This document shows positions 1 to 64,000 of a DNA stretch of 64,000 bases, one piece after another. The notes under the pieces are model-generated. The model saw only the letters and a program-made list of their open reading frames with translations. It was not told the DNA's origin and ran no database searches. The DNA lies in NCBI RefSeq assembly GCF_000969905.1, contig NZ_CP009520.1:1240001-1304000 (forward strand), read 5' to 3'. Each line of letters begins with the position of its first letter. The stretch's first letter is position 1. The DNA is from Methanosarcina vacuolata Z-761 (GTDB lineage: Archaea > Halobacteriota > Methanosarcinia > Methanosarcinales > Methanosarcinaceae). The position numbers were made by a program, and so were the translations under genes.

Positions 1-485
1 CATATAATCTGTGTTTGTCGGTGGCTCAGTCACCGGTATGAATATTTATTGTTTCAGCTTTCAAGGGGTGACTCGCTTAAGAGTGGAGCCTTAAAATGAA
101 ACGAAAAAAGTTAAAACTGTAATTAAACATATTTCATTAAATAATTCTAAAACGGTGCTATTAAGGGCTAAATAAAATTCTTATTGTGAAACTCCAGGCA
201 AGCTACAGAGAACAGACTTCATATATCATTTAGATACAGAGAACAGACTTCATGTATCATTTAGATACAGAGAACAGACTTCATACAGCATTTAGATGCA
301 GAGAACAGACTTCTCATATAACATTTTATATGTTCATCAATACCGGCAAAAAGGGAAAAGCTCTTGATCCTCGATAACAACCATACATAATTAAGCTAGT
401 ACAATTCCTGCATGTTCACATTTAACGATCCAATCAAGCGAATACGATTCCAGGTAATAATTGAATAATTCAAGGTTTGCGTAAC
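1..485. other. Intergenic region upstream of the restriction-modification operon
   Basis: No gene was recognised here. The stretch is AT-rich and holds a tandem repeat at 204-328 (separate entry). The promoter of the hsd operon must lie here or further upstream, but I cannot point to a convincing TATA box. Confidence 0.6.
204..328. repeat. 31-bp tandem repeat, four copies
   Basis: Four head-to-tail units of about 31 bp start at 204, 235, 266 and 297. Each contains the core CAGAGAACAGACTTC followed by a slightly variable AT-rich part. The last copy is the most diverged. There are no unique spacers, so this is a slippage-type array and not CRISPR. It ends about 155 bp before hsdM. Confidence 0.85.
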
Positions 486-2882
486 ATGGCTCTTAAAAAA
501 TCCGAACTTTACTCTTCTCTCTGGTCCAGTTGTGACGAACTGCGTGGCGGAATGGATGCCAGCCAGTACAAGGACTATGTACTCGTTCTGTTATTTATCA
601 AATATGTCAGCGATAAATACGCCGGTGTGCCTTTTGCCCCTATCATCATCCCTGAAGGTGCAAGTTTCAAGGATATGGTCGCACTCAAAGGCAAACCAGA
701 TATCGGCGATCAGATCAACAAGAAAATAATTGGTCCACTGGTCAATGAAAACAAGCTGTCTGATATGCCGGACTTCAACGACGCTACCAAGCTCGGCAGC
801 GGTAAAGAACAGGTGGACAGGCTTACCAATCTCATTTCCATTTTTGAGAATCCTGCCCTTGATTTTTCGAAGAACCGTGCAGACGGTGACGATATCTTAG
901 GCGACGCTTATGAATATCTGATGCGTCACTTCGCAACGGAAAGCGGCAAAAGTAAAGGGCAATTCTACACTCCGGCCGAAGTCAGCAGGGTTATAGCAAA
1001 GATACTCGGTATCCGCCAGGCCAATACGACAAGTTCGACCACGGCTTATGATCCTACATGTGGTTCAGGTTCGTTGCTTTTGAAGGTCGCAGATGAAGCA
1101 AAAACCAAGATAACCCTGTACGGTCAGGAAAAAGACGCAGCTACGTCAGGTCTTGCTCGCATGAACATGATCCTGCATGAGAATCCTGAGGCACTTATTG
1201 TGCAGGGCAACACCCTGACAAATCCCAGGTTCAAGGACGGCGAAACACTCAAGACTTTTGATTATGTTGTCGCCAATCCGCCTTTTAGTGACAAACGCTG
1301 GAGCACTGGCCTTGATCCAATGAAAGATCCCCATGAGCGTTTCAAGCCTTTTGGGGTTCCGCCTTCCAAGCAGGGAGATTACGCTTATCTGTTACATATC
1401 GTTCGTTCGCTAAAGATCACAGGAAAAGGAGCCTGCATCCTGCCGCACGGCGTGTTATTCCGTGGTAATTCCGAGGCCGATATCCGCCGTGCCCTCATAC
1501 GCAGGGGTTACATTAAGGGAATTATCGGTCTTCCAGCCAACCTTTTCTACGGCACCGGCATCCCGGCCTGTATCGTTGTTATCGACAAGGAGGACGCACA
1601 AAACCGCAAAGATATCTTTATGATTGATGCCAGTGCGGGTTTCATGAAGGATGGTCCCAAGAACCGTCTCCAAGCTCAGGATATCCGCAAGATTGTGGAT
1701 GTTTTCAATAAGAAAGCTGAGGTCCCGAAATATTCGCGGATGGTCAGTTTTGAAGAGATCGAGAAGAATGAGTTCAACCTCAACCTTCCGCGCTATATCG
1801 ACAGCCAGCAGGCTGAGGACTTGCAGGATATTGAGGGACATTTGCATGGAGGCATTCCTTCTGCTGATGTGGATGCTCTCCAGCGGTACTGGGATGTCTG
1901 TCCACAGCTTCGGCAAGCCCTGTTCAAGGAGAATCGACCTGGATATCTGGGCCTTGCTGTGGACAAGGCAGATATCAAATCCACAATCTACGAGCATCCT
2001 GAGTTTGTTGCTTTCACAGCCGGTATGAATGCACATTTCACTGCCTGGCGCACTAAGAGTTCTGCTATGCTCCGGCAGTTGCAGGCAGGCTGCCATCCAA
2101 AGGAAATTATAGCCACGCTGGCAGAAGACCTGCTCGCTCACTATGAAGGTAAGCCTCTCATCGATAAGTACGATATTTATCAACACCTGATGGATTACTG
2201 GGAGGAAACGATGCAGGACGACTGCTATCTCATAGCTGACGAGGGATGGAAGGCTGAGACTTCTCGCATTATCGAGAAAGATAAGAAGGGAAGAGATAAA
2301 GACAAGGGCTGGACCTGCGACCTTGTGCCAAAGCCGTTTATTGTGTCCCGTTACTTCGCCAAAGAGCAGGAAGCTATCGATAAACTCGCTTCTGAGCTGG
2401 AAAGCATCACTGCCAGCATTACAGAGCTGGAAGAGGAACAGGGCGGCGAAGAAGGCGCATTCTCCGAACTTGATAAGGTTAATAAGGCCAATGTCGCTGC
2501 ACGCCTGAAGGATGTAAAAGGCGATACGGAAGCAAAGGACGAAGTTGCTGTTCTAAACGACTGGCTGAAACTCGCCAATAAAGAAGCAGACCTGAAAAAA
2601 CGTCTTAAGGAAGCCGAGTCCCTACTTGATTCAAAAGCCTGTCATTACTACCCCAGGCTGATCGAGGATGATGTCAAAACGCTGGTTGTGGAAGACAAAT
2701 GGCTCTCTTCACTTGATATGGCTATCCACGGCGAGATGGACCGGATCAGCCAGTCCCTTACTCAGCGTGTGAAGGAGCTTGCCGAACGCTATGAAACTCC
2801 TATGCCGCAGATGACCGACCGCGTTGCTGAGCTGGAGGGAAAAGTTAACCGGCATCTGGAGAGGATGGGGTTCAAATTATGA
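486..2882 (+). CDS. hsdM: Type I restriction-modification system, DNA methyltransferase subunit HsdM
   Basis: Modification subunit that methylates adenine N6 at the site chosen by HsdS, and part of the restriction complex with HsdR. An N-terminal HsdM helical domain is followed by GQFYTP (about residue 161), the SAM-binding motif DPTCGSGS (about 192) and the catalytic NPPF (267-270), counting from a TTG at 477. I chose the ATG at 486, preceded by AAGG, over that TTG; the difference is three residues. At roughly 800 residues it is longer than the common ~520. The extra C-terminal part (about 600-800) is charged and probably coiled-coil. Its stop overlaps hsdS by 4 bp (ATGA), so the genes are translationally coupled. 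All key residues are present, so it looks active. Confidence 0.95.
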   Translation: MALKKSELYSSLWSSCDELRGGMDASQYKDYVLVLLFIKYVSDKYAGVPFAPIIIPEGASFKDMVALKGKPDIGDQINKKIIGPLVNENKLSDMPDFNDATKLGSGKEQVDRLTNLISIFENPALDFSKNRADGDDILGDAYEYLMRHFATESGKSKGQFYTPAEVSRVIAKILGIRQANTTSSTTAYDPTCGSGSLLLKVADEAKTKITLYGQEKDAATSGLARMNMILHENPEALIVQGNTLTNPRFKDGETLKTFDYVVANPPFSDKRWSTGLDPMKDPHERFKPFGVPPSKQGDYAYLLHIVRSLKITGKGACILPHGVLFRGNSEADIRRALIRRGYIKGIIGLPANLFYGTGIPACIVVIDKEDAQNRKDIFMIDASAGFMKDGPKNRLQAQDIRKIVDVFNKKAEVPKYSRMVSFEEIEKNEFNLNLPRYIDSQQAEDLQDIEGHLHGGIPSADVDALQRYWDVCPQLRQALFKENRPGYLGLAVDKADIKSTIYEHPEFVAFTAGMNAHFTAWRTKSSAMLRQLQAGCHPKEIIATLAEDLLAHYEGKPLIDKYDIYQHLMDYWEETMQDDCYLIADEGWKAETSRIIEKDKKGRDKDKGWTCDLVPKPFIVSRYFAKEQEAIDKLASELESITASITELEEEQGGEEGAFSELDKVNKANVAARLKDVKGDTEAKDEVAVLNDWLKLANKEADLKKRLKEAESLLDSKACHYYPRLIEDDVKTLVVEDKWLSSLDMAIHGEMDRISQSLTQRVKELAERYETPMPQMTDRVAELEGKVNRHLERMGFKL

Positions 2883-4183
2883 GCGCGGAATGCAGTGCCG
2901 AGAACATCCCTTCCGGCTACAAAAAGACAGAGATAGGGGTGATTCCAGAAGATTGGGATGTTGTCACTACCTTAGATGCATGCTCTAAAATCCAAGATGG
3001 AACTCATTTTTCTCCACAGATCTCTGGAAATGACTATCTCTACATTACCTCTAAAAATATTCGATTCGGTTATTTTGACATATCTACTGCCTCTAGAATT
3101 GACACAGCCCAGCATCAAGTGATTTACAGGCGTTGTGATGTAAAAAAAGGTGATCTTCTTCTTACAAAGGACGGCGCAAGTACAGGAAACGCCGCACTTA
3201 ATACGCTTGATGAGGAGTTCAGCCTACTTTCAAGCGTCGCTTTTTTGAGATTCCATCAGAGTAAATACTGTGCAGCTTATTTCCTCCAGCAGATTCTAAC
3301 CTCTTCTGGACAACACCAGATTCAAGATGCTATGGCAGGTAATGCGATTACCCGTTTAACTCTTGAAAAAGTCAAAAAACTTCGCTTTCCTGTGCCACCT
3401 ACTCTCGCCGAACAAGAAGCCATCGCCGAAGCTCTCTCCGATACGGATGCCCTTATCGAATCCCTTGAGCAGCTCATCGCCAAGAAACGCCAGATCAAAC
3501 AGGGCGCCATGCAGGAGTTGCTGACTGGTAAGAGAAGGCTGCCGGGGTTTAGTGGGGAGTGGAAAGTGAAGTTGCTTGATGACCTATTCGACTTCAGTGG
3601 TGGACTGTCAGCTTCTCGTGATCAGCTTTCCATGGAAGGATATTGCTATCTGCATTACGGAGACATTCACACATCGAAAAAAAACTTTATTGATGTTAGA
3701 TCTGAACAACAGGACATACCAAAACTCAATATCTCTTTGAAAAAAGTGGCCTCTCCATCATTGCTTAATGATGGAGACGTTGTCTTTGTAGATGCTTCCG
3801 AAGACGACGAAGGCACGAGCAGACATATTGTAGTTTTCAATAAAGATAAAATCCCTTTCATTTCAGGCCTGCACACTATCGTTGCAAAGAGCAAGAAAAA
3901 CGAATTGGATAAACAGTACCTACGGTACTGTTTTCAAACTGATGACGTAAAAAAACAGTTTTATTTCTTTGCTGTTGGAACCAAGGTTTCTGGGATTAGC
4001 AAGACGAACATCGTGAAAATCACGCTTCCGGTTCCTTCACTATCCGAACAAGCCGCCATCGCAGCTATCCTCTCTGACATGGACTCAGAAATTACCGCGC
4101 TGGAAGAAAAGCTTGCTAAGGCTCGCCAGATCAAGCAGGGTATGATGCAGGAACTGCTTACAGGGAGGATTAGATTAGTATGA
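2879..4183 (+). CDS. hsdS: Type I restriction-modification system, specificity subunit HsdS
   Basis: Determines the bipartite DNA recognition sequence. The protein has the usual two-fold layout: target-recognition domain 1 (about 10-170), a helical spacer, target-recognition domain 2 (about 230-380) and a second spacer. The spacers are recognisable as internal repeats: LAEQEAIAEALSDTDALIE and later LSEQAAIAAILSDMDSEI, each followed by a KARQIKQG-like helix and MQELLTG. This symmetry is diagnostic for HsdS. The two recognition domains differ from each other, as expected for an asymmetric target. Start and stop both overlap neighbours as ATGA. The specificity cannot be read from sequence. Confidence 0.95.
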   Translation: MSAECSAENIPSGYKKTEIGVIPEDWDVVTTLDACSKIQDGTHFSPQISGNDYLYITSKNIRFGYFDISTASRIDTAQHQVIYRRCDVKKGDLLLTKDGASTGNAALNTLDEEFSLLSSVAFLRFHQSKYCAAYFLQQILTSSGQHQIQDAMAGNAITRLTLEKVKKLRFPVPPTLAEQEAIAEALSDTDALIESLEQLIAKKRQIKQGAMQELLTGKRRLPGFSGEWKVKLLDDLFDFSGGLSASRDQLSMEGYCYLHYGDIHTSKKNFIDVRSEQQDIPKLNISLKKVASPSLLNDGDVVFVDASEDDEGTSRHIVVFNKDKIPFISGLHTIVAKSKKNELDKQYLRYCFQTDDVKKQFYFFAVGTKVSGISKTNIVKITLPVPSLSEQAAIAAILSDMDSEITALEEKLAKARQIKQGMMQELLTGRIRLV

Positions 4184-7100
4184 ACATTGGAAAACCCGAA
4201 AGAGCCACCCAGGACCGAATAATCTCTCTTTTTCATGATGAGCTTGGCTATCGCTACGTAGGCAACTGGATTGACCGGGACGGTAACAGCAACATCGAGG
4301 AAGGACTACTCAATGCCTACCTGACAAAAAGCAGCTACACCCCCACCCAGATAGGCGTTGCTCTCTACAAGCTGGACATTGAAGCAAACAACCACAACCG
4401 AAGCCTCTACGGCAACAACAAAGCTGTCTATAGTCTGTTACGTTATGGCATTCCTGTGAAAACTGAGGCTGGAAAGGTCACTGATAACGTCTACCTTATA
4501 AACTGGCAGGAGCCGGAGAAGAACGATTTTGCCATTGCCGAGGAAGTAACACTCAGAGGAAACCGCGAGCGTAGGCCTGACATCGTGCTCTATGTAAACG
4601 GCATTGCAATCGGCGTGCTGGAACTGAAAAACAGCCGTGTGACAATCGGTGATGGAATCCGCCAGAGCTTATCCAACCAGAGCCCAGAGTTCAACGAATG
4701 GTTCTTCAGCACTGTCCAGTTCATCTTTGCAGGCAACGATTCCGAGGGCTTAAAATATGGCGCTATCGGCACGCCTGAAAAGTACTTCCTTGAATGGAAA
4801 GAAGACGAAAAGGATAACAGCCGTTTCAAGCTCGATAAATACCTGCTCAAGATGTGTAATAAGGACCGACTTATAGAGCTGATGCATGACTTCGTGCTCT
4901 TTGATGGCGGCGTCAAGAAACTACCACGGGTTCACCAGTATTTTGCTGTCAAAGCAGCACAGAAACATGTTATGCAGCGCAGGGGAGGTATTATCTGGCA
5001 TACACAGGGCAGTGGCAAAAGTATTGTCATGGTGCTGCTTGCCAAATGGATACTCGAAAACAATCCCAATGCCCGCGTGGTGGTAGTCACAGACCGCGAC
5101 GAGCTGGACAAACAGATCAAAAGAATCTTCAATGATGCAGGGGAAGATATCGAACGTACCACCAGCGGTCGCGAACTGATAAGCATGCTCGGCCAGGCCA
5201 AACCACGTCTGCTCTGCTCCCTTATCCATAAATTCGGCCGTAAAGGTGTTGACGATTTCGATGCGTTTATCAGAGATCTGGAATCCCAGCCAGGTAAAGC
5301 CGTAGGCGATATTTTTGTCTTTGTGGACGAATGCCACCGCACCCAGAGCGGCAAATTGCACCGGGCTATGAAGGCGATCATGCCAAATGCTGTCTTTATC
5401 GGTTTCACAGGTACACCACTGCTCAAGAAGGATAAACAGACCAGCCTGGAAGTTTTCGGCGGCTACATCCATACCTACAAGTTTTGTGAAGCGGTAGAAG
5501 ACAAAGTAGTGCTCGATCTAGTTTATGAATCACGCGACATCGATCAGCGCCTTGGCTCCGAGACAAAAATAGATGCATGGTTTGAGGCAAAAACCAGAGG
5601 ACTTAACGACTGGCAGAAAGACGAACTCAAAAAGCATTGGGGCACCATGCAGAAAGTGCTCAGTTCACGCTCTCGCATGGATCAGGTGGTAACTGACATT
5701 ATTTTTGATTTTGGCGTAAAAAAGCCTCGCCTGACCAGCGAACGCGGAAATGCTATTCTGGTAGCTTCAAGCATCTATGAAGCTTGCAAGTACTTCACCC
5801 TCTTCCAGAAGACACTTTTCAAAGGCAAATGTGCCGTGGTAACCTCCTACAATCCGCAGGCTCAGGACGTAACAAAAGAAGATACAGGCGCAAATACCGA
5901 AACAGAAAAAGAGTTCATCTACAACACCTACACCGAGCTGCTCAAAGATATAGAAACCAGGCCAGGCATGACAAAAACCGAGACCTATGAAGAGAAAGCA
6001 AAGGATCTGTTCACTAAAGAACCGGCGAACATGAAATTGCTTATCGTTGTGGATAAACTTCTCACAGGCTTTGATGCACCTCCCTGTACCTATCTCTACA
6101 TAGACAAGTCAATGAAAGATCACGGCCTGTTTCAGGCAATCTGTCGCACTAACCGGCTGGACGGAGACGACAAAGAGTTCGGTTATATTGTGGATTACAA
6201 AGACCTTTTCAAGAATCTGGTAAACGATAAAGGGACCGGAGCACTTCAGGTTTATTCCTCCGAGCTTGACTACAGCGCTGGCGGCGCTAGTCCGGAAGTG
6301 TTGATGCAGGACCGCCGGAAAAAAGGTAGGGGGCGCCTTGACAATGCTTTAGAGGCATTGGCTATACTCTGCGAGCCTGTTGAACCGCCGAAAGGAGAAC
6401 TGGAGCACATTCACTACTTCTGTGGAAATACGGAAATCCCAACTGACCTCCAGGAACGCGAAACTCAACGTGCTGCTCTCTACAAAGCTACTGCTTCACT
6501 CGTTCGTTCCTATGCAAACATTTCCGACGAACTGGAAGCTGCAGGATATAGTAGCTCAGATATTTCTCGCATTAAACAGCTACTGGAATATTACCGGAAT
6601 ATCCGTGAGATCATCCGCAGGGCTAGCGGTGAAAGTCTTGATCTGAAAGCTTATGAAGCAGATATGCGCCATCTTATCGACACTTACATCGAGGCAGCCG
6701 AGCCCAGAAAGGTTTCATCCTTTGAAGATATGCCTCTTCTGGACTTGATCGTAAAAACGGGAATTGACAAAGCCATTGCAACTCAGCTTGATAGACTGAA
6801 GGGCAACAAAAACGCTGTTGCTGAGACTATCGAGAACAATGTCCGCAGCAAAATTATCAAGGAACAACTGAACGACCCGGCATATTACGAGAAGATGTCT
6901 GCCCTGCTGGAAGAAATTATAGCAGCCAGGAAGGCAAAAGCCATTGAATATGAGGAATACTTAAAACGGATTGCGGATCTGGTAAAGCAGGTGGAGGCAG
7001 GACATGAGGACGATATCGTCGATGTACTGAAGAAAAGCCCTGCTTTAAGAGCACTCTACAACAACCTGAAAGACTGCGGGAAAAAGTTAGAGGGCCAGAT

Positions 7101-7320
7101 AAAAGAAAACGACGAATACGGCGAATATATATTACCCAGCGATCCGACTCTTGACCTGGCACTGAGACTCGATGAAACAATAAAAAGGGTAAGGTCCGAT
7201 GACTGGCGTGGTGTTGAACCACGTGAAAGGACTATAAAGCACGCCTTGTACGAGGTCCTGCATGACGAAGCAGAGGTTAACCGTATCTTCTTTATCATCA
7301 AGGCACAAAAGGAATACTGA
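4180..7320 (+). CDS. hsdR: Type I restriction-modification system, restriction/translocase subunit HsdR
   Basis: Motor and nuclease subunit of the type I complex; translocates DNA with ATP and cuts at a distance. The N-terminal nuclease core has an Asp (D134 in RPDIVLY) and the ELK pair (E148, K150) of the PD-(D/E)xK fold. The helicase part shows Walker A TQGSGKS (275-281), Walker B DECH (383-386), FTGTP and later motifs up to about 700, followed by a helical C-terminal region that binds HsdM. The length of 1046 residues is normal and no frameshift was seen. It overlaps hsdS by 4 bp and its stop overlaps the start of the next gene by one base. Confidence 0.95.
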   Translation: MNIGKPERATQDRIISLFHDELGYRYVGNWIDRDGNSNIEEGLLNAYLTKSSYTPTQIGVALYKLDIEANNHNRSLYGNNKAVYSLLRYGIPVKTEAGKVTDNVYLINWQEPEKNDFAIAEEVTLRGNRERRPDIVLYVNGIAIGVLELKNSRVTIGDGIRQSLSNQSPEFNEWFFSTVQFIFAGNDSEGLKYGAIGTPEKYFLEWKEDEKDNSRFKLDKYLLKMCNKDRLIELMHDFVLFDGGVKKLPRVHQYFAVKAAQKHVMQRRGGIIWHTQGSGKSIVMVLLAKWILENNPNARVVVVTDRDELDKQIKRIFNDAGEDIERTTSGRELISMLGQAKPRLLCSLIHKFGRKGVDDFDAFIRDLESQPGKAVGDIFVFVDECHRTQSGKLHRAMKAIMPNAVFIGFTGTPLLKKDKQTSLEVFGGYIHTYKFCEAVEDKVVLDLVYESRDIDQRLGSETKIDAWFEAKTRGLNDWQKDELKKHWGTMQKVLSSRSRMDQVVTDIIFDFGVKKPRLTSERGNAILVASSIYEACKYFTLFQKTLFKGKCAVVTSYNPQAQDVTKEDTGANTETEKEFIYNTYTELLKDIETRPGMTKTETYEEKAKDLFTKEPANMKLLIVVDKLLTGFDAPPCTYLYIDKSMKDHGLFQAICRTNRLDGDDKEFGYIVDYKDLFKNLVNDKGTGALQVYSSELDYSAGGASPEVLMQDRRKKGRGRLDNALEALAILCEPVEPPKGELEHIHYFCGNTEIPTDLQERETQRAALYKATASLVRSYANISDELEAAGYSSSDISRIKQLLEYYRNIREIIRRASGESLDLKAYEADMRHLIDTYIEAAEPRKVSSFEDMPLLDLIVKTGIDKAIATQLDRLKGNKNAVAETIENNVRSKIIKEQLNDPAYYEKMSALLEEIIAARKAKAIEYEEYLKRIADLVKQVEAGHEDDIVDVLKKSPALRALYNNLKDCGKKLEGQIKENDEYGEYILPSDPTLDLALRLDETIKRVRSDDWRGVEPRERTIKHALYEVLHDEAEVNRIFFIIKAQKEY

Positions 7321-8036
7321 TGAATACCCAGATCGAACTTGGTGATATCACAGTAGACGTAGTTTTCAAGGATATCAAGAACATTCATCTGAGCGTGTAT
7401 CCTCCAGCCGGTAGGGTAAAAATCTCTGCTCCTTTGCGAATGAATATTGATACAATTCGTGTTTTCGCCATTTCCAAATTAGGCTGGATCAAAAAGAAGC
7501 AGAAAAAATTCAGGGAACAGGAGCGTGAAACTCCCCGTGAGTACCTGGATCTTGAAAGCCATTACGTGTGGGGAAGACGCTATTTGCTTAAAGTTATCGA
7601 AGTTGATGAAGCACCTTCTGTCGAATTGAAACATAATAAGATGATATTGCGAGTGCGACCTGGAGCAGATGACAAAAAGAAGCAATCTGTTATTGATGCA
7701 TGGTATCGTGAACAACTCAAGAAAGCTGTGCCACCGGTAATTGCCATGTGGGAACCATTACTGGGAGTGAAGGTAGAGCGGTTCTTTGTGCAAAGGATGA
7801 AAACAAAATGGGGAAGCTGCAACCACAAAGCACGTAATATTAGACTCAACACTGAACTTGCCAAGAAGCCAAAAGAATGTCTTGAATATACCATTGTACA
7901 TGAAATGGCACATCTGCTGGAGCCAACACATAATTCTCGCTTTATAACGCTAATGGACCAGTTCATGCCAAAATGGCAGTTCTGCAAGGATAAACTGAAC
8001 CAGTTACCGGTCAGCCATGAGGAATGGGCTTATTGA
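7320..8036 (+). CDS. SprT/YgjP-like zinc metalloprotease family protein (DUF45)
   Basis: Predicted zinc-dependent metallopeptidase of the YgjP/WLM-related DUF45 group. The motif VHEMAHLLEPTHNSRF contains HEMAH (H194, E195, H198), the expected zinc-binding and catalytic site, and the region before it (MKTKWGSC, IRLNTELA) is typical of the family. The ATG shares one base with the hsdR stop, so it is the fourth gene of the restriction operon. Genes of this family are often found behind type I hsdR genes, but what they do there is not established; processing of HsdR is one idea and only inference. No signal peptide or membrane segment, so probably cytoplasmic. Confidence 0.85.
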   Translation: MNTQIELGDITVDVVFKDIKNIHLSVYPPAGRVKISAPLRMNIDTIRVFAISKLGWIKKKQKKFREQERETPREYLDLESHYVWGRRYLLKVIEVDEAPSVELKHNKMILRVRPGADDKKKQSVIDAWYREQLKKAVPPVIAMWEPLLGVKVERFFVQRMKTKWGSCNHKARNIRLNTELAKKPKECLEYTIVHEMAHLLEPTHNSRFITLMDQFMPKWQFCKDKLNQLPVSHEEWAY

Positions 8037-8476
8037 TACAATTCCTTTGTACCCAATTACCAGTTTCTATGTATCCTTTTCAAATTTAATTCCTTATGAC
8101 TTCTTTAAAGTCACATTCAAGTTGGTTCAATGACTTGCTTGCTTCATTTTTGTAAAATAAGGGCATTCTACAAGCCCTTCATTAATCAGTTATGTAAACT
8201 GTTCTGAGCCGTGAAAGGAATCTACCTCGTTTTTGTTAACTGTAAACTAAAAATACTATGGTATACCTATTGAGGAAAAGTTTCAGAGAGCCACAGCGTA
8301 AACCAGGAAATCTTCCTGAAAAAGCCGGGTTCCTGAGAAAAAATATATGTAACATTTGTATTAATACATTGGAGCTTACAAAATAGGACATAATATTATA
8401 AAATGACAAGTATTATATAGATATTATTTTCCTGTTTTGCCGAAAGAATCTATCTCAATAAAACAAAGACTGAGGG
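8037..8476. other. Intergenic region between the hsd operon and the isopropylmalate synthase
   Basis: No gene seen. The end of the region has an AT-rich promoter-like stretch around 8395-8430. About 8305-8335 can form small hairpins (AGGAA with TTCCT), possibly a leader of the amino-acid gene; this is weak evidence. Confidence 0.4.
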
Positions 8477-8479
8477 ATT

Positions 8480-9967
8480 ATATTATTCGAAAATGTCCGC
8501 TTTCTGGATACTACTTTGAGAGACGGTGAACAAACACCTGGCGTTGCCCTTACAAAGGACAAGAAGCTTTTAATCGCCCGAGCGCTTGATGAGATGGGAG
8601 TCTCGATAATTGAGGCCGGTTCTGCCATCACTTCCAAGGGTGAAAGAGAGTCTATCAAGGCTGTTGCAAATGCAGGGCTTAAAGCTGAAATTTGCAGCTA
8701 CTGCAGGATTGTAAAGTCCGATGTTGACCATGCTCTGGAATGCGATGTTGACTCTATCCATCTTGTAGCACCTGTTTCGGACCTTCATATAAGGACGAAA
8801 ATCAAAAAGGACCGGGATGCAGTACGGCAGATCGCAGCTGAAGTAACGGAATATGCCAAGGACCACGGCCTGATTGTGGAATTGAGCGGGGAAGATGCCT
8901 CGCGTGCAGACCCTGAGTTTCTAAAGGCCATCTATGCCGACGGAATAGCTGCAGGCGCTGACAGGTTATGCTTCTGCGATACTGTAGGTCTTCTGGTACC
9001 TGAAAGGACAACCAAAATTTTCCGGGACCTGACTTCCTCGCTGAAAGCACCTATCAGCATTCACTGCCACAACGATTTCGGTTTTGCAACTGCGAACACG
9101 GTTGCTGCCCTGGCTGCAGGGGCAAAACAGGCCCACGTAACTGTTAACGGGTTAGGAGAAAGAGCTGGAAACGCATCCCTTGAAGAAGTAGTAACGAGCC
9201 TGGAATGGCTCTACAAGTACAATACAGGTATCAAGCATGAGATGATCTACCGGACTTCAAGGCTTGTAAGCCGGCTTACAGGAATTCCCGTATCACCAAA
9301 TAAGGCTCTTGTAGGTGGAAACGCATTCACTCACGAAGCAGGTATTCATGTCCACGGTCTTCTTGCCGATAAGGCGACCTATGAGCCGATGAGTCCGGGA
9401 TATATCGGAAGGCAGCGTCAGATCGTACTTGGAAAACATGCAGGACGCAGCTCGATTACTCTTGCCTTAAAGGAAATGGGGCTTGTAGCTGATGAGGCCC
9501 AGACCGAAGAAATTTTCAACCGGGTCAAGCAGATGGGTGACCAGGGAAAACACGTAACTGATGCTGACCTGCACACTATTGCAGAAACCGTACTTGATAT
9601 TTATAAGGAACCACTGGTAAAACTGGAAGAGTTTACCATTGTGTCCGGAAACCGTGTGACTCCAACGGCATCGATAAAACTTAACGTAAAAGATAAAGCT
9701 ATAGTACAGGCAGGAATCGGGAACGGGCCTGTAGATGCTGTAATCAACGCAATCCGGAGAGCTGTAAGTTCCTGTGCGGAAGATATTATCCTTGAAGAGT
9801 ATCATGTAGACTCGATCACTGGTGGAACCGACGCCCTTGTTGAAGTAAGGGTGAAACTTTCCAAAGATGGAAAGGAAGTTACTGCAAGCGGAGCCAGGAC
9901 GGACATAATTATGGCCTCCGTAGAAGCTGTAATGAACGGCATGAACCGCCTTATCCGGGCCGAGTGA
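8480..9967 (+). CDS. 2-isopropylmalate synthase / (R)-citramalate synthase family protein
   Basis: Condenses acetyl-CoA with a 2-oxo acid, the first step toward leucine (with 2-oxoisovalerate) or, in methanogens, isoleucine via citramalate (with pyruvate). The catalytic TIM barrel shows FLDTTLRDGEQTPGV at its start, the metal-binding HCHNDFGFA about 9062-9085, and a C-terminal LeuA-type regulatory domain after about residue 370. The first ordinary start codon (TTG at 8516) lies inside DTTLRDGEQ and would remove the metal-binding Asp. The frame stays open upstream to a TGA at 8471-8473 and reads ILFENVRFLDTT, so translation probably begins at ATA 8480 or ATT 8477, behind GAGG. It precedes ilvBHC. 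LeuA and CimA cannot be told apart by eye. Confidence 0.85.
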   Translation: MLFENVRFLDTTLRDGEQTPGVALTKDKKLLIARALDEMGVSIIEAGSAITSKGERESIKAVANAGLKAEICSYCRIVKSDVDHALECDVDSIHLVAPVSDLHIRTKIKKDRDAVRQIAAEVTEYAKDHGLIVELSGEDASRADPEFLKAIYADGIAAGADRLCFCDTVGLLVPERTTKIFRDLTSSLKAPISIHCHNDFGFATANTVAALAAGAKQAHVTVNGLGERAGNASLEEVVTSLEWLYKYNTGIKHEMIYRTSRLVSRLTGIPVSPNKALVGGNAFTHEAGIHVHGLLADKATYEPMSPGYIGRQRQIVLGKHAGRSSITLALKEMGLVADEAQTEEIFNRVKQMGDQGKHVTDADLHTIAETVLDIYKEPLVKLEEFTIVSGNRVTPTASIKLNVKDKAIVQAGIGNGPVDAVINAIRRAVSSCAEDIILEEYHVDSITGGTDALVEVRVKLSKDGKEVTASGARTDIIMASVEAVMNGMNRLIRAE

Positions 9968-9996
9968 TTTCAGAAAATGAATTATAAAAATTTTTC

Positions 9997-10026
9997 AGGA
10001 GGGCTGTTCTGTCCTCTCCTCTTTTT
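9997..10026 (+). terminator. Hairpin followed by T-run after the synthase gene
   Basis: An imperfect stem AGGAGGGC...GTCCTCTCCT lies about 30 bp after the stop and is followed by CTTTTT. It is a plausible transcription terminator separating this gene from ilvB. Confidence 0.5.
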
Positions 10027-10254
10027 CCTGCTGGAAAAATTCTTGAAATCACGCACCGCTGATATTTCTGGATCAGGAAAAACCTTATCCATTATATAAC
10101 ATGATCGATTATGATATATTTACAAAATTAATAACTAGAAAATGTGAGTGTGAGAGATAAATATTTTTAATGAACACACCCTTACTGGAAATGTACTCAT
10201 CTCCAGGTGAGTGCCCAGTTAAATCACCGTTAAGAAATAAAAAGGAGTTAAATA

Positions 10255-12021
10255 ATGACAACCGGGTCAACAGAAAAAGTTAATGGCGCAAGGGCTCTGA
10301 TCAAGTGCCTGGAAAAAGAAGGTGTTGACACCATCTTCGGATATCCAGGAGGGCAGATCATTCCCTTCTATAACGAAATTTATGATTCGAATCTGCGCCA
10401 TATACTTGTGCGTCACGAACAGGCAGCAGTTCATGCTGCGGACGGGTACGCCCGTGCGACTGGAAAGACCGGGGTCTGTGTATCCACTTCAGGTCCCGGA
10501 GCAACCAACCTGGTAACAGGGATTGCTACTGCATATATGGACTCAGTACCTATTGTAGCCTTAACCGGCCAGGTTCCAACGTTCCTGATAGGTAACGATG
10601 CTTTCCAGGAAGCCGACATTAAGGGAATTACCCAGCCCATTACCAAGCACAACTACTTAGTACAGGATGTAAACGAACTCCCGAGAATCGTAAAAGAAGC
10701 CTTCCATATTGCTTCTACCGGAAGGCCTGGCCCGGTATTAATTGACCTTCCAAAAGATGTACAGAACGCGGAGATCGACTTTTACTATCCTGACAAAGTA
10801 GAGCTTAGAGGATATAAGCCAACTTACAAAGGCAACACCCAGCAGATCAAACGAGCCGCCGAGGAAATTGCAAATTCCTGCATGCCTATTATATACGCAG
10901 GTGGCGGTGTGATAAGTTCTAATGCTAGCGCCGAGCTTGTAGAGCTGGCTGAGACAATTAACGCTCCGGTTACGACTACTCTTTTGGGAATCGGTGCAAT
11001 TCCTACCGAACACCCTCTGCATGTTGGGATGCTTGGAATGCACGGGACCAAATATGCGAATTATGCAATTCAGGAATCCGATCTCATTATTGCCGTGGGC
11101 GCAAGGTTCGATGACCGCGTGACCGGAAAACTTGAATCCTTTGCACCCAACGCAAGGGTTATCCACATCGATGTCGACCCTGCAGAGATCTCAAAGAACG
11201 TAAAGGTCCAGATCCCAATCGTCGGAGACGCAAAACAGGTACTCAAGTCCCTTAATAAATATATCAAGCGCTGCAACTCCGAAGCATGGATTGAAAAGAT
11301 AAAACAGTGGAAGAAGGAATATCCACTTACCTATAACCAGATGTCACCTGATGTTATAATGCCCCAGTTTGTCATCGAGCAAATCTCTGAGGCTTGCAAG
11401 GATGCAATTATAGTTACTGAGGTCGGACAGCACCAGATGTGGGCTGCTCAGTTCTTCAAGTATAAAAAACCCCGAACCTTCATTACATCAGGCGGTCTTG
11501 GCACGATGGGCTACGGTTTCCCTGCAGCCATAGGAGCAAAGGTTGGCAAGCCGGATAAAACAGTTATTAACATTGCAGGCGATGGCTCTTTCCAGATGAA
11601 CTCTCAGGAGCTTGCAACTGTAGTCCAGAACGACATTCCTGTTGTTTCCGTGATCCTCAATAATGGTTATCTGGGCATGGTCAGGCAGTGGCAGGAGCTG
11701 TTCTATGACAAACGGTATTCTCACACATTTATTAAGGGCAGTGTCGATTTCGTCAAACTTGCCGAGGCCTATGGGGCTCTTGGACTGCGTGCGGAAAGGC
11801 CGTCCGAAGTAAGACCTGCAATCGAAGAAGCTGTTAACTCAGGTAGGCCTGCTGTTGTTGATGTGATTGTTGAGTGCGAGGCAAACGTTTATCCTATGGT
11901 GCCGGCAGGGGCTGCAATTAATGAAATCCTTGATGTGGAAGAACATGCAGACACTCCCTGCGCCATGCCAAATTTGCGTAAGGCAAAAACTGATAGAGTT
12001 CTCGACCTGGAGGAGCAGTAA
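10255..12021 (+). CDS. ilvB: Acetolactate synthase, catalytic large subunit
   Basis: Thiamine-diphosphate enzyme that makes 2-acetolactate and 2-aceto-2-hydroxybutyrate, the first shared step of valine, leucine and isoleucine synthesis. The N-terminal pyrimidine-binding domain has FGYPGGQI and the catalytic Glu in RHEQ (E55). The central domain follows, then the TPP-binding motif GDGS (442-445) ending in NNG (469-471). At 588 residues it has normal length. The start is set by AAAGGAG about 9 bp upstream. It is joined to ilvH by a TAATG junction. No mutation in the key residues was noticed. Confidence 0.95.
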
Positions 12022-12506
12022 TGAAACATACACTGGCAGTCCTTGTGGAAAATAGGTCAGGAGTCCTCTCAAGGGTGGCTTCGCTCTTCTCAAGGCGCGG
12101 ATACAATATCGAGAGCCTGGCTGTTGGAGTCACTGAAGACCCAAAAACCTCCAGAATGACTATAGTAGTTGATGGAGATGACCATGTTCTCGAACAGGTT
12201 ACTAAACAGCTTAACAAGCTCGTTGATGTGATCAAAGTTTCTGATATCGGGGGAGACGAAGCCGTAGAAAGGGAACTAGCTCTTATTAAAGTTGCAGCTG
12301 ACGTGAGTGCGAGAACCGAAATTATCCAGATTGCGGATATTTTCAGGGCAAGGATAGTGGACGTAGCTCCTAAATCCATAACTGTCGAAGTAACTGGAGA
12401 CGAAGCCAAAATCCAGGCAATCGAAAAACTCCTCAGGCAGTTTGGGATTAAGGAAATGGCCAGGACAGGTAAGATTGCTCTGGTCCGCGGCCCAAAGAAG
12501 GTTTAA
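12021..12506 (+). CDS. ilvH: Acetolactate synthase, regulatory small subunit
   Basis: Regulatory subunit that activates the IlvB catalytic subunit and confers valine feedback inhibition. Residues 2-75 form the ACT domain ([20 protein letters not shown], then [11 protein letters not shown]), and the remainder is the C-terminal small-subunit domain. At 161 residues it is the usual archaeal/bacterial length. The start overlaps the ilvB stop by one base, so both subunits are made from one message. Confidence 0.95.
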
Positions 12507-12556
12507 ATAATAAGGGCAGGTAAAGAAAGGTAGCTGCTTAATTATTTTTACAGATT

Positions 12557-12646
12557 GGGGCAGCCGGGGGCGTTTTAACCCCCCAAAGCTTCACTAAGAG
12601 TAAGCCTGAGGTTTCAGGCCTCTGCTAAAACTTCAAAAGCTGCCCT
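12557..12646 (+). ncRNA. Candidate structured RNA leader of ilvC (three-way junction)
   Basis: Three stems can be drawn. A closing stem pairs GGGCAGC (12558-12564) with GCTGCCC (12639-12645), extended by a G-U pair. Inside are a hairpin GGGGG (12566-12570)/CCCCC (about 12580-12584) and a hairpin GCCTGA (12604-12609)/TCAGGC (12614-12619). The GC-rich stems stand out in an AT-rich gap of 292 bp between ilvH and ilvC, about 150 bp before ilvC. It could be a regulatory leader, a processing site or a terminator. No known riboswitch class was recognised. Confidence 0.45.
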
Positions 12647-12798
12647 ATCCGAAAAAAGCAACTTTCCATGAATCAACTCAAGTCGACTTAATTCACAGGG
12701 AAGTGAACGGATTTAATAAGGATTTAATAATAATATGCTTCCCACAAAATATTAGGAGCTTTGCTCAAAAACTGAAAAATTCATCAGGAGAATCTAAT

Positions 12799-13806
12799 AT
12801 GGCAAATATAATTTATGATAATGAAACTACTTTTGATGCACTTAAGGACAAAACTATCGCAATAATGGGCTACGGAAGTCAGGGTCACGCTCACGCCCGC
12901 AACCTCCATGAGTCAGGGCTTAATGTTGTTGTTGGGCTCAGAAAAAGCAGTTCAAGCTGGGCAAGAGCCGAGAATGACGGCCTGAAGGTCATGACTGTGG
13001 CAGAAGCTGCAAAAGCTGCAGATGTTATCATGATCCTCCTTCCGGACGAAAATCAGGCATCTGTTTATTATTCTGAAATCGCACCAAATCTGGAAGCCGG
13101 TAACGCACTTGCTTTTGCACACGGTTTTAATATTCACTACAACCAGATTGTCCCCCCGAAAAACGTTGATGTTTTCATGGCTGCTCCCAAGGGCCCTGGT
13201 CACATTGTCAGAAGAACCTATACCGAGGGTATCGGGGTCCCGGCTCTGATTGCAGTCTACCAGGATGCAACCGGAAACGCCAGGGAAATTGCTCTTTCAT
13301 ATGTCAAAGGGATCGGTGCAACCAGAGCAGGAGTCTACGAAACTACCTTCCGTGAAGAAACCGAAACCGATCTTTTCGGAGAACAGGTTGACCTTTGCGG
13401 AGGACTTTCATCTCTTATCAAGACAGCTTTTGAAACACTTGTTGAGGCAGGATACCAGCCTGAGATGGCTTATTTCGAAACCTGCCATGAAGTTAAGCTC
13501 ATTGTTGACCTTATCTATGAAGGCGGGCTTGAGAGAATGTGGCATTCCGTTTCCAACACCGCAGAATACGGCGGTATGACAGTCGGCCCCAGGATTATTA
13601 ATGATGAGTCCCGCGAAGCCATGCGTGAAGCCCTGAGAAGAATCCAGAACGGCGAATTTGCCAAGGAATTCGTGCTCGAAGGCATGGTCAACCACCCCGT
13701 ACTCAAAGCCATGGAACGCCAGGAAAAGGAACACCAGCTTGAAGTTGTCGGAAAGCAGATCCGTGCAAACATCCCCTGGCTCAACAAGAAGATTGACGAT
13801 GACTGA
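12799..13806 (+). CDS. ilvC: Ketol-acid reductoisomerase (NADP+)
   Basis: Second common enzyme of branched-chain amino acid synthesis: isomerises and reduces acetolactate or acetohydroxybutyrate with NADPH and Mg2+. The Rossmann fold starts with [12 protein letters not shown] (22-33). The knotted C-terminal domain contains the metal-binding acidic region [11 protein letters not shown]. The ATG at 12799 has CAGGAG 8 bp upstream and gives a class I enzyme of 335 residues, the normal length. An upstream in-frame start at 12703 would add 32 residues with no family similarity and was not used. Confidence 0.95.
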
Positions 13807-13882
13807 TTCTACAGTAATTGACAGCCTGTAGACAGAAAATTCATAAATCTGGAAATCTAAAACTCAATCCGGAGGGAAAGTA

Positions 13883-14425
13883 ATGCCAGTAAAAGGAGAA
13901 AGCAAAGTCATTAACACTATCCTTAACAGACGGAGCGTCCGAGAGTTTACGGACAAAACTGTTAGCAAGGAAGATATCAGCATAATCCTGAACTCAGGGC
14001 ACTGGGCTCCTTCCGGATTGAATAACCAGCCCTGGCGTTTCATTGTTATTAGGGACCGGGAGACCATCCAGAAACTCTCGGAATGCACGCATTATTCAGG
14101 TATCGTGGCAGGAGCTCCTCTGCTTATTGCGACTTTCCTGGACAATGAAACTTCTTATAACAGGACAAAAGACCTCGAAGCAATAGGGGCTGCAGTCGAG
14201 AATATGCTCCTCACCTGCTGTGATCTCGGCCTTGGCGGGGTCTGGCTTGGAGAAATCCTTAACCAAAAAGAGAAGGTCAATTCCATTCTTGACTGTCCTT
14301 CCGATCTTGAGCTAATGGCAGTTCTTGCAATCGGAGAACCGGTTCCAAAAGAAAGGACTTCAACACGTAGAGCTCTCTCCGAAATAGTGTTTAATGAAAA
14401 GTACGGCCAGAAATGGGAAGAGTAA
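13883..14425 (+). CDS. Nitroreductase-family flavoprotein
   Basis: FMN-dependent oxidoreductase of the nitroreductase fold. The start RRSVREFTDKTVS and the following APSGLNNQPWRFIVI are hallmark FMN-binding segments; GLGGVWLGEI near residue 120 is the second conserved region. At 180 residues it is a single-domain member. A GGAGGG lies about 8 bp before the ATG. The substrate cannot be predicted; such proteins reduce quinones, flavins or nitro compounds. It is about 75 bp after ilvC on the same strand, but shared function is not implied. Confidence 0.9.
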   Translation: MPVKGESKVINTILNRRSVREFTDKTVSKEDISIILNSGHWAPSGLNNQPWRFIVIRDRETIQKLSECTHYSGIVAGAPLLIATFLDNETSYNRTKDLEAIGAAVENMLLTCCDLGLGGVWLGEILNQKEKVNSILDCPSDLELMAVLAIGEPVPKERTSTRRALSEIVFNEKYGQKWEE

Positions 14426-14601
14426 AACATCCTGAGATTCTCAGGTTAAGTTTCCTTTTAATGATTTTTAAATATTAAATACAAAAGGATATTTTAATAT
14501 TATTAAGGATTAAGTTTATAAGCTATTTAGCACTATAACCAGCCAGTTAACTGATTATGGTTTTATCTGTTAACGAACTGATCTTAACTTTTTCATAGTG
14601 A

Positions 14602-14673
14602 AGGTCTGTAGTGTAGAGGATATCACTGGAGCCTCCGGAGCTCCGAACCTGGGTTCGATTCCCAGCAGACCTG
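14602..14673 (+). tRNA. tRNA-Arg (anticodon CCG)
   Basis: A complete cloverleaf: acceptor strand AGGTCTG (14602-14608) pairs with CAGACCT (14666-14672), discriminator G at 14673. The D stem is GTG/CAC, the anticodon stem is GGAGC/GCTCC with loop CTCCGGA and anticodon CCG at 14635-14637, and the T arm is CTGGG-TTCGATT-CCCAG. CCA is not encoded. A T-run directly after it is the likely termination signal. It reads CGG arginine codons. An accessory island begins just downstream, so it may be an integration landmark, though no duplicated 3' end was found. Confidence 0.95.
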
Positions 14674-14778
14674 TTTTTTAAAAAATCTGGTAAGGTCTGG
14701 TTTTATTTTTTATATTATTTGCCGGGCAGAAAGTATAATACTGAAATAAAACAGAATATAAGTTAGAAGGTGTAATTT

Positions 14779-14958
14779 ATGGCTAGAGGATTTAATCGTC
14801 GCTTCCTGCGTGCTGGAAGAAGGTCATCTTTAGTTCAGTTAATTCTCATAGCGATAATACTGTACTTTTTACTGAGGATTATTTTACCGCTCATTTGGAC
14901 TCTCATATTGATTCTTGTTGTAATTTTACTATTGAAAATTGTGCTGGAAAATCTTTAA
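14779..14958 (+). CDS. Small two-helix membrane protein, 59 residues
   Basis: Unrecognised small protein. It begins MARGFNRRFLRAGRRSSL, a strongly basic N-terminus, followed by two hydrophobic segments (about residues 19-37 and 39-55) rich in Leu and Ile and separated by Pro-Leu-Ile-Trp. GAAGGTG lies 6 bp before the ATG, which supports translation. By the positive-inside rule the N-terminus should be cytoplasmic, giving a hairpin in the membrane. It stands alone between tRNA-Arg and the zinc-ribbon/HEPN gene. Small proteins of this kind occur in many methanogens, but no function is known to me. Confidence 0.6.
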   Translation: MARGFNRRFLRAGRRSSLVQLILIAIILYFLLRIILPLIWTLILILVVILLLKIVLENL

Positions 14959-15054
14959 ATTGACTGCACTCTCCTTTTTTTACGACTTTTAACTCTCTTC
15001 ACCTATGCTTTTAAATATTTTTTAATCATCTTTTCTTACGATGTAGGTGATGCA

Positions 15055-15846
15055 TTGTCAACCAGCAAGAAAATTTGTGATTTTTGTCTGAATCAAAATG
15101 GTGAAGAAGTTTTCATGGAAGAAATAAATGATTCACTAATTTGCCCCAAGTGTAAAAATTGCATCTTTATTGATTTAGAAAATTATAAGAATGCTTGGTA
15201 TAAAAATGCAGAGGGAATTTTTCCTTTTCTCCGTCCGGAACTAACTTCAGATGATTTGCCGAATCCTCGGTTGCTTTTTCTTTATCAAGATTGTTATCAA
15301 GCACTCTTAATAGGCCGTTATAATGTTTCTTTAGTGATGATGGGCGTATTACTCGAAGCAGTTATGAAGGAAAGGATTGAACTCAAACTTGGAGAGTATT
15401 TTAGCAAACTATTTGGTCCTTGCCTACAAAAAATAGAAACTCACAAATTAATGAGCCAAGAACATATTTTCTTTCTTCGAAAATTCAAAGATATAATCCG
15501 AAATCCATATCAACATGATGATGAAGCTGATATTATGAATGGTATTTACATGCCGACTTGGCCAATTAAATTTGAAAGCGAAATTTCTGCAGAAGCCATT
15601 GGAGACCTTATGAAAAACATAAGATCCGGCAAGATAAAACCAAAATTTCTGCCTGTTTCTGAAATTCCTGCAATTCGATCTTTTGCAAAGCAGTCTTATG
15701 ATCAAAAAAGAGCAATAAAGCTATTCACTGAAGTACATGATTTTTTAATTGAAGTATGCAAGTTTTACTTTAAAGAGTGTGAATACCAAGAGCACAATCT
15801 AAAATATGGAACAGGACTCGAAAAAATAGAACATTACAAAATTTAG
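15055..15846 (+). CDS. Zinc-ribbon plus HEPN-like domain protein, full-length copy
   Basis: The N-terminal ~45 residues hold CDFC and CPKCKNC, a four-cysteine zinc ribbon. The rest is helical and resembles the DUF4145/HEPN type: a helix with LLEAVMKERIELKLG and then IIRNPYQHDDEAD, which contains R-N-P-Y-Q-H, matching the R-x4-6-H motif of HEPN ribonucleases. The start is TTG 15055, behind TAGGTGA. HEPN proteins act as toxins or defence RNases, so an RNA-targeting role is plausible but unproven. From 15173 to 16082 the DNA is repeated almost perfectly at 22567-23476, where the gene lacks its zinc ribbon. It opens the accessory island after tRNA-Arg. Confidence 0.6.
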   Translation: MSTSKKICDFCLNQNGEEVFMEEINDSLICPKCKNCIFIDLENYKNAWYKNAEGIFPFLRPELTSDDLPNPRLLFLYQDCYQALLIGRYNVSLVMMGVLLEAVMKERIELKLGEYFSKLFGPCLQKIETHKLMSQEHIFFLRKFKDIIRNPYQHDDEADIMNGIYMPTWPIKFESEISAEAIGDLMKNIRSGKIKPKFLPVSEIPAIRSFAKQSYDQKRAIKLFTEVHDFLIEVCKFYFKECEYQEHNLKYGTGLEKIEHYKI

Positions 15847-16082
15847 CTTTGTAAAAATCTTCATAACTAACTAATCTTAATAAATTTAAACTGAATTGTG
15901 ATATCATTTTACTTATTTATTTTCAACCTCTTGAAGTTGATTTAGATAGGTTTTTTACAGCCCCAAAAATGAAGTATTTGTATATAAAACGCACATGATA
16001 TTCTTCGAATAACAGGCACAAACAAATGAAAGTACTTTTCACCTTATCTTTTTTTGATTATTGATCTCGTCATTACTTGGGT
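15173..16082 (+). repeat. 910-bp segmental duplication, copy 1
   Basis: This stretch matches 22567-23476 at a constant offset of 7394 bp with no indel. I noticed only two base differences, one giving Val to Ala and one silent. It covers most of the HEPN-like gene and about 235 bp after its stop. Such identity implies a very recent duplication or gene conversion. Confidence 0.9.
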
Positions 16083-16247
16083 AGTAAGGTTGTCCTAAGT
16101 TTGGTTTTTCAAACCATGCTAAACGAATCCGTGAATTGCCACACAAGACTTAGATATGATAAGGAGCAAAATATCAAAAGGAGCCTCGGGAGCCAGTTTT
16201 ATTCCGCACTTTCATGCTAAATCAAAACGTCAGGTAATGAGTGAGAA
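15847..16247. other. Intergenic region after the HEPN-like gene
   Basis: The first 235 bp belong to the duplicated segment. The rest contains no recognisable gene; a short minus-strand frame of about 33 codons crosses the duplication edge at 16082 but matches nothing I know. Confidence 0.5.
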
Positions 16248-16514
16248 TTAAAGACGGCCGTATTTTTTGTGCGCTTGCTCTTGTGTCAAGATGTCAAAAA
16301 CAACAATTTCATTCTCTTCAAAATCAACGGTATAGAACGCCCTGTAATTCCCGATTCGAAGGCGGTACACATCTTCTTTATAACCTTCTATTCTGCACTT
16401 ATTACCGCCCTGAAACCCATTTTTTAGATCTTTTAAAGCTTCAGCAACTTGTTTTTTTCTACTTTGTGGCAGGTCATCAAGAACTTTTGCTTTTATGAAA
16501 ACTTTAAAGGTCAT
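16248..16514 (-). CDS. RelE/ParE-family toxin
   Basis: Predicted type II toxin of the RelE superfamily, which cleaves mRNA on the ribosome (RelE) or poisons gyrase (ParE). The 88 residues have the expected pattern: MTFKVFIKAKVLDDLPQSRK, a helix, then EDVYRLRIGNYRAFYTVDF, where the Arg-rich YRLRIGNYR strand is the usual RNA-contact region, and IVVFDILTQEQAHKKY at the end. The start lies inside the end of the antitoxin gene (11-bp overlap), normal for toxin-antitoxin pairs. No frame disruption seen, so it looks functional. Confidence 0.85.
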   Translation of the reverse strand: MTFKVFIKAKVLDDLPQSRKKQVAEALKDLKNGFQGGNKCRIEGYKEDVYRLRIGNYRAFYTVDFEENEIVVFDILTQEQAHKKYGRL

Positions 16515-16719
16515 CCACGCTCACGTATTCTTCGCGGTGTTCTTTAAAGTGTTTTTTGGCTTCTTCCGCAATTCGGTCTATCTTCAATCTAGATTCATGA
16601 TTCCTATACTCTCTGATTAATTTCTCAATGACGGTATTGTAGTCATCACCCATAGAGCCGATTTTTTTCAATTCGTCGCGGTTTTTCTTTGAAATTTGAA
16701 TTGTGGTTCCGTCTTGCAT
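16504..16719 (-). CDS. Antitoxin of the RelE-type pair
   Basis: A protein of about 71 residues beginning MQDGTTIQISKKNRDELKKI. The first strand (TTIQISKK) and helix look like a ribbon-helix-helix DNA-binding fold, so it probably binds its own promoter. The charged C-terminal part (EEAKKHFKEHREEYVSVDDL) should wrap the toxin. I chose the ATG at 16719 because the palindromic operator lies directly upstream; an ATG three codons earlier (16728) inside the palindrome is also possible, and the reading frame remains open to 16788. It overlaps the toxin gene by 11 bp. Confidence 0.75.
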   Translation of the reverse strand: MQDGTTIQISKKNRDELKKIGSMGDDYNTVIEKLIREYRNHESRLKIDRIAEEAKKHFKEHREEYVSVDDL

Positions 16720-16720
16720 G

Positions 16721-16740
16721 ATAATCATTATAATGATTAT
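16721..16740 (-). promoter_or_regulatory. 20-bp perfect palindrome, likely toxin-antitoxin operator
   Basis: The half-site ATAATCATTA is followed immediately by its exact complement TAATGATTAT. It ends one base before the antitoxin ATG, leaving no room for a Shine-Dalgarno site, so the transcript is probably leaderless and the antitoxin would block the transcription start. An AT-rich TATA-like stretch lies just upstream at about 16741-16756. Confidence 0.7.
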
Positions 16741-17066
16741 AATATTTATAATTGGCTCTCTTGCTCCTGCATTGACTTCTATGCTCAATTCTTCAAGAGC
16801 TTTGAGTACAGGCGATTAGAGGCCAGTACTGAAGAGATAAGGCGTAACCAAGGAGCAAGAAGAGAATCCAGTCCGGGAGCCCAGAAAGGCCCAGGCAGGG
16901 GAAAAATAGGGAACCCTGATTAAGAGGACATGTAAAAACTGTAATCAGCCTTTCGAAACATATATTATTTTTTTAATATTATATAATTTTGAATAAAAAC
17001 AAAACAGTTATTATTCATTCTTTCTGTATAAAGAATTCCTAAGAATTTGGGAATAAAAGACTTTAT
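16741..17066. other. Intergenic region between toxin-antitoxin genes and the nested insertion sequences
   Basis: No gene recognised. It contains a purine-rich stretch around 16840-16920 and then AT-rich DNA up to the inverted repeat of the older insertion sequence. Confidence 0.5.
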
Positions 17067-17090
17067 CCTAGCTTCGGCAGGTTAACGCAA

Positions 17091-17480
17091 CTAGAGATAT
17101 ATATTTTCATATTTCTCTCCCATGAGACTCAATATTTTCCAGTGAATTTCTTCCATATTCAGTATTTCTGACTTTGTTTTCCCTTTTTTCTGCGTTATAA
17201 GTTCTGTAATTCCCTGAAACTTGAAAAATATCCATCTCATTGTTGATCTTTTTGTTGGTTTCCCTTTTTGATCTGGAACCGTTTCATTTTCTTCTTCTAA
17301 CTTTGTCCTTAATTTCCATTCTGCAATAGAATAAATCATTAAGCCGAGAACCATTATCATTGTCAACGCTTCAATTCTTGATTTATTCTTGAGATACACC
17401 TTCGATATGCTAAAGGCATCACTTTTCAAAAATCGGAATCCTTTTTCTACTTTATCCTGTCCTTTGTAATACTTCAGCAT
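17091..17480 (-). pseudogene. C-terminal fragment of IS1634-type transposase
   Basis: Carries the last part of a DDE transposase: YKGQDKVEKGFRFLKS contains the catalytic Glu of the third DDE position, followed by helices with KSRIEALTMIMVLGLMIY typical of the family. The protein should continue upstream through ISLSPEE, which now lies at about 19580, beyond the inserted element. The frame is cut at the insertion site near 17483. Confidence 0.8.
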
Positions 17481-17488
17481 CTCTTCAG

Positions 17489-19572
17489 TTTACATTTCGA
17501 CCCCCCCTTAAAAATTAAACATAATTTATTTTTTTATCATATTGATTACGACATCAAATGGATTTTTTGTCAAAGTTTTTTTCAATAATATCTTTCAAAT
17601 AATATCTTACATGAAAAAAACGGATCAAAAAGCAAAAACCAAAAAGCTTTCTCCTTCTGCAAAAGGTACTAAGAATTTTAAAAAAATATCCCACCTTTTA
17701 AATGCCAAAACTTTCTCCCAAAAAACGGAAACACCTTTCGTTTTAATCGTTTGCCGCGAGTTTCTTGACATACTCGGCTTTGACGAGATCATCAATGATA
17801 ATGTTAGATGGGATAAAGATCAGTGGTCAGTTTCTCCTGCAACACTTGCAAGAAGTATCATTTTAACTCCCTTTTTAAGAAATGATAAAAGATGTCCTCT
17901 TTACCGCATTGAAGAAGCACTTGAAGGTCTTGACTTGAAGCTTCTTTTTGGTGGGAATTATCTACGTACTGATTTCAATGATGATCATCTTGCGAAATTA
18001 CTGGATCGGATTGCTGAGGCAGGTAGTACTGGATTATTTAGCAGAATAGCAGCCAATTCTTATGTGAATTTCAAAATCCCTGTTAGCCATATACTTCATG
18101 CAGACACAACATCCCATGTATTTTACGGAGAATGTAAGGTCTGTGAACAGGAAGGTTATGAAGGGTTGAATGTAACTCATGGACACAGTAAAGACAAGCA
18201 CCCTGAAATGAAGCAAATTATGACTGGAATGCTTGTAGATGAATATGGGATTCCAGTATATGAACAAACACTGGATGGAAATACTGCAGATAGTACCTGG
18301 TTTAAGAGTGCAATACAATATTTGCAGGGACTTTTTGGTGATAGTTGTGGTGGCTATACATTTATAGCAGATTCAAAACTGGTTAACAAAAAGAATATAG
18401 AGATTATATACGGAGATAAAGATCCAATAAGATTTATATCTCACTGTCCTTCCAATTTTAACTCTAAAATTGCTGAAAAAGCGATAAAAAAAGCTTATTT
18501 GCTGAATGATTGGGAATATCTTGGAATTTGTTGTGAAGATGAAAAATCAAAACGAGCTGCAAGATATGATGCTCAAGGTTTTGTGAAAACTATCTATAAA
18601 AATAAGCTTCGATTGGTTGTGATCAAGGGTGATGATGCGGAAAGCAAAGTAAAAAAGAGTATTGAAAAAGAGAAACAAGCGATTGTGGATGACGTAAAGA
18701 AGTCGTTTAAGGAACCATTTTCCTGTGAACCAGACGCAGAAAAAGAAATTGGTGCGTTCCTTAAGAAGCATAAAAACTCATTGCTTGACATTAAACTCAG
18801 TGTTGAAAAAATAGTCACAGAAAAAAGGTCGAGAGGAAGACCTTCTAAAGATCAAAAGCCTCCTACTATTATTGAAAAATTTGTAGTCAAGCTGGATAAA
18901 TTGACCGAAAATGAGAAGCGTGTGGAAGAGTACAAACAGGACAAAGAATCCTTTGTTTTAATTACCAACATTCCAGCAGATGAAAAAAACAATAAGCAGA
19001 TACTTCAGGATTACAAAAAACAAAGAGTTATCGAAGCCAATTTTGAAGAATTGAAAAAACCTACTATGGTATCTACCATTTTCCTAGAAAAACCTGAGCG
19101 TATTGATGCGTTGATGATGTTGCTTCATGTTTCACTGCTCATAAGGGTATTGATGAGGGTTATCACCAGAATGAACCTTAAAAATGAAAATGAGCCATCA
19201 CTAATTGATTTTGCTGGAAGACCTTTAGTGAATCCTACTGCGGATAAATTGTTAAGGTTATTTTCACTGCATAGTGTTGTCACTGTAGGGGATGAACATA
19301 TTATTTATTCAAAGTCTGGGAAAGCAGATCATCTGTGCAAGTTGTTAGAGCTGTTGGGACTTCACTCAGAAACAGGATAATCCCCTTAGTTGTAAAGCAC
19401 GTAGAACATAAAAATCAAATTCCATAGCTGAAGCTATGGAATTTTGGGTTGAATTCAATAGAGGGAAGATGAACTAATGAATATTTTCAACCAATTAGAA
19501 TCCAAAAAGGGGCAAATACTACAAAGTCTACGAAAATTCGGTGGAAAAATTAAAAGGGGGTCGAAATGTAAA
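17489..19572 (+). mobile_element. Intact IS1634-family insertion sequence, 2084 bp
   Basis: Starts TTTACATTTCGACCCCC at 17489 and ends with the exact complement GGGGGTCGAAATGTAAA at 19572. The flanks carry a 6-bp direct repeat, CTTCAG at 17483-17488 and 19573-19578, of the size made by this family. Joining the flanks restores the frame of the older transposase it landed in, which proves the boundaries. It holds one full-length transposase gene. A 288-bp relative without a transposase lies at 22251-22538. Confidence 0.9.
17611..19380 (+). CDS. IS1634-family transposase
   Basis: DDE transposase of about 589 residues that moves the element at 17489-19572. The N-terminal region (FLDILGFDEIINDNVRWD) resembles the family's DUF4277-type domain. 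The catalytic core has Asp in HADTTSHVFYG, Asp in FIADSKLV, and Glu in KKQRVIEANFEELKKP, followed by IDALMMLLHVSLLIRVLMR. I chose the ATG at 17611; an in-frame TTG at 17542 would add 23 residues without similarity. No frame disruption seen, so it is probably active. It could supply transposition functions to the short relative at 22251. Confidence 0.85.
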   Translation: MKKTDQKAKTKKLSPSAKGTKNFKKISHLLNAKTFSQKTETPFVLIVCREFLDILGFDEIINDNVRWDKDQWSVSPATLARSIILTPFLRNDKRCPLYRIEEALEGLDLKLLFGGNYLRTDFNDDHLAKLLDRIAEAGSTGLFSRIAANSYVNFKIPVSHILHADTTSHVFYGECKVCEQEGYEGLNVTHGHSKDKHPEMKQIMTGMLVDEYGIPVYEQTLDGNTADSTWFKSAIQYLQGLFGDSCGGYTFIADSKLVNKKNIEIIYGDKDPIRFISHCPSNFNSKIAEKAIKKAYLLNDWEYLGICCEDEKSKRAARYDAQGFVKTIYKNKLRLVVIKGDDAESKVKKSIEKEKQAIVDDVKKSFKEPFSCEPDAEKEIGAFLKKHKNSLLDIKLSVEKIVTEKRSRGRPSKDQKPPTIIEKFVVKLDKLTENEKRVEEYKQDKESFVLITNIPADEKNNKQILQDYKKQRVIEANFEELKKPTMVSTIFLEKPERIDALMMLLHVSLLIRVLMRVITRMNLKNENEPSLIDFAGRPLVNPTADKLLRLFSLHSVVTVGDEHIIYSKSGKADHLCKLLELLGLHSETG

Positions 19573-19578
19573 CTTCAG

Positions 19579-19932
19579 GAGAAAGACTGATATCATTACT
19601 TGCAAGAATGAAAAGTCCCATTTTTTCCATTTCTTTTAAAACAAAAGCATCATTAACCTTTATAATTCCATCAATCCTGTAACATGTCTTTAATTTTTCA
19701 TTTTTTAAAGGTCTGCCTTTTTTACCTGCTTCGCGTTTTTTAATGGTTTTCAAATCTACTTTTTCAAAAAGAACGGAAGGGAAATCTGCAATCCATTTTT
19801 AGGAAGTTTCTCATCGATCAATTTGTCAACTTCAAGCTCTTGGAAAACTCCAGCAATAAGACCAAGGTGACCTAAGAAGCTTGTACGTTTTATTGGGGAT
19901 TCAACTCTTCGACTGTTGTTTTTATCTGCCAT
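19579..19932 (-). pseudogene. N-terminal and middle fragments of IS1634-type transposase
   Basis: Read on the minus strand, the start at 19932 gives MADKNNSRRVESPIKRTSFL, then GHLGLIAGVFQELEVDKLID, the normal N-terminus of this family. Near 19800 it jumps to WIADFPSVLFEKVDLKTIKK, which in the 54-kb relative lies in the middle of the protein, so a large internal deletion has removed the first two catalytic positions. It ends at the newer insertion and continues in the fragment at 17091-17480. Confidence 0.8.
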
Positions 19933-19999
19933 GGAAGATCAAGAAAAGAGATATGAAAATTAATTATATTAACTTATATGTTTACCTGCCGAAGCTAGG

Positions 20000-20438
20000 T
20001 TACAAAATGTCCATAATTATTTATATAGTTAATGTACTGTTGTATCATATACGGTATGAAATATATCTAAATTTATAATTTTTTGCATAATGGGGGTGGG
20101 GTAAAAAACATGAGCAAAACGTATCCTCTTCAAATTGTATGGGTAAAAGTAAATTTTATGTATTTGCTGATAATTTAAAAATTTAATTAAGTTTGAGAAA
20201 CAAACTCAGGCGATGCGTTCAACTTTATAACTGTATGATAAAATAGTTGTACATTTTTTGAGTTGGAAAATTCTCCATTGAATTTGAAGAGTATATAGCA
20301 ATAATGCGACAATAAAAACAAGAAACATTCAACAGTTCATCTCTACTACCCAATTTTGGTACTTCCCATTACTAACAGTAGTCCAATTTGTGGTTCCATT
20401 GCAAAAAAACACTACAAAGTCATAAAGCGGGTGATAAA
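20000..20438. other. Intergenic region before the PKD-repeat gene
   Basis: AT-rich, no gene seen. About 20257-20299 carries a sequence repeated at 25967-26010 (GAGTTGGAAAATTCTC...TTGAATTTGAAGAG). At 20392 there is GGTTCCATTGCAAAAAA, which resembles an IS6-family terminal repeat. Confidence 0.6.
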
Positions 20439-21881
20439 ATGAATACAAAACAAAAAATGTCCATTGCATTAATTAGTATAATACTATTATCGGTAACTGC
20501 GCTCGCAGCTTCCACGACAAAGTCTACAAATGCTCCAGCCCCTGTAGCTACCTTTACTGCCTCTCCAACATCAGGGAACGCTCCACTGTCAGTGAAATTT
20601 ACTGATACAAGCACCGGTTCTCCCACTGAATGGAAATGGAATTTTGGAGATGGATCTAAGATAATAGATGGAAATACTTCCGACTATCAGAATCCAACTC
20701 ATGTTTATTCAAAAGCTGGAACTTATACGGTGAAAGAGACAGCAATTAATGCAGTGGGTAGAAACACAGTAACTAAATCCAATTATATCAAAATAACAAA
20801 TGCTCCAGCCCCTGTAGCTACCTTTACTGCCTCTCCAACATCAGGGAACGCTCCACTGTCAGTGAAATTTACTGACAAAAGCACTGGTTCCCCCACTGAA
20901 TGGAAATGGAATTTTGGAGATGGATCTAAGATAATAGATGGAAATACTTCCGACTATCAGAATCCAACTCATGTTTATTCAAAAGCTGGAACTTATACGG
21001 TGAAAGAGACAGCAATTAATGCAGTGGGTAGAAACACAGTAACTAAATCCAATTATATCAAAATAACAAATGCTCCAGCCCCTGTAGCTACCTTTACTGC
21101 CTCTCCAACATCAGGGAACGTTCCACTGTCAGTGAAATTTACTGACAAAAGCACTGGTTCCCCCACTGAATGGAAATGGAATTTTGGAGATGGATCTAAG
21201 ATAATAGATGGAAATACTTCATACTATCAGAATCCAACTCATGTTTATTCAAAAGCTGGAACTTATACGGTGAAAGAGACAGCAATTAATGCAGTGGGTA
21301 GAAACACAGTAACTAAATCCAATTATATCAAAATAACAAATGCTCCAGCCCCTGTAGCTACTTTTACTGCCTCTCCAACATCAGGAAACGTTCCACTGTC
21401 AGTGAAATTTACTGACAAAGGCACTGGTTCCCCCACTGAATGGAAATGGATTTTTGGAGATGATTCTAAGATAATAGATGGAAATACTTCATACTATCAG
21501 AATCCAACTCATGTTTATCCAAAAGCTGGAACTTATACGGTGAAAGAGACAGCAATTAATGCAGTGGGTAGAAACACAGTAACTAAATCCAATTATATCA
21601 AAATAACAAATGCTCCAGCCCCTGTAGCTACTTTTACTGCCTCTCCAACATCAGGGAACGTTCCAATGTCAGTGAAATTTACTGACAAAAGCACTGGTTC
21701 CCCCACTGAATGGAAATGGAATTTTGGAGATGGATCTAAGATAATAGATGGAAGTACTTCCGACTATCAGAATCCAACTCATGTTTATTCAAAAGCTGGA
21801 ACTTATACGGTGAAAGAGACAGCAATTAATGCAGTGGGTAGAAACACAGTAACTAAATCCAATTATATTACAGTAAAGTAA
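20439..21881 (+). CDS. Secreted protein with five near-identical PKD domains
   Basis: Begins MNTKQKMSIALISIILLSVT, a signal peptide ending near Ala-Ser around residue 24, then five PKD domains of 90 residues each. Each repeat contains FTASPTSGN, PLSVKFTD, GSPTEWKWNFGDGS and TYTVKETAINAVGR; PKD domains are Ig-like modules in archaeal surface proteins and mediate protein or carbohydrate contact. The start at 20439 has GCGGGTGAT upstream; an earlier in-frame start at 20388 is less likely. There is no transmembrane or PGF-type anchor, so it is secreted or held by other surface proteins. The DNA of the repeats is almost identical, indicating recent expansion. Confidence 0.85.
   Translation: MNTKQKMSIALISIILLSVTALAASTTKSTNAPAPVATFTASPTSGNAPLSVKFTDTSTGSPTEWKWNFGDGSKIIDGNTSDYQNPTHVYSKAGTYTVKETAINAVGRNTVTKSNYIKITNAPAPVATFTASPTSGNAPLSVKFTDKSTGSPTEWKWNFGDGSKIIDGNTSDYQNPTHVYSKAGTYTVKETAINAVGRNTVTKSNYIKITNAPAPVATFTASPTSGNVPLSVKFTDKSTGSPTEWKWNFGDGSKIIDGNTSYYQNPTHVYSKAGTYTVKETAINAVGRNTVTKSNYIKITNAPAPVATFTASPTSGNVPLSVKFTDKGTGSPTEWKWIFGDDSKIIDGNTSYYQNPTHVYPKAGTYTVKETAINAVGRNTVTKSNYIKITNAPAPVATFTASPTSGNVPMSVKFTDKSTGSPTEWKWNFGDGSKIIDGSTSDYQNPTHVYSKAGTYTVKETAINAVGRNTVTKSNYITVK
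20531..21880 (+). repeat. 270-bp tandem repeat, five copies, coding for PKD domains
   Basis: Units start at 20531, 20801, 21071, 21341 and 21611 with a strict period of 270 bp. Only scattered substitutions separate them (for example GCTCCACTG against GTTCCACTG). Copy number is probably variable through recombination. Confidence 0.95.
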
Positions 21882-21925
21882 TAAATATAAACTAAAGGTT
21901 AAGATCGGAAGTGGGGAATTTATTA

Positions 21926-22074
21926 GGTTCCATTGCAAAAAATCAGAGCATTTTACAAAATCGTTGAAAACCTTTACAATAAGGAAATTTTAGTGAGCAA
22001 ATTTGGGTTAAAATAATATTTGAAGGAAATAATTATAGCCTAAAGTACAGAAAAATTATTTTTGCAACGGAACC
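21926..22074. mobile_element. 149-bp MITE-like element with IS6-type ends
   Basis: Left end GGTTCCATTGCAAAAAAT and right end (reverse complement) GGTTCCGTTGCAAAAAT form an imperfect inverted repeat like those of IS6-family elements. There is no transposase inside. A further left-type end lies at 22165 and another at 20392. No clear 8-bp target duplication was found. Confidence 0.55.
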
Positions 22075-22164
22075 TCCATGTGTTCCTATTTCATGACCGG
22101 CTGCATCAATAAGTCTTATAAGTTTGGGGTGATGTTCAGCAGCATAACCTAATATAAAAAATGT
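22075..22164 (-). pseudogene. Relic of a polysaccharide deacetylase (NodB-type) gene
   Basis: Between two IS6-like ends, the minus strand reads [20 protein letters not shown] followed by AGHEIGTHG. This matches the conserved NodB segment in which TFF-LG, a PELV-like helix and GHEI-HG are hallmarks. Only about 30 codons survive and no start, metal ligands of motif 1, or C-terminus remain. It is a captured fragment of a cell-wall or glycan-modifying enzyme gene destroyed by insertion and deletion. Confidence 0.65.
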
Positions 22165-22250
22165 GGTTCTGTTGCAAAAAATCATAATAAGGATTCAATT
22201 GAATAGGGAGAAAATCAATAAAACGATAATATGCTATCTAATTCTTTTAA

Positions 22251-22538
22251 TTTACATTTCGACCCCCACCCAAAAAACATAACTTAATTTTTTTATTCAT
22301 ACAGTTTGTTGCTAATTTTGCTCTCCATTCTGTATTAATAACTTAAGCTTCTCTATGCATATTTATAGGTGCCTAAATTTTTATTTACTTTTCTAAATTT
22401 AAACTGGATTTTTTTGAACATTTTGGGATTCAAGTCAACATCATTGATTTTATTGAGCATGTGCCTAAATATAATCCAATAAGTTTATACAGTTGTTGAA
22501 AAAATCACCTTATTTTTGAGAGGGGGTCGAAATGTGAA
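22251..22538. mobile_element. 288-bp MITE related to the IS1634-family element at 17489
   Basis: Starts TTTACATTTCGACCCCC and ends GGGGGTCGAAATGTGAA, almost the same inverted repeats as the intact element at 17489-19572. Five-base direct repeats TTTAA flank it (22246-22250 and 22539-22543). There is no coding capacity. It was probably mobilised in trans by the full element's transposase. Confidence 0.75.
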
Positions 22539-22566
22539 TTTAAGTGAAAACATTAGACACTTTTTT

Positions 22567-23240
22567 ATTTAGAAAATTATAAGAATGCTTGGTATAAAAA
22601 TGCAGAGGGAATTTTTCCTTTTCTCCGTCCGGAACTAACTTCAGATGATTTGCCGAATCCTCGGTTGCTTTTTCTTTATCAAGATTGTTATCAAGCACTC
22701 TTAATAGGCCGTTATAATGCTTCTTTAGTGATGATGGGCGTATTACTCGAAGCAGTTATGAAGGAAAGGATTGAACTCAAACTTGGAGAGTATTTTAGCA
22801 AACTATTTGGTCCTTGCCTACAAAAAATAGAAACTCACAAATTAATGAGCCAAGAACATATTTTCTTTCTTCGAAAATTCAAAGATATAATCCGAAATCC
22901 ATATCAACATGATGATGAAGCTGATATTATGAATGGTATTTACATGCCGACTTGGCCAATTAAATTTGAAAGCGAAATTTCTGCAGAAGCCATTGGAGAC
23001 CTTATGAAAAACATAAGATCCGGCAAGATAAAACCAAAATTTCTGCCTGTTTCTGAAATTCCTGCAATTCGATCTTTTGCAAAGCAGTCTTATGATCAAA
23101 AAAGAGCAATAAAACTATTCACTGAAGTACATGATTTTTTAATTGAAGTATGCAAGTTTTACTTTAAAGAGTGTGAATACCAAGAGCACAATCTAAAATA
23201 TGGAACAGGACTCGAAAAAATAGAACATTACAAAATTTAG
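22567..23240 (+). pseudogene. Truncated copy of the HEPN-like gene
   Basis: Contains the helical HEPN-like part including IIRNPYQHDD but lacks the N-terminal zinc ribbon, because the duplication begins inside the gene (codon for the residues just before ENYKNAWYK). The longest frame with an internal start gives about 196 residues from 22650 (PNPRLLFLYQDCYQ). One residue differs from the full copy (Val to Ala in YNVSLV). No Shine-Dalgarno or promoter was duplicated with it. It may be dead, or express a shortened HEPN domain. Confidence 0.7.
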
Positions 23241-23476
23241 CTTTGTAAAAATCTTCATAACTAACTAATCTTAATAAATTTAAACTGAATTGTGATATCA
23301 TTTTACTTATTTATTTTCAACCTCTTGAAGTTGATTTAGATAGGTTTTTTACAGCCCCAAAAATGAAGTATTTGTATATAAAACGCACATGATATTCTTC
23401 GAATAACAGGCACAAACAAATGAAAGTACTTTTCACCTTATCTTTTTTTGATTATTGATCTCGTCATTACTTGGGT
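22567..23476 (+). repeat. 910-bp segmental duplication, copy 2
   Basis: Near-identical to 15173-16082. The left edge lies 28 bp after the MITE at 22251-22538, and the right edge abuts the TIR-like CTTTCGGCAG. Both copies are in the same orientation, so recombination between them could delete or duplicate the 7.4 kb between. Confidence 0.9.
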
Positions 23477-24445
23477 CCTGCTTTCGGCAGGTCGACATAA
23501 AAATCCATTCAATTTTTCTATTGATATCGTTTTTTTCAGAACTTTTGAATTTCCATTTAAATCAAAAATTACTAAATGTTAACCATGATATAATTAATAT
23601 ATATTTATAGTAATTGAGATAAAAGACAAACCCTGCTATATACATAGTCCGTATGATACTGGTTATTAACTGAACCTACAAAAAATAACAATTAAAGATA
23701 TTTCAATGTTGGGATGTGCTTGCTGCCGAATGTAGGTTACAACCACGGAAAACACGGAAAGCACGGAAGAAACACGCCTTTACTACTGATTTCCGTGTCT
23801 TCCGTGCTTTTTGCCAGCTTCTCAACAACTGGGTCATATGGACCTATATCAGACTTATCGTATGTCCTCTAATCCCGCAGTTCTCGTTCTAAATGATTTC
23901 TTGAGGCTCTTTTTCTATATTCTCAAAATCTAGAAAATGGTAACATACTTTTAGATTTTATCAAACATTCTTATCGGATTTAGGTGTTCATCTATACAAC
24001 GATTTGTGCATCTCTAATAAATTTTATCATGACTACGTTCAGACGACCTCGATGTTGTAAAAGATGCAGGGAATCTTTTTATTGGAGAATTGCTTTATAA
24101 TTTCCAATGTTTCTATAGCTTTATTCTTTATGCCCTTACGAGGAAACTCATGTAACTAAGAGGAATTGGCGTGAAAAACAGGAGATTTTTTCTAAATTCA
24201 ATATATAGCATGTTTTTGGGTTCAACAATTCTTGATGTAAATAATCCTTTCAGAACTTTTTTTTATAACTATGCAATTATAAATATAAAAATACAGTTTA
24301 AAATATTCCCAAATATGCCTGAAAAATGAATAATGTTTCATAGTGTTTAGTAAAAAGTCATAAATTTCAAGGAGATGTATACACGTTATTTGACCAATAT
24401 CTGTCTATTAAGAATAATAATGAATTTTATTATGATCTCCTCCAG
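23241..24445. other. Gene-free 1.2-kb region with mobile-element debris
   Basis: No gene recognised. It holds the end of the duplicated segment, a TIR-bounded remnant at 23485-23735 and a 13-bp inverted repeat near 23757-23813 (AAAGCACGGAAGA with TCTTCCGTGCTTT). The rest (23830-24440) is AT-rich with no clear structure. Confidence 0.6.
23485..23735. mobile_element. Short element bounded by CTTTCGGCAG-type ends
   Basis: The left end CTTTCGGCAGG and the right end CTGCCGAATG are imperfect inverted repeats resembling those of the degenerate element at 17067-19999. The first 60 bp inside also resemble the sequence at 53349-53400, which adjoins another transposase remnant. It is probably a MITE or deletion derivative. 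Boundaries are approximate. Confidence 0.5.
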
Positions 24446-25942
24446 GTGACGCCATTGTTAACACGAGAATTAGGGATCTTTTTATTGGTAGGTTTTCTTC
24501 TTCTTGCAAGTGTTCCTACAGCTTTATGCGCAACTAGCTCATCAATAGTGTACGTTGCGGGGGATGGCACTGGAAAATATAACTGTGATGGAAAAGACGA
24601 TCATATACAGATAAATCAGGCCCTTAAGTTTGTAGCTGGTAACTCTAAATACACCACTGTCCACCTCAAAGGTCCTTTTACATATGTTATTGACGATACT
24701 CTTTTAATCGGTAGTAATACTATTCTTGAAGGGGATTCAAGTGCTGTGATCAAACTTGCTAATAATGCAGGCTGGGTTGCAATGAAACCCTTGATCAAGC
24801 AGATGAGTAATTCCGGGAATAATAACATTGTAGTAAGAGGTTTCAAGGTTAATGGAAACCGTAAAGGCAATTCCAAAGTTTCGTTGGGTGGCGGGTACTA
24901 TAATATGATGTACTTCACTAACTGCAACAATATAAAAGTATACAATATGTATATGTATGATGGTCTCGGCGATGGTCTGAGGGCAAATTCCTGTAAAAAC
25001 ATTCAGTTTTATAACAACAAGATAGACAAACTGGGGCACGATGGCCTGTTTGCTATTCGTAGTCAGTATGTACAGGCCTGGAAAAACAGGATAACCTGCA
25101 GGACTAACAGCGGTCTTAGAATCTGGAACTCAAACGGTGTAAGACTCTATGGTAATGTGATTGACTCTTTCTACGACTGGACTGCAGGCGGTCCAGGGAT
25201 TCAGATAGAAAAAGGCGGGACTGGTACAGGTACTATGGATAATATTAGTATATACAATAATGTTATCCATAACACCTATGGCCCTGGGATCTGGATTTTC
25301 AATTATGATACTACTTCTTCTAGTAAAGATCTTGGAAAAAATATTCGTATTCACCATAATGTCTTTTACAGAACAGGCACCAATCCCAGCATTAAATGGG
25401 TTGGTGGTATTGTAATTAGTGGATTCCACAATACTTACATTGAAAATAATGTCTTTGATGGCATATATCATGTGGCTATTGCCAATTTGTATCCAGAAAA
25501 TTATTCTCCAAATTACGCGTCTACATCTCCATACATAACAATTGCCCGCAACAATATAATTGTAAATACCCTGAAACGTAAAAAGAGTCCAAGTGGGACA
25601 GGGTATGGTGTGATGAATTATCTTATCAGTAACAACCATAAATTATATATGCAGTATAACTGCCTCTACAAAAACGCAGTAGGAAATTATAAAAATTGCA
25701 CATCGAAAACTGACATCTATGTAAATCCACTATTTGCGAGCCAGACAAAACATGATTACCATCTGAAGTCAAAAACTGGAAGATGGAATGGAAAAACCTG
25801 GGTTAAAGACACAGTAATCTCTCCCTGTATTGATGCCGGACATCCATCGTGGGGTTATTCTCAGGAACCGAAACCCAACGGAAGCAGGATTAATATAGGC
25901 AGGTACGGAAATACAATATATGCATCAAAATCAAAGAGTTAA
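24446..25942 (+). CDS. Secreted right-handed beta-helix protein
   Basis: About 498 residues with a signal peptide (LGIFLLVGFLLLASVPTALC). The body is a series of short Asn-rich parallel beta-helix turns (NNIKVYNMYMYDGLGDGLRA, NIQFYNNKIDKLGHDG, IRIHHNVFYRTG), as in pectate-lyase-like and NosD-like folds. It is therefore a surface or secreted carbohydrate-binding or -cleaving protein; no catalytic residues can be assigned. The start is GTG 24446; a TTG at 24455 is also possible. A paralogue on the minus strand at 43206-44504 shares long motifs such as RTNSGLRIWNS. No membrane anchor is visible. Confidence 0.8.
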   Translation: MTPLLTRELGIFLLVGFLLLASVPTALCATSSSIVYVAGDGTGKYNCDGKDDHIQINQALKFVAGNSKYTTVHLKGPFTYVIDDTLLIGSNTILEGDSSAVIKLANNAGWVAMKPLIKQMSNSGNNNIVVRGFKVNGNRKGNSKVSLGGGYYNMMYFTNCNNIKVYNMYMYDGLGDGLRANSCKNIQFYNNKIDKLGHDGLFAIRSQYVQAWKNRITCRTNSGLRIWNSNGVRLYGNVIDSFYDWTAGGPGIQIEKGGTGTGTMDNISIYNNVIHNTYGPGIWIFNYDTTSSSKDLGKNIRIHHNVFYRTGTNPSIKWVGGIVISGFHNTYIENNVFDGIYHVAIANLYPENYSPNYASTSPYITIARNNIIVNTLKRKKSPSGTGYGVMNYLISNNHKLYMQYNCLYKNAVGNYKNCTSKTDIYVNPLFASQTKHDYHLKSKTGRWNGKTWVKDTVISPCIDAGHPSWGYSQEPKPNGSRINIGRYGNTIYASKSKS

Positions 25943-25966
25943 CGCATTATATCTGCGTTACTCCTT

Positions 25967-26010
25967 TTTTGAGTTGGAAAATTCTCTCTTGAATTTGAAG
26001 AGGATACTGA
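25967..26010 (+). repeat. Dispersed repeat, second copy of 20257-20299
   Basis: TTGAGTTGGAAAATTCTC followed by TTGAATTTGAAGAG matches the copy at 20257-20299 with few differences. It lies just after the beta-helix gene; the other copy lies before the PKD gene. Origin unknown. Confidence 0.6.
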
Positions 26011-26117
26011 AAAAGAAATCCTGTAAATTCTTAAAATTTGAGAACAAAACCATAAATTCTGAATAAATTGTACTCTTTTCCCGGAAAGGAAAAGAGTATT
26101 TCAAATCAGTAATTTCC

Positions 26118-26169
26118 AGAGCTCCGATTTCTAGAGCTCCGATTTCTAGAGCTCCGATTTCTAGAGCTC
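26118..26169. repeat. 15-bp tandem repeat, three and a half copies
   Basis: Unit AGAGCTCCGATTTCT starts at 26118, 26133 and 26148, with a final partial AGAGCTC. It lies between two convergent genes, just after the end of the minus-strand gene at 26185. Confidence 0.85.
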
Positions 26170-26184
26170 AGGAATAAAGCGATA

Positions 26185-26718
26185 TTATTTATAAAACGTC
26201 TTTAAAGTTGAGAGCATCAGGTTTCGGAAAAGTCCTTCGGTTTCCACCTTTAAAGAGTCGTCATTCATACATTTTACGGCTTCTTTTAAGGGCTCTTCCG
26301 AATCAAGCACTTTTTGTATGGTTTTTTCATCGGTTTCCACTGTAATGGAAGGCCCAAATTTTGAATTCGGATCAGTAGGAGTTTCATAGCTGTAGAAATC
26401 TCTTATTTTTCCTCCTCCCATAAGTAAGGTCACGTAAAGCATCTCGCCGTTCTCAAGTTTGATTTTCCCGGCAATTTCCTCACTGGCCACAAGTCTTTGC
26501 AGAACTTCAGGAACTTTATCAAAATTATTGTTATAAAGCTCGGCTTTTGCACTCAATTCTGCAAAGAGAGTATTTTCGGTAGTAGTATTCTCTGGAGCAT
26601 TATACAGGTCGGCTTCTTGGATATTGCCTGCATTCGAGACCGCTCCTGCTATCGGGACAAATAAAAGCATAACAAGAATGAAAAGACTTAAAACTCTGGT
26701 TTTGCTGCAAGGAGACAT
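26185..26718 (-). CDS. Secreted protein of unknown function
   Basis: From the ATG at 26718 the protein has 177 residues and starts with MSPCSKTRVLSLFILVMLLF then VPIAGAVS, a clear signal peptide. The mature part is acidic and contains a segment KIKLENGEMLYVTLLMGGGK and a helical C-terminus; I recognise no domain. A longer frame begins at 26784, adding an extra hydrophobic stretch, which seems less likely. No lipobox Cys or C-terminal anchor is visible. It stands alone. No function can be assigned. Confidence 0.6.
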   Translation of the reverse strand: MSPCSKTRVLSLFILVMLLFVPIAGAVSNAGNIQEADLYNAPENTTTENTLFAELSAKAELYNNNFDKVPEVLQRLVASEEIAGKIKLENGEMLYVTLLMGGGKIRDFYSYETPTDPNSKFGPSITVETDEKTIQKVLDSEEPLKEAVKCMNDDSLKVETEGLFRNLMLSTLKTFYK

Positions 26719-26784
26719 AGCTGAAAATAAGAGGCAGGTATATAAAAAAGTTATTGATACAAATATTACACTGAAGTAGGACAA

Positions 26785-27300
26785 AAAAAACTAGAAAATA
26801 AGACTTACTCAGTTGAACTGAAAAATCAACAGCATCCGATCATTAACTGTCTAAAGCTTAACTTTAATACACAGTCTTTGACGTAATTGAGATTTTATTC
26901 CTCAAGTAAGTAAGTCCTGTGAAGTCATTAGATATTTATCCAAAGTAAAGTTAAATTGTGTATGAAATAAAAAATGAAAAGAAAACGAAAAAAATAAAAA
27001 TGGAGGTTATTATTAGATATTGAGCCCGTTTTTGAAGGCCTGGAAGACAGGCAATAAAAATGAATTAAAGCAATAAAATCAATTAAATTTGCTTTAACAA
27101 TTAAATATTGTATCATACATTATATAAAGATATCTATTTGTTTTCTATTTGTTTTCACCGAGAATATAATTACCTGAGTGAATTATACCGAAGAAAAGAA
27201 TTACTTAAAGGAATAAAAATTAATAAAAACTAATAAAAAAATTGTATAAACTAATATTCTTGAGAAAATAATAAGTTAAGTTTATCCCGAAAATCCTGAA
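26785..27300. other. AT-rich intergenic region
   Basis: No gene, repeat or strong secondary structure was recognised. Short open frames occur by chance in the AT-rich sequence. Confidence 0.5.
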
Positions 27301-27756
27301 TCAATTGCTGAAAAAAGCTGTCAGATAAGCAATAGCAAAATACCGTCCGAATTTCCCAAGGAAAACCAGGATAGAAAAGTATCGAAAAGGAAGCTGCATC
27401 AGCCCGGCAACCATGGTAATCGCGTCTCCGATACCTGGCACCCAGGTAAAAAGAAGAGTGTAAAGACCATATTTTTTAAAGAGCCTTTCACTTTTCTCAA
27501 GCTTCTCCGGAGAAGGAGAAAGGAACTTCTCAAGTATCGGACGCCCTTTAAGCCCGAGATAATAAGTTGTGCACGATCCGAGATAATTGCCTGAAGTCGC
27601 TACCAGAACGACAGCAAATGGGTTAAAGCCCTGATAAATGAGAGCGACTACCAGTGCTTCCGATCCTAACGGCAAAACCGTGGAAGCTAGGAAGCTAAGG
27701 ACAAAGAGGTTCAGATAACCATAATTGGTAATAAAGGAACTCAAAGCTTCAAGCAT
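27301..27756 (-). CDS. YqaA-type membrane protein of the DedA/SNARE-associated family
   Basis: A 151-residue integral membrane protein with four or five hydrophobic segments. Motifs SFLASTVLPLGSEALVVALI, GNYLGSCTTYYLG and FTWVPGIGDAITMVAGLMQ are typical of the YqaA branch of the DedA (VTT) family. Family members scramble or transport lipids or take part in membrane homeostasis; its exact substrate is unknown. Monocistronic. The start has no clear Shine-Dalgarno site, so the message may be leaderless. Confidence 0.85.
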   Translation of the reverse strand: MLEALSSFITNYGYLNLFVLSFLASTVLPLGSEALVVALIYQGFNPFAVVLVATSGNYLGSCTTYYLGLKGRPILEKFLSPSPEKLEKSERLFKKYGLYTLLFTWVPGIGDAITMVAGLMQLPFRYFSILVFLGKFGRYFAIAYLTAFFSN

Positions 27757-27974
27757 TCAGTTCTACAATCGTAGTTCAGTATTTTAAGCTGTCGTCTAGA
27801 CCATCAAATCAAACACTATTTTGTAGCATTTCTGCATCTAACTAAGAATTTTCAGTCAAAGCAAAAAGGAATTCCAATCAGGATTAAAACAGAAAAAAGA
27901 AGTGGAGAGCCAGAAATCCGAAATTTGATTTCCAGCTTCTACCGCAGCACAGGTATTAAAGTTATATTAAAGAC

Positions 27975-27998
27975 GGGTTCATTTTTTGGAATGAACCC
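27975..27998 (-). terminator. Hairpin downstream of the S-layer-domain gene
   Basis: A perfect 9-bp stem GGGTTCATT / AATGAACCC with a 6-base loop lies about 45 bp after the stop of the gene at 28044-30647. No long T-run follows on the minus strand, so termination is inferred. Confidence 0.5.
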
Positions 27999-28043
27999 AT
28001 AAAGCTATAATACAAGCTTTAATACGAAAGCCAGATGCGTTAA

Positions 28044-30647
28044 TTAGTTTCTTTTCTTCCGCAGGATAACAAATGCTATGGCGAGTATTCCAAGTGTAGC
28101 CATCCCACTGAAGAAAGGAGATTTTTTTGTCACTTCATAACTTTTGTCCAGTCCTCCGACTTCAACAGTATACGTCCCTGGCTCACCCTCAGTGTGTGAG
28201 AATTCGATTGATTTGTTCTCACCCGGATTAAGGGTTATATTCTGGGAATCAACCGATTCGTTATTAACCAGCAACTCCACTGTGGAGTTTCCTGTGACGT
28301 CTCCATTGTTCACAGCATTCACCTTAATATTTACCGCGGTTCCGGCTTCAACTGAAGCAGGCTGTATCGTGAGGTCTGAGAAAGCGAACTGTGCGACTTT
28401 TTCCGCCACCTCTACCTGGGTTTCTCCTTCTTCATAACCGGTCTTTGTGGCATTTATCACATACGTACCCGGAGAAGTAACCAGGTAAGATGTGATACCT
28501 TTTGCGTCTGTCTGTGCGTCAATTATCTGTCCGCCGAAAAAGACATCTGCCCCGGAAACTGGCTTGTTTTCCTCAGAGTCCGTGACCTTTATATCAATCT
28601 GGTCTCCTTCCCGGACAGTTTCGGGAGAGACTGAAACCAGAAGTTTCAGGACACCCTGTGCGAGGACATCCACATCCTTAGTTCCGGAAACATAACCTTC
28701 CCGGCTCGCAGTTACAGTGAAGCTGCCTTCATTGCTGGGGGTAAAGGTGAGATTTCCGCTGTCTCCGGTAGTGCCTATGCTTTTGTTTCCAACAGACACT
28801 TCAGCACCAACGACTGAAACATTTCTCGCAGTTACCAGGATTTCAGTCTGCTTACCAACTACAAGTGCGTCGGGCATTTCGATATCCAGTTGATCTCCTG
28901 CTGCAGTCTCGGTTTCGACAAAGGGATAAAAGCGCAGGACTGAAGAATCGGCAACCTTGAATTTGACATTGCCCATCAGGTCTACAACCTCATCCTTTGA
29001 AAGGGAGATTGAATCCTCGTTTTTCATTGTGATGCCTGAGTCGGAAATCGAAGTTATTTTCATTTCACCGAAAGAATCTCCCCCAGAGATTTCCAGGTAA
29101 TCATCCGAAATCTGGTAAATTCCCTCCACAAACACGGCATCTGTTTCTGTGGAACGGAAGACCGTACTTACATGGACCGCAATCATCGGAACATTTTCAG
29201 CCCCTCCTATATCGGTTTCATAAATATAGTCCCCACCCTGGGAAACTATTCCAGAGTCAAGGAGTTTTCCATTTTTGTAAAGCTCGAAGAGTACGTTTTT
29301 CCCATTAACATCGACCTCGGTTGCCTTAAGGGAGTAGCCGTTCTCCAGGGCTAAAGAAGAACCAGTGAACAGGGATTTTTTGTCATTGTCATCAATCAAA
29401 ACTTTTGCAAGGACACTGTCAGAAAGTACACTTATGCCCTTCGAATTTCCAAGAGTGTTTTCAGGATATCCTGCAAAATATTTCTCTGCCATAAATCCGA
29501 CAACTTCATAACTTCCCCAGCCCTCATGTTCAAATTTGACATTTTCAGGCTTTGTAGAATAGACGAGGGCTTCATCATCAATTGTCCTGCCATCAAGCTT
29601 TTCAATGACAAGGCTTTCAGTGGAAATATTTTCGTCGATGTTATAATAGAAACCTTCGAAGTTAAAAGGCGTCCAGACCATGGTATCAAACTTATCATCG
29701 TGTACCGTTCCCCTTAATTCGTAGGTTCCGGGTTCGGATGTTTCAACTATTGGAGCAAAACGAAGTTCATTGGCATCAGCCACAACAAAACTCAGTTTAC
29801 CCATGATGTCAATAGTGTCGCCCTTGCTAAGCGAGATAGCGTCGCTGTTGCTCATTTTTATGCCTGAACTTGAGGTGGAACTTACCTCCATTTCCCCAAA
29901 ATCATCACCATTCTGAACTTTCACGTACTGGTCCGATATCTGGAAAATTCCGTTCACGAAAACCGCATTTGTCTCTCTGCCGCTAAATATCTGGGAAAAA
30001 TGGACTGCAATTATGGGCACATCTTCGGTATCCCCGAGGTCGGCTTTGTATACATAGTCGCTATTAGAGGACAGGAAAGCTTCGTCAACTATATTGCCGT
30101 CCTTTTCAAGCTGTACCCAGACGCTATTTCCATTAATATCAACCTCAACCATATTCAGGGAGTATCCTTCGTCAAGAACAAGAGAAGAGCCCGTGTACAG
30201 GGATTTCCTATCATCGGAGTCTATCAGGACTTTTGAAAGCTGCCCGTCCGAGATAACGCTAATCTCTTTATCTGCAAAACTTGAGTTTGCGGTGTACCCT
30301 GCAAAGTAGCGCTCTGCCATAAACCCTATAACATCATAAGAACCCCAATTTCCATATTCAAAATCGGTCTTTATGGGTACTGTTTCATACTGCAGATTTT
30401 TCTTTCCAATTGTCCGGCTGCCCTTACTGAGTTGGACTGTCAGATTCTCGGAACCTTCTCCAGTATCCAGGTCATAATAAAAGCCCGAGTAAGTCTGAGG
30501 AGTCCATGTGTAGGTAAGGCTCTCATTTGCCTTTTCATCCCAGATACGGTTGCCTGTTGCATCTGAAGCCTGGGCAGCTGCACTTAGGCACAAAAGCCCA
30601 AATGCCAGAAATAAACATAAAATCTTGATGTAGCTTTTAATCCCCAT
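28044..30647 (-). CDS. Large S-layer-domain surface protein with Ig-like domains
   Basis: 867 residues with a signal peptide (LCLFLAFGLLCLSAAAQA, cut near residue 28). Two tandem S-layer domains of the Methanosarcina type follow (about 30-305 and 307-590), each with a YYDLDTGEG- or YYNIDENIS-like start, GWGSYEVVGFMAEKYFAGY, VLIDDNDKKSLFTG and the closing V-AD---LRF. Next come two carboxypeptidase-regulatory/PEGA-like beta domains (about 600-680, 685-755), a CARDB-like domain (about 765-845), and a C-terminal membrane anchor with basic KKRN. GGAGG precedes the ATG. It is homologous to the gene at 36925 but larger, so probably an accessory cell-surface protein. Confidence 0.85.
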   Translation of the reverse strand: MGIKSYIKILCLFLAFGLLCLSAAAQASDATGNRIWDEKANESLTYTWTPQTYSGFYYDLDTGEGSENLTVQLSKGSRTIGKKNLQYETVPIKTDFEYGNWGSYDVIGFMAERYFAGYTANSSFADKEISVISDGQLSKVLIDSDDRKSLYTGSSLVLDEGYSLNMVEVDINGNSVWVQLEKDGNIVDEAFLSSNSDYVYKADLGDTEDVPIIAVHFSQIFSGRETNAVFVNGIFQISDQYVKVQNGDDFGEMEVSSTSSSGIKMSNSDAISLSKGDTIDIMGKLSFVVADANELRFAPIVETSEPGTYELRGTVHDDKFDTMVWTPFNFEGFYYNIDENISTESLVIEKLDGRTIDDEALVYSTKPENVKFEHEGWGSYEVVGFMAEKYFAGYPENTLGNSKGISVLSDSVLAKVLIDDNDKKSLFTGSSLALENGYSLKATEVDVNGKNVLFELYKNGKLLDSGIVSQGGDYIYETDIGGAENVPMIAVHVSTVFRSTETDAVFVEGIYQISDDYLEISGGDSFGEMKITSISDSGITMKNEDSISLSKDEVVDLMGNVKFKVADSSVLRFYPFVETETAAGDQLDIEMPDALVVGKQTEILVTARNVSVVGAEVSVGNKSIGTTGDSGNLTFTPSNEGSFTVTASREGYVSGTKDVDVLAQGVLKLLVSVSPETVREGDQIDIKVTDSEENKPVSGADVFFGGQIIDAQTDAKGITSYLVTSPGTYVINATKTGYEEGETQVEVAEKVAQFAFSDLTIQPASVEAGTAVNIKVNAVNNGDVTGNSTVELLVNNESVDSQNITLNPGENKSIEFSHTEGEPGTYTVEVGGLDKSYEVTKKSPFFSGMATLGILAIAFVILRKKRN

Positions 30648-31399
30648 ATTAAACCTCCTCTATGCTGTATTAACCGGGAGCGTAACTTTCAGACATCCGA
30701 AATAATAAATCGGAAAAAGTTTCCTGAACATCCGGAATACACCCTGAACAGAATACCCCCATCTATCTGAGTTATATCAACTATATTTAACTATATGTAT
30801 TTTCTAATATCACAGGCATCAAATAAAAAATTTTTGGGCATAATCTAAAGTATTTTTCAAAAATCGGAAATAAAAATATTGAATATAGCAAAATAAGGAA
30901 TTGAATACCTTGAAATCCGTAAAGCTATTTTTTATTGATTTTACACCAGAATAAATGTCAGGCAGCGCCTTTCAGGAAGACAATTAGGTACATTCCGAAA
31001 ATATCTTTTACAACTGGTTTTACTCAGAGCCAGTTTTTATTCCGAACCGTATTTATTCAGAACCAATTTTTATTCTGAACCATATTTATTCAGAACCATA
31101 TTTATTCAGAAGTGACTTTTCATTAGAACCATATTTATTCAAAAGTGACTTTTCATTAGAACCAGATTTATCTAGAAGCGACTAGTTAATTATATTTAAA
31201 TAAAAATATGAAAGTACATCCAGAAACTCCTTTTCCTCGAGAGTCGACTTGCTATACGCAAATTATAAGTTTAAAGAAGCGATTTCTGACACTTATAAGC
31301 AGAAATCAGCGTAATAGGATTTATTAAGATCCATTATAAGATTCATTAAGACTCATTCTGCAAAGTAAGACCGAGTAAATATATGGAGCCGTCTCTGGC
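30648..31399. other. Intergenic region between divergent surface and CCA genes
   Basis: No gene seen. At about 31030-31185 the motif GAACCATATTTATTC recurs in several slightly varied copies, some alternating with AGTGACTTTTCATTA. The promoters of the S-layer-domain gene and of the CCA enzyme should lie in this gap, but TATA boxes cannot be picked with certainty because the whole region is AT-rich. Confidence 0.6.
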
Positions 31400-32764
31400 A
31401 TGGAAATGTGTACAGGTATTCCCGAAGAATTAAAATTTGCAGTCCTTGAAAGAATAAAACCCACTGAACCTGAAAGAGAAAAACTTTTTACGATACAGGA
31501 AGAGCTCGCCTCGAAGGTAAAAATGGCAGCAGAAAAACTTGGCGTATCAGGCGTGCTTGTAAAAATGGTGGGCTCTGCTGCTCGAGGCACCTGGCTTTCA
31601 GGCACTCATGATATTGATGTTTTTATAAGCTTTCCTGAAGAAACTTCCAGAAAGGAACTGGAAACTCTGGGTATGGCAGTTGCAAGAGAGGTGGCAAGAC
31701 ACGCCGAGCATGCCGAAGATCGCCATGCTGAGCATCCCTACCTTAATATTACATACAAAGGCTTTGATGTAGACCTTGTCCCCTGCTTCAGGGTTGCCTC
31801 GGCTTCCCAAATCAAATCTGCAGTTGACAGAACGCCTTTTCATAATGATTTTGTCAAACCCCGCATAAAAGGACATGAAGACGAAGTCCTGCTGTTGAAG
31901 CAGTTTATGCGTGGGGGCGGAGTCTATGGCTCGGAACTCAAGACCCAGGGCTTTTCAGGCTATCTGACCGAACTTCTGGTAATCCATTACGGCTCTTTCA
32001 AAGACACCGTCTGTGCAGCCTGTTCCTGGAAGCCAGGCGAAAAAATTGATATAATGCAACATGGGGAAATCAAGCACGAAGAACCTCTTGTAGTGGTCGA
32101 CCCGACCGATCCCAGGAGGAACGTGGCAGCAGCCCTTTCTCTAGACAAATTCTGCATGTTTATAGACCATTGCAGGGAATTCCTGAAAAGCCCAGAGCTC
32201 AGTTTCTTTTTTTCACCCTCTCTCCTACCTCTTGAGGACCGTGAAATCCTGGAAAAGCTTGAAAACCGAAAAAGCTCACAGCTTGCAGTCGTTTTCAAAA
32301 CTCCAGACGTTGTAGAGGATGTCCTCTTTCCGCAGCTCTATAAAATGGAACAGGCAGTTAGCGCCCTTCTAAAAGAATATGATTTTGCAGTGATAAAAAC
32401 CGGCGTCTGGTCAGGCAAAACCGAGACCGCAGTTGTTCTGGAACTTATCTCAAGTACCCTCCCCAACGTGAAAAAGCACGTCGGTCCCCCTGTCTGGGTA
32501 AAAGTACACGCTGAGAAGTTCAAGGAAAAATATCAAGCAGCAGACGATGTTTTTGGAGGCTATATCGAAAACGGGAAATACGTCTTTGAAATCCGGCGCA
32601 AGTACCCAACGGCAAGAGAACTTCTCGAAGACCGGCTTATGAGCTGCTCCCTTGGAAAACAGGTGCATCAAAGCGTAAATGAGGGTTTTGAAATTCTTGA
32701 GAATGCCGAGATTTGTAGATTAAAAGATTCAAACTTTAGAATTTTTTTGAGTGGTTGGATGTAA
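31400..32764 (+). CDS. cca: CCA-adding enzyme (archaeal tRNA nucleotidyltransferase, class I)
   Basis: Adds or repairs the 3' CCA end of tRNAs, needed here because tRNA-Arg in this window does not encode CCA. The N-terminal nucleotidyltransferase signature is GSAARGTW (58-65) followed by HDIDVF with D71 and D73, and the third carboxylate D125 in FDVDLVP. The remainder contains the central and tail domains of the archaeal class (FKTPDVVEDVLFPQLYKM, VYGSELKTQGFSGYLTELL). 454 residues, the usual archaeal length. It is monocistronic, in front of a DedA-type pseudogene. Confidence 0.95.
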   Translation: MEMCTGIPEELKFAVLERIKPTEPEREKLFTIQEELASKVKMAAEKLGVSGVLVKMVGSAARGTWLSGTHDIDVFISFPEETSRKELETLGMAVAREVARHAEHAEDRHAEHPYLNITYKGFDVDLVPCFRVASASQIKSAVDRTPFHNDFVKPRIKGHEDEVLLLKQFMRGGGVYGSELKTQGFSGYLTELLVIHYGSFKDTVCAACSWKPGEKIDIMQHGEIKHEEPLVVVDPTDPRRNVAAALSLDKFCMFIDHCREFLKSPELSFFFSPSLLPLEDREILEKLENRKSSQLAVVFKTPDVVEDVLFPQLYKMEQAVSALLKEYDFAVIKTGVWSGKTETAVVLELISSTLPNVKKHVGPPVWVKVHAEKFKEKYQAADDVFGGYIENGKYVFEIRRKYPTARELLEDRLMSCSLGKQVHQSVNEGFEILENAEICRLKDSNFRIFLSGWM

Positions 32765-33470
32765 AAAAATTGTCATAGAGTTTGCTTTACCATGCTTTTT
32801 TTGGATTGCATTTGCTCTGAATATACGTAATAATCCCCTGAAGCAGTGAAACAAAAATTATTCCAAGTATTGTAAAGCTGAAGTTATCCTTTACAACTGG
32901 CAAGTTCCCGAAAAAGTATCCTCCTAATAAGAATGACATTACCCATGCGATTCTACCGATGATATTGTAGCTAATGAATTTCTGTAGCTAATGAATTTCT
33001 GTAGCTAATGAATTTCTGTAGCTAATGAATTTCTGTAGCTAATGAATTTCTGTAGCTAATGAATTTCTGTAGCTAATGAATTTCTGTAGCTAATGAATTT
33101 CTGTAGCTAATGAATTTCTGTAGCTAATGAATGTCGAATAAGGCATCGTTTCAATCCCTGCTACAAACCGTATATTTTCACGACTTTCTACTCTATCTCT
33201 TAATAAATGACCTATTTGATAATTTATAGTGTCTTCTACAACGGCTGCAAAACATAGAACAACTAATATAGTAAATAAATTGAATGAACCACTGGCAGCC
33301 AGAGCTCCAGTTGCAAAGACAAGAGAATCACCCGTAAGAAAGGAGTTATTACCAGACCGTTCTCACAAAAGATAATCGAAAACAACAGTAAATACGTTAA
33401 TAGACCGCATTCATTTGTATTGCACTTAAATGTGTGTCAAGATTCATGAATCGGCCTACAAAATAGTTTA
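32765..33470 (-). pseudogene. DedA-family membrane protein, disrupted
   Basis: Read from about 33470 backwards, fragments of a DedA protein appear: LLTYLLLFSIIFCENGLVIT (near 33380), then GDSLVFATGALAASGSFN and YQIGHLLRDRVE, and after the repeat FISYNIIGRIAWVMSFLLGG with a C-terminus ending in NPKKAW near 32785. These pieces are in different frames: a one-base loss occurs near 33345, another shift near the N-terminus, and a nine-fold 17-bp repeat expands the FISYN codons. DedA proteins are membrane lipid transporters or scramblases. This copy cannot make a full protein. An intact relative of a different branch lies at 27301. Confidence 0.75.
32968..33132. repeat. 17-bp tandem repeat, nine full copies
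   Basis: Unit TAGCTAATGAATTTCTG repeats nine times from 32968 to 33120 plus a partial tenth. All full copies are identical, so the expansion is young. It lies inside the DedA-like gene; 17 is not a multiple of 3, and eight extra units (136 bp) shift the frame. Confidence 0.95.
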
Positions 33471-33512
33471 AATTCTCCATTGGAACACTTTCACAATATA
33501 TTTGTTGAGAGG

Positions 33513-34295
33513 TTAATCATAGCATTTTTGCAGGCTAGCTCTTCGTTCAGATAAAACGATTAAAGACAAAATACAAATAAGCAACACTGCTGATGCTGAG
33601 TAGCGGCTCAACGCCAATCCTCCGGAACTTATCGGTTTATCCAAAAAGTCACCAACTACTGCCCCGAGCGGTCGCGTAAGAATAAATGCTGCCCAGAAAA
33701 GTGCAGTGGAAGATATTTTGGTCCAGAAGTATGCCGCCGCAACAAGTAATAACAGGGTGCCAAATACTATCGCAGCGCCGGAATAGCCCAGGCCCATTGT
33801 ATCAGCAGTCCAATCACCAAGAGCCGTACCTAAGGTTTGAGAGAACATGATCGTTCCCCAATAGAACATTTCTGTTTTCGGAGAATTAACGGTATCTACA
33901 GAAACAGATCCCATGGTGCGCTTCCAGATGAACAGTGATCCCAGGAGAAGCACTAAAAGCAGGGTGGACCCGCCCGCATATCCGATTCCCAAAGACCGAG
34001 TACAAAAATCAGCCAATGTCGTGCCTAATGTTGTCGTGGCGATGATGGTTATCCAATAGGTGTACGGGTTGAGCTTCTTTTCGCGGATCTGTGTGATAAC
34101 AGTGGCGACAAAAAACAAAGTAAAAATCATCGTGCCAGCAAGATAACCCAGATTCATGGACATGGTAACGGTGTCCCCACCAGTCTCACCAAGCGTGGTG
34201 GCAAATATCTTGATGATCCAGAACATAAGCGTTATTTCTGGGACCTTGCGAACTATTTCGCTTGTATTGAATTTATCGGATTGAATGTTCGCCAT
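33513..34295 (-). CDS. DUF347-repeat integral membrane protein (COG4705)
   Basis: 260 residues with eight or so hydrophobic helices. It has four internal repeats around the motif TLGETGGD, TLGTTLAD, TLGTALGD and PLGAVVGD, the signature of the DUF347 repeat. The regular placement of Asp within helices suggests an ion-binding or transport function, but none is proven. The ATG is preceded by AAGGAG 6 bp upstream. It is transcribed divergently from a direct-repeat block at 34360-34397, a candidate regulatory region. No neighbour is co-transcribed. Confidence 0.85.
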   Translation of the reverse strand: MANIQSDKFNTSEIVRKVPEITLMFWIIKIFATTLGETGGDTVTMSMNLGYLAGTMIFTLFFVATVITQIREKKLNPYTYWITIIATTTLGTTLADFCTRSLGIGYAGGSTLLLVLLLGSLFIWKRTMGSVSVDTVNSPKTEMFYWGTIMFSQTLGTALGDWTADTMGLGYSGAAIVFGTLLLLVAAAYFWTKISSTALFWAAFILTRPLGAVVGDFLDKPISSGGLALSRYSASAVLLICILSLIVLSERRASLQKCYD

Positions 34296-34359
34296 AATAT
34301 TCTCCTTGTATATTAGAATTCACTACTTTGGAGAAATAATTATAAATATATTGATTCTG

Positions 34360-34397
34360 GTACAGTATTCGAATATCCGTACAGTACTCGAAGTATC
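34360..34397. promoter_or_regulatory. Two 19-bp direct repeats (GTACA-N-TCGAA type)
   Basis: GTACAGTATTCGAATATCC (34360-34378) and GTACAGTACTCGAAGTATC (34379-34397) are adjacent and in phase. GATTCTG precedes them and AATCAAATT follows. The same arrangement with three repeats occurs at 36578-36634 upstream of the main S-layer gene. Here they lie 65-100 bp upstream of the divergent DUF347 gene. They look like binding sites for a shared regulator. Confidence 0.55.
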
Positions 34398-34607
34398 AGA
34401 AAATCAAATTGCGTGCGGCCACCCCACCCTAAACAGGCTGTCCGATGATCAATTTCAGAACAAAAATATGTGAAAAAAAGGTAAATAAAGTCTTTAAATC
34501 AAAAAAGAATGAATTTGAGTATTACTTTCAGTAATTGTCGGATAGCCCGTAAAGGACGGGGTATTCGTGACTCTCTGCACTCCCGATGTGATAAACTTGC
34601 TATCAAT

Positions 34608-34632
34608 AAAACTTCATTTGAAGTTTTTATTT
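34608..34632. terminator. Palindromic hairpin with T-run
   Basis: AAAACTTC - ATTT - GAAGTTTT forms a perfect 8-bp stem followed by further T residues on the plus strand. No plus-strand gene ends just before it, so it may belong to a lost gene or an unrecognised RNA. Confidence 0.4.
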
Positions 34633-35096
34633 TCTTGTAAGCATTATTAGTAACATAGCATAGATTTCAAATACTTCATTGTGGTATGATAAACCATTTT
34701 GGCTAGATATGACTTTCCGCAGATGGCTTAAAAAGAATAACATTCTTTCTGTTATCATTTTTGAGAAGTTATTATAAAATTTACAATAATTATCCCAACC
34801 TGAGACCAGGAAAAATGGATGCTGGAAGTTTTCAATAAGATAGAAGGTCAAAAACTTTGGAAAATTTCCAAAATATATGTTTGAGTAACTAGAGTGGTTT
34901 TCAGAAAAACGATAGCAGAAAAAGTTATGGTAATAGATGGTATATCTATGAAAGGTTAACTATATATCAAATATTAATAAAATTCCCCCAAAATCATTTA
35001 CAAACTTATTTTTTATGGAGTGTATATCAAAAAAGTCTCAAAAGTTGACTTTTCAATCTTTGATCTATGTAATATTGACGGAGGCAACTGAAGTCT

Positions 35097-35366
35097 ATGA
35101 TGACTGAACCCGATCAAATAATCCAACTTGTATCAAGTTTATTAGCGTTAATTCTTTTTGTTATCTCCCATCTTGCATATCGTCGAGAACGTAGAAAGAA
35201 ACTTTTTATTTTATCTTTAGCATTTTTTTTCTATTCCGTAATGAACTTCCTGGACGCAGCAGATATTTTTTTCCCTCAAGCAGGTGAATACCCCGAAATT
35301 TGGGGAAGTTTACTAAATTTCGTAGTGCTTGCATTGTTTTTTCTTTCCATGATAACAAAAGAGTAA
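35097..35366 (+). CDS. Small membrane protein in operon with a winged-helix regulator
   Basis: 89 residues with three hydrophobic stretches: IIQLVSSLLALILFVISHLA, then LFILSLAFFFYSVMNFL and a C-terminal LLNFVVLALFFLSMI. A basic loop RRERRKK separates the first two, placing that loop in the cytoplasm. GGAGG lies 12 bp upstream, a little far. Only 7 bp separate it from the regulator gene, so they form an operon; it may sense a membrane signal for the regulator. That is inference; I do not recognise the family. Confidence 0.65.
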   Translation: MMTEPDQIIQLVSSLLALILFVISHLAYRRERRKKLFILSLAFFFYSVMNFLDAADIFFPQAGEYPEIWGSLLNFVVLALFFLSMITKE

Positions 35367-35373
35367 GGTAAAA

Positions 35374-35898
35374 ATGGAATTCGAACTAGAGACTAGAAGA
35401 AGAATTTACGAACAAATTAAAAAATCTCCTGGTATTCACTTCCGGGAACTTGAGCGGAGGCTGCAGATGGTAGTTGGCAACCTGCAGTACCACCTTCAGT
35501 ATATGGAAAAGAAAAATCTGATAAGGGCTTCGAATGATGGAGATTATGTACGTTATTTCGTAAAAGACAGGAGCTTAAGCGAAACCGAGAGAAAAATAAT
35601 GTCTTTCTTAAGAAGATCCGGTTGCAGACACATCCTTATTCAGCTTCTCAATAATCCGGATATGAATAACAAAGAACTCTCTCAGGCCGTTGGTCTCTCT
35701 CCTTCAACTATTTCCTGGAACCTGAACAAACTTGTAGAAGCCGGAATAATTGAAAGAGAAAAAACCGGCAGGATAAGTAAATTCACAGTCATTGACCCTC
35801 TCGCGATTGCAGAACTCCTTATATGCTACAAAGAAAGTTTTCTCGATACTCTGGTTGATGGTTTTATTGAAATGTGGGAATTCAAAAACTCTAAATAA
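35374..35898 (+). CDS. Transcriptional regulator with two winged-helix domains
   Basis: 174 residues. The first domain (about 5-65) has GIHFRELERRLQMVVGNLQY and HLQYMEKKNLI, a winged-helix recognition helix and wing. The second (about 75-145) has NNKELSQAVGLSPSTISWNL followed by NKLVEAGIIEREKTGR. Double winged-helix proteins of this kind are common in Methanosarcina and often pair with a small membrane protein, as here (gene at 35097). Target genes are unknown; the S-layer gene at 36925 and the 19-bp repeat blocks at 34360 and 36578 are close by, so regulation of surface genes is a reasonable guess. Confidence 0.8.
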   Translation: MEFELETRRRIYEQIKKSPGIHFRELERRLQMVVGNLQYHLQYMEKKNLIRASNDGDYVRYFVKDRSLSETERKIMSFLRRSGCRHILIQLLNNPDMNNKELSQAVGLSPSTISWNLNKLVEAGIIEREKTGRISKFTVIDPLAIAELLICYKESFLDTLVDGFIEMWEFKNSK

Positions 35899-36134
35899 TT
35901 TGATTGTTCGTCGTTTGATTGATATTATTCCAGTATACTCGAAATACAGCTTCTAGCTATTCTTTCTGTTAAACGTGATACTTTTTTAAGAAACTTATAA
36001 TCTGACATTTAAACTGAATCGTGAGCCATGTTGCAGGTAACGTAAGGAAAGCGTCAATAAGGTATTGCTGGGTGATCAAAGTTTTGAGTTAGTCTCGTTA
36101 TCTGGGCTCTACTTCACTGTTTTTAAACTCTATT

Positions 36135-36239
36135 GAGACCTCCTGATCAGTTAATGAGATATCGTGGTCAGTTAATGAGACCTCCTGATCAGTTAATGAG
36201 ACCTCCTGATCAGTTAATGAGACCTCCTGGTTAGCTAAC
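36135..36239. repeat. 21-bp tandem repeat, five copies
   Basis: Unit GAGACCTCCTGATCAGTTAAT at 36135, 36156, 36177, 36198 and 36219. The second and fifth copies have several substitutions. Intergenic. Confidence 0.9.
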
Positions 36240-36577
36240 GTGGATGGATCTATACACCAGATTCAAAATACGTTTCCAGAGAATATTGAATTACAAACTC
36301 AAATTTCATAAAGAAGTCAGCTGAAATTTAAGTTCTTAAAAATCAGCCGGATCAAAAAGGACAGAAACTCTTACGTTTACTGAACAAAAGTTGAAAATAT
36401 TTATGGTGGCGGGAAACATGGAAGAAACTTGGAAAACCCGCCACATTCTCCTATGGAAGAAGGTTCCGCCACATTCTTCTAGGGAGGAAGGTTTGAAATA
36501 TTTTGTAGTGTTGATCCCGATTATTCACCACAATAACCTTCAGTTTTCAGTCTTCATTAGACATAATAACGATTCTG

Positions 36578-36634
36578 GTACATTATTCGAAGATTAGTAC
36601 AATTGTCGAACATTAGTACAATCTTCGAATAATC
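36578..36634. promoter_or_regulatory. Three 19-bp direct repeats upstream of the S-layer gene
   Basis: Units begin GTACATTATTCGAA (36578), GTACAATTGTCGAA (36597) and GTACAATCTTCGAA (36616), exactly 19 bp apart, i.e. about two helical turns, so all would face the same side of the DNA. GATTCTG precedes and AATCAAATT follows, as at 34360. They end 290 bp before the S-layer ATG. Confidence 0.55.
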
Positions 36635-36924
36635 AAATTTTTATGTAGTCGACGAGTTCAATCTCAAAATTGCGTAGGAGCATATCGAAAATATGCCATG
36701 TTTCCAGATAATGCATAAATTCCGGACCAAAAAAGATTTATAAGACTCGATTTTATAAAACGCTGTAAACCAATTTTCGGGATGAGGAGAAACGAAACAA
36801 TCTTCGACAATAGACGTGATATGTAGCTCTAATTGGTGAAGAGTGGTAAACCCCCTTAAATTATTGATCCCGATAATTCTTCTTACATATAATAGATCTT
36901 AACAAATATGGAGGAAACAACAAA

Positions 36925-38970
36925 ATGAAGAGATTTGTAGCCAGTGCACTGGCAGCTCTCATGCTTCTGACTGTATTTGCATCCGCCGCAATGGCTGATG
37001 ATAATACAACCTCAGCAGCGAGTACAGTTGAGATCCGCGGCCCTGTGTACAATGGCTCAAGTTTAACCGATATCCTTGCAAATAATGCATATGGTAACGG
37101 TACAATTACAATGGATGCTAACAAATTTGCAGCATTCTATTACGACATTGACAACAACGTGACAACCGAGTCTCTTACCATTAAGAACGTTGCTGGCACT
37201 TCTGGCAGGACTATCGGAGATAACGGTTTAGTATACAAGACAACAATCGGAAACGCCGAATACGAGAATAAAGATGTCGACTGGGGCAACTACAGTGTGA
37301 TTGGCTTCTTTGCAGACAAATATATCCCACTGAAGTCCAACGCTGCTGACAAGCTTGCCAAACTCGTACTCGACAGTGACGACAAGTATACTCTCAAGAC
37401 CGGAGACTCCCTTGACCTCGGTGACGGGTACTCTCTCCAGGCCAAGCAGGTCGATGTTGACGGAAATAAAGTCTGGCTTGAATTCGACAAAGACGGAGCA
37501 TACGTCGATGACGAGATAGTCTCAACTGACTCTGGCGATCATACCTGGACTTGCAAAGTTGACGACGTTCAGGGCGAAGACGATGTTCCTGTCCTGAAGG
37601 TACATGTCAACCAGGTCTTCCAGGGCGCAGTCGACAGCATTGCACAGATTGATGCTATCTGGCTCATTGACTACGCAAACGCAATAAAGATCAACTCTGA
37701 CGATGAATTCGGCAAACTCAACGATGTTTCCATCAACGGCCCAACCATTACCATCAGCAATGATGATACGTTCAGCCTGACTAAAGACTCTGATCAGGAA
37801 ATCGGGCAAGGGTTATACTTCAAGGTTGCTGACTCCAATGATCTCAGGTTCTATGCCTACAAGCAGCAAACAACTTCTGGAACCTATGATGTAAGAGGAA
37901 CCGTTGTTTCCGGCACACAGTCTTACACCTGGACTTCAGACAACTTTGCTGGATTCTTCTACGACCTGAAGAAGAACGTTGGAACCGAAACTCTGAGTGT
38001 TTCTGGCGTTAACGGAAGAACTATTCCTAAAAACGGCCTCAACTACAGCACCACTGTAAGCAAGGTTGATTATAATGCCGATGATGTATTCAACGGAACG
38101 TACCCAGTTCTCGGCTTCTTTGCGCAGAAGTATGTCCCACTGAAATCCACCGACGCCAGCAAGCTTGCCAAACTCGTTCTTGACAGTGACGACAAGTACA
38201 CTCTCAAGACCGGCGAAACACTCGACCTCGGCGATGGGTACTCTCTCCAGGCCAAGCAGGTAGATGTTGACGGAAACAAAGTCTGGCTCGAGCTCGACAA
38301 AGACGGAGAATACGTCGATGACGAGATTGTCTCAACTGACTCCGGTGATCATATCTGGACTTGTGAAGTTGACGACGTTCAGGGAGAAGACAATGTTCCT
38401 GTCTTGAAGGTACATGTCAACCAGGTATTCCAGGGCGCAGTCGACAGCATTGCACAGATCGATGGCCTCTGGCTCATTGACTACGCAAACGCAATAAAGA
38501 TCAACACTGACGACGAATTCGGCAAACTCAACGATGTTTCCATCAACGGTCCAACCATTACCATCAGCAATGATGATACATTCAGTCTGACTAAAGACTC
38601 TAACCAGGAAATCGGAGAGGGAATGTACTTCAAGGTCGCCGACTCCAATGTACTCAGATACTACCCATATGTTGAGGAGACCATTGGTAACGGAACGGCT
38701 ACAACCACTCTGGGTAACACAACCAGCATCGATAACACAACAGTTACCGATAACATGAGTGTTACTTCAACTCCAGTTGTGAACAGCACTGAAGAAACTC
38801 AAGATGTAAACGCGAGCACTCCTACAAACATGGAGACTCCAACAACTCCAGATACATCAGCTGCTGCAAACAACACCACTGAAACACAGAACAAATCTCC
38901 TGGCTTTGGGGTTATCCCAGCAGTCTTCGGACTTCTGTTAGTCTTCTACATCGTCAGGAAGAACAGGTAA
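36925..38970 (+). CDS. slmA: Major S-layer protein
   Basis: 681 residues closely matching the Methanosarcina main S-layer protein layout: signal peptide MKRFVASALAALMLLTVFAS (cut after AMA, about residue 24), two tandem S-layer domains (about 35-310 and 315-590) that share long identical stretches such as KLAKLVLDSDDKYTLKTG and GYSLQAKQVDVDGNKVWLE, a Thr/Ser/Asn-rich tether (about 595-655) with many N-glycosylation sites, and a C-terminal membrane anchor beginning PGFGVIPAVFG and ending in basic RKNR. GGAGG lies 10 bp before the ATG. Codon use is strongly biased (GAC, AAC, CTC), as expected for a very highly expressed gene. It forms the porous protein sheet around the cell. Confidence 0.95.
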   Translation: MKRFVASALAALMLLTVFASAAMADDNTTSAASTVEIRGPVYNGSSLTDILANNAYGNGTITMDANKFAAFYYDIDNNVTTESLTIKNVAGTSGRTIGDNGLVYKTTIGNAEYENKDVDWGNYSVIGFFADKYIPLKSNAADKLAKLVLDSDDKYTLKTGDSLDLGDGYSLQAKQVDVDGNKVWLEFDKDGAYVDDEIVSTDSGDHTWTCKVDDVQGEDDVPVLKVHVNQVFQGAVDSIAQIDAIWLIDYANAIKINSDDEFGKLNDVSINGPTITISNDDTFSLTKDSDQEIGQGLYFKVADSNDLRFYAYKQQTTSGTYDVRGTVVSGTQSYTWTSDNFAGFFYDLKKNVGTETLSVSGVNGRTIPKNGLNYSTTVSKVDYNADDVFNGTYPVLGFFAQKYVPLKSTDASKLAKLVLDSDDKYTLKTGETLDLGDGYSLQAKQVDVDGNKVWLELDKDGEYVDDEIVSTDSGDHIWTCEVDDVQGEDNVPVLKVHVNQVFQGAVDSIAQIDGLWLIDYANAIKINTDDEFGKLNDVSINGPTITISNDDTFSLTKDSNQEIGEGMYFKVADSNVLRYYPYVEETIGNGTATTTLGNTTSIDNTTVTDNMSVTSTPVVNSTEETQDVNASTPTNMETPTTPDTSAAANNTTETQNKSPGFGVIPAVFGLLLVFYIVRKNR

Positions 38971-38981
38971 ATTCTCTGAGT

Positions 38982-39010
38982 GAAGGATTTTCTTAATCCT
39001 TCTTTTTTTT
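38982..39010 (+). terminator. Terminator of the S-layer gene
   Basis: GAAGGATT - TTCTT - AATCCTTC, a perfect 8-bp stem, followed by eight T residues, 12 bp after the slmA stop. This is the clearest intrinsic-type terminator in the window. Confidence 0.8.
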
Positions 39011-39203
39011 AATTTTTTTACTAAAATCCCAATTAATTGTTGTGTATCTAAATTCCGCATTTTTAGGCGATAAATGTCTCCTGATATCGGTATCTGCGCT
39101 TAAATTTAAGCATATACCCATGCCGCAAAATTCTAAAATCGTGATCAATTAACCTCACAGAGTTTCATTACTCACATGTGCGCTTAATATTTGGGAACCA
39201 GGA

Positions 39204-39435
39204 TTGTATCCTGAAATAATTTCGCAGATTTAAAACGTTTGAAAGTCCAATACACGATACAACAGTAGGCGCCGCAAAAGGTTAAACACTGGTAAATTCT
39301 ATTCCATTCTGGTACTGTGGAATGATCGTGTAAAAGAAACAGGTTCGAAGTTGAAGTAAAATAGTGGGTCGCCTGCATACAATATACAACTGTAATAAAG
39401 AAACTAAAAAACAAAATCGTTTTGGGATAAAACGG
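39204..39435. repeat. Inverted repeat flanking the lipid/glycan module, left arm
   Basis: Aligns in reverse orientation with 42848-43216: shared landmarks are TTGTATCCTGAAAT-ATTTCGCAG, ATACAACAG-AGGCG, TTCCATT-TG-TACT, GAATGATC-TGTAAAA and TTCGAAGTTGAA, ending in TTTTGGGATAAAAC. Divergence is moderate, with an extra segment in the right arm. Confidence 0.65.
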
Positions 39436-39438
39436 GAA

Positions 39439-39540
39439 TTGACAGAGAAGTGAATAAATTACTCATAAAAATAAATCGTACTGGCCAACATGACAGAGAA
39501 GTGAATAAATTACTCATAGAAATAAGCCGTACTGGCCAAC
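39439..39540. repeat. 51-bp direct duplication
   Basis: TGACAGAGAAGTGAATAAAT starts at 39439 and again at 39490; the two units differ at about three positions. Intergenic. Confidence 0.85.
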
Positions 39541-39706
39541 AAATACAATCATATTAAAAAAGATGAAAGTGTAGCTTTTTTCTCCACAATTAATATATAG
39601 TTGTTTTATTCTATGTAAAAAACCTAATGAACCGAATAACAGTGAGAGATATTTCATAATTATCTGTTTTTAGATTAATGTATTCAAACATTGAGGCGCA
39701 CATTAA

Positions 39707-40537
39707 ATGACATTCTTAAATCACTTAGACTTTATGATAATGCTGTCTCTTATATTTTCAGTACCTGCAGGCTATTATATTTTTGTGCCGGAACCTCTTC
39801 GGCCCAAATATTATTATAGAAACCTTGGGTCGTCTGGAATTTCAGATATTCTACCTTATGTAGCTTCGGCGACACTCATCTTTATACTTATGGATTCACA
39901 AAGAGAAATTTCAAACTTCCTGGGTCTCAGTCCCTCTCTTAATTATGATAGATATATGTTGATGCTGGAAGGTACTAAAGTGAGTATTTTCCAGAGCCTG
40001 GCCAATCCAACACTGACATACTTTTGCGGAGCAGTTTATCTGGTCGGATTTCCGTTCCTTCTAATCTTTACATTTATATTATTCCTGTTTAGCCAGGATG
40101 ATGAGACTCTTAAAGAATATGTAATTTCTTTCACGCTTATATATTTGATAGCTTACGTTTTTTACATATTTTTCCCAGTAGATGTGACAGGGCATGTGTT
40201 GCCAGGAATGGTTCCTTTGCTATATCAATTGAATCCGGCCATCCTGGGGATAGTAACTATCTGTAGTCCCGGTCTTAACAATTGCTTCCCAAGCCTGCAT
40301 GCTGCACTCTCGGTAATGGCAACGATGTTTATACTTTTCAAGACCGATCTCAGGCGTTACAAGGTTTTTGCGGTAGTAACAACCATTTTCATCCTTTTTT
40401 CAATACTGTATCTTGGCATACACTGGATCACGGATATGATTGGCGGAATTCTACTCGCTTTTATTTCTTATTTCTTAGCTATTCGAGTTTTTAAAAAGAG
40501 GTTCAAGGATGAAAGTACTCATTTTTATATGCGGTGA
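39707..40537 (+). CDS. PAP2-superfamily membrane phosphatase/transferase
   Basis: 276 residues, six or seven transmembrane helices. The PAP2 catalytic motifs are present: C-F-P-S-L-H (193-198, with His 198 of the PSLHA motif) and LGIHWITDMIGG with H239 and D243. The long first half and Aur1/inositol-phosphotransferase-like layout suggest it acts on a polar lipid head group or a polyprenyl phosphate rather than being a simple phosphatase. Its end overlaps the next gene by 29 bp, so it is co-translated with the glycosyltransferase. It likely works in synthesis of a surface glycolipid or recycling of a lipid carrier. Confidence 0.85.
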   Translation: MTFLNHLDFMIMLSLIFSVPAGYYIFVPEPLRPKYYYRNLGSSGISDILPYVASATLIFILMDSQREISNFLGLSPSLNYDRYMLMLEGTKVSIFQSLANPTLTYFCGAVYLVGFPFLLIFTFILFLFSQDDETLKEYVISFTLIYLIAYVFYIFFPVDVTGHVLPGMVPLLYQLNPAILGIVTICSPGLNNCFPSLHAALSVMATMFILFKTDLRRYKVFAVVTTIFILFSILYLGIHWITDMIGGILLAFISYFLAIRVFKKRFKDESTHFYMR

Positions 40538-41651
40538 AGGGTTAGGTCATACCAGCCGCTGTATCGCATTGGGCCGGGAGTTGTTAGCTGCAGGCCATGA
40601 AGTTTACTTAGGAGCATATGGTTATTCAAAGGAGTTTATCGAGAGAAAAGGATACAAGGCCGTTGAAATACCCCCGGAAATAAAACTTGTAGGTGAGTCC
40701 GGTTCTCTGAACCTGAAAAGATCAATTATATCCACCCTGAAAAACGGGAGTGTTTTTGCCATTTTCAAGGTCCTGAGCTTATTAAAAGAAAAGAAACCTG
40801 ATATTGTGGTTTCAGATAGTTATTTTACAGGAGTAGTTGCCTCTAAAGTCAGCGGAATTCCTGTTTACCTCATAGTTAATCAGTCAAACATGGAAACTTT
40901 CTTTAAAAATGGGGGCATTGCCCTAAGAACTCTGGGCGGAATAATTAAACAGTTTTATAGCTACATTTTCAGAAGAGTTGACAGGATAGTAATTCCGGAT
41001 TTCCCAATGCCTTATACCGTATGCCGGCTAAATCTTGCTTTTGAAGAAAAGGTTTCCAAAAATCTGTTTTTCAGTGGCCCTCTGATCCTTGAAAAATTTA
41101 GCGATGTGAAAGCTGAAGTCTTGCAAAAACCCCATGTATTATCTTTAATCGGGGGATTTGGATATCGAGAGCCCATATTCAGAAAGGTTATCGAAGTTGC
41201 AAAACTTGACAAAAGCATAAATTACACTCTCCTTTCGGGACCGAGCCTGAATCCTGATGTTTTCTCAAACCTTCCAGAAAATGTTACAATTAAGCGTTTT
41301 ATTAATGATCAGTTCCCTTATCTCAAGGCTTCTGATCTTGTGATTGCCCCGGGAGGACATAGCACTATAATGGAAGCTCTTACTTTCGGGGTTCCAGTAC
41401 TTTCGTTTCCGGATATGAACCATAGTGAGCAGGAAAGTAATGCTGCTGTGATTGGCCTTGAAGGTTATGGCAAATGTTTGGATTACAGCGCATCTCCAGA
41501 AGAGATCCTTCGGTCGATAAAAGAGCTTTTAAAAGATGAAAAGATCCACCAGAAGGTTGAAATTATGAAACAACTATCTAAAGAACTCGATCCTACTGCA
41601 ACGTTCAAAGAACTCCTTGAATCAAACAGTAAGATAAGTCAAAAAGTATAA
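40509..41651 (+). CDS. GT28/MurG-like glycosyltransferase
   Basis: 380 residues with the GT-B fold. The N-terminus has ICGEGLGHTSRCIALGREL, the glycine-rich acceptor loop typical of MurG/MGDG-synthase-like enzymes. The C-terminal domain has VLSLIGGFG, then IAPGGHSTIMEALTFGVPVL, the nucleotide-sugar binding signature with the conserved GG-H/S-T and E. It probably transfers a sugar to a lipid. The start is inside the PAP2 gene. Together with the PAP2 and flippase-like proteins it forms a lipid-linked glycan module. No signal peptide; membrane-associated at the cytoplasmic face. Confidence 0.85.
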   Translation: MKVLIFICGEGLGHTSRCIALGRELLAAGHEVYLGAYGYSKEFIERKGYKAVEIPPEIKLVGESGSLNLKRSIISTLKNGSVFAIFKVLSLLKEKKPDIVVSDSYFTGVVASKVSGIPVYLIVNQSNMETFFKNGGIALRTLGGIIKQFYSYIFRRVDRIVIPDFPMPYTVCRLNLAFEEKVSKNLFFSGPLILEKFSDVKAEVLQKPHVLSLIGGFGYREPIFRKVIEVAKLDKSINYTLLSGPSLNPDVFSNLPENVTIKRFINDQFPYLKASDLVIAPGGHSTIMEALTFGVPVLSFPDMNHSEQESNAAVIGLEGYGKCLDYSASPEEILRSIKELLKDEKIHQKVEIMKQLSKELDPTATFKELLESNSKISQKV

Positions 41652-41666
41652 TTAGGGTGTTGTAGT

Positions 41667-41771
41667 GGACTATTGCAGTTGAATAATAGACTATTGCAGT
41701 TGAATAATAGACTATTGCAGTTGAATAATGGACTGTTGCAGTTGAATAGTGGACTATTGCAGTTGAATAAT
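41667..41771. repeat. 21-bp tandem repeat, five copies
   Basis: Unit GGACTATTGCAGTTGAATAAT at 41667, 41688, 41709, 41730 and 41751, with few substitutions. It fills most of the 135-bp gap between the glycosyltransferase and the flippase-like gene. Confidence 0.9.
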
Positions 41772-41786
41772 TCTGAATAAGGTCTA

Positions 41787-42848
41787 ATGGATTGTGTTTT
41801 CATGAAAAATCACACAAAGTGGATAACAAGCTCAATTTTGATCAGTATAATTTCAATAGTGTTTGTTCTCATCTTTACTCTTGATAAGACAACAATTGAA
41901 GTTGTCAGGGAGATCAAGCCCGGATATGTAATAGCTGCGCTTGTTATCCACCTGTTTTCTTTTTTTATCTGGGGACTGCGCATAAAATCAATGGCATCTG
42001 CACTGGGGCATGAAATAGATCTTAAAACTTCTATAGAAATGGTAATTTCCGGTACTTTTGTTGCAGCGCTTACGCCTTCTTCAATAGGTGGAGAACCTTT
42101 GAGAATTCATCTCCTGAAACAGAGAAATATGCCGGTTGGACAGGCTACTGCAGTTATTCTGGGAGAACGTGTACTGGACGCTCTATTGATCCTGTTAGCT
42201 GTGCCTTTTTCGCTGTATTTTCTCCGTGGTGTACTGTCAGATCCCAGAACGGATACTGTGATTATACTAGGAGAAGTCCTTTCAATAATTGTCTTTGCCC
42301 TCATGATATATGCAACCATGAAACCTCGCTTTATTAAGCTCGTAATAAATTGCCTTATGAAATGGATTGGACGTTTTAGTGGTAAGAAAATAGGAGACAA
42401 ACTGCAGAAATTATCAGGATCGATTGACAGGGAAATTGACGAATTTCATTCAAGCATAAATGTCTTTCTAACAGAAGGGCGTAAAGGCCTGTATTATGGG
42501 CTGATATTCACAGTCATATACTGGATAGTGGAGTTTTCCTCGCTCCCGGTAACTCTTATGGGCCTTAATCAGGCTCCTTCAGTCCTCATTTCTTTCGCAG
42601 TACAGGTTCTGCTCATGATTATCATAGTCATGCCTTTGACCCCAGGTGCAAGTGGTGTGGCAGAACTTGCTGCAATTTCCCTCTTTTCAATCTTTGTGCC
42701 AGCAAGTATTCTTGGAATTACAGTGGCAGCATGGAGAGCTTTTACATTTTATACGAATATTATTGCCGGAGGATTTGTGAGTTTTAAGTTGCTTAAAGAC
42801 ACGGATCTGGTGAAAAAGTACTTAAACCAATCCCAAAGTGAAACTTAA
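41787..42848 (+). CDS. Flippase-like membrane protein (lysylphosphatidylglycerol synthase TM family)
   Basis: 353 residues, about eight transmembrane helices. The conserved pattern of the LPG_synthase_TM/AglD-type family is visible: LTPSSIGGEPLRIHLLKQ with the conserved Gly-Gly-Glu, ILGERVLDALLILL, and near the end IIVMPLTPGASGVAELAAIS. Such proteins are associated with transfer or flipping of lipid-linked sugars. Start at 41787; an ATG five codons later (41802) is equally possible. The gap to the glycosyltransferase is filled by a tandem repeat, but the order suggests common function. Confidence 0.85.
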   Translation: MDCVFMKNHTKWITSSILISIISIVFVLIFTLDKTTIEVVREIKPGYVIAALVIHLFSFFIWGLRIKSMASALGHEIDLKTSIEMVISGTFVAALTPSSIGGEPLRIHLLKQRNMPVGQATAVILGERVLDALLILLAVPFSLYFLRGVLSDPRTDTVIILGEVLSIIVFALMIYATMKPRFIKLVINCLMKWIGRFSGKKIGDKLQKLSGSIDREIDEFHSSINVFLTEGRKGLYYGLIFTVIYWIVEFSSLPVTLMGLNQAPSVLISFAVQVLLMIIIVMPLTPGASGVAELAAISLFSIFVPASILGITVAAWRAFTFYTNIIAGGFVSFKLLKDTDLVKKYLNQSQSET

Positions 42849-43216
42849 TGTTTTATCCCAAAATTGTTTCGCGGTTTTAATTTCTTTTATTGCAGTTATA
42901 TATCGAGCCGATCCCAAAACTCAAAATTGCTTCTCTGAATATTGTATTCTGGATTATCAATAGAGCTTATGATTCTGAAAAATAATCCTGAAACACTTAC
43001 TGATGTGGAAATAATATTGGTTTTGGGACGAGCTCATCTTGTACAAATGACTCACCATTTTATTCAACTTCGAATTTGGTTCATTTTACATGATCATTCT
43101 ATAGTATCAAAATGGAATTGGAATTAACTCAAGTTTAATTTTTTGAGTCGCCTGCTGTTGTATTGTATATTAACTTTCAAGTAGTCTTGAATCTGCGAAA
43201 TCATTTCAGGATACAA
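42848..43216. repeat. Inverted repeat flanking the lipid/glycan module, right arm; non-coding
   Basis: Reverse-complement counterpart of 39204-39435, with about 140 extra bases (near 42900-43040). No gene was recognised in this gap. Transcripts from either side could form a hairpin, and recombination between arms would invert the three-gene module. Confidence 0.65.
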
Positions 43217-44504
43217 CGAAGAATTTACAATACAATATACTATATATTATTGCCATTAGTCGTAACCTGATGGTTGTAGTAAGTGGAATAGAGCCTAATT
43301 CCATTGGTTTTACAGCCTTGCATGTCCACGTTGAGCCCGTCCAGGTCCAGCCTGAAGAAGTCTGATGAGTTTCAGGATCTCTAAAATCGGCATTAGAACT
43401 ACTTGTTTGATACACATCCCCGTTTTCATTATTGTAAAAAGAATTGTTAGTTACAGAAAGGTTTGCTCCTGCAAGATCAGCAATCGCATATCCTGTTCCC
43501 GTCTGAGAAATTGCAGCATGTTGAATTGTATTTGTAAAAACATTATCTTTTATTACTGTACCTTGCCCTCCATCTTGATTTCTAAAGGCGTTATTTTTCA
43601 CCCCATCAAAAACATTGTCATAAATCTGAGTGCCCTTGAACCCATCATTGACTATGCCTCCTGTAGATGGAATATTATAACTCTGTCCTGTTTCATAGAA
43701 TAAATTGTGATGGATCAGAATCTCTTGAGTGTTTGAGACTCCTGCATCATAGGCAACTAACCAGACACCTTTTCCCCATGTTCTATTAAGGACATTATTA
43801 TAGATCTCCACGTTACCTACAGTGCCGTTGGAATCTTCTATCTGGATGCCAGGATCACCCCCGCCAGCATCCAATTGTGCATCTATAACATTATCATGGA
43901 ATCTGACATTTGCAGAGTTCCAGATCCTGAGACCACTGTTTGTTCTTGTAGTTATTCGATTATTGAAGCATTCAATATACTGGCTCTCAATTCCAAAGAA
44001 GCCTTCATGTCCGAGTCTGTAAACAAGATTATTATAAAATTCAATATTTTTACTTCTTTTAATTCTCAGGCCATCTCCCAGACCATCGTGAAAAGTGCAG
44101 TTATAAACCTGTACATTATCACAATCGATCATATAGATGCAGTTATAATACCCTGCACCATGCGGAGTTTCGGAATTTCCGTTACTGTTCGCATTAATTT
44201 CTAAATTTTGAATTGTGATATTTTGAACACCATTTCCTGAGATTAATGGTTTCCATGCAGGCCATCCGGCGTTGTCTGGAATTGTGATTACAGTTCCGGG
44301 TTCACCTTCTAAAATAGTGTTAGATTGAAGAATTATTGAGTCTGTCAAAACATAAGTTCCAGCAGGAAGGTGAATTATACCTCCCTGCTGAAGCTCCTGG
44401 TTAATATCATTTTGGTTTGCTGCTCCAGCTATTCCAGGTGACAGTAACATAAATAGGATGGTAAATGAAATGATAGATAGAATAATAGCGGAAAATATTT
44501 TCAT
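43206..44504 (-). CDS. Secreted right-handed beta-helix protein, paralogue of the gene at 24446
   Basis: 432 residues: signal peptide (IFSAIILSIISFTILFMLL, cut near GIAGA), a short N-terminal part LPAGTYVLTDSIILQSNTIL, then beta-helix turns (NVQVYNCTFHDGLGDGLRI, NIEFYNNLVYRLGHEG). Long motifs are shared with the protein at 24446, for example RTNSGLRIWNS. The C-terminus is odd: after SGWTWTGSTWT it ends in KAVKPMELGSIPL..., whereas a shifted frame gives CKTNGIRLYSTYYN, closer to the paralogue's PNGSRINIGRY. A frameshift near 43310 is likely. AAGGA precedes the ATG. Function probably carbohydrate-related at the surface. Confidence 0.7.
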   Translation of the reverse strand: MKIFSAIILSIISFTILFMLLSPGIAGAANQNDINQELQQGGIIHLPAGTYVLTDSIILQSNTILEGEPGTVITIPDNAGWPAWKPLISGNGVQNITIQNLEINANSNGNSETPHGAGYYNCIYMIDCDNVQVYNCTFHDGLGDGLRIKRSKNIEFYNNLVYRLGHEGFFGIESQYIECFNNRITTRTNSGLRIWNSANVRFHDNVIDAQLDAGGGDPGIQIEDSNGTVGNVEIYNNVLNRTWGKGVWLVAYDAGVSNTQEILIHHNLFYETGQSYNIPSTGGIVNDGFKGTQIYDNVFDGVKNNAFRNQDGGQGTVIKDNVFTNTIQHAAISQTGTGYAIADLAGANLSVTNNSFYNNENGDVYQTSSSNADFRDPETHQTSSGWTWTGSTWTCKAVKPMELGSIPLTTTIRLRLMAIIYSILYCKFFVVS

Positions 44505-44731
44505 TTTTTAGGTCCTTAAGATATGCTGTGAGATGAGTAGACAAACCAACGATGTAATCCAACAACGAATTATCAACGAATTATCAACGAATTATAGTAG
44601 TGTTTAAGCAATTTAGTTATGGATCATTATAATTAAGAACGGGACTACAGATGAAGTATTGGCTATGTATTGATGTATCATAACTAAGTTGCCATGATAG
44701 TAGCTGCAAATTCTTGTAAATTCTTTAAACG

Positions 44732-44794
44732 ATTCCATTATGTTGATTGACAATTCCATTATGTTGATTGATAATTCCATTATGTTGATTGACA
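44732..44794. repeat. 21-bp tandem repeat, three copies
   Basis: Unit ATTCCATTATGTTGATTGACA at 44732, 44753 and 44774, followed by a degenerate fourth copy. Confidence 0.85.
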
Positions 44795-44873
44795 AATTCA
44801 TTATGATATTGATTAACAAAAAACTTGTCCCTAAACTCAAAATAGCGTCTCTTAATTTCCAAATTCCAAATGA

Positions 44874-45152
44874 TCAATCATTGGTTGTGCATGTTATTCG
44901 AAGAATATCATGTGCGTTTTGGGAAAGACTTGCTATAATCTGGTCAACGCTCTTACCTGAAGAGATTCCTGATAAGATCATTAACCATTCTTGCCAATTA
45001 TATCTTTCAGCATAAAGATTAAACATTTCAGGAGCGAGTATAGCATGAGCTTTATTACAACGGGAGCGCAGAGGGTCACGAATATAAGAGACAATAAAGA
45101 CTTTTTTTGCTAATAGACTGTCTTGCAGCACTATAATGAACGCAGCTATCAA
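44874..45152 (-). pseudogene. Possible fragment of an unknown gene
   Basis: The central part, APEMFNLYAERYNWQEWLMI then LSGISSGKSVDQIIASLSQN, has balanced composition like a real protein, unlike random AT-rich frames. I do not recognise the family, and no ribosome-binding site is evident before the first Met. It may be the tail of a decayed gene. Confidence 0.3.
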
Positions 45153-45175
45153 GAACCCTGAGTTTTACAAATTCC

Positions 45176-45526
45176 TTATTCTTCAGCTCCCATAATCCGT
45201 TTCCCCCCAAACGCATGAATAGTTCTCGTTCCTGCAATACATTTTCCCCATTGTTCTGTCCCCTTAGGAATGAATAACTCATCCCCGGGATTAAGAACAA
45301 ACTCCTCACCATTCAATATTGCCGTATACTGGCCGCTAACACAAACCATGTACTCATCAAATTCATGTGCATGTTTCTTAGAAACCCTGGCCGAATAGCA
45401 GGTCCAGAATGCCATCTGGCTGCCGTCTGAACCTTCGTAAAAATAGCCGTCGATGTCCTCAGTATTTTGCTCTTTACTGCTGATATGGTTACTTTTACTT
45501 TTCATAAAGTCTGGAAAATCTTGCAT
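45176..45526 (-). CDS. Single-domain cupin protein
   Basis: 116 residues. The cupin motif 1 is KKHAHEFDEYMVCVSG with metal-ligand candidates H52, H54 and E58, and motif 2 is NPGDELFIPKGTEQW, ending in HAFGG. These form a small beta-barrel that usually binds a metal and a small ligand. It begins 11 bp after the methyltransferase gene at 45538 on the same strand, with AAGG upstream, so the two form an operon. It may help sense or modify the methyltransferase's substrate, but the ligand is unknown. Confidence 0.85.
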   Translation of the reverse strand: MQDFPDFMKSKSNHISSKEQNTEDIDGYFYEGSDGSQMAFWTCYSARVSKKHAHEFDEYMVCVSGQYTAILNGEEFVLNPGDELFIPKGTEQWGKCIAGTRTIHAFGGKRIMGAEE

Positions 45527-45537
45527 ATCTGGAACCT

Positions 45538-46284
45538 TCAGTCCTTAAATGGCTTTTTAAACCACAAAAATGTCTCTCCATGGTTATACTCAAGTTCAAC
45601 CTGTTTATTATAGTCATTTCTTAAATCGGCAAGGCCGCGTTCATAGTCACTGTCATTGATTAAATGGAACATAGAATATCCTTTATTTTCTACTAATATT
45701 AAAAAATTATGAGAGATTGCCTGCTTGTGATTTACATCTGTAATCTCTTTCTTCAAAAATACAAAACCATTGTTAATGGCACTTTCTATTATTTCAGGAA
45801 TATCCGGGTATCTCTTTTTTTCCACTTCTACGGTTGTTGGGAAGTATTTTACCCAGAACCTTGATTCTATTTGTTTATGGGATTCGGTAACAATACAGAG
45901 AGAGCCGCTCTGTTTAAGTACTCTATTCAACTCTTTAAACATTATTCTAATTTCCGGTACATGATGTATTACATCAGTCATATATATAAAATCGAAAAAG
46001 TTGTCCCTAAATGGTATTTTTTCATGGTTGCCTTTTTCGAAAATGACATCCGTATTTTTGTCAATGGCTTTTTGTCTCATCTCGTCAGCAGGTTCAACAC
46101 CATACACATTAGCATTTGTTATCCGCTTCAGAGCACAGGTGAAGTTGCCAGTTCCACAACCAAAATCAAGTATGTTCGTTCCTTCAGAAAAAGACAGATT
46201 TTCCAAAAATCGGTTTACTGTGTCTATGTTCTCTTTTCTTGTTAAATCGTATTTTTTTGCCAGTTCATTATAATCAATTCCCAC
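45538..46284 (-). CDS. Class I SAM-dependent methyltransferase
   Basis: 248 residues. The SAM site is NILDFGCGTGNF (about 37-48), with the second acidic position in VYGVEPADEM, and motif post-I NFFDFIYMTDVIHHV. The rest is like small-molecule methyltransferases of the UbiE/type-11 group; the substrate is unknown. The start is a GTG at 46284 preceded by GAAGGGA. It is followed by a cupin gene at a distance of 11 bp, forming an operon. Confidence 0.85.
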   Translation of the reverse strand: MGIDYNELAKKYDLTRKENIDTVNRFLENLSFSEGTNILDFGCGTGNFTCALKRITNANVYGVEPADEMRQKAIDKNTDVIFEKGNHEKIPFRDNFFDFIYMTDVIHHVPEIRIMFKELNRVLKQSGSLCIVTESHKQIESRFWVKYFPTTVEVEKKRYPDIPEIIESAINNGFVFLKKEITDVNHKQAISHNFLILVENKGYSMFHLINDSDYERGLADLRNDYNKQVELEYNHGETFLWFKKPFKD

Positions 46285-46355
46285 AAATCATCCCTTCCAG
46301 TAGTAAATGAGACGACCCCAAAATTCAAAATTATTTTCTTTTGATCTTGCGGTTT

Positions 46356-46425
46356 GAATGGTCAATTAAGAATGGTCAATTAAGAATGGTCAACTAAGAA
46401 TGGTCAATTAAGAATGGTCAATTAA
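46356..46425. repeat. 14-bp tandem repeat, five copies
   Basis: Unit GAATGGTCAATTAA at 46356, 46370, 46384, 46398 and 46412, one with a single substitution. It lies in the upstream region of the methyltransferase-cupin operon. Confidence 0.9.
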
Positions 46426-46513
46426 TACAGCATAGATATGGAAGTCTTAAATCACGTCTAATTTACACTTTCTTGAATATTCATAGAACTATAACTAACA
46501 CAGCCAATGATGA

Positions 46514-47008
46514 TTATTTCATATGTTTCTCCAGGATATAAGTTCCGTTATATTTGTCTCTGGGATTTTTAATTTTTACAACCTTAAATCCACATTTATT
46601 TACGTAAAAATTATGGTTTCTTCTGGAAAAACCTGGCGTATCTGTGTACCATTTTACAGTATCAGGATATTTCGATTCGATGAATTTCCAAATTATCAAC
46701 CCTAATCCTTTATCCTGGAATTCAGGATCAAGAAAAATATTCCCTAAGAAGTTTACATTATTTTCCTTTATCCAGACTATTACAGCGCCTATTGGTTTGC
46801 CTTCTTTAGAAACCTTATATGCTTGAGACGCGGGGTTCAGAGCATATTCGCGTAGAAAATCTCCGTTATCATAGCCATCAGGGCCTCCAGTTGGTTGATT
46901 TAAATGCCTTTGAGTATCCTCATCAAATGCTCTTTTCATTATGGGTGTAAGGATATCAACATCCTCTTCCGTAAACCTTTCAAATTGAAGACCACCATAT
47001 ACTTCCAC
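46514..47008 (-). CDS. GNAT-family N-acetyltransferase
   Basis: 164 residues. The acetyl-CoA-binding motif A is IFLDPEFQDKGLGLIIWKF, with the Q-x-x-G-x-G pyrophosphate-binding pattern; the C-terminal FYVNKCGFKVVKI is the usual motif B. Start GTG 47008 behind AAGAAGGGA. The acceptor (amine, amino sugar, protein) cannot be predicted. It stands alone between two methyltransferase genes. Confidence 0.85.
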   Translation of the reverse strand: MEVYGGLQFERFTEEDVDILTPIMKRAFDEDTQRHLNQPTGGPDGYDNGDFLREYALNPASQAYKVSKEGKPIGAVIVWIKENNVNFLGNIFLDPEFQDKGLGLIIWKFIESKYPDTVKWYTDTPGFSRRNHNFYVNKCGFKVVKIKNPRDKYNGTYILEKHMK

Positions 47009-47178
47009 TCAATTTCCCTTCTTGTAAATAAATAAAATTCACATTTTTTTTCACTGATTTCATTATAATCTATAATGCTTGGCCCTTCTTAAATTACTAT
47101 TAAGGGGCACGTATTTGGTTTGCTGTGCCGATATATCTTACACCTCGGACGTCATTATACGAATTCGGATGTGTTTTC

Positions 47179-47904
47179 TTAAACCGTTTTTGCCATAATT
47201 ACTACAAATGAGGGAATTCTACAATGATACTCTTTTTCCGGGCACAATTCTATTAATTCTCTTGGAGGAACCGGTTCTCTAAGTGAACTCACGTACATTC
47301 CTGCTTTTTCAATTGCTTCTATGTACCTTGATAACGGTCTATGATAATGCAATGTTTTGCCCCAGAAATTTAATTCTTCGACCCTTTCCTCTAAATAATT
47401 TCCAATTTTTTTGTATGTTTTTATGTTATTTTCGTTTTCCTCCCAGTCACTTAAAAAGAAGCATGGATGTGTTATTGAGAAAATAAAAGTCCCAGGTTTT
47501 TTTAGTACCCTGTCTACTTCAAAAACAAGTGATTCAATCTCAGGAATATCCATTAGCAACATATTTGCCACAACAATGTCAAACGATTTATCTTCAAAAG
47601 TTAACTTCCTGGTCAAATCCATATTATAATATTGAAGATTATCATGGACATGCTTGTGTTTTGCTATATCTAACATAGCTTCAGAACTATCTACAGCTGT
47701 AACTAACGCTCCTTTTTGTGCAAGTTCTAACGAAAAAAAACCGTCACCACATCCTGCATCGAGAATGCGTTTTCCTTTTACGTTTCCTAATAATTCATTT
47801 ACGGCAGCCAGGTATATCTGAGAATTAAAATTTCTTCCCCGATTGTTTTTCTCACTATAAGTTTCAGCAACAATATCCCAGTGGTTTATACTATTCGCTC
47901 TCAT
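47179..47904 (-). CDS. Class I SAM-dependent methyltransferase
   Basis: 241 residues. Motif I is RILDAGCGDGFFSLEL (about 46-61), followed by VTAVDSSEAML with the acidic SAM ribose ligand and SFDIVVANMLLMDIPEI. It belongs to the broad small-molecule methyltransferase group. AAGGAG lies upstream of the ATG. It is not closely similar to the other methyltransferase at 45538, so the two are not a recent duplication. Substrate unknown. Confidence 0.85.
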   Translation of the reverse strand: MRANSINHWDIVAETYSEKNNRGRNFNSQIYLAAVNELLGNVKGKRILDAGCGDGFFSLELAQKGALVTAVDSSEAMLDIAKHKHVHDNLQYYNMDLTRKLTFEDKSFDIVVANMLLMDIPEIESLVFEVDRVLKKPGTFIFSITHPCFFLSDWEENENNIKTYKKIGNYLEERVEELNFWGKTLHYHRPLSRYIEAIEKAGMYVSSLREPVPPRELIELCPEKEYHCRIPSFVVIMAKTV

Positions 47905-48192
47905 TAATCAGCAGACTCCTTTCAACTACGATTCATCTTGCTAAACCAAAAATATTCATATTCCGGGTCTATTTTGTATGATGGCTCAGGATTCAAGGTG
48001 CTCTGCCCAAACATTAAGACTGAGGTGGGGTTTTTTTGCTTGTAAGATTTAGTCCTTGGAGGGCGGTAATATCTACCTTATATAAGGAATATGGCATTGC
48101 ATACTTAGTTCCGCTCAAAACTTTGTCCATGCTGAACTTGCTATCAGTGCCCTGAACAGGAGTTTATTGTTATGCTCAGCAGCCTTTTCTAT

Positions 48193-48972
48193 TTAAATCA
48201 GTAATTCTCCTTCCAGCACTGTTACTGCTTTTCCCGAAATTAAAACCCTGTCATCGGCAACTTTTACTCTCAGGATGCCCCCGCGTTCAGACGCCTGATA
48301 TGCAACGAACTCATTTTTATTCAGCTTTTTTTGCCAGTAGGGTCCCAAACAGCAGTGAACCGATCCTGTAACTGGATCTTCCGATACACCTACTTTTGGC
48401 GCGAAAAATCTTGACACAAAGTCATACGCCCTGGATCTGCTTGTGACAATTACTCCCCTTGTGGGGACTTTCAAAAGTTTCATGAAATCTGGTTTCATAG
48501 TTTTGACTATCTCTTCGGATTCGACTTCTACCAGATAATCAAACTCGCTTTTCCCTACGTAGATTGTTTGAGTCCCAAGCGCTTCCAATAAATCTTTTGG
48601 GGATTCTGTTTTTTCTTCAGTTAATGCTGGAAAATTCAGTTCAATCCAGTCCTCATTCATCCTTGCTGTTAATAGACCGCTTTTTGTGCTGAACTTTGCC
48701 TCCAGATCTTTCTTTAAATACCCTTTTTCCCACAGAATATGAGCACTTGCCAGTGTTGCGTGCCCGCATAATTCGACTTCCGCATTTGGGGTAAACCACC
48801 TTAGATTATACCCCTCACCTTCTTTAAAAAGAAATGCAGTATCTGACAGATTCATCTCACGAGCTATGTTCTGCATTAATTTCTCGTCCAGCTTCTTATT
48901 TAGAACACATACGCCTGCTGGATTTCCCGAAAACGTTTTTTCCGTAAATGCATCAACCTGATAAATCTTCAT
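48193..48972 (-). CDS. PhzF-family isomerase/epimerase-like protein
   Basis: 259 residues from the ATG at 48972, which is preceded by GAGAGG; an earlier frame start at 49056 adds no similarity. Motifs typical of PhzF: QVDAFTEKTFSGNPAGVCVL at the start, ELCGHATLASAHIL, and SEDPVTGSVHCCLGPYW. The family folds like diaminopimelate epimerase and catalyses proton shifts. The catalytic position usually read as LSETAF is LSDTAF here, with Asp in place of Glu, so activity may differ. Substrate unknown. Confidence 0.85.
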   Translation of the reverse strand: MKIYQVDAFTEKTFSGNPAGVCVLNKKLDEKLMQNIAREMNLSDTAFLFKEGEGYNLRWFTPNAEVELCGHATLASAHILWEKGYLKKDLEAKFSTKSGLLTARMNEDWIELNFPALTEEKTESPKDLLEALGTQTIYVGKSEFDYLVEVESEEIVKTMKPDFMKLLKVPTRGVIVTSRSRAYDFVSRFFAPKVGVSEDPVTGSVHCCLGPYWQKKLNKNEFVAYQASERGGILRVKVADDRVLISGKAVTVLEGELLI

Positions 48973-49098
48973 TATGAATCCTCTCTTGAAATGATGGCTT
49001 CTGGAATGGCGACACGTCTCACTATTGATAGGATATAGCGATAAATGCGCTGACATCGGATGTCACATGATTTGGAGTCAGCTATGGACGCTGATCCC

Positions 49099-49779
49099 TT
49101 ATCTCAAATACTCAATATTTATATCCGGTTGTAAAGCAATTCCTGGCTTTGCCAGTAACTCAACAAACCTGAATCCTTTTGAAGGGTGAAACATGTTTGC
49201 CGAGGCACAACTTCTCATTATCCAGGCGGTATCAAGCCCTCTCTCAGTACCTGCACATGCTAGCACAAGCTCTCCTTCAGGAACAACTCCAGCATCAGTT
49301 GACATCAATACACTTTCCAAGCAGACTAAAGTCCCCGGGGAAATTAGCTCAAGGGTTTTTGCTATAACATCGAGGGATGTGACCTGGCGAAGATGTAATC
49401 TCATAGAAAAACTAGGTCCGAAAAAAGGAATTGTTCCCTGAACTATTTTTACATTAAGTTGATCCAGTATAACTCTGTTTTTTTCGGTAATGCTCATAGG
49501 AACACGGTGTAATCCCTCTTGTACCCAATTATTTTTTATATCCTTCAGCTCAGGAATGTCACTAAAAACATCTTTTTCCATTTGATCTATTTCCCAATAC
49601 ATACCCTGAGGACAGGTAACACAAATTATGGTCTTATTGGTAATATTTTGGGCAATTTTTACAGCGCTCTCTCCAGTTATGGAAGCAACAACAATATCTT
49701 TAACAAAATTTGATTTTTCTCCAACAAGGTTAACAATTTCATCTGTGTTAACTGGACCAGGCCTTTCAAAAACTCGCAT
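49099..49779 (-). CDS. Pyruvate-kinase C-terminal-domain-like protein (COG1751 type)
   Basis: 226 residues. FVKDIVVASITGESAVKIAQ matches the start of the pyruvate kinase alpha/beta (PK_C) domain as found in stand-alone archaeal proteins; the C-terminal half is specific to this group and includes PGTLVCLESVLMSTDAGVVP. No pyruvate kinase barrel is present, so it is not an enzyme of glycolysis. A binding role for a phosphorylated ligand is possible. No close operon partner. Confidence 0.7.
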   Translation of the reverse strand: MRVFERPGPVNTDEIVNLVGEKSNFVKDIVVASITGESAVKIAQNITNKTIICVTCPQGMYWEIDQMEKDVFSDIPELKDIKNNWVQEGLHRVPMSITEKNRVILDQLNVKIVQGTIPFFGPSFSMRLHLRQVTSLDVIAKTLELISPGTLVCLESVLMSTDAGVVPEGELVLACAGTERGLDTAWIMRSCASANMFHPSKGFRFVELLAKPGIALQPDINIEYLR

Positions 49780-49892
49780 ACATTTCCCTTTCTCTTATTC
49801 GTGTGTATTTATTAGTTGCCAGGAAGGCAACAATTAATGATTATATGCCTGAGCCAAAAGATCAGGCGAGAGTTCTTCAAAATATTTTAAAT

Positions 49893-50552
49893 TCACAATT
49901 TAGTAGCCACGATTGCAACCAGATTAGAATAATTTCCATCTTCGGCTTCCATCATTCCAATATCCCTGCGAGCATAGTCGTTGTCGCACGAAAGCCAGTC
50001 CTGCCGTGCCTCTTAAAAACATTGTAACTCTTTGCACTCATGGATACTTGCTGAATCACAGTTTTTCCAGAGGTTATACCACCAGTCGCAAGAATGGAGA
50101 CTGTTCATATCATCAAACCAGTACGGCTGTAACTCCACTGATACTCCGTTTGTGAACTCTTCTTTCAACCTCGGAACTTCGACTCCTATTTGTCCTTCTT
50201 TTTTTACAAGCGGAGCAAGATACTTTGTCAAATAGTCTTCTTCAACTCCGAAATAGTTATAGGCATCAACACATATCGCAAGGTCAAAAAACTCATTCGC
50301 AAATGGTAAATCGTGAGCTTCAGCATGGATTGGAATTATCTTGTCTTCCAGTCCCATTGACTTGATTCTTTCATAATTTTCGGTTGCACTGATCCAGAGT
50401 TCAGTTGCGAAAACTGTGACATCATACTCTTTTGCCAGGAAGATTGAAGTTAGTCCTTTTCCGCAGCCAAGATCAAGTACTCGCATTCCTTTTTCAAGGT
50501 TTAAAGATTCTGACAATTCCTCAATGATTTTCATCAAGTTTGGGCTCATCAT
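49893..50552 (-). pseudogene. SAM-dependent methyltransferase interrupted by an in-frame ochre stop
   Basis: From 50552 the frame has MRVLDLGCGKGLTSIFLA (SAM motif I) and DLAICVDAYNYFG, then stops with TAA at 50013-50015 after ECKELQCF. The same frame continues without a gap for 39 codons: EARQDWLSCDNDYARRDIGM, then EAEDGNYSNLVAIVATKL, ending in TGA at 49893. That tail looks like the proper end of the protein. Upstream of the first Met, LKRVKYDADFLKEN is in frame but lacks a start codon. Together these indicate decay. TAA is not a pyrrolysine codon, so readthrough by that route is excluded. A truncated product of 179 residues could still be made. Confidence 0.75.
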
Positions 50553-50895
50553 GTTTTCTTTAAGAAAATCAGCATCATATTTGACTCTTTTTAAGCACTA
50601 TTTGATCACCTTTCATTTGTTTACTTATTCCATACTTTATCTACATTTTACACAGTTAACTGTAAAATTGTGAATTTAGTAACTGTCACAAAATAGATTA
50701 TACAGATTAATTATAAAGTTAATTTTTCAATTGATGATAAAGATCTTGAAAAATCAAGACATTCAATCGAAACCTGTACATAATTTGTTCTGTGACTACT
50801 CCTTAGACTAAAACGAAAATTACAAGCTTTTTTTACAAAGAAACATTAAAAGATAAATATAAAAATAATGAAGAACTAGCAAGAATATTGAAAAA
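50553..50895. other. AT-rich intergenic region
   Basis: No gene recognised apart from the probable lost 5' end of the methyltransferase (about 50553-50605). No repeat or hairpin stands out. Confidence 0.5.
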
Positions 50896-51435
50896 TTAGT
50901 CATTTTTTAATTTTAGTGGAATATAATACTCAACTTCTGAGTTTTCGTTATCCAGTCCAAAGTAACGGTTTTTATGATAAGCTAATATCAAATAGGGATA
51001 AGCTTCTTCGTATTCAGAACTAGGCAGCCACTTTTTCCAGATGAATTCTCCTCCTCTGAACATTTCTCTTCCCTTGAAGGTAAATACTGCGTATTTAGTG
51101 GAGGGAAAAATCTTGCAAAACATCTCTAGGGGCATTTCACCGGTTTCTTTAACTTCAAGGCCTACGTATACGTAGAATTTTCCAGTTTCATCATAGTCAT
51201 CTGGTTGAATATGTGCCTCATAAGTGACTTCGCTTACCGCATTTTTCTCAAGCTTTTCATCATATTTTTCATAAAGGTTATAAAAACGCTTCCAGAGCAA
51301 TCCGATTTCATTTTCTACGTTCCATTCTTCTTTTGAATGAAATGGATTACCATAATAAACACATCCCATTAATTTCAAGGGGTTTTCATCAATGATTTCT
51401 ATTTTCAGGGGTTTTGGAAAGTTATTGGTAGCCAT
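50896..51435 (-). CDS. GyrI-like small-molecule-binding protein
   Basis: 179 residues resembling the effector-binding domain of the GyrI/AraC/BmrR superfamily: alternating strands with KFYVYVGLEVKETGEMPLEM, YAVFTFKGREMFRGGEFIWK and EYYIPLKLK at the end. Such stand-alone domains bind amphipathic small molecules or act as hydrolases of cyclopropane-like compounds. No DNA-binding domain is fused. It neighbours the GyrI-TrmO fusion at 51524 on the same strand (88-bp gap), so the two could act on related ligands. Confidence 0.75.
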   Translation of the reverse strand: MATNNFPKPLKIEIIDENPLKLMGCVYYGNPFHSKEEWNVENEIGLLWKRFYNLYEKYDEKLEKNAVSEVTYEAHIQPDDYDETGKFYVYVGLEVKETGEMPLEMFCKIFPSTKYAVFTFKGREMFRGGEFIWKKWLPSSEYEEAYPYLILAYHKNRYFGLDNENSEVEYYIPLKLKND

Positions 51436-51523
51436 ATGGGTTCTTCCAAAAAAAGAAATAAAAAATGTACTTCTCGAGAGTACACTTTAATTTAACCCCC
51501 TATTAACTACTTGCTTTTTATCC

Positions 51524-52489
51524 TTATTGGCCATATGCCCACTCTGGCCAGAGAAAAGAAAGCCATCTGGGGACTTCTGGTTTTTCTACTCTGTCAAATG
51601 AGGGGAAATAAGCTTTTAAATCTATAATAGGAGTTCCATCACAAGCATCAAGATTGGATACATGTACTATCCCTTCTTTTTCGTTAACATCTTCTATTCT
51701 GCAGGTTGTTATTGATATGGGGTTTGGACGGTATTCTGCACGAGTTGCAAATATTCCGGTCAGCCTATCCAGAGAATATGGAGGATAGACCTGAAGCACA
51801 TTTCGATATTCAATATTGTCAATCATATTTGCCCACCAGAGCACGATTACGTGACTGAAATTATTTAATTCTTTTAAGCCGGGAATGTATTTGTCAATAA
51901 TTTTCAGGGATGTCTTCACGCCATCTTTCCTTACATATCCAATTGGCGAAATCTTAATGGGATTTTCTTGTTTTATGAGCTCTTCAGGTTGTCCTCTTAA
52001 ATTTAAATCACCGCTTGAACCTCTATAAGTTTCTAAATTTATAATAGGAAATACAACCTCTGTCAGGAGCTCGTTATCAGGCACTTCCCTCGGAGTGTTA
52101 ATGTAAGCCTCTCGTGGAGCTCCTATCATCTCATAACCGTTTTCAATAATGTGCTGCATCATCTCAGCGTACACTGAACCTATTTCTGCATAGGGACCTT
52201 TGTGGATAGCTGATAAAATTTTGTGTTTTGGCATAATTTTTATTTTTACTCTCTCATCGCCGTTTGTATCTCCCTGAAAGGGTATACCAATCTCGTATTG
52301 CATTTTTTCTGGCGGCACTTCTGTTGGGCTGGTATAATATACCGCAAAAGGAGGTTGAGTAATTTTGAGTCTTTTTTGTTTGATCCATCCTGCTAATTCT
52401 CCTATTATTTCTCCCATCTCCTCTACCAGACCTTCATGAGAAATGCTAGCTACCTGATGTTCTTCCACGATTTTTAATTTAATTTCCAT
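51524..52489 (-). CDS. Fusion of a GyrI-like domain with a TrmO/TsaA-type methyltransferase
   Basis: 321 residues. The first ~155 form a GyrI-like effector-binding domain (EEHQVASISHEGLVEEMGE, KHKILSAIHKGPYAEIGSVY, TEVVFPI). The remainder (about 180-321) is TrmO/UPF0066: SPIGYVRKDGVKTSLKIID, LNNFSHVIVLWWAN, and the hallmark RPNPISIT followed by DACDGTPIIDLKAY. TrmO uses SAM to N6-methylate t6A in tRNA, but the archaeal homologues are often of unclear substrate. Fusion to a ligand-binding domain is unusual and suggests a small molecule rather than tRNA as partner. AAAGGAG precedes the ATG. Confidence 0.85.
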   Translation of the reverse strand: MEIKLKIVEEHQVASISHEGLVEEMGEIIGELAGWIKQKRLKITQPPFAVYYTSPTEVPPEKMQYEIGIPFQGDTNGDERVKIKIMPKHKILSAIHKGPYAEIGSVYAEMMQHIIENGYEMIGAPREAYINTPREVPDNELLTEVVFPIINLETYRGSSGDLNLRGQPEELIKQENPIKISPIGYVRKDGVKTSLKIIDKYIPGLKELNNFSHVIVLWWANMIDNIEYRNVLQVYPPYSLDRLTGIFATRAEYRPNPISITTCRIEDVNEKEGIVHVSNLDACDGTPIIDLKAYFPSFDRVEKPEVPRWLSFLWPEWAYGQ

Positions 52490-52791
52490 GTTAAATTCTC
52501 CTTTAACTTTTTACTTACGCAATTGAACTGAAACCCAGTGAGATAAAAACTGAAAACTGTTTAAAATATGTATCAATTTGTTGTTTATTGTGTTTGAGTT
52601 GTATTTGAGTTGTATTTGATGCGTAAGCAGCATAATTGACTGTAGATATAAATTGGATTTCATATTATTAAAAATTCACTCTTTAATGGAATATTATTCC
52701 ATATTTTTATGAACAAGTATTTTGAGAATGAGATATTTCGAGATAGTAATTGTAGAAAAGATATTTATTTAATTAAAAAAACAACTTAGTT

Positions 52792-53175
52792 ATGGATAAA
52801 AAAAGCGATTTAGAGCTATCTCAAGAGTTTTTAATGAATTCATCAGAGGATATCGTTTCTATTTTAAAAACAATTTCTCATATTAACCGATTCAGGATTC
52901 TAATCCTTCTTTTAAACGGGCCTTTGACATTTCAGACGTTGCTTGAAAAGATAGATCTCAAAAAATCGGCGCTAGCCAATCATTTAACTGAATTAAAAGA
53001 TAGCAATCTTGTGGAAAAAACACACCACGGCACTTATGAAATAAGTGAAAATGGGAAAAATTACATCAAATCAATTGAAAAAATTTATAAAGAGAGTAAA
53101 GTTATTGAAAAAAAAGTATGGGAAGCAAAACAAAGAGAACAGCTTTCGAAATCCTTTTTGGAACGTAAACAGTAA
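52792..53175 (+). CDS. ArsR-like winged-helix transcriptional regulator
   Basis: 127 residues. ISHINRFRILILLLNGPLTF and QTLLEKIDLKKSALANHLTE form the helix-turn-helix, with the wing in LVEKTHHGTYEISENGKNYI. The C-terminal helix is charged and probably mediates dimerisation. No cysteine metal site is visible, so it is not a metal sensor. It is the only plus-strand gene here, divergent from the GyrI-TrmO gene 302 bp away, and may control it. A TATA-like stretch lies about 25-35 bp before the ATG with no Shine-Dalgarno site, so the message is probably leaderless. Confidence 0.8.
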   Translation: MDKKSDLELSQEFLMNSSEDIVSILKTISHINRFRILILLLNGPLTFQTLLEKIDLKKSALANHLTELKDSNLVEKTHHGTYEISENGKNYIKSIEKIYKESKVIEKKVWEAKQREQLSKSFLERKQ

Positions 53176-53255
53176 TTCAAGAAAATAAAACTTGGTAAAA
53201 TTGGTTTATAATAAGTTTTATAAGTTTTTTGAATCCTACTTTCCGCACTATTTTT

Positions 53256-53340
53256 TCACGCATAATATTTTTCGTATTCTTCTCCCATCAATCTCAGTAC
53301 TTTAATTGTTTCCTCATCTAGATTTAATACTGACTTTCCG
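53256..53340 (-). pseudogene. C-terminal scrap of an IS1634-type transposase
   Basis: The minus strand reads SVLNLDEETIKVLRLMGEEY followed by EKYYA and a stop. This resembles the C-terminus EILNMEEIHWKILSLMGEKY of the transposases at 17.1 and 54.6 kb. It points opposite to the remnant that begins a few bases later, so two different elements were joined here. Confidence 0.55.
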
Positions 53341-53370
53341 CAAATGCCCATTCAATTTTCATAATTTTCC

Positions 53371-54611
53371 TTGCTATTGTTTTTTCTGAAAATTGCCCTA
53401 CGTATTCAAGCATGTGTTTTTGGGGATTATGATAACAAGGAAACTGAGTATATTGATATTACTTTTGGAATACCAAAAAACGGAAGATGGGATCTCAAAC
53501 AATTTGTTTTGAGTTTGATTGTTAATCAGCATGGAATACCACTTTTCATGAACACCCATTCAGGGAATTCTTCAGACAAAAGCACAATTCTGGAAGCAAT
53601 CAATTCTCTCAAATCAGCTTTAAGCCCGGAAAGCAAAGTGTACTATGTAGCTGATAGTTCTTTTTACACTGACAATAATATCAAGAACATAGGAAAATCA
53701 TTCTGGATCAGTCGTGTTCCTGCAACAATTAATGAGGAAAAGGAACTGCTAACTGCAAATCTAAACCTGAAAACGTTGAAAAGCGACGAGAGATACTCAT
53801 TTTATCAAACCTTTGTGGAATATGGTGGAGTTAAACAAAAGTGGGTTTTGTTACTCTCTCATAAAATGAAAGAAAAAAAGAGGTAACTCTCAGAAATAAG
53901 CTTGAAAAAGAGCTTGATAAAGCCGAAAAGTCGCTTAAAAAGTTGGCAGGAGATGACTTTTTCTGTGAAGAAGATGCATTAAAAGCAGCAGAAAAATGGA
54001 TTGCAGATTTCCCTTCAGTTCTTTTTGAAAAAGTAGATTTGAAAACCATTAAAAAACGTGAAGCAGGTAAAAGAGGAAGCCCTCTGAAAAATGAAAAATT
54101 AAAGACATATTATAAGATTGATGGAATTATAAAGGTTAATGATGCTTTTGTTTTGAATGAAATGGAAAAAATGGGACTTTTCATTCTTGCAAGTAATGAT
54201 ATCCGTCTTTCTCCTGAAGAGATGCTGAAGTATTACAAAGGACAGGATAAAGTAGAAAAAGGATTCAGATTTTTGAAAAGTGATACCTTTAGCATATCGA
54301 AGGTGTATCTCAAGAATAAATCAAGAATTGAAGCGTTGACAATGATAATGGTTCTCTGCTTAATGATTTATGCAATTGCAGAATGGAAATTAAGGACAAA
54401 GTTAGAAGAAGAAAATGAAACGGTTCCAGATCAAAAAGGGAAACCAACAAAAAGACCAACAATGAGATGGATATTTTTCAAGTTTCAGGGAATTACAGAA
54501 CTTATAACGCAGAAAAAAGGGAAAAAAAAGTCAGAAATACTGAATATGGAAGAGATTCACTGGAAAATATTGAGTCTAATGGGAGAGAAATATGAAAATA
54601 TATATCTCTAG
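53371..54611 (+). pseudogene. IS1634-type transposase, 5'-truncated and frameshifted
   Basis: The first frame (to 53886) carries KVYYVADSSFYTDNN with the second catalytic Asp; the part holding the first Asp is missing. It then stops after KEKKR because of a frameshift at a run of A residues (53873-53879), and the second frame continues through LRNKLEKELDKAEKSL, EKWIADFPSVLFEKV and DKVEKGFRFLKS with the catalytic Glu. The C-terminal half is nearly identical to the degenerate element at 17067-19999. It ends 20-odd bp before an inverted-repeat-like CCTGCCGAA near 54621-54629. Inactive. Confidence 0.85.
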
Positions 54612-54834
54612 TTGCGTTAACCTGCCGAATCTAGTGTCTTGGCAATTTAATTGTTGATCATAATAGTGGTAGTTTCTCGTCAGCATATAACGATTTTGAG
54701 CTCATTAGATTACTAATAACTAAATTTTCATGACACTAGGTTTTATAGAAAGCAAGTTTCAATGAAAACAGGCGGAACTAAAAGAAGAGTTCCTCTGTTA
54801 AAAGAAAAATAAGAAAACAAATTTAATGTCCTAA

Positions 54835-54860
54835 AGGAAAGGAATTTTTGTCCCTTTCCT
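54835..54860 (-). terminator. Hairpin after the PRC-barrel gene
   Basis: AGGAAAGG and CCTTTCCT form an 8-bp stem just downstream of the minus-strand PRC-barrel gene. No strong T-run follows; termination is inferred. Confidence 0.35.
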
Positions 54861-54865
54861 CCTAT

Positions 54866-55120
54866 TTAGTTTATTTTTGCTTTCATCTTATCTATTATTA
54901 TATAGTCTTTAATGGCACTTACGGAATCGAAAGGAATGAGGATAAAATTATCTGCTTTCCTGTACCTGGAAGGATCTAAATTGACATTTGGGGCAACCAC
55001 CATGTCAATAATATTTCCCCCTTTAATCTCGACTACAACGTTACTCAACGTTCCTATTTCTGTTCCGTCGGTAGCCATTACCTGCTTGTTAAAGAGGTTC
55101 TTTGCAAATTCCTTAGACAT
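54866..55120 (-). CDS. PRC-barrel domain protein
   Basis: 84 residues that consist of one PRC barrel: KEFAKNLFNKQVMATDGTEI, GTLSNVVVEIKGGNIIDMVV and FILIPFDSVSAIKDYIIID. Short PRC-barrel proteins are frequent in methanogens and thought to be adaptor or RNA/protein-binding modules; they are related to the RimM C-terminal domain and to CdpB cell-division proteins of archaea. A GGAG lies before the ATG. It lies downstream of cdc48 on the same strand but in a different unit (about 210 bp away). Confidence 0.9.
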   Translation of the reverse strand: MSKEFAKNLFNKQVMATDGTEIGTLSNVVVEIKGGNIIDMVVAPNVNLDPSRYRKADNFILIPFDSVSAIKDYIIIDKMKAKIN

Positions 55121-55329
55121 TTTTATCGTATCTCCGTTGGCAGTATGTTATCGGTTTGGGTAAAATTGGCTTTCCACTTCGAATATTTTATTCCATTTGA
55201 AACCAGGATCTTTAAAACTTTTTCCTTTTAAAACTAATCTTCTAAAGAGTTACTGGATTAAATTCTTACCTTTAATTCTTACTTTTAATTCTTACCAGTA
55301 ACCCTTACATGAAATTCTAGTCTGTAACT

Positions 55330-57657
55330 TTACCTGTAACCGACATAGCCAGCTGTTTCTGTGAGTCTCTGGCCTCCCTTGAACTGCGCCTCGATCTTTT
55401 CGTAGAACTGAGCAATATTCTCCGTAATTGTGGGTTTTACCTTCTTCAGAGCTTCTTTGAAGTGTCTCATTTCTACATATTCTGCATCGAAGTTCTCTCT
55501 CAGGGCAATCATTACGGCTTCCCTGCTAACTGATTCAATATCGGCGCCTACGTAACCCTCAGTTTCATCGGCAAGGGCTTCAAGGTTCACATTTTCATAA
55601 AGGGGTGTACCCTTTGTATGGATTCTGAATATCTTGAGCCTGCCTTTCCGGTCAGGAGAACCGATGTAAACCAGCCTGTCAAAGCGTCCTGGACGCAGGA
55701 TTGCAGGGTCCAGAAGGTTAGGGCGGTTGGTTGCGGCAATCACTACCACATCTCTAAGGGACTCAAGCCCGTCCATCTCGGTCAGGAGCTGGTTAAGCAC
55801 CCTCTCTGAAGTGTGGCTGTCCGTGGATTCCATTCCTGGCATAGAAGCAATCGAATCGATTTCATCAAAGAAAATCACACAGGGAGCGACCTGCCGGGCT
55901 TTCCTGAAGGTCTCCCTTATAGCTTTTTCCGATTCTCCAAGCCACTTTGAGAAAATCTCAGGCCCTTTGACGCTTATGAAGTTCGCATTTGACTCTTTGG
56001 CAACAGCCTTTGCTATCAGGGTCTTTCCGGTTCCTGGCGGGCCGTAAAGCAGGATTCCTCTTGGAGCTTTTATGCCCATACGAGCGAACTTTTCCGGATT
56101 TTTGATGGGCCATTCCACAGCCTCAGTAATGGACTGCTTTGCTTCATCGAGCCCTCCAACATCATTCCAGCTAACGTTGGGCATTTCCACATAAATTTCT
56201 CTAAGAGCCGAGGGTTCGGCCTCCATCAGGGCATCTTCAAAATTTTTCTTGGTTACAACGATTTTTTCCAGTCTCTCAGGCGGAATTGCTTCCTTTTCAA
56301 GATCAAGGTCAGGCAGATTTTCCCTGAGGCACCGCATGGCAGCTTCCTGTACAAGAGCCAGCAGATCTGCGCCTACAAACCCCTGGGTTCTTTCAGCCAG
56401 AGACATCAGATATTTATCTGCCTTTTCTTTCCTTTCCCTCTCCAGGGCAGCCTCATCAGCTTCGGTTTCGACTTTTTCGAGCTCCTCTGGTTCCTCATCC
56501 CTTTCTATGGGCATACCCCTGGTATGGATTTGAAGGATTTCATACCTGTCTTTAGTATCAGGCACACCGATATGGATTTCTCTGTCAAAGCGGCCTGGCC
56601 TCCTAAGTGCCGGGTCAATCGCATCCACACGGTTTGTAGCTCCTATAACCACGACCTGACCTCTCTCTACCATCCCGTCAAGCAGAGTCAGGAGCTGGGC
56701 GACCACACGCCTTTCAACTTCCCCTGTTACATTCTCTCTTTTTGGTGCAATGGAGTCAATTTCGTCAATAAAAATGACTGATGGAGCATCCTGAGTTGCT
56801 TCCTCGAAGATCTTCCTTAGCCTTTCTTCACTTTCTCCATAGAATTTCCCTACAATTTCAGGGCCGGCAATATAATGGAAACTTGCTCCAGATTCATTGG
56901 CTACGGCTTTCGCAATCAGGGTTTTTCCGGTTCCGGGCGGACCATATAGAATGACTCCTTTCGGAGGCTCAATATTAAGGTGGGCGAAAAGTTCAGGATG
57001 CTTCATGGGCATCTCTATCATTTCCCGGACACGCATGATTTCAGCCCCTAGGCCTCCTATATCTTCATAAGTAGTCACGCCCCGGGTTGCTTTTTCGTAC
57101 CCCTGTACCGGTTTTTTACGAAGTTCGATAAGTGTTTCTTCCGTAACAAGGACAATTGTGTTTGAAGGTTCAGTCTCAACAGCAACCAGAGGGATTACCT
57201 GGCTTGTAGTAAGGGATTCTGTCATTGGCTGAGACATCGAGTTTATTATAGGAATTATATCTCCCCTAAAAACCGGCCTTTTGAGGATATGCCGTTTTAT
57301 GATTTCATTTGCATGTTCCCCGAACTGAAGTTCAGGTCCCCCCTGTGTCATGCTTTCCGGAAGTGCCAGAACAAGTTTTTTTGCTTCCGGGGCTTCAACC
57401 TTTTTGATAGTTACCTTCTCTCCTATGGAAACACCTGCATTTTGCCGGATGAAGTTATCAATTCTTACGAGTCCCTGGTCCCAGTCCTGCCTGTCAGCTC
57501 TCCATACCTTTGCCGTGGTCTTTTTCTTACCTCTTATTTCCACGATGTCGCCTGGCGAGAGCTGAAGCTTCAGCAAAGTTGTAGGGTCAAGTCGGATAAT
57601 TCCTCTTCCAAGGTCGATAGGATATGCTTTTTCAACCTTCAACTGTATTTCTTCCAT
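55330..57657 (-). CDS. cdc48: Cdc48/VCP-type AAA+ ATPase
   Basis: 775 residues. The N-terminal substrate-binding double-psi barrel and adjoining domain span about 1-190. AAA domain D1 has Walker A GPPGTGKT (239-246) and VIFIDEID (about 295-301); D2 has the same Walker A at 539-546 and VIFFDEID. Both have arginine-finger segments ([16 protein letters not shown]). An acidic, charged insertion lies at about 385-415 at the end of D1. The hexamer unfolds proteins, typically passing them to the proteasome. The C-terminus ends AGYVGYR, an HbYX-like motif (hydrophobic-Tyr-X) that could dock to the 20S proteasome. Monocistronic. Confidence 0.95.
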
Positions 57658-58349
57658 AGATCATCCCGAAAATAGTTGTCTTTTTGATTAGAACTTTTAC
57701 TTTAATAATTGCATAAAATTGATGGACACCGGGTTTTTCCGATTTCTCCGGACTGCATATTATGGAGCTACCCGTTTTGTATATTAGATGTCTTTTTATT
57801 TCAATGCCTTTGGTCAGGTAGATTTTCACCCCGAAGGGTTTGTAATGGATTTTATACCTTGAATTTTCTGTCAAGTCTTCCTATCCAGAGAAACCCCCTT
57901 TATAGCCTGTAACCTATCCGAATAATAATTTGTCGGTTAGAGACATATTTGATAATCAGTTATTGGTTAAAAGTGCGTTTGATGACTAATTATTGTTAAA
58001 GGCATAATTATTGTTAGAGATACATTTGATAATCAGTTATTGGTTAGAAGTGCGTTTGATAACTAATTATTGTTAGAGACACATTTGATAATCAGTTATT
58101 TATATTATATTACCTGCATATATTATTCCCTATACCTTCCATTTATTAAATAAGTTTACCATAACTCTATTTTTTCCTCTGAGGTTTTATATATCTGGAA
58201 CTTCTGTGTATAAAATTGTTTAATCCTCAAAATAGTCATTTAAATCTGAATAGTCATTTAAATCTGAATAGTGATTTAAATTTGATGTATTTCGAATCTC
58301 CGACCTCAGGATCTTGAATTCTTAGGATCTTAAGGTCATTTTGAATTAT
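57658..58349. other. Intergenic region between cdc48 and nadE with repeats
   Basis: No gene recognised. From about 57935 to 58105 ACATTTGATAATCAGTTATT recurs with AGTGCGTTTGAT-ACTAATTATTG segments in three uneven units. A clean 18-bp repeat follows at 58231-58284. Confidence 0.7.
58231..58284. repeat. 18-bp tandem repeat, three copies
   Basis: Unit AATAGTCATTTAAATCTG at 58231, 58249 and 58267; the third copy has two substitutions. It lies just upstream of nadE. Confidence 0.9.
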
Positions 58350-59147
58350 ATGCCTGATGAGTACCAAGGAATTGACAGCATGAACCTTGAAATCGCGCAG
58401 AACAGAATTATTGATTTTATCCGGAATGAAACCCGTAAAGCAGGTGTAGACGGAGCTGTTGTAGGCATTAGTGGGGGAATAGACTCAGCCCTTGCCGCAA
58501 CGCTTACCGTAAAAGCTCTGGGGAAAGATAAAGTGCTCGGAATCCATATGCCCGAATCCGGTCTTACCACTTCTGAAGACAGCAAAGACGCAAAAACTCT
58601 TGCAGACTGGCTGGGAATTGAGTTTCAGACTATTGGCATTTCAGGAATTATCTCAGCTTTCATGGCTGCAGTCCCTGAGAGTGAATCCGCAGACCGGCTC
58701 TCCAAGGGCAACCTGAAAGCAAGGATCAGGATGTCTCTTCTCTACTTCCACGCAAACCGTATGAACCGTATGGTTATAGGAACCGGCAATAAAACCGAGA
58801 TCTTGCTCGGCTACTTCACGAAATACGGAGATGGAGGCGTTGATCTCGAACCCATTGGCGGACTTTACAAAACCGAGGTATGGGAGCTTTCTCGCAGGCT
58901 AGGGGTTCCCGACTCTCTTATCACCAAAAAACCCTCAGCAGGTCTCTGGGCAGGCCAGACAGATGAAGCCGAACTGGGAATCTCTTACTTAAAAGTAGAT
59001 GAGGTACTCAAAAGGCTTGAGCAGAACGAAGACCCTGAGACTATTCTGAAGACTCCAGGGATTTCTGCAGAACAGCTGAATTCAGTCATGAACCGTATAG
59101 AGAGAAGTGAGCATAAAAGAAATGCTCCTCCGGTGCCACCCAACTAA
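58350..59147 (+). CDS. nadE: NAD+ synthetase, ammonia-dependent
   Basis: Converts deamido-NAD+ to NAD+ with ATP and ammonia. The PP-loop ATP site is GISGGIDSALAATL, followed by GIHMPESGLT; RMVIGTGNKTEILLGYFTKY and KYGDGGVDLEPIGGLYKTEV are the deamido-NAD binding segments, and KKPSAGLWAGQTDEAELGIS is the C-terminal loop. No glutaminase domain is attached, which is why it is ammonia-dependent. Start chosen at ATG 58350 (MPDEYQG); TTG 58341 or ATG 58380 are alternatives. Length about 265 residues is typical for archaeal NadE. Confidence 0.95.
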   Translation: MPDEYQGIDSMNLEIAQNRIIDFIRNETRKAGVDGAVVGISGGIDSALAATLTVKALGKDKVLGIHMPESGLTTSEDSKDAKTLADWLGIEFQTIGISGIISAFMAAVPESESADRLSKGNLKARIRMSLLYFHANRMNRMVIGTGNKTEILLGYFTKYGDGGVDLEPIGGLYKTEVWELSRRLGVPDSLITKKPSAGLWAGQTDEAELGISYLKVDEVLKRLEQNEDPETILKTPGISAEQLNSVMNRIERSEHKRNAPPVPPN

Positions 59148-59179
59148 GTTACTCCTAATCCCCATCTGGTTTCCATGAC

Positions 59180-59290
59180 CTTTTAAAAACTGCTTTCGTG
59201 CAAGCCTTTTCAAAAAAGGCTTGAGCGAAAACCCTGAGCGACGGCGTGATCGAACGGTACGCGGGTGTGGTCAAGCGGATTGATTTATAA
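59180..59290. repeat. REP-like intergenic sequence, copy 1
   Basis: Contains a 9-bp stem AAGCCTTTT - CAA - AAAAGGCTT (59202-59222), then GAGCGAAAACCCTGAG and GGCGTGATCGAACGG. A related copy lies at 61815-61945. Both are downstream of genes and may act as transcript ends. Confidence 0.6.
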
Positions 59291-59365
59291 ATTGGCAGCT
59301 TTTCTGTGGTTATAATTTGTTGAAAGGGCTTTTTTAGCTCTGGCTTTTTTAGCTCTATTTTTTTC

Positions 59366-60652
59366 TTAGCGGGCAGGGTGACTCTCGATATCAGATTTCT
59401 GCTCCCTTACCAGGGGTTTTGCAAGATGTCGGCGGGCGCAGGGCGGGACTTCATATAATCCTGCTGTAAGGTTTCTTTTTGTTTCACACAGGATTTTTGA
59501 GGTGGCTTGAGTTCCGCATTTTTTACAGCGGAAGCCCTGGTTTTGGCCTGATGATTTCATATGTTTTCCGCAGGTTGGACATACCGGGTTTTCTTCCCTG
59601 TAAAGGGGAGCAAGCTTTTTTATCTCTATTTTTTCGATGTTGAGAGTTCTGGAATTTACACTTCCAGATACTACAATTCTATCTCCAGGCCTGAGTTTCC
59701 TTATAAGCAGCCGGAAGTTCTTTGTGGGTTCGAAGGCTGCGCAGTCAATTTCGTTTTCTTCCTTGTCCTGGATGGGAAAAATAACGTGTCCTCCGTGAAT
59801 AGTTTTTGGAGCTGTCGAGACTGTACCTTCGAGCGTGTAAGAGTGCATATCCCTTATTTCTGCAATGCTTTCTGCGGAAATCAGGTGCATATCAGTACCC
59901 TGATTTGTTCTGTATATGGCAAAACGTTCAACAGGCTCAGCCTTGATCAGGGATGCAGCTTTTGTAACTATGGTCGGATTTTTCCCTCTGATGCCGAAGA
60001 GTACGGGATCTGCCGAGTGAGGAACACAGACAACAAGTCTATTTTTAAGGTCTACAGTGTCCCAGGTATCAGGATAAGTCTTCCTGTCAGCCTCAAAGAA
60101 ACTTCCCTTTTCGATCTCGCGTGGGGTTCCCCATTTTCCCTTTTGCCTGTATGCCAGGTACTCGAAAGTATGATCCCATTCTTCGAGGTTAAGCATAGCC
60201 CCGCATGCCGCAAGGGCTCCTATCAGTCCTCTTCCGTTTTTGAAGCCCTTTGAAGGAACTCCGGATTCCGAGATAAGGCTTTTTGCCTCTTCTATTTCAA
60301 TCACGTCCTTTACGGCTTTCTCCAGAAAATTCCTGAGGACGGGCTTGAGCTTTCCGTAAGCTTTTTCCGGGATAAAAACCGCGCCGGGATTAGTTTTTTC
60401 GCATTCCATACGTGCAAATTCTTCTATTCTGGACACAACATGAGCAATTACTTTTTCAGGGCAGTCGGTCTTAAGTTTCAGCGCTACTGCAGCATTTCCT
60501 CTTGTTTTATAGGGAATAGTCGGATTCAGGCGTATAAGGAGTGGACGGGTCTCTACAGTTCCGTAGGCCTGAAGTTCTTCCAGCAGCAGAGCCCCAAGAT
60601 ACGTTGTGCACATTCCTTCGTTTGAGTCGGTATCATCAATTCCGATAATCAT
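59366..60652 (-). CDS. tiaS: tRNA(Ile2) 2-agmatinylcytidine synthetase
   Basis: Archaeal enzyme that attaches agmatine to C34 of the CAU-anticodon tRNA-Ile so that it reads AUA codons; uses ATP. The N-terminus MIIGIDDTDSNEGMCTTYLG is the kinase-like signature. The central part has KGFKNGRGLIGALAACG, and the C-terminal OB fold (GDRIVVSGSVNSR) leads to a zinc ribbon with CPTCGKHM and CKKCGTQ. 428 residues, the usual length. ATG 60652. It is essential and archaea-specific, which supports the archaeal origin of the window. Convergent with nadE. Confidence 0.95.
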   Translation of the reverse strand: MIIGIDDTDSNEGMCTTYLGALLLEELQAYGTVETRPLLIRLNPTIPYKTRGNAAVALKLKTDCPEKVIAHVVSRIEEFARMECEKTNPGAVFIPEKAYGKLKPVLRNFLEKAVKDVIEIEEAKSLISESGVPSKGFKNGRGLIGALAACGAMLNLEEWDHTFEYLAYRQKGKWGTPREIEKGSFFEADRKTYPDTWDTVDLKNRLVVCVPHSADPVLFGIRGKNPTIVTKAASLIKAEPVERFAIYRTNQGTDMHLISAESIAEIRDMHSYTLEGTVSTAPKTIHGGHVIFPIQDKEENEIDCAAFEPTKNFRLLIRKLRPGDRIVVSGSVNSRTLNIEKIEIKKLAPLYREENPVCPTCGKHMKSSGQNQGFRCKKCGTQATSKILCETKRNLTAGLYEVPPCARRHLAKPLVREQKSDIESHPAR

Positions 60653-60767
60653 TTTTTCGGGTCCAGTTTTTGCCTTTTAATTTTCCAGATGCGCTTGGGA
60701 CAATAACAGTTTTCGTTACTCTCCGACGTATTTTTGCACTGTGAGGATTGTCAAAAGTAAAGAAAAG

Positions 60768-60776
60768 TATATATAG
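60768..60776 (+). promoter_or_regulatory. TATA box of the COG1395 regulator gene
   Basis: TATATATAG lies about 27-35 bp before the ATG at 60803. With an archaeal spacing of about 25 bp between TATA box and transcription start, the message would have almost no leader, in line with the absence of a Shine-Dalgarno site. Confidence 0.6.
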
Positions 60777-60802
60777 ATGTTCAAACAGAGATTGATACTG
60801 GA

Positions 60803-61786
60803 ATGACAAAAGAGGTTCTCATACATCAAATTATCGATGTATTTTCACATGCAGGTTTTGCACTTTCCGATCGCTGCAATATTCGTCCGAGGAGCTTTGA
60901 CGTTGCCGCACGGAAAGATGAAACACTATTACTTTGCAAGGTTTTATTTAACATTGACGGCCTGAATGAAGAAACTGCCAGGGAGATGAAGTACCTTGCC
61001 GAATACCTTGGAGGCTCTGCTATTGTCGTGGGCGCAAAGACCAGAGACCAGATGCTTGAAGATAGCGTTGTGTACATGCGTTATGATATTCTTGCCCTGA
61101 ACGTACAGACTCTTTATGACTACTTTATTGAAAATGTTCCTCCTCTCGTTTCAGCAGCTCCGGGTGGGCTGTATGTCTCCATAGAAGGAGATATCCTAAA
61201 AAAAGCCAGGATGGGTCAGTCAATGTCTCTTGGGACACTTGCTTCCATGGTAGGGGTTTCGAGGAGAACTATCAGCAAATATGAAGAAGAAGGCATGGAT
61301 GCGTCAATAGATGTCGTACTCCAGCTAGAGGATATCTTTGGGGTTGAGCTTGCAAGGCCCATAAATATTCTGAAATCCTGCGGGAGCAGGAAGCCCCGGA
61401 AGAAAGCAGAATCCAGGACCGAAACCCAGGAAAAACCCTATACGCTTTTACCGGAAGATTTGATCCTTAACACAATTTCCATGCTTGGCTATGACGTCCT
61501 TCATACTGCCCAGGCTCCTTTCAAGGCCATTTCACGGGACGAATCCTCAGTTATCCTTACAGGAGTCAGTGAATTCAATACGACCGTGGTCAAAAGGGCT
61601 CATTTAATGAGCAGTATTTCCTGCGTCACTGAGACCCAATCCGTATTCATCATCAACGGGCACTCAAAAATAAAATCCGTAGAAAACACGGTTATGATCG
61701 AGAAAAAAGAACTTGACAAAATAAGCGATTCTCAGGAACTCCTTACCTTTATAGAGGAACGTAGAGAAACTCACGAAGAAAAGTAA
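60803..61786 (+). CDS. HTH-type transcriptional regulator (COG1395 family)
   Basis: 327 residues. The N-terminal ~120 form an endonuclease-like fold typical of this archaeal family (RPRSFDVAARKDETLLLCKV). A Cro/C1-type HTH follows: KARMGQSMSLGTLASMVGVS then RRTISKYEEEGMDAS. The C-terminal domain repeats the first fold. Members are conserved in euryarchaea as predicted regulators, but targets are not known. Probably leaderless (see the TATA box at 60768). It is separated from purN by an intergenic repeat. Confidence 0.9.
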   Translation: MTKEVLIHQIIDVFSHAGFALSDRCNIRPRSFDVAARKDETLLLCKVLFNIDGLNEETAREMKYLAEYLGGSAIVVGAKTRDQMLEDSVVYMRYDILALNVQTLYDYFIENVPPLVSAAPGGLYVSIEGDILKKARMGQSMSLGTLASMVGVSRRTISKYEEEGMDASIDVVLQLEDIFGVELARPINILKSCGSRKPRKKAESRTETQEKPYTLLPEDLILNTISMLGYDVLHTAQAPFKAISRDESSVILTGVSEFNTTVVKRAHLMSSISCVTETQSVFIINGHSKIKSVENTVMIEKKELDKISDSQELLTFIEERRETHEEK

Positions 61787-61814
61787 AAGCCAAATTCTCG
61801 CCGCCCGCGTCCCA

Positions 61815-61945
61815 TACTTTTTCAAAAAACTGTTTGCCCGCAACCCTTTTCAAAAAAGGCTTGACCGAAAACCCCGAACAACTTTTGAATTTGAGCACCT
61901 TATCCCCGAACCCTATCGGCGTGATCAACCGGCGCAACGGTTGTT
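61815..61945. repeat. REP-like intergenic sequence, copy 2
   Basis: Shares CCCTTTTCAAAAAAGGCTTG, CGAAAACCC and GGCGTGATC-A-CGG with the copy at 59180-59290 but has an extra middle part. It lies between the COG1395 gene and purN. Confidence 0.6.
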
Positions 61946-61986
61946 CCAAAACCCTAATATAGCACTGTTTCAATCTAAAAGCTTCG

Positions 61987-62595
61987 ATGACTGTAAAAAT
62001 TGCAGTGCTGGTTTCTGGAAGGGGTTCGAATCTCCAGGCGGTTATGGACAGCATTGATAAGGGTTACATAAAGAATGCTACTATTAATGTGGTTATTTCC
62101 AATAAGGCAAATGCTTACGCGCTCGAACGTGCAAGAAATCACGGAATAAACGCAGTTTTCCTTGATCCGGGCGAGTATGGCCGGGATGAATATGATAAGG
62201 CTATCCTGAATGTCTTAAGCCAGTATGATACGGATCTTCTTTTGCTTGCAGGCTACTTCCGGATTTTAGGAAATGAGATAATTAAGGCCTACAGGAACAG
62301 GATTATGAACATCCATCCTTCTCTTCTTCCAGCCTTCAAAGGGCTTCACGCCCAGAAGCAGGCTTTCGAATACGGGGTAAAAGTTGCAGGTTGTACAGTG
62401 CATTTTGTTGACGAAGGGCTTGACTCAGGGCCAATAATCCTCCAGAAGTGCGTGCCTGTGCTTACCGGGGATACAGAAGAAACCCTTACTGCCAGAATTC
62501 TGGAGCAGGAACATGTTATTTACCCTGAAGCAATCAGGCTTTTTACCGAGGGTAAACTTAAAATTGAGGGTAGAAACGTAGTAACCGGTACTTGA
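61987..62595 (+). CDS. purN: Phosphoribosylglycinamide formyltransferase, folate-dependent
   Basis: Transfers a formyl group from 10-formyl-tetrahydrofolate to GAR in purine synthesis. VSGRGSNLQAVMDSI binds the phosphate of GAR; the catalytic residues are Asn and His in NIHPSLLPAF and Asp in VDEGLDSGPII. 202 residues, normal. Many methanogens use PurT with formate instead; a folate-type PurN beside glyA fits the Methanosarcina barkeri type, in which these enzymes use tetrahydrofolate rather than sarcinapterin. No clear Shine-Dalgarno site upstream. Confidence 0.95.
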   Translation: MTVKIAVLVSGRGSNLQAVMDSIDKGYIKNATINVVISNKANAYALERARNHGINAVFLDPGEYGRDEYDKAILNVLSQYDTDLLLLAGYFRILGNEIIKAYRNRIMNIHPSLLPAFKGLHAQKQAFEYGVKVAGCTVHFVDEGLDSGPIILQKCVPVLTGDTEETLTARILEQEHVIYPEAIRLFTEGKLKIEGRNVVTGT

Positions 62596-63006
62596 GCAAA
62601 TGCTTAAGATCATATAAAACCGGAACAGATTTTACCGATTAATAACTTCTTTAATCCCTGATAGTTATAAATATTCCAACCTTATAGGTATTCCACGAAA
62701 CCATATAGACCATAAGGGCTTTTCAGGTTTCGAAATCTCCTATCTTCAAGATATTCAGGAGCTTTTTGCCGAAAGTTTTGAAACTTCAGAACGAAAAACC
62801 CATCAGGAAGGTTATAGAGTCTGTTTAATTACACTCCCAATTATTCGGCGGTTTTATCGCTGAACGCCGGCCTCTTGAGTAAGTATCCAATCTGGAAGGT
62901 AGCTCCTGTATACACGCACATGTTAGCATTAATCAACCCATCAATCCAAGCCACAAAAACTCTTGATTTTGAAAGATTTTAAAGGAATAGGTTACAGGTG
63001 ACAGTA
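62596..63006. other. Intergenic region and possible leader of glyA
   Basis: 411 bp without a gene. CGGCG (about 62844-62848) can pair with CGCCG (about 62863-62867) to form a hairpin; other pairings are weak. No known riboswitch was recognised. Confidence 0.5.
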
Positions 63007-64000
63007 ATGTCTTATATTGAAAAAATTGATCCAGAATTGTTCGAGGCTATAAAGAAAGAAGCTGAGCGCCAGGAATATAAACTGAACCTTATCGCATCTG
63101 AAAATTATGCGAGTAAAGCCGTTATGGAAGCTCAGGGATCTATTCTGACCAATAAATATGCCGAAGGATATTCCGGCAAACGGTACTATGGCGGCTGCGA
63201 TTTCGTGGACATTGCCGAGGACCTCGCAATTGCCAGGGCAAAGAAAATCTTTAATGCAAATTACGTAAACGTCCAGCCTCACTCAGGTTCTGGAGCTAAT
63301 ATGGCTGTCTATTTCTCGGTTTTGCATCCCGGAGACACCATCATGTCCATGGATCTCTCTCACGGCGGACATCTTTCTCACGGCAGTCCTGTGAGTTTTT
63401 CCGGAAAGCTCTTTAATATTGTGCCTTACGGAGTCAGTAAAAAGACTGAGATGCTGGACTATTCCGAACTTCTGAAAAAAGCAAAGGAAAACAAACCGCA
63501 AATGATTGTTTGCGGGGCTTCAGCCTATCCTCGTGAAATCGATTTCAAGCAATTCCGCGAAATTGCTGACGAGGTCGGAGCCTATCTGCTTGCAGATATC
63601 GCTCACATTGCAGGGCTTGTAGTTGCAGGTGTGCACCAGAGTCCTGTACCTTATGCGGACTTCGTTACCAGCACAACTCACAAAACCCTCCGGGGTCCAA
63701 GAGGCGGAATTATTATTTCCAGGACAGAAGAACTTTCGACCGGAATTAACAAAGCGGTTTTCCCCGGCCTTCAGGGTGGACCTCTCATGCACATTATAGC
63801 TGGAAAAGCAGTAGCATTTAAAGAGGCAATGAGTGAGAAGTTCAAACAGGATCAGATTCAGACCGTAAAGAACGCAAAAACCCTCTGTAAATGCCTGAAA
63901 GAGAAGGGTTTTGATATGGTCTCTGGCGACACGGATAATCATCTTATGCTTGTCAATCTCAATAATATGAATATAACAGGTAAGGATGCAGAAGCCGCCC
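63007..64000 (+). CDS. glyA: Serine hydroxymethyltransferase, 5' part (runs off the window)
   Basis: PLP enzyme that interconverts serine and glycine and transfers a one-carbon unit to a tetrahydropterin. The visible 331 codons start [56 protein letters not shown] and [15 protein letters not shown] are conserved, and the PLP lysine is K226 in [18 protein letters not shown] lies 5 bp before the ATG at 63007; a GTG three codons upstream is less likely. The stop is beyond 64000. With purN it forms a one-carbon pair; in M. barkeri this enzyme is known to use tetrahydrofolate. Confidence 0.95.

Follow-up and report, generated by a model that had tools for sequence, protein, structure and literature searches.

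Tandem 19-bp repeats as candidate operators of a double winged-helix protein at envelope genes of Methanosarcina vacuolata, and a predicted small RNA divergent from an S-layer gene

Introduction

ArsR/SmtB proteins are defined by a single winged helix per chain and by binding to inverted repeats. The regulator described here scores above the cut-off of NF033788 with its C-terminal winged helix, but it carries two winged helices per chain and is associated with direct repeats of an asymmetric unit, and thus falls outside that definition. Its N-terminal domain, which is followed by the second winged helix, scores above the Pfam cut-off for the HVO_0163 type of winged-helix proteins, a family for which we found no operator, partner or regulon in the accessible parts of the open literature that we searched. 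With regard to the circuit as a whole, the proposed arrangement would resemble the MicF/OmpR-type system of porin switching in enteric bacteria, in that a DNA-binding regulator would act through an RNA that pairs with a surface-protein mRNA in its leader; it differs in the domain of life and in the proteins involved, and the archaeal case is a prediction.

As for the surface layer itself, the accessible part of one study gives Mbar_A1758 as the major S-layer protein of M. barkeri, and reports that the Mbar_A2011 transcript was undetected in methanol- or H2/CO2-grown cells (PMC3361143). The part of a 2025 review that was available states that S-layer expression is raised under direct interspecies electron transfer, the gene being unnamed there (PMC12369344). 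In the open literature searched, no regulator of Methanosarcina S-layer genes is described, and the operator, regulator and RNA considered below appear nowhere.

Here, we analyze a 64,000-nucleotide stretch of the M. vacuolata Z-761 genome (hereafter, the window) in which two arrays of a 19-bp repeat flank the gene of a double winged-helix protein. We propose, with a probability of roughly two in three, that the repeat units are operators of this protein, which would work together with the small protein m89 in activating envelope genes, and that one of the arrays would, in the Methanosarcina barkeri group, serve a divergent, S-layer-targeting RNA.

Results

Two arrays share one border and a helical spacing

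Both arrays consist of the unit GTACA-N4-TCGAA, read on the plus strand: three units (36578, 36597, and 36616; array 36578..36629) precede the S-layer gene slmA2, and two (34360 and 34379; array 34360..34392) lie before a DUF347 gene. All five are exact and follow each other with a period of 19 bp, as the initial annotation of this DNA had reported. For the spacing, which it gave as about two helical turns, 19 bp amounts to ~1.8 turns; the 5-bp half-sites alternate at intervals of 9 and 10 bp, close to one half-site for each turn. Regarding the borders it had taken as shared, GATTCTG is indeed identical at the S-layer array (36571-36577) and the DUF347 array (34353-34359), but AATCAAATT, although present on the right of both, lies ~9 bp farther from the DUF347 array than from the S-layer array, and relatives show no conservation of the right flank. 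Single units with at most one mismatch occur 13 times in the window, compared with 3.15 in shuffled sequences (0 of 100 shuffles reached 13). The genome-wide search that had been suggested found the tandem pattern (up to three mismatches, 4.56 Mb) at 36578 and 34360 only, and the reversed control gave one match. In ten genomes, M. vacuolata being one of them, not one of the 30 core columns of the S-layer array varies; also invariant are 16 of the 22 spacer columns, 121 of the 188 columns in the block to its left, and 23 of the 88 columns between the array and the S-layer TATA box.

The regulator and m89

The protein encoded between the arrays (35374..35898, plus strand; 174 aa) has a predicted structure with two helix-helix-strand-strand units and matches the Pfam families HTH_HVO_0163_N and HTH_24 above their cut-offs. 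Residues 6-74 correspond to PF24266 (HTH_HVO_0163_N; 66.8 bits against a gathering cut-off of 31), and residues 85-139 to NF033788 (ArsR/SmtB metalloregulator; 64.8 bits against a curated cut-off of 55). C84 and H86 are located where the second domain begins. C84 lacks conservation among 32 homologues, and no metal-ligand pattern common to these homologues was seen. The underlying 32-row alignment excludes G002, a metagenome-assembled genome (L122) in which the regulator frame is broken, possibly by an assembly error, and reads G112 only to its stop. Gene fragments of a CCA-transferase and a flippase-like protein follow slmA2 in the same G002 locus. Identity with MsvR, the redox regulator of methanogens, was rejected (26.1 bits against 220 for full-length NF053755), and fold comparison of the predicted model (mean pLDDT 66.8) returned generic MarR/ArsR matches only.

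Directly before the regulator gene lies m89 (35097..35366, plus strand), encoding a small hydrophobic protein of 89 aa. It takes this position immediately 5' of the regulator in 28 of the 32 aligned loci, and is broken or missing at some regulator loci. Its Pfam matches are all sub-threshold, including the small membrane protein family DUF7521 (15.9 bits against a cut-off of 27), which was rejected. In G013 (L117, about 5060-5210), m89 is reduced to a remnant, with regulator and array kept.

Canonical targets and the direction of the S-layer array

Across the relatives, the array characteristically lies upstream of a target gene on the opposite strand, reading away from it, with the border CAGAATC followed directly by a TATA-like box. 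The array at 34360 shows exactly this layout relative to the DUF347 membrane protein gene (33513..34295, minus strand; Pfam DUF347, E 2.7e-60), whose TATA-like box AATATATTTATAAT (34339..34352, minus strand) abuts the array border. In view of how archaeal promoters generally work, the location of the arrays immediately upstream of the TATA box would point to an activator, although the regulator may be a repressor instead. Outside Methanosarcina, the targets are lipoprotein genes, DUF347, or an operon for a small secreted protein, a lipoprotein and an ABC-2 transporter. For DUF347, a role as metal exporter has been proposed in Frankia, according to the accessible part of that report (PMC4531530).

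Five upstream arrays with their target present have 0-1 mismatches in 20 core positions, and in four relatives that lack DUF347 and have no other divergent gene, the array can still be aligned and shows 3-5 mismatches in 20. Judging from these alignments, the array decays where its adjacent target is lost; since the relatives share ancestry, the four cases do not count as four independent events. G014 (L121, 3699-8082) has two DUF347 paralogues, 37% alike and each with its own array, as well as a transposon-like gene pair between array and m89. In G008 (L116, 2505-2537, reverse-complemented), an additional array, decayed in part, has a TATA-like box and no recognizable target.

The gene on the other side of the 36578 array, slmA2 (36925..38970, plus strand), encodes a second S-layer protein of 681 aa and is, by length and neighbours, the apparent orthologue of Mbar_A2011. 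Its TATA box TTTATAAG (36737..36744, plus strand), of a type common to the slmA promoters of the genus, lies ~100 bp off the opposite end of the array. A further S-layer-type gene (28044-30647; 867 aa, like Mbar_A2016) has no array. The initial annotation placed the 36578 array upstream of the S-layer gene; a role as a simple promoter element of that gene is not supported, and the direction is probably wrong. Its GATTCTG side faces leftward, toward an RNA-like block, and next to this border stands a TATA-like box, GTTATTATG (36562..36570, minus strand). The TATA profile of 14 other targets fits this left, minus-strand side in every one of the ten genomes (p 0.0001-0.0051); on the plus side the fit is poor, G014 being an exception in that a higher score is reached there by the best of 12 offsets. 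By the layout rule of the canonical targets, the array would therefore fire leftward, away from the S-layer gene and into the conserved block.

It could be argued, nevertheless, that the 36578 array acts on slmA2 itself, as an activating or repressing site upstream of it, and that the left block is a further protein-binding region rather than an RNA gene. The distance from the array to the slmA2 start, 343-349 nt throughout the ten genomes, would fit this reading, as would the undetected Mbar_A2011 transcript in methanol or H2/CO2 cells, which is what a conditional gene would be expected to show. Moreover, slmA2 shares its core promoter and leader type with slmA1 (Mbar_A1758, MA0829), a genus-wide gene that lacks an array and is preceded by a conserved block of its own; without that block, slmA2 would need some other control. 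We nonetheless regard this reading as doubtful: canonical arrays adjoin their TATA box in the opposite orientation, the ~100 bp to the slmA2 TATA box are poorly conserved, the TATA-like box on the other side is present in 10 of 10 genomes, and the left block shows RNA-like conservation of pairs.

The neighbouring protein as the probable reader of the arrays

Among 30 Methanosarcina genomes, the array (at most one mismatch) is present in 11, and the same 11 carry the regulator at no less than 79% identity; the other 19 have neither, and any regulator relatives in them are weak and more distant. On a marker tree of the 30 genomes, array and regulator must have been gained or lost three times or more to give the observed distribution, one carrier, G008, being placed within a different clade. 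Its regulator is 89% identical, against 78% for the marker protein, which, together with its position in the tree, suggests that the set was transferred as a unit. In G021 the set lies at a different locus, as the marker gene there is directly followed by a PAP2 gene.

Across 185 genomes of the order, a strong regulator homologue was found in 32 genomes (33 loci), strong homologues being separated from weak ones by a gap in E value (3.7e-39 versus 2.3e-26) at which the cut was placed once the gap had been seen; this cut excludes G119, which has a C-terminal regulator fragment with a stop. A two-unit array with at most two mismatches lies within 8 kb in 22 of these 32 genomes (23 loci), and arrays occur in 2 of the 153 genomes without a strong homologue, both of them incomplete assemblies (Fisher p about 1e-18, relatedness ignored). 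G149 harbours two copies of the regulator, each with its own array and its own target. Ten of the 32 regulator genomes have no two-unit array within two mismatches nearby; this includes G110, which has a two-mismatch pair on another contig and was scored as regulator without array. Three of the ten have in common one isolated unit together with the border; in two others a lone unit precedes a lipoprotein gene, and five possess a degenerate pair just after the regulator, plus a single unit before m89; the five degenerate pairs score 9.5-23.5 against a shuffle maximum of 8.0.

The initial annotation had suggested that one regulator, perhaps the double winged-helix protein encoded between the arrays, binds them. 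The perfect co-occurrence within the genus, the physical linkage across the order and the decay of arrays upon target loss bear this out, strongly supporting an operator role of the repeats, and the arrays are most probably read by the 35374 protein. Could another regulator read them, the linkage to 35374 being inherited synteny? The ten regulator genomes without a clean two-unit array nearby would accord with such a view, but we consider it improbable, because the linkage persists across genomic contexts and different targets, is found twice in one genome and appears in a genome from another clade. In addition, two families show motif variants together with an altered recognition helix in the N-terminal domain: in f4 and f5 this helix and the GTACA half both differ, and the C-terminal helix and TCGAA are little changed. 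The comparison also gives a hint that the N-terminal domain may read GTACA, and two winged helices per chain facing two half-sites per unit suggest that a monomer would occupy each unit.

A predicted small RNA to the left of the S-layer array

The conserved block, its fold and a covariance model delineate a predicted small RNA of ~150 nt (36390..36541, minus strand; ends approximate), which the 36578 array likely drives leftward. The minus-strand fold comprises a hairpin-bearing 5' stem, a middle hairpin that is variable and mostly absent from G013, and, on the 3' side, a GC hairpin with terminator-like character (GUGGCGGG...CCCGCCAC; 36406..36444, minus strand). A 28-bp direct repeat lies within the RNA at 36438-36493; G013 is without one copy. 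Standard pairs make up 99.7% of the 305 pair cells. G-U cells that are legal only on the minus strand number 20, compared with none legal only on the plus strand, with 8 of the 20 coming from one pair and the structure having been derived from one of the sequences compared. Covariation did not rise above shuffles (287/500; identical rows merged, nine of ten distinct), and fold stability does not favour the minus strand, the plus strand being equally stable against shuffles (z -2.38 versus -2.20). Searching 185 genomes with the covariance model gave strong matches in 10, exactly those with a visible slmA2 array; in G021 the contig ends at the site of this array. Rfam 15 had no match above its gathering score in 35900-36930, and three matches were at chance level.

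That the block encodes a plus-strand protein instead (64 aa from 36403), as its open frame in 9 of 10 genomes might indicate, is very improbable: variable sites are spread evenly over the codon positions (6, 7, 8), the residue is changed in 13 of 17 varying codons, G028 has no ATG and G013 is frame-shifted.

Complementarity to S-layer mRNA leaders

The S-layer mRNA leader before slmA2 (36864..36916, plus strand) runs from the hairpin loop TTGATCCCGA to the Shine-Dalgarno sequence ATGGAGGAA, and in M. vacuolata a leader with both elements was found only before slmA1 and slmA2. In the predicted RNA, a stretch from loop 1 and its stem, UCGGGAUCAACACU (36507..36520, minus strand), forms a 14-nt complement of the slmA1 leader, and loop 2, UUCUUCCAUGUUU (36414..36426, minus strand), complements the Shine-Dalgarno region of slmA1 and slmA2. 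An exact 14-nt complement of the slmA1-leader sequence AGTGTTGATCCCGA occurs in G000, G002, G003, G004, G005, G014, and G028; it is 13 nt long in G013 and only a short match in G008, where a compensating change between RNA and slmA1 leader was not found (G026, whose slmA1 leader was not in hand, was excluded from the comparison). For loop 2 in G000, the match extends over 13 nt with one G-U for slmA1 and 15 nt with two G-U for slmA2. Shuffled RNAs reached the leader-complementarity scores in 2-18 of 1000 cases, i.e., the excess is moderate. It is plausible that the RNA pairs with S-layer mRNA leaders, tuning or switching the S-layer. In the slmA2 leader, the hairpin loop TGATCCCG is kept and the stem differs in most genomes, so that the loop-1 pairing is shorter; one may speculate that the change of the stem reflects an escape from the RNA.

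Discussion

In the mechanism that we propose, the two-domain protein would bind the asymmetric unit head to tail, its GTACA and TCGAA half-sites lying about one helical turn apart, and, positioned beside the TATA box, would activate envelope genes, namely those for lipoproteins, the ABC transporter and DUF347. m89 may be a sensor or partner of the regulator and is the natural candidate for signal sensing. In the barkeri group, one array would have been recruited beside the extra S-layer gene, where it would drive the divergent small RNA, whose loops may pair with S-layer mRNA leaders, chiefly that of slmA1. A more far-reaching version, according to which a membrane-coupled regulator, once active, drives an RNA that silences slmA1 via two loop contacts (at the leader hairpin and at the ribosome site), the normally silent slmA2, with its rewritten leader stem, takes over and the whole kit moves between species as a cassette, seems to us rather unlikely.

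For envelope genes in an archaeal order of major methane producers, our analysis names a regulator with its likely membrane partner, an operator and targets. If the RNA is real, it would open a concrete, testable way into the question of how an archaeon might replace one S-layer protein by another; it would also account for a conserved S-layer gene that is silent in laboratory cultures. The notion that the arrays are tandem repeats without meaning or belong to a mobile element, to which further short tandem repeats nearby (36131-36238 and 36438-36493) might lend some colour, is refuted in practice by the invariance of all 30 core columns in ten genomes, by a 19-bp period and promoter position that remain constant across genera, and by the lack of other tandem copies in the genome. 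The former of these nearby repeats, to the left of the conserved block, consists of four to five copies of a 21-bp sequence (TAATGAGACCTCCTGATCAGT-like) and is not conserved in relatives.
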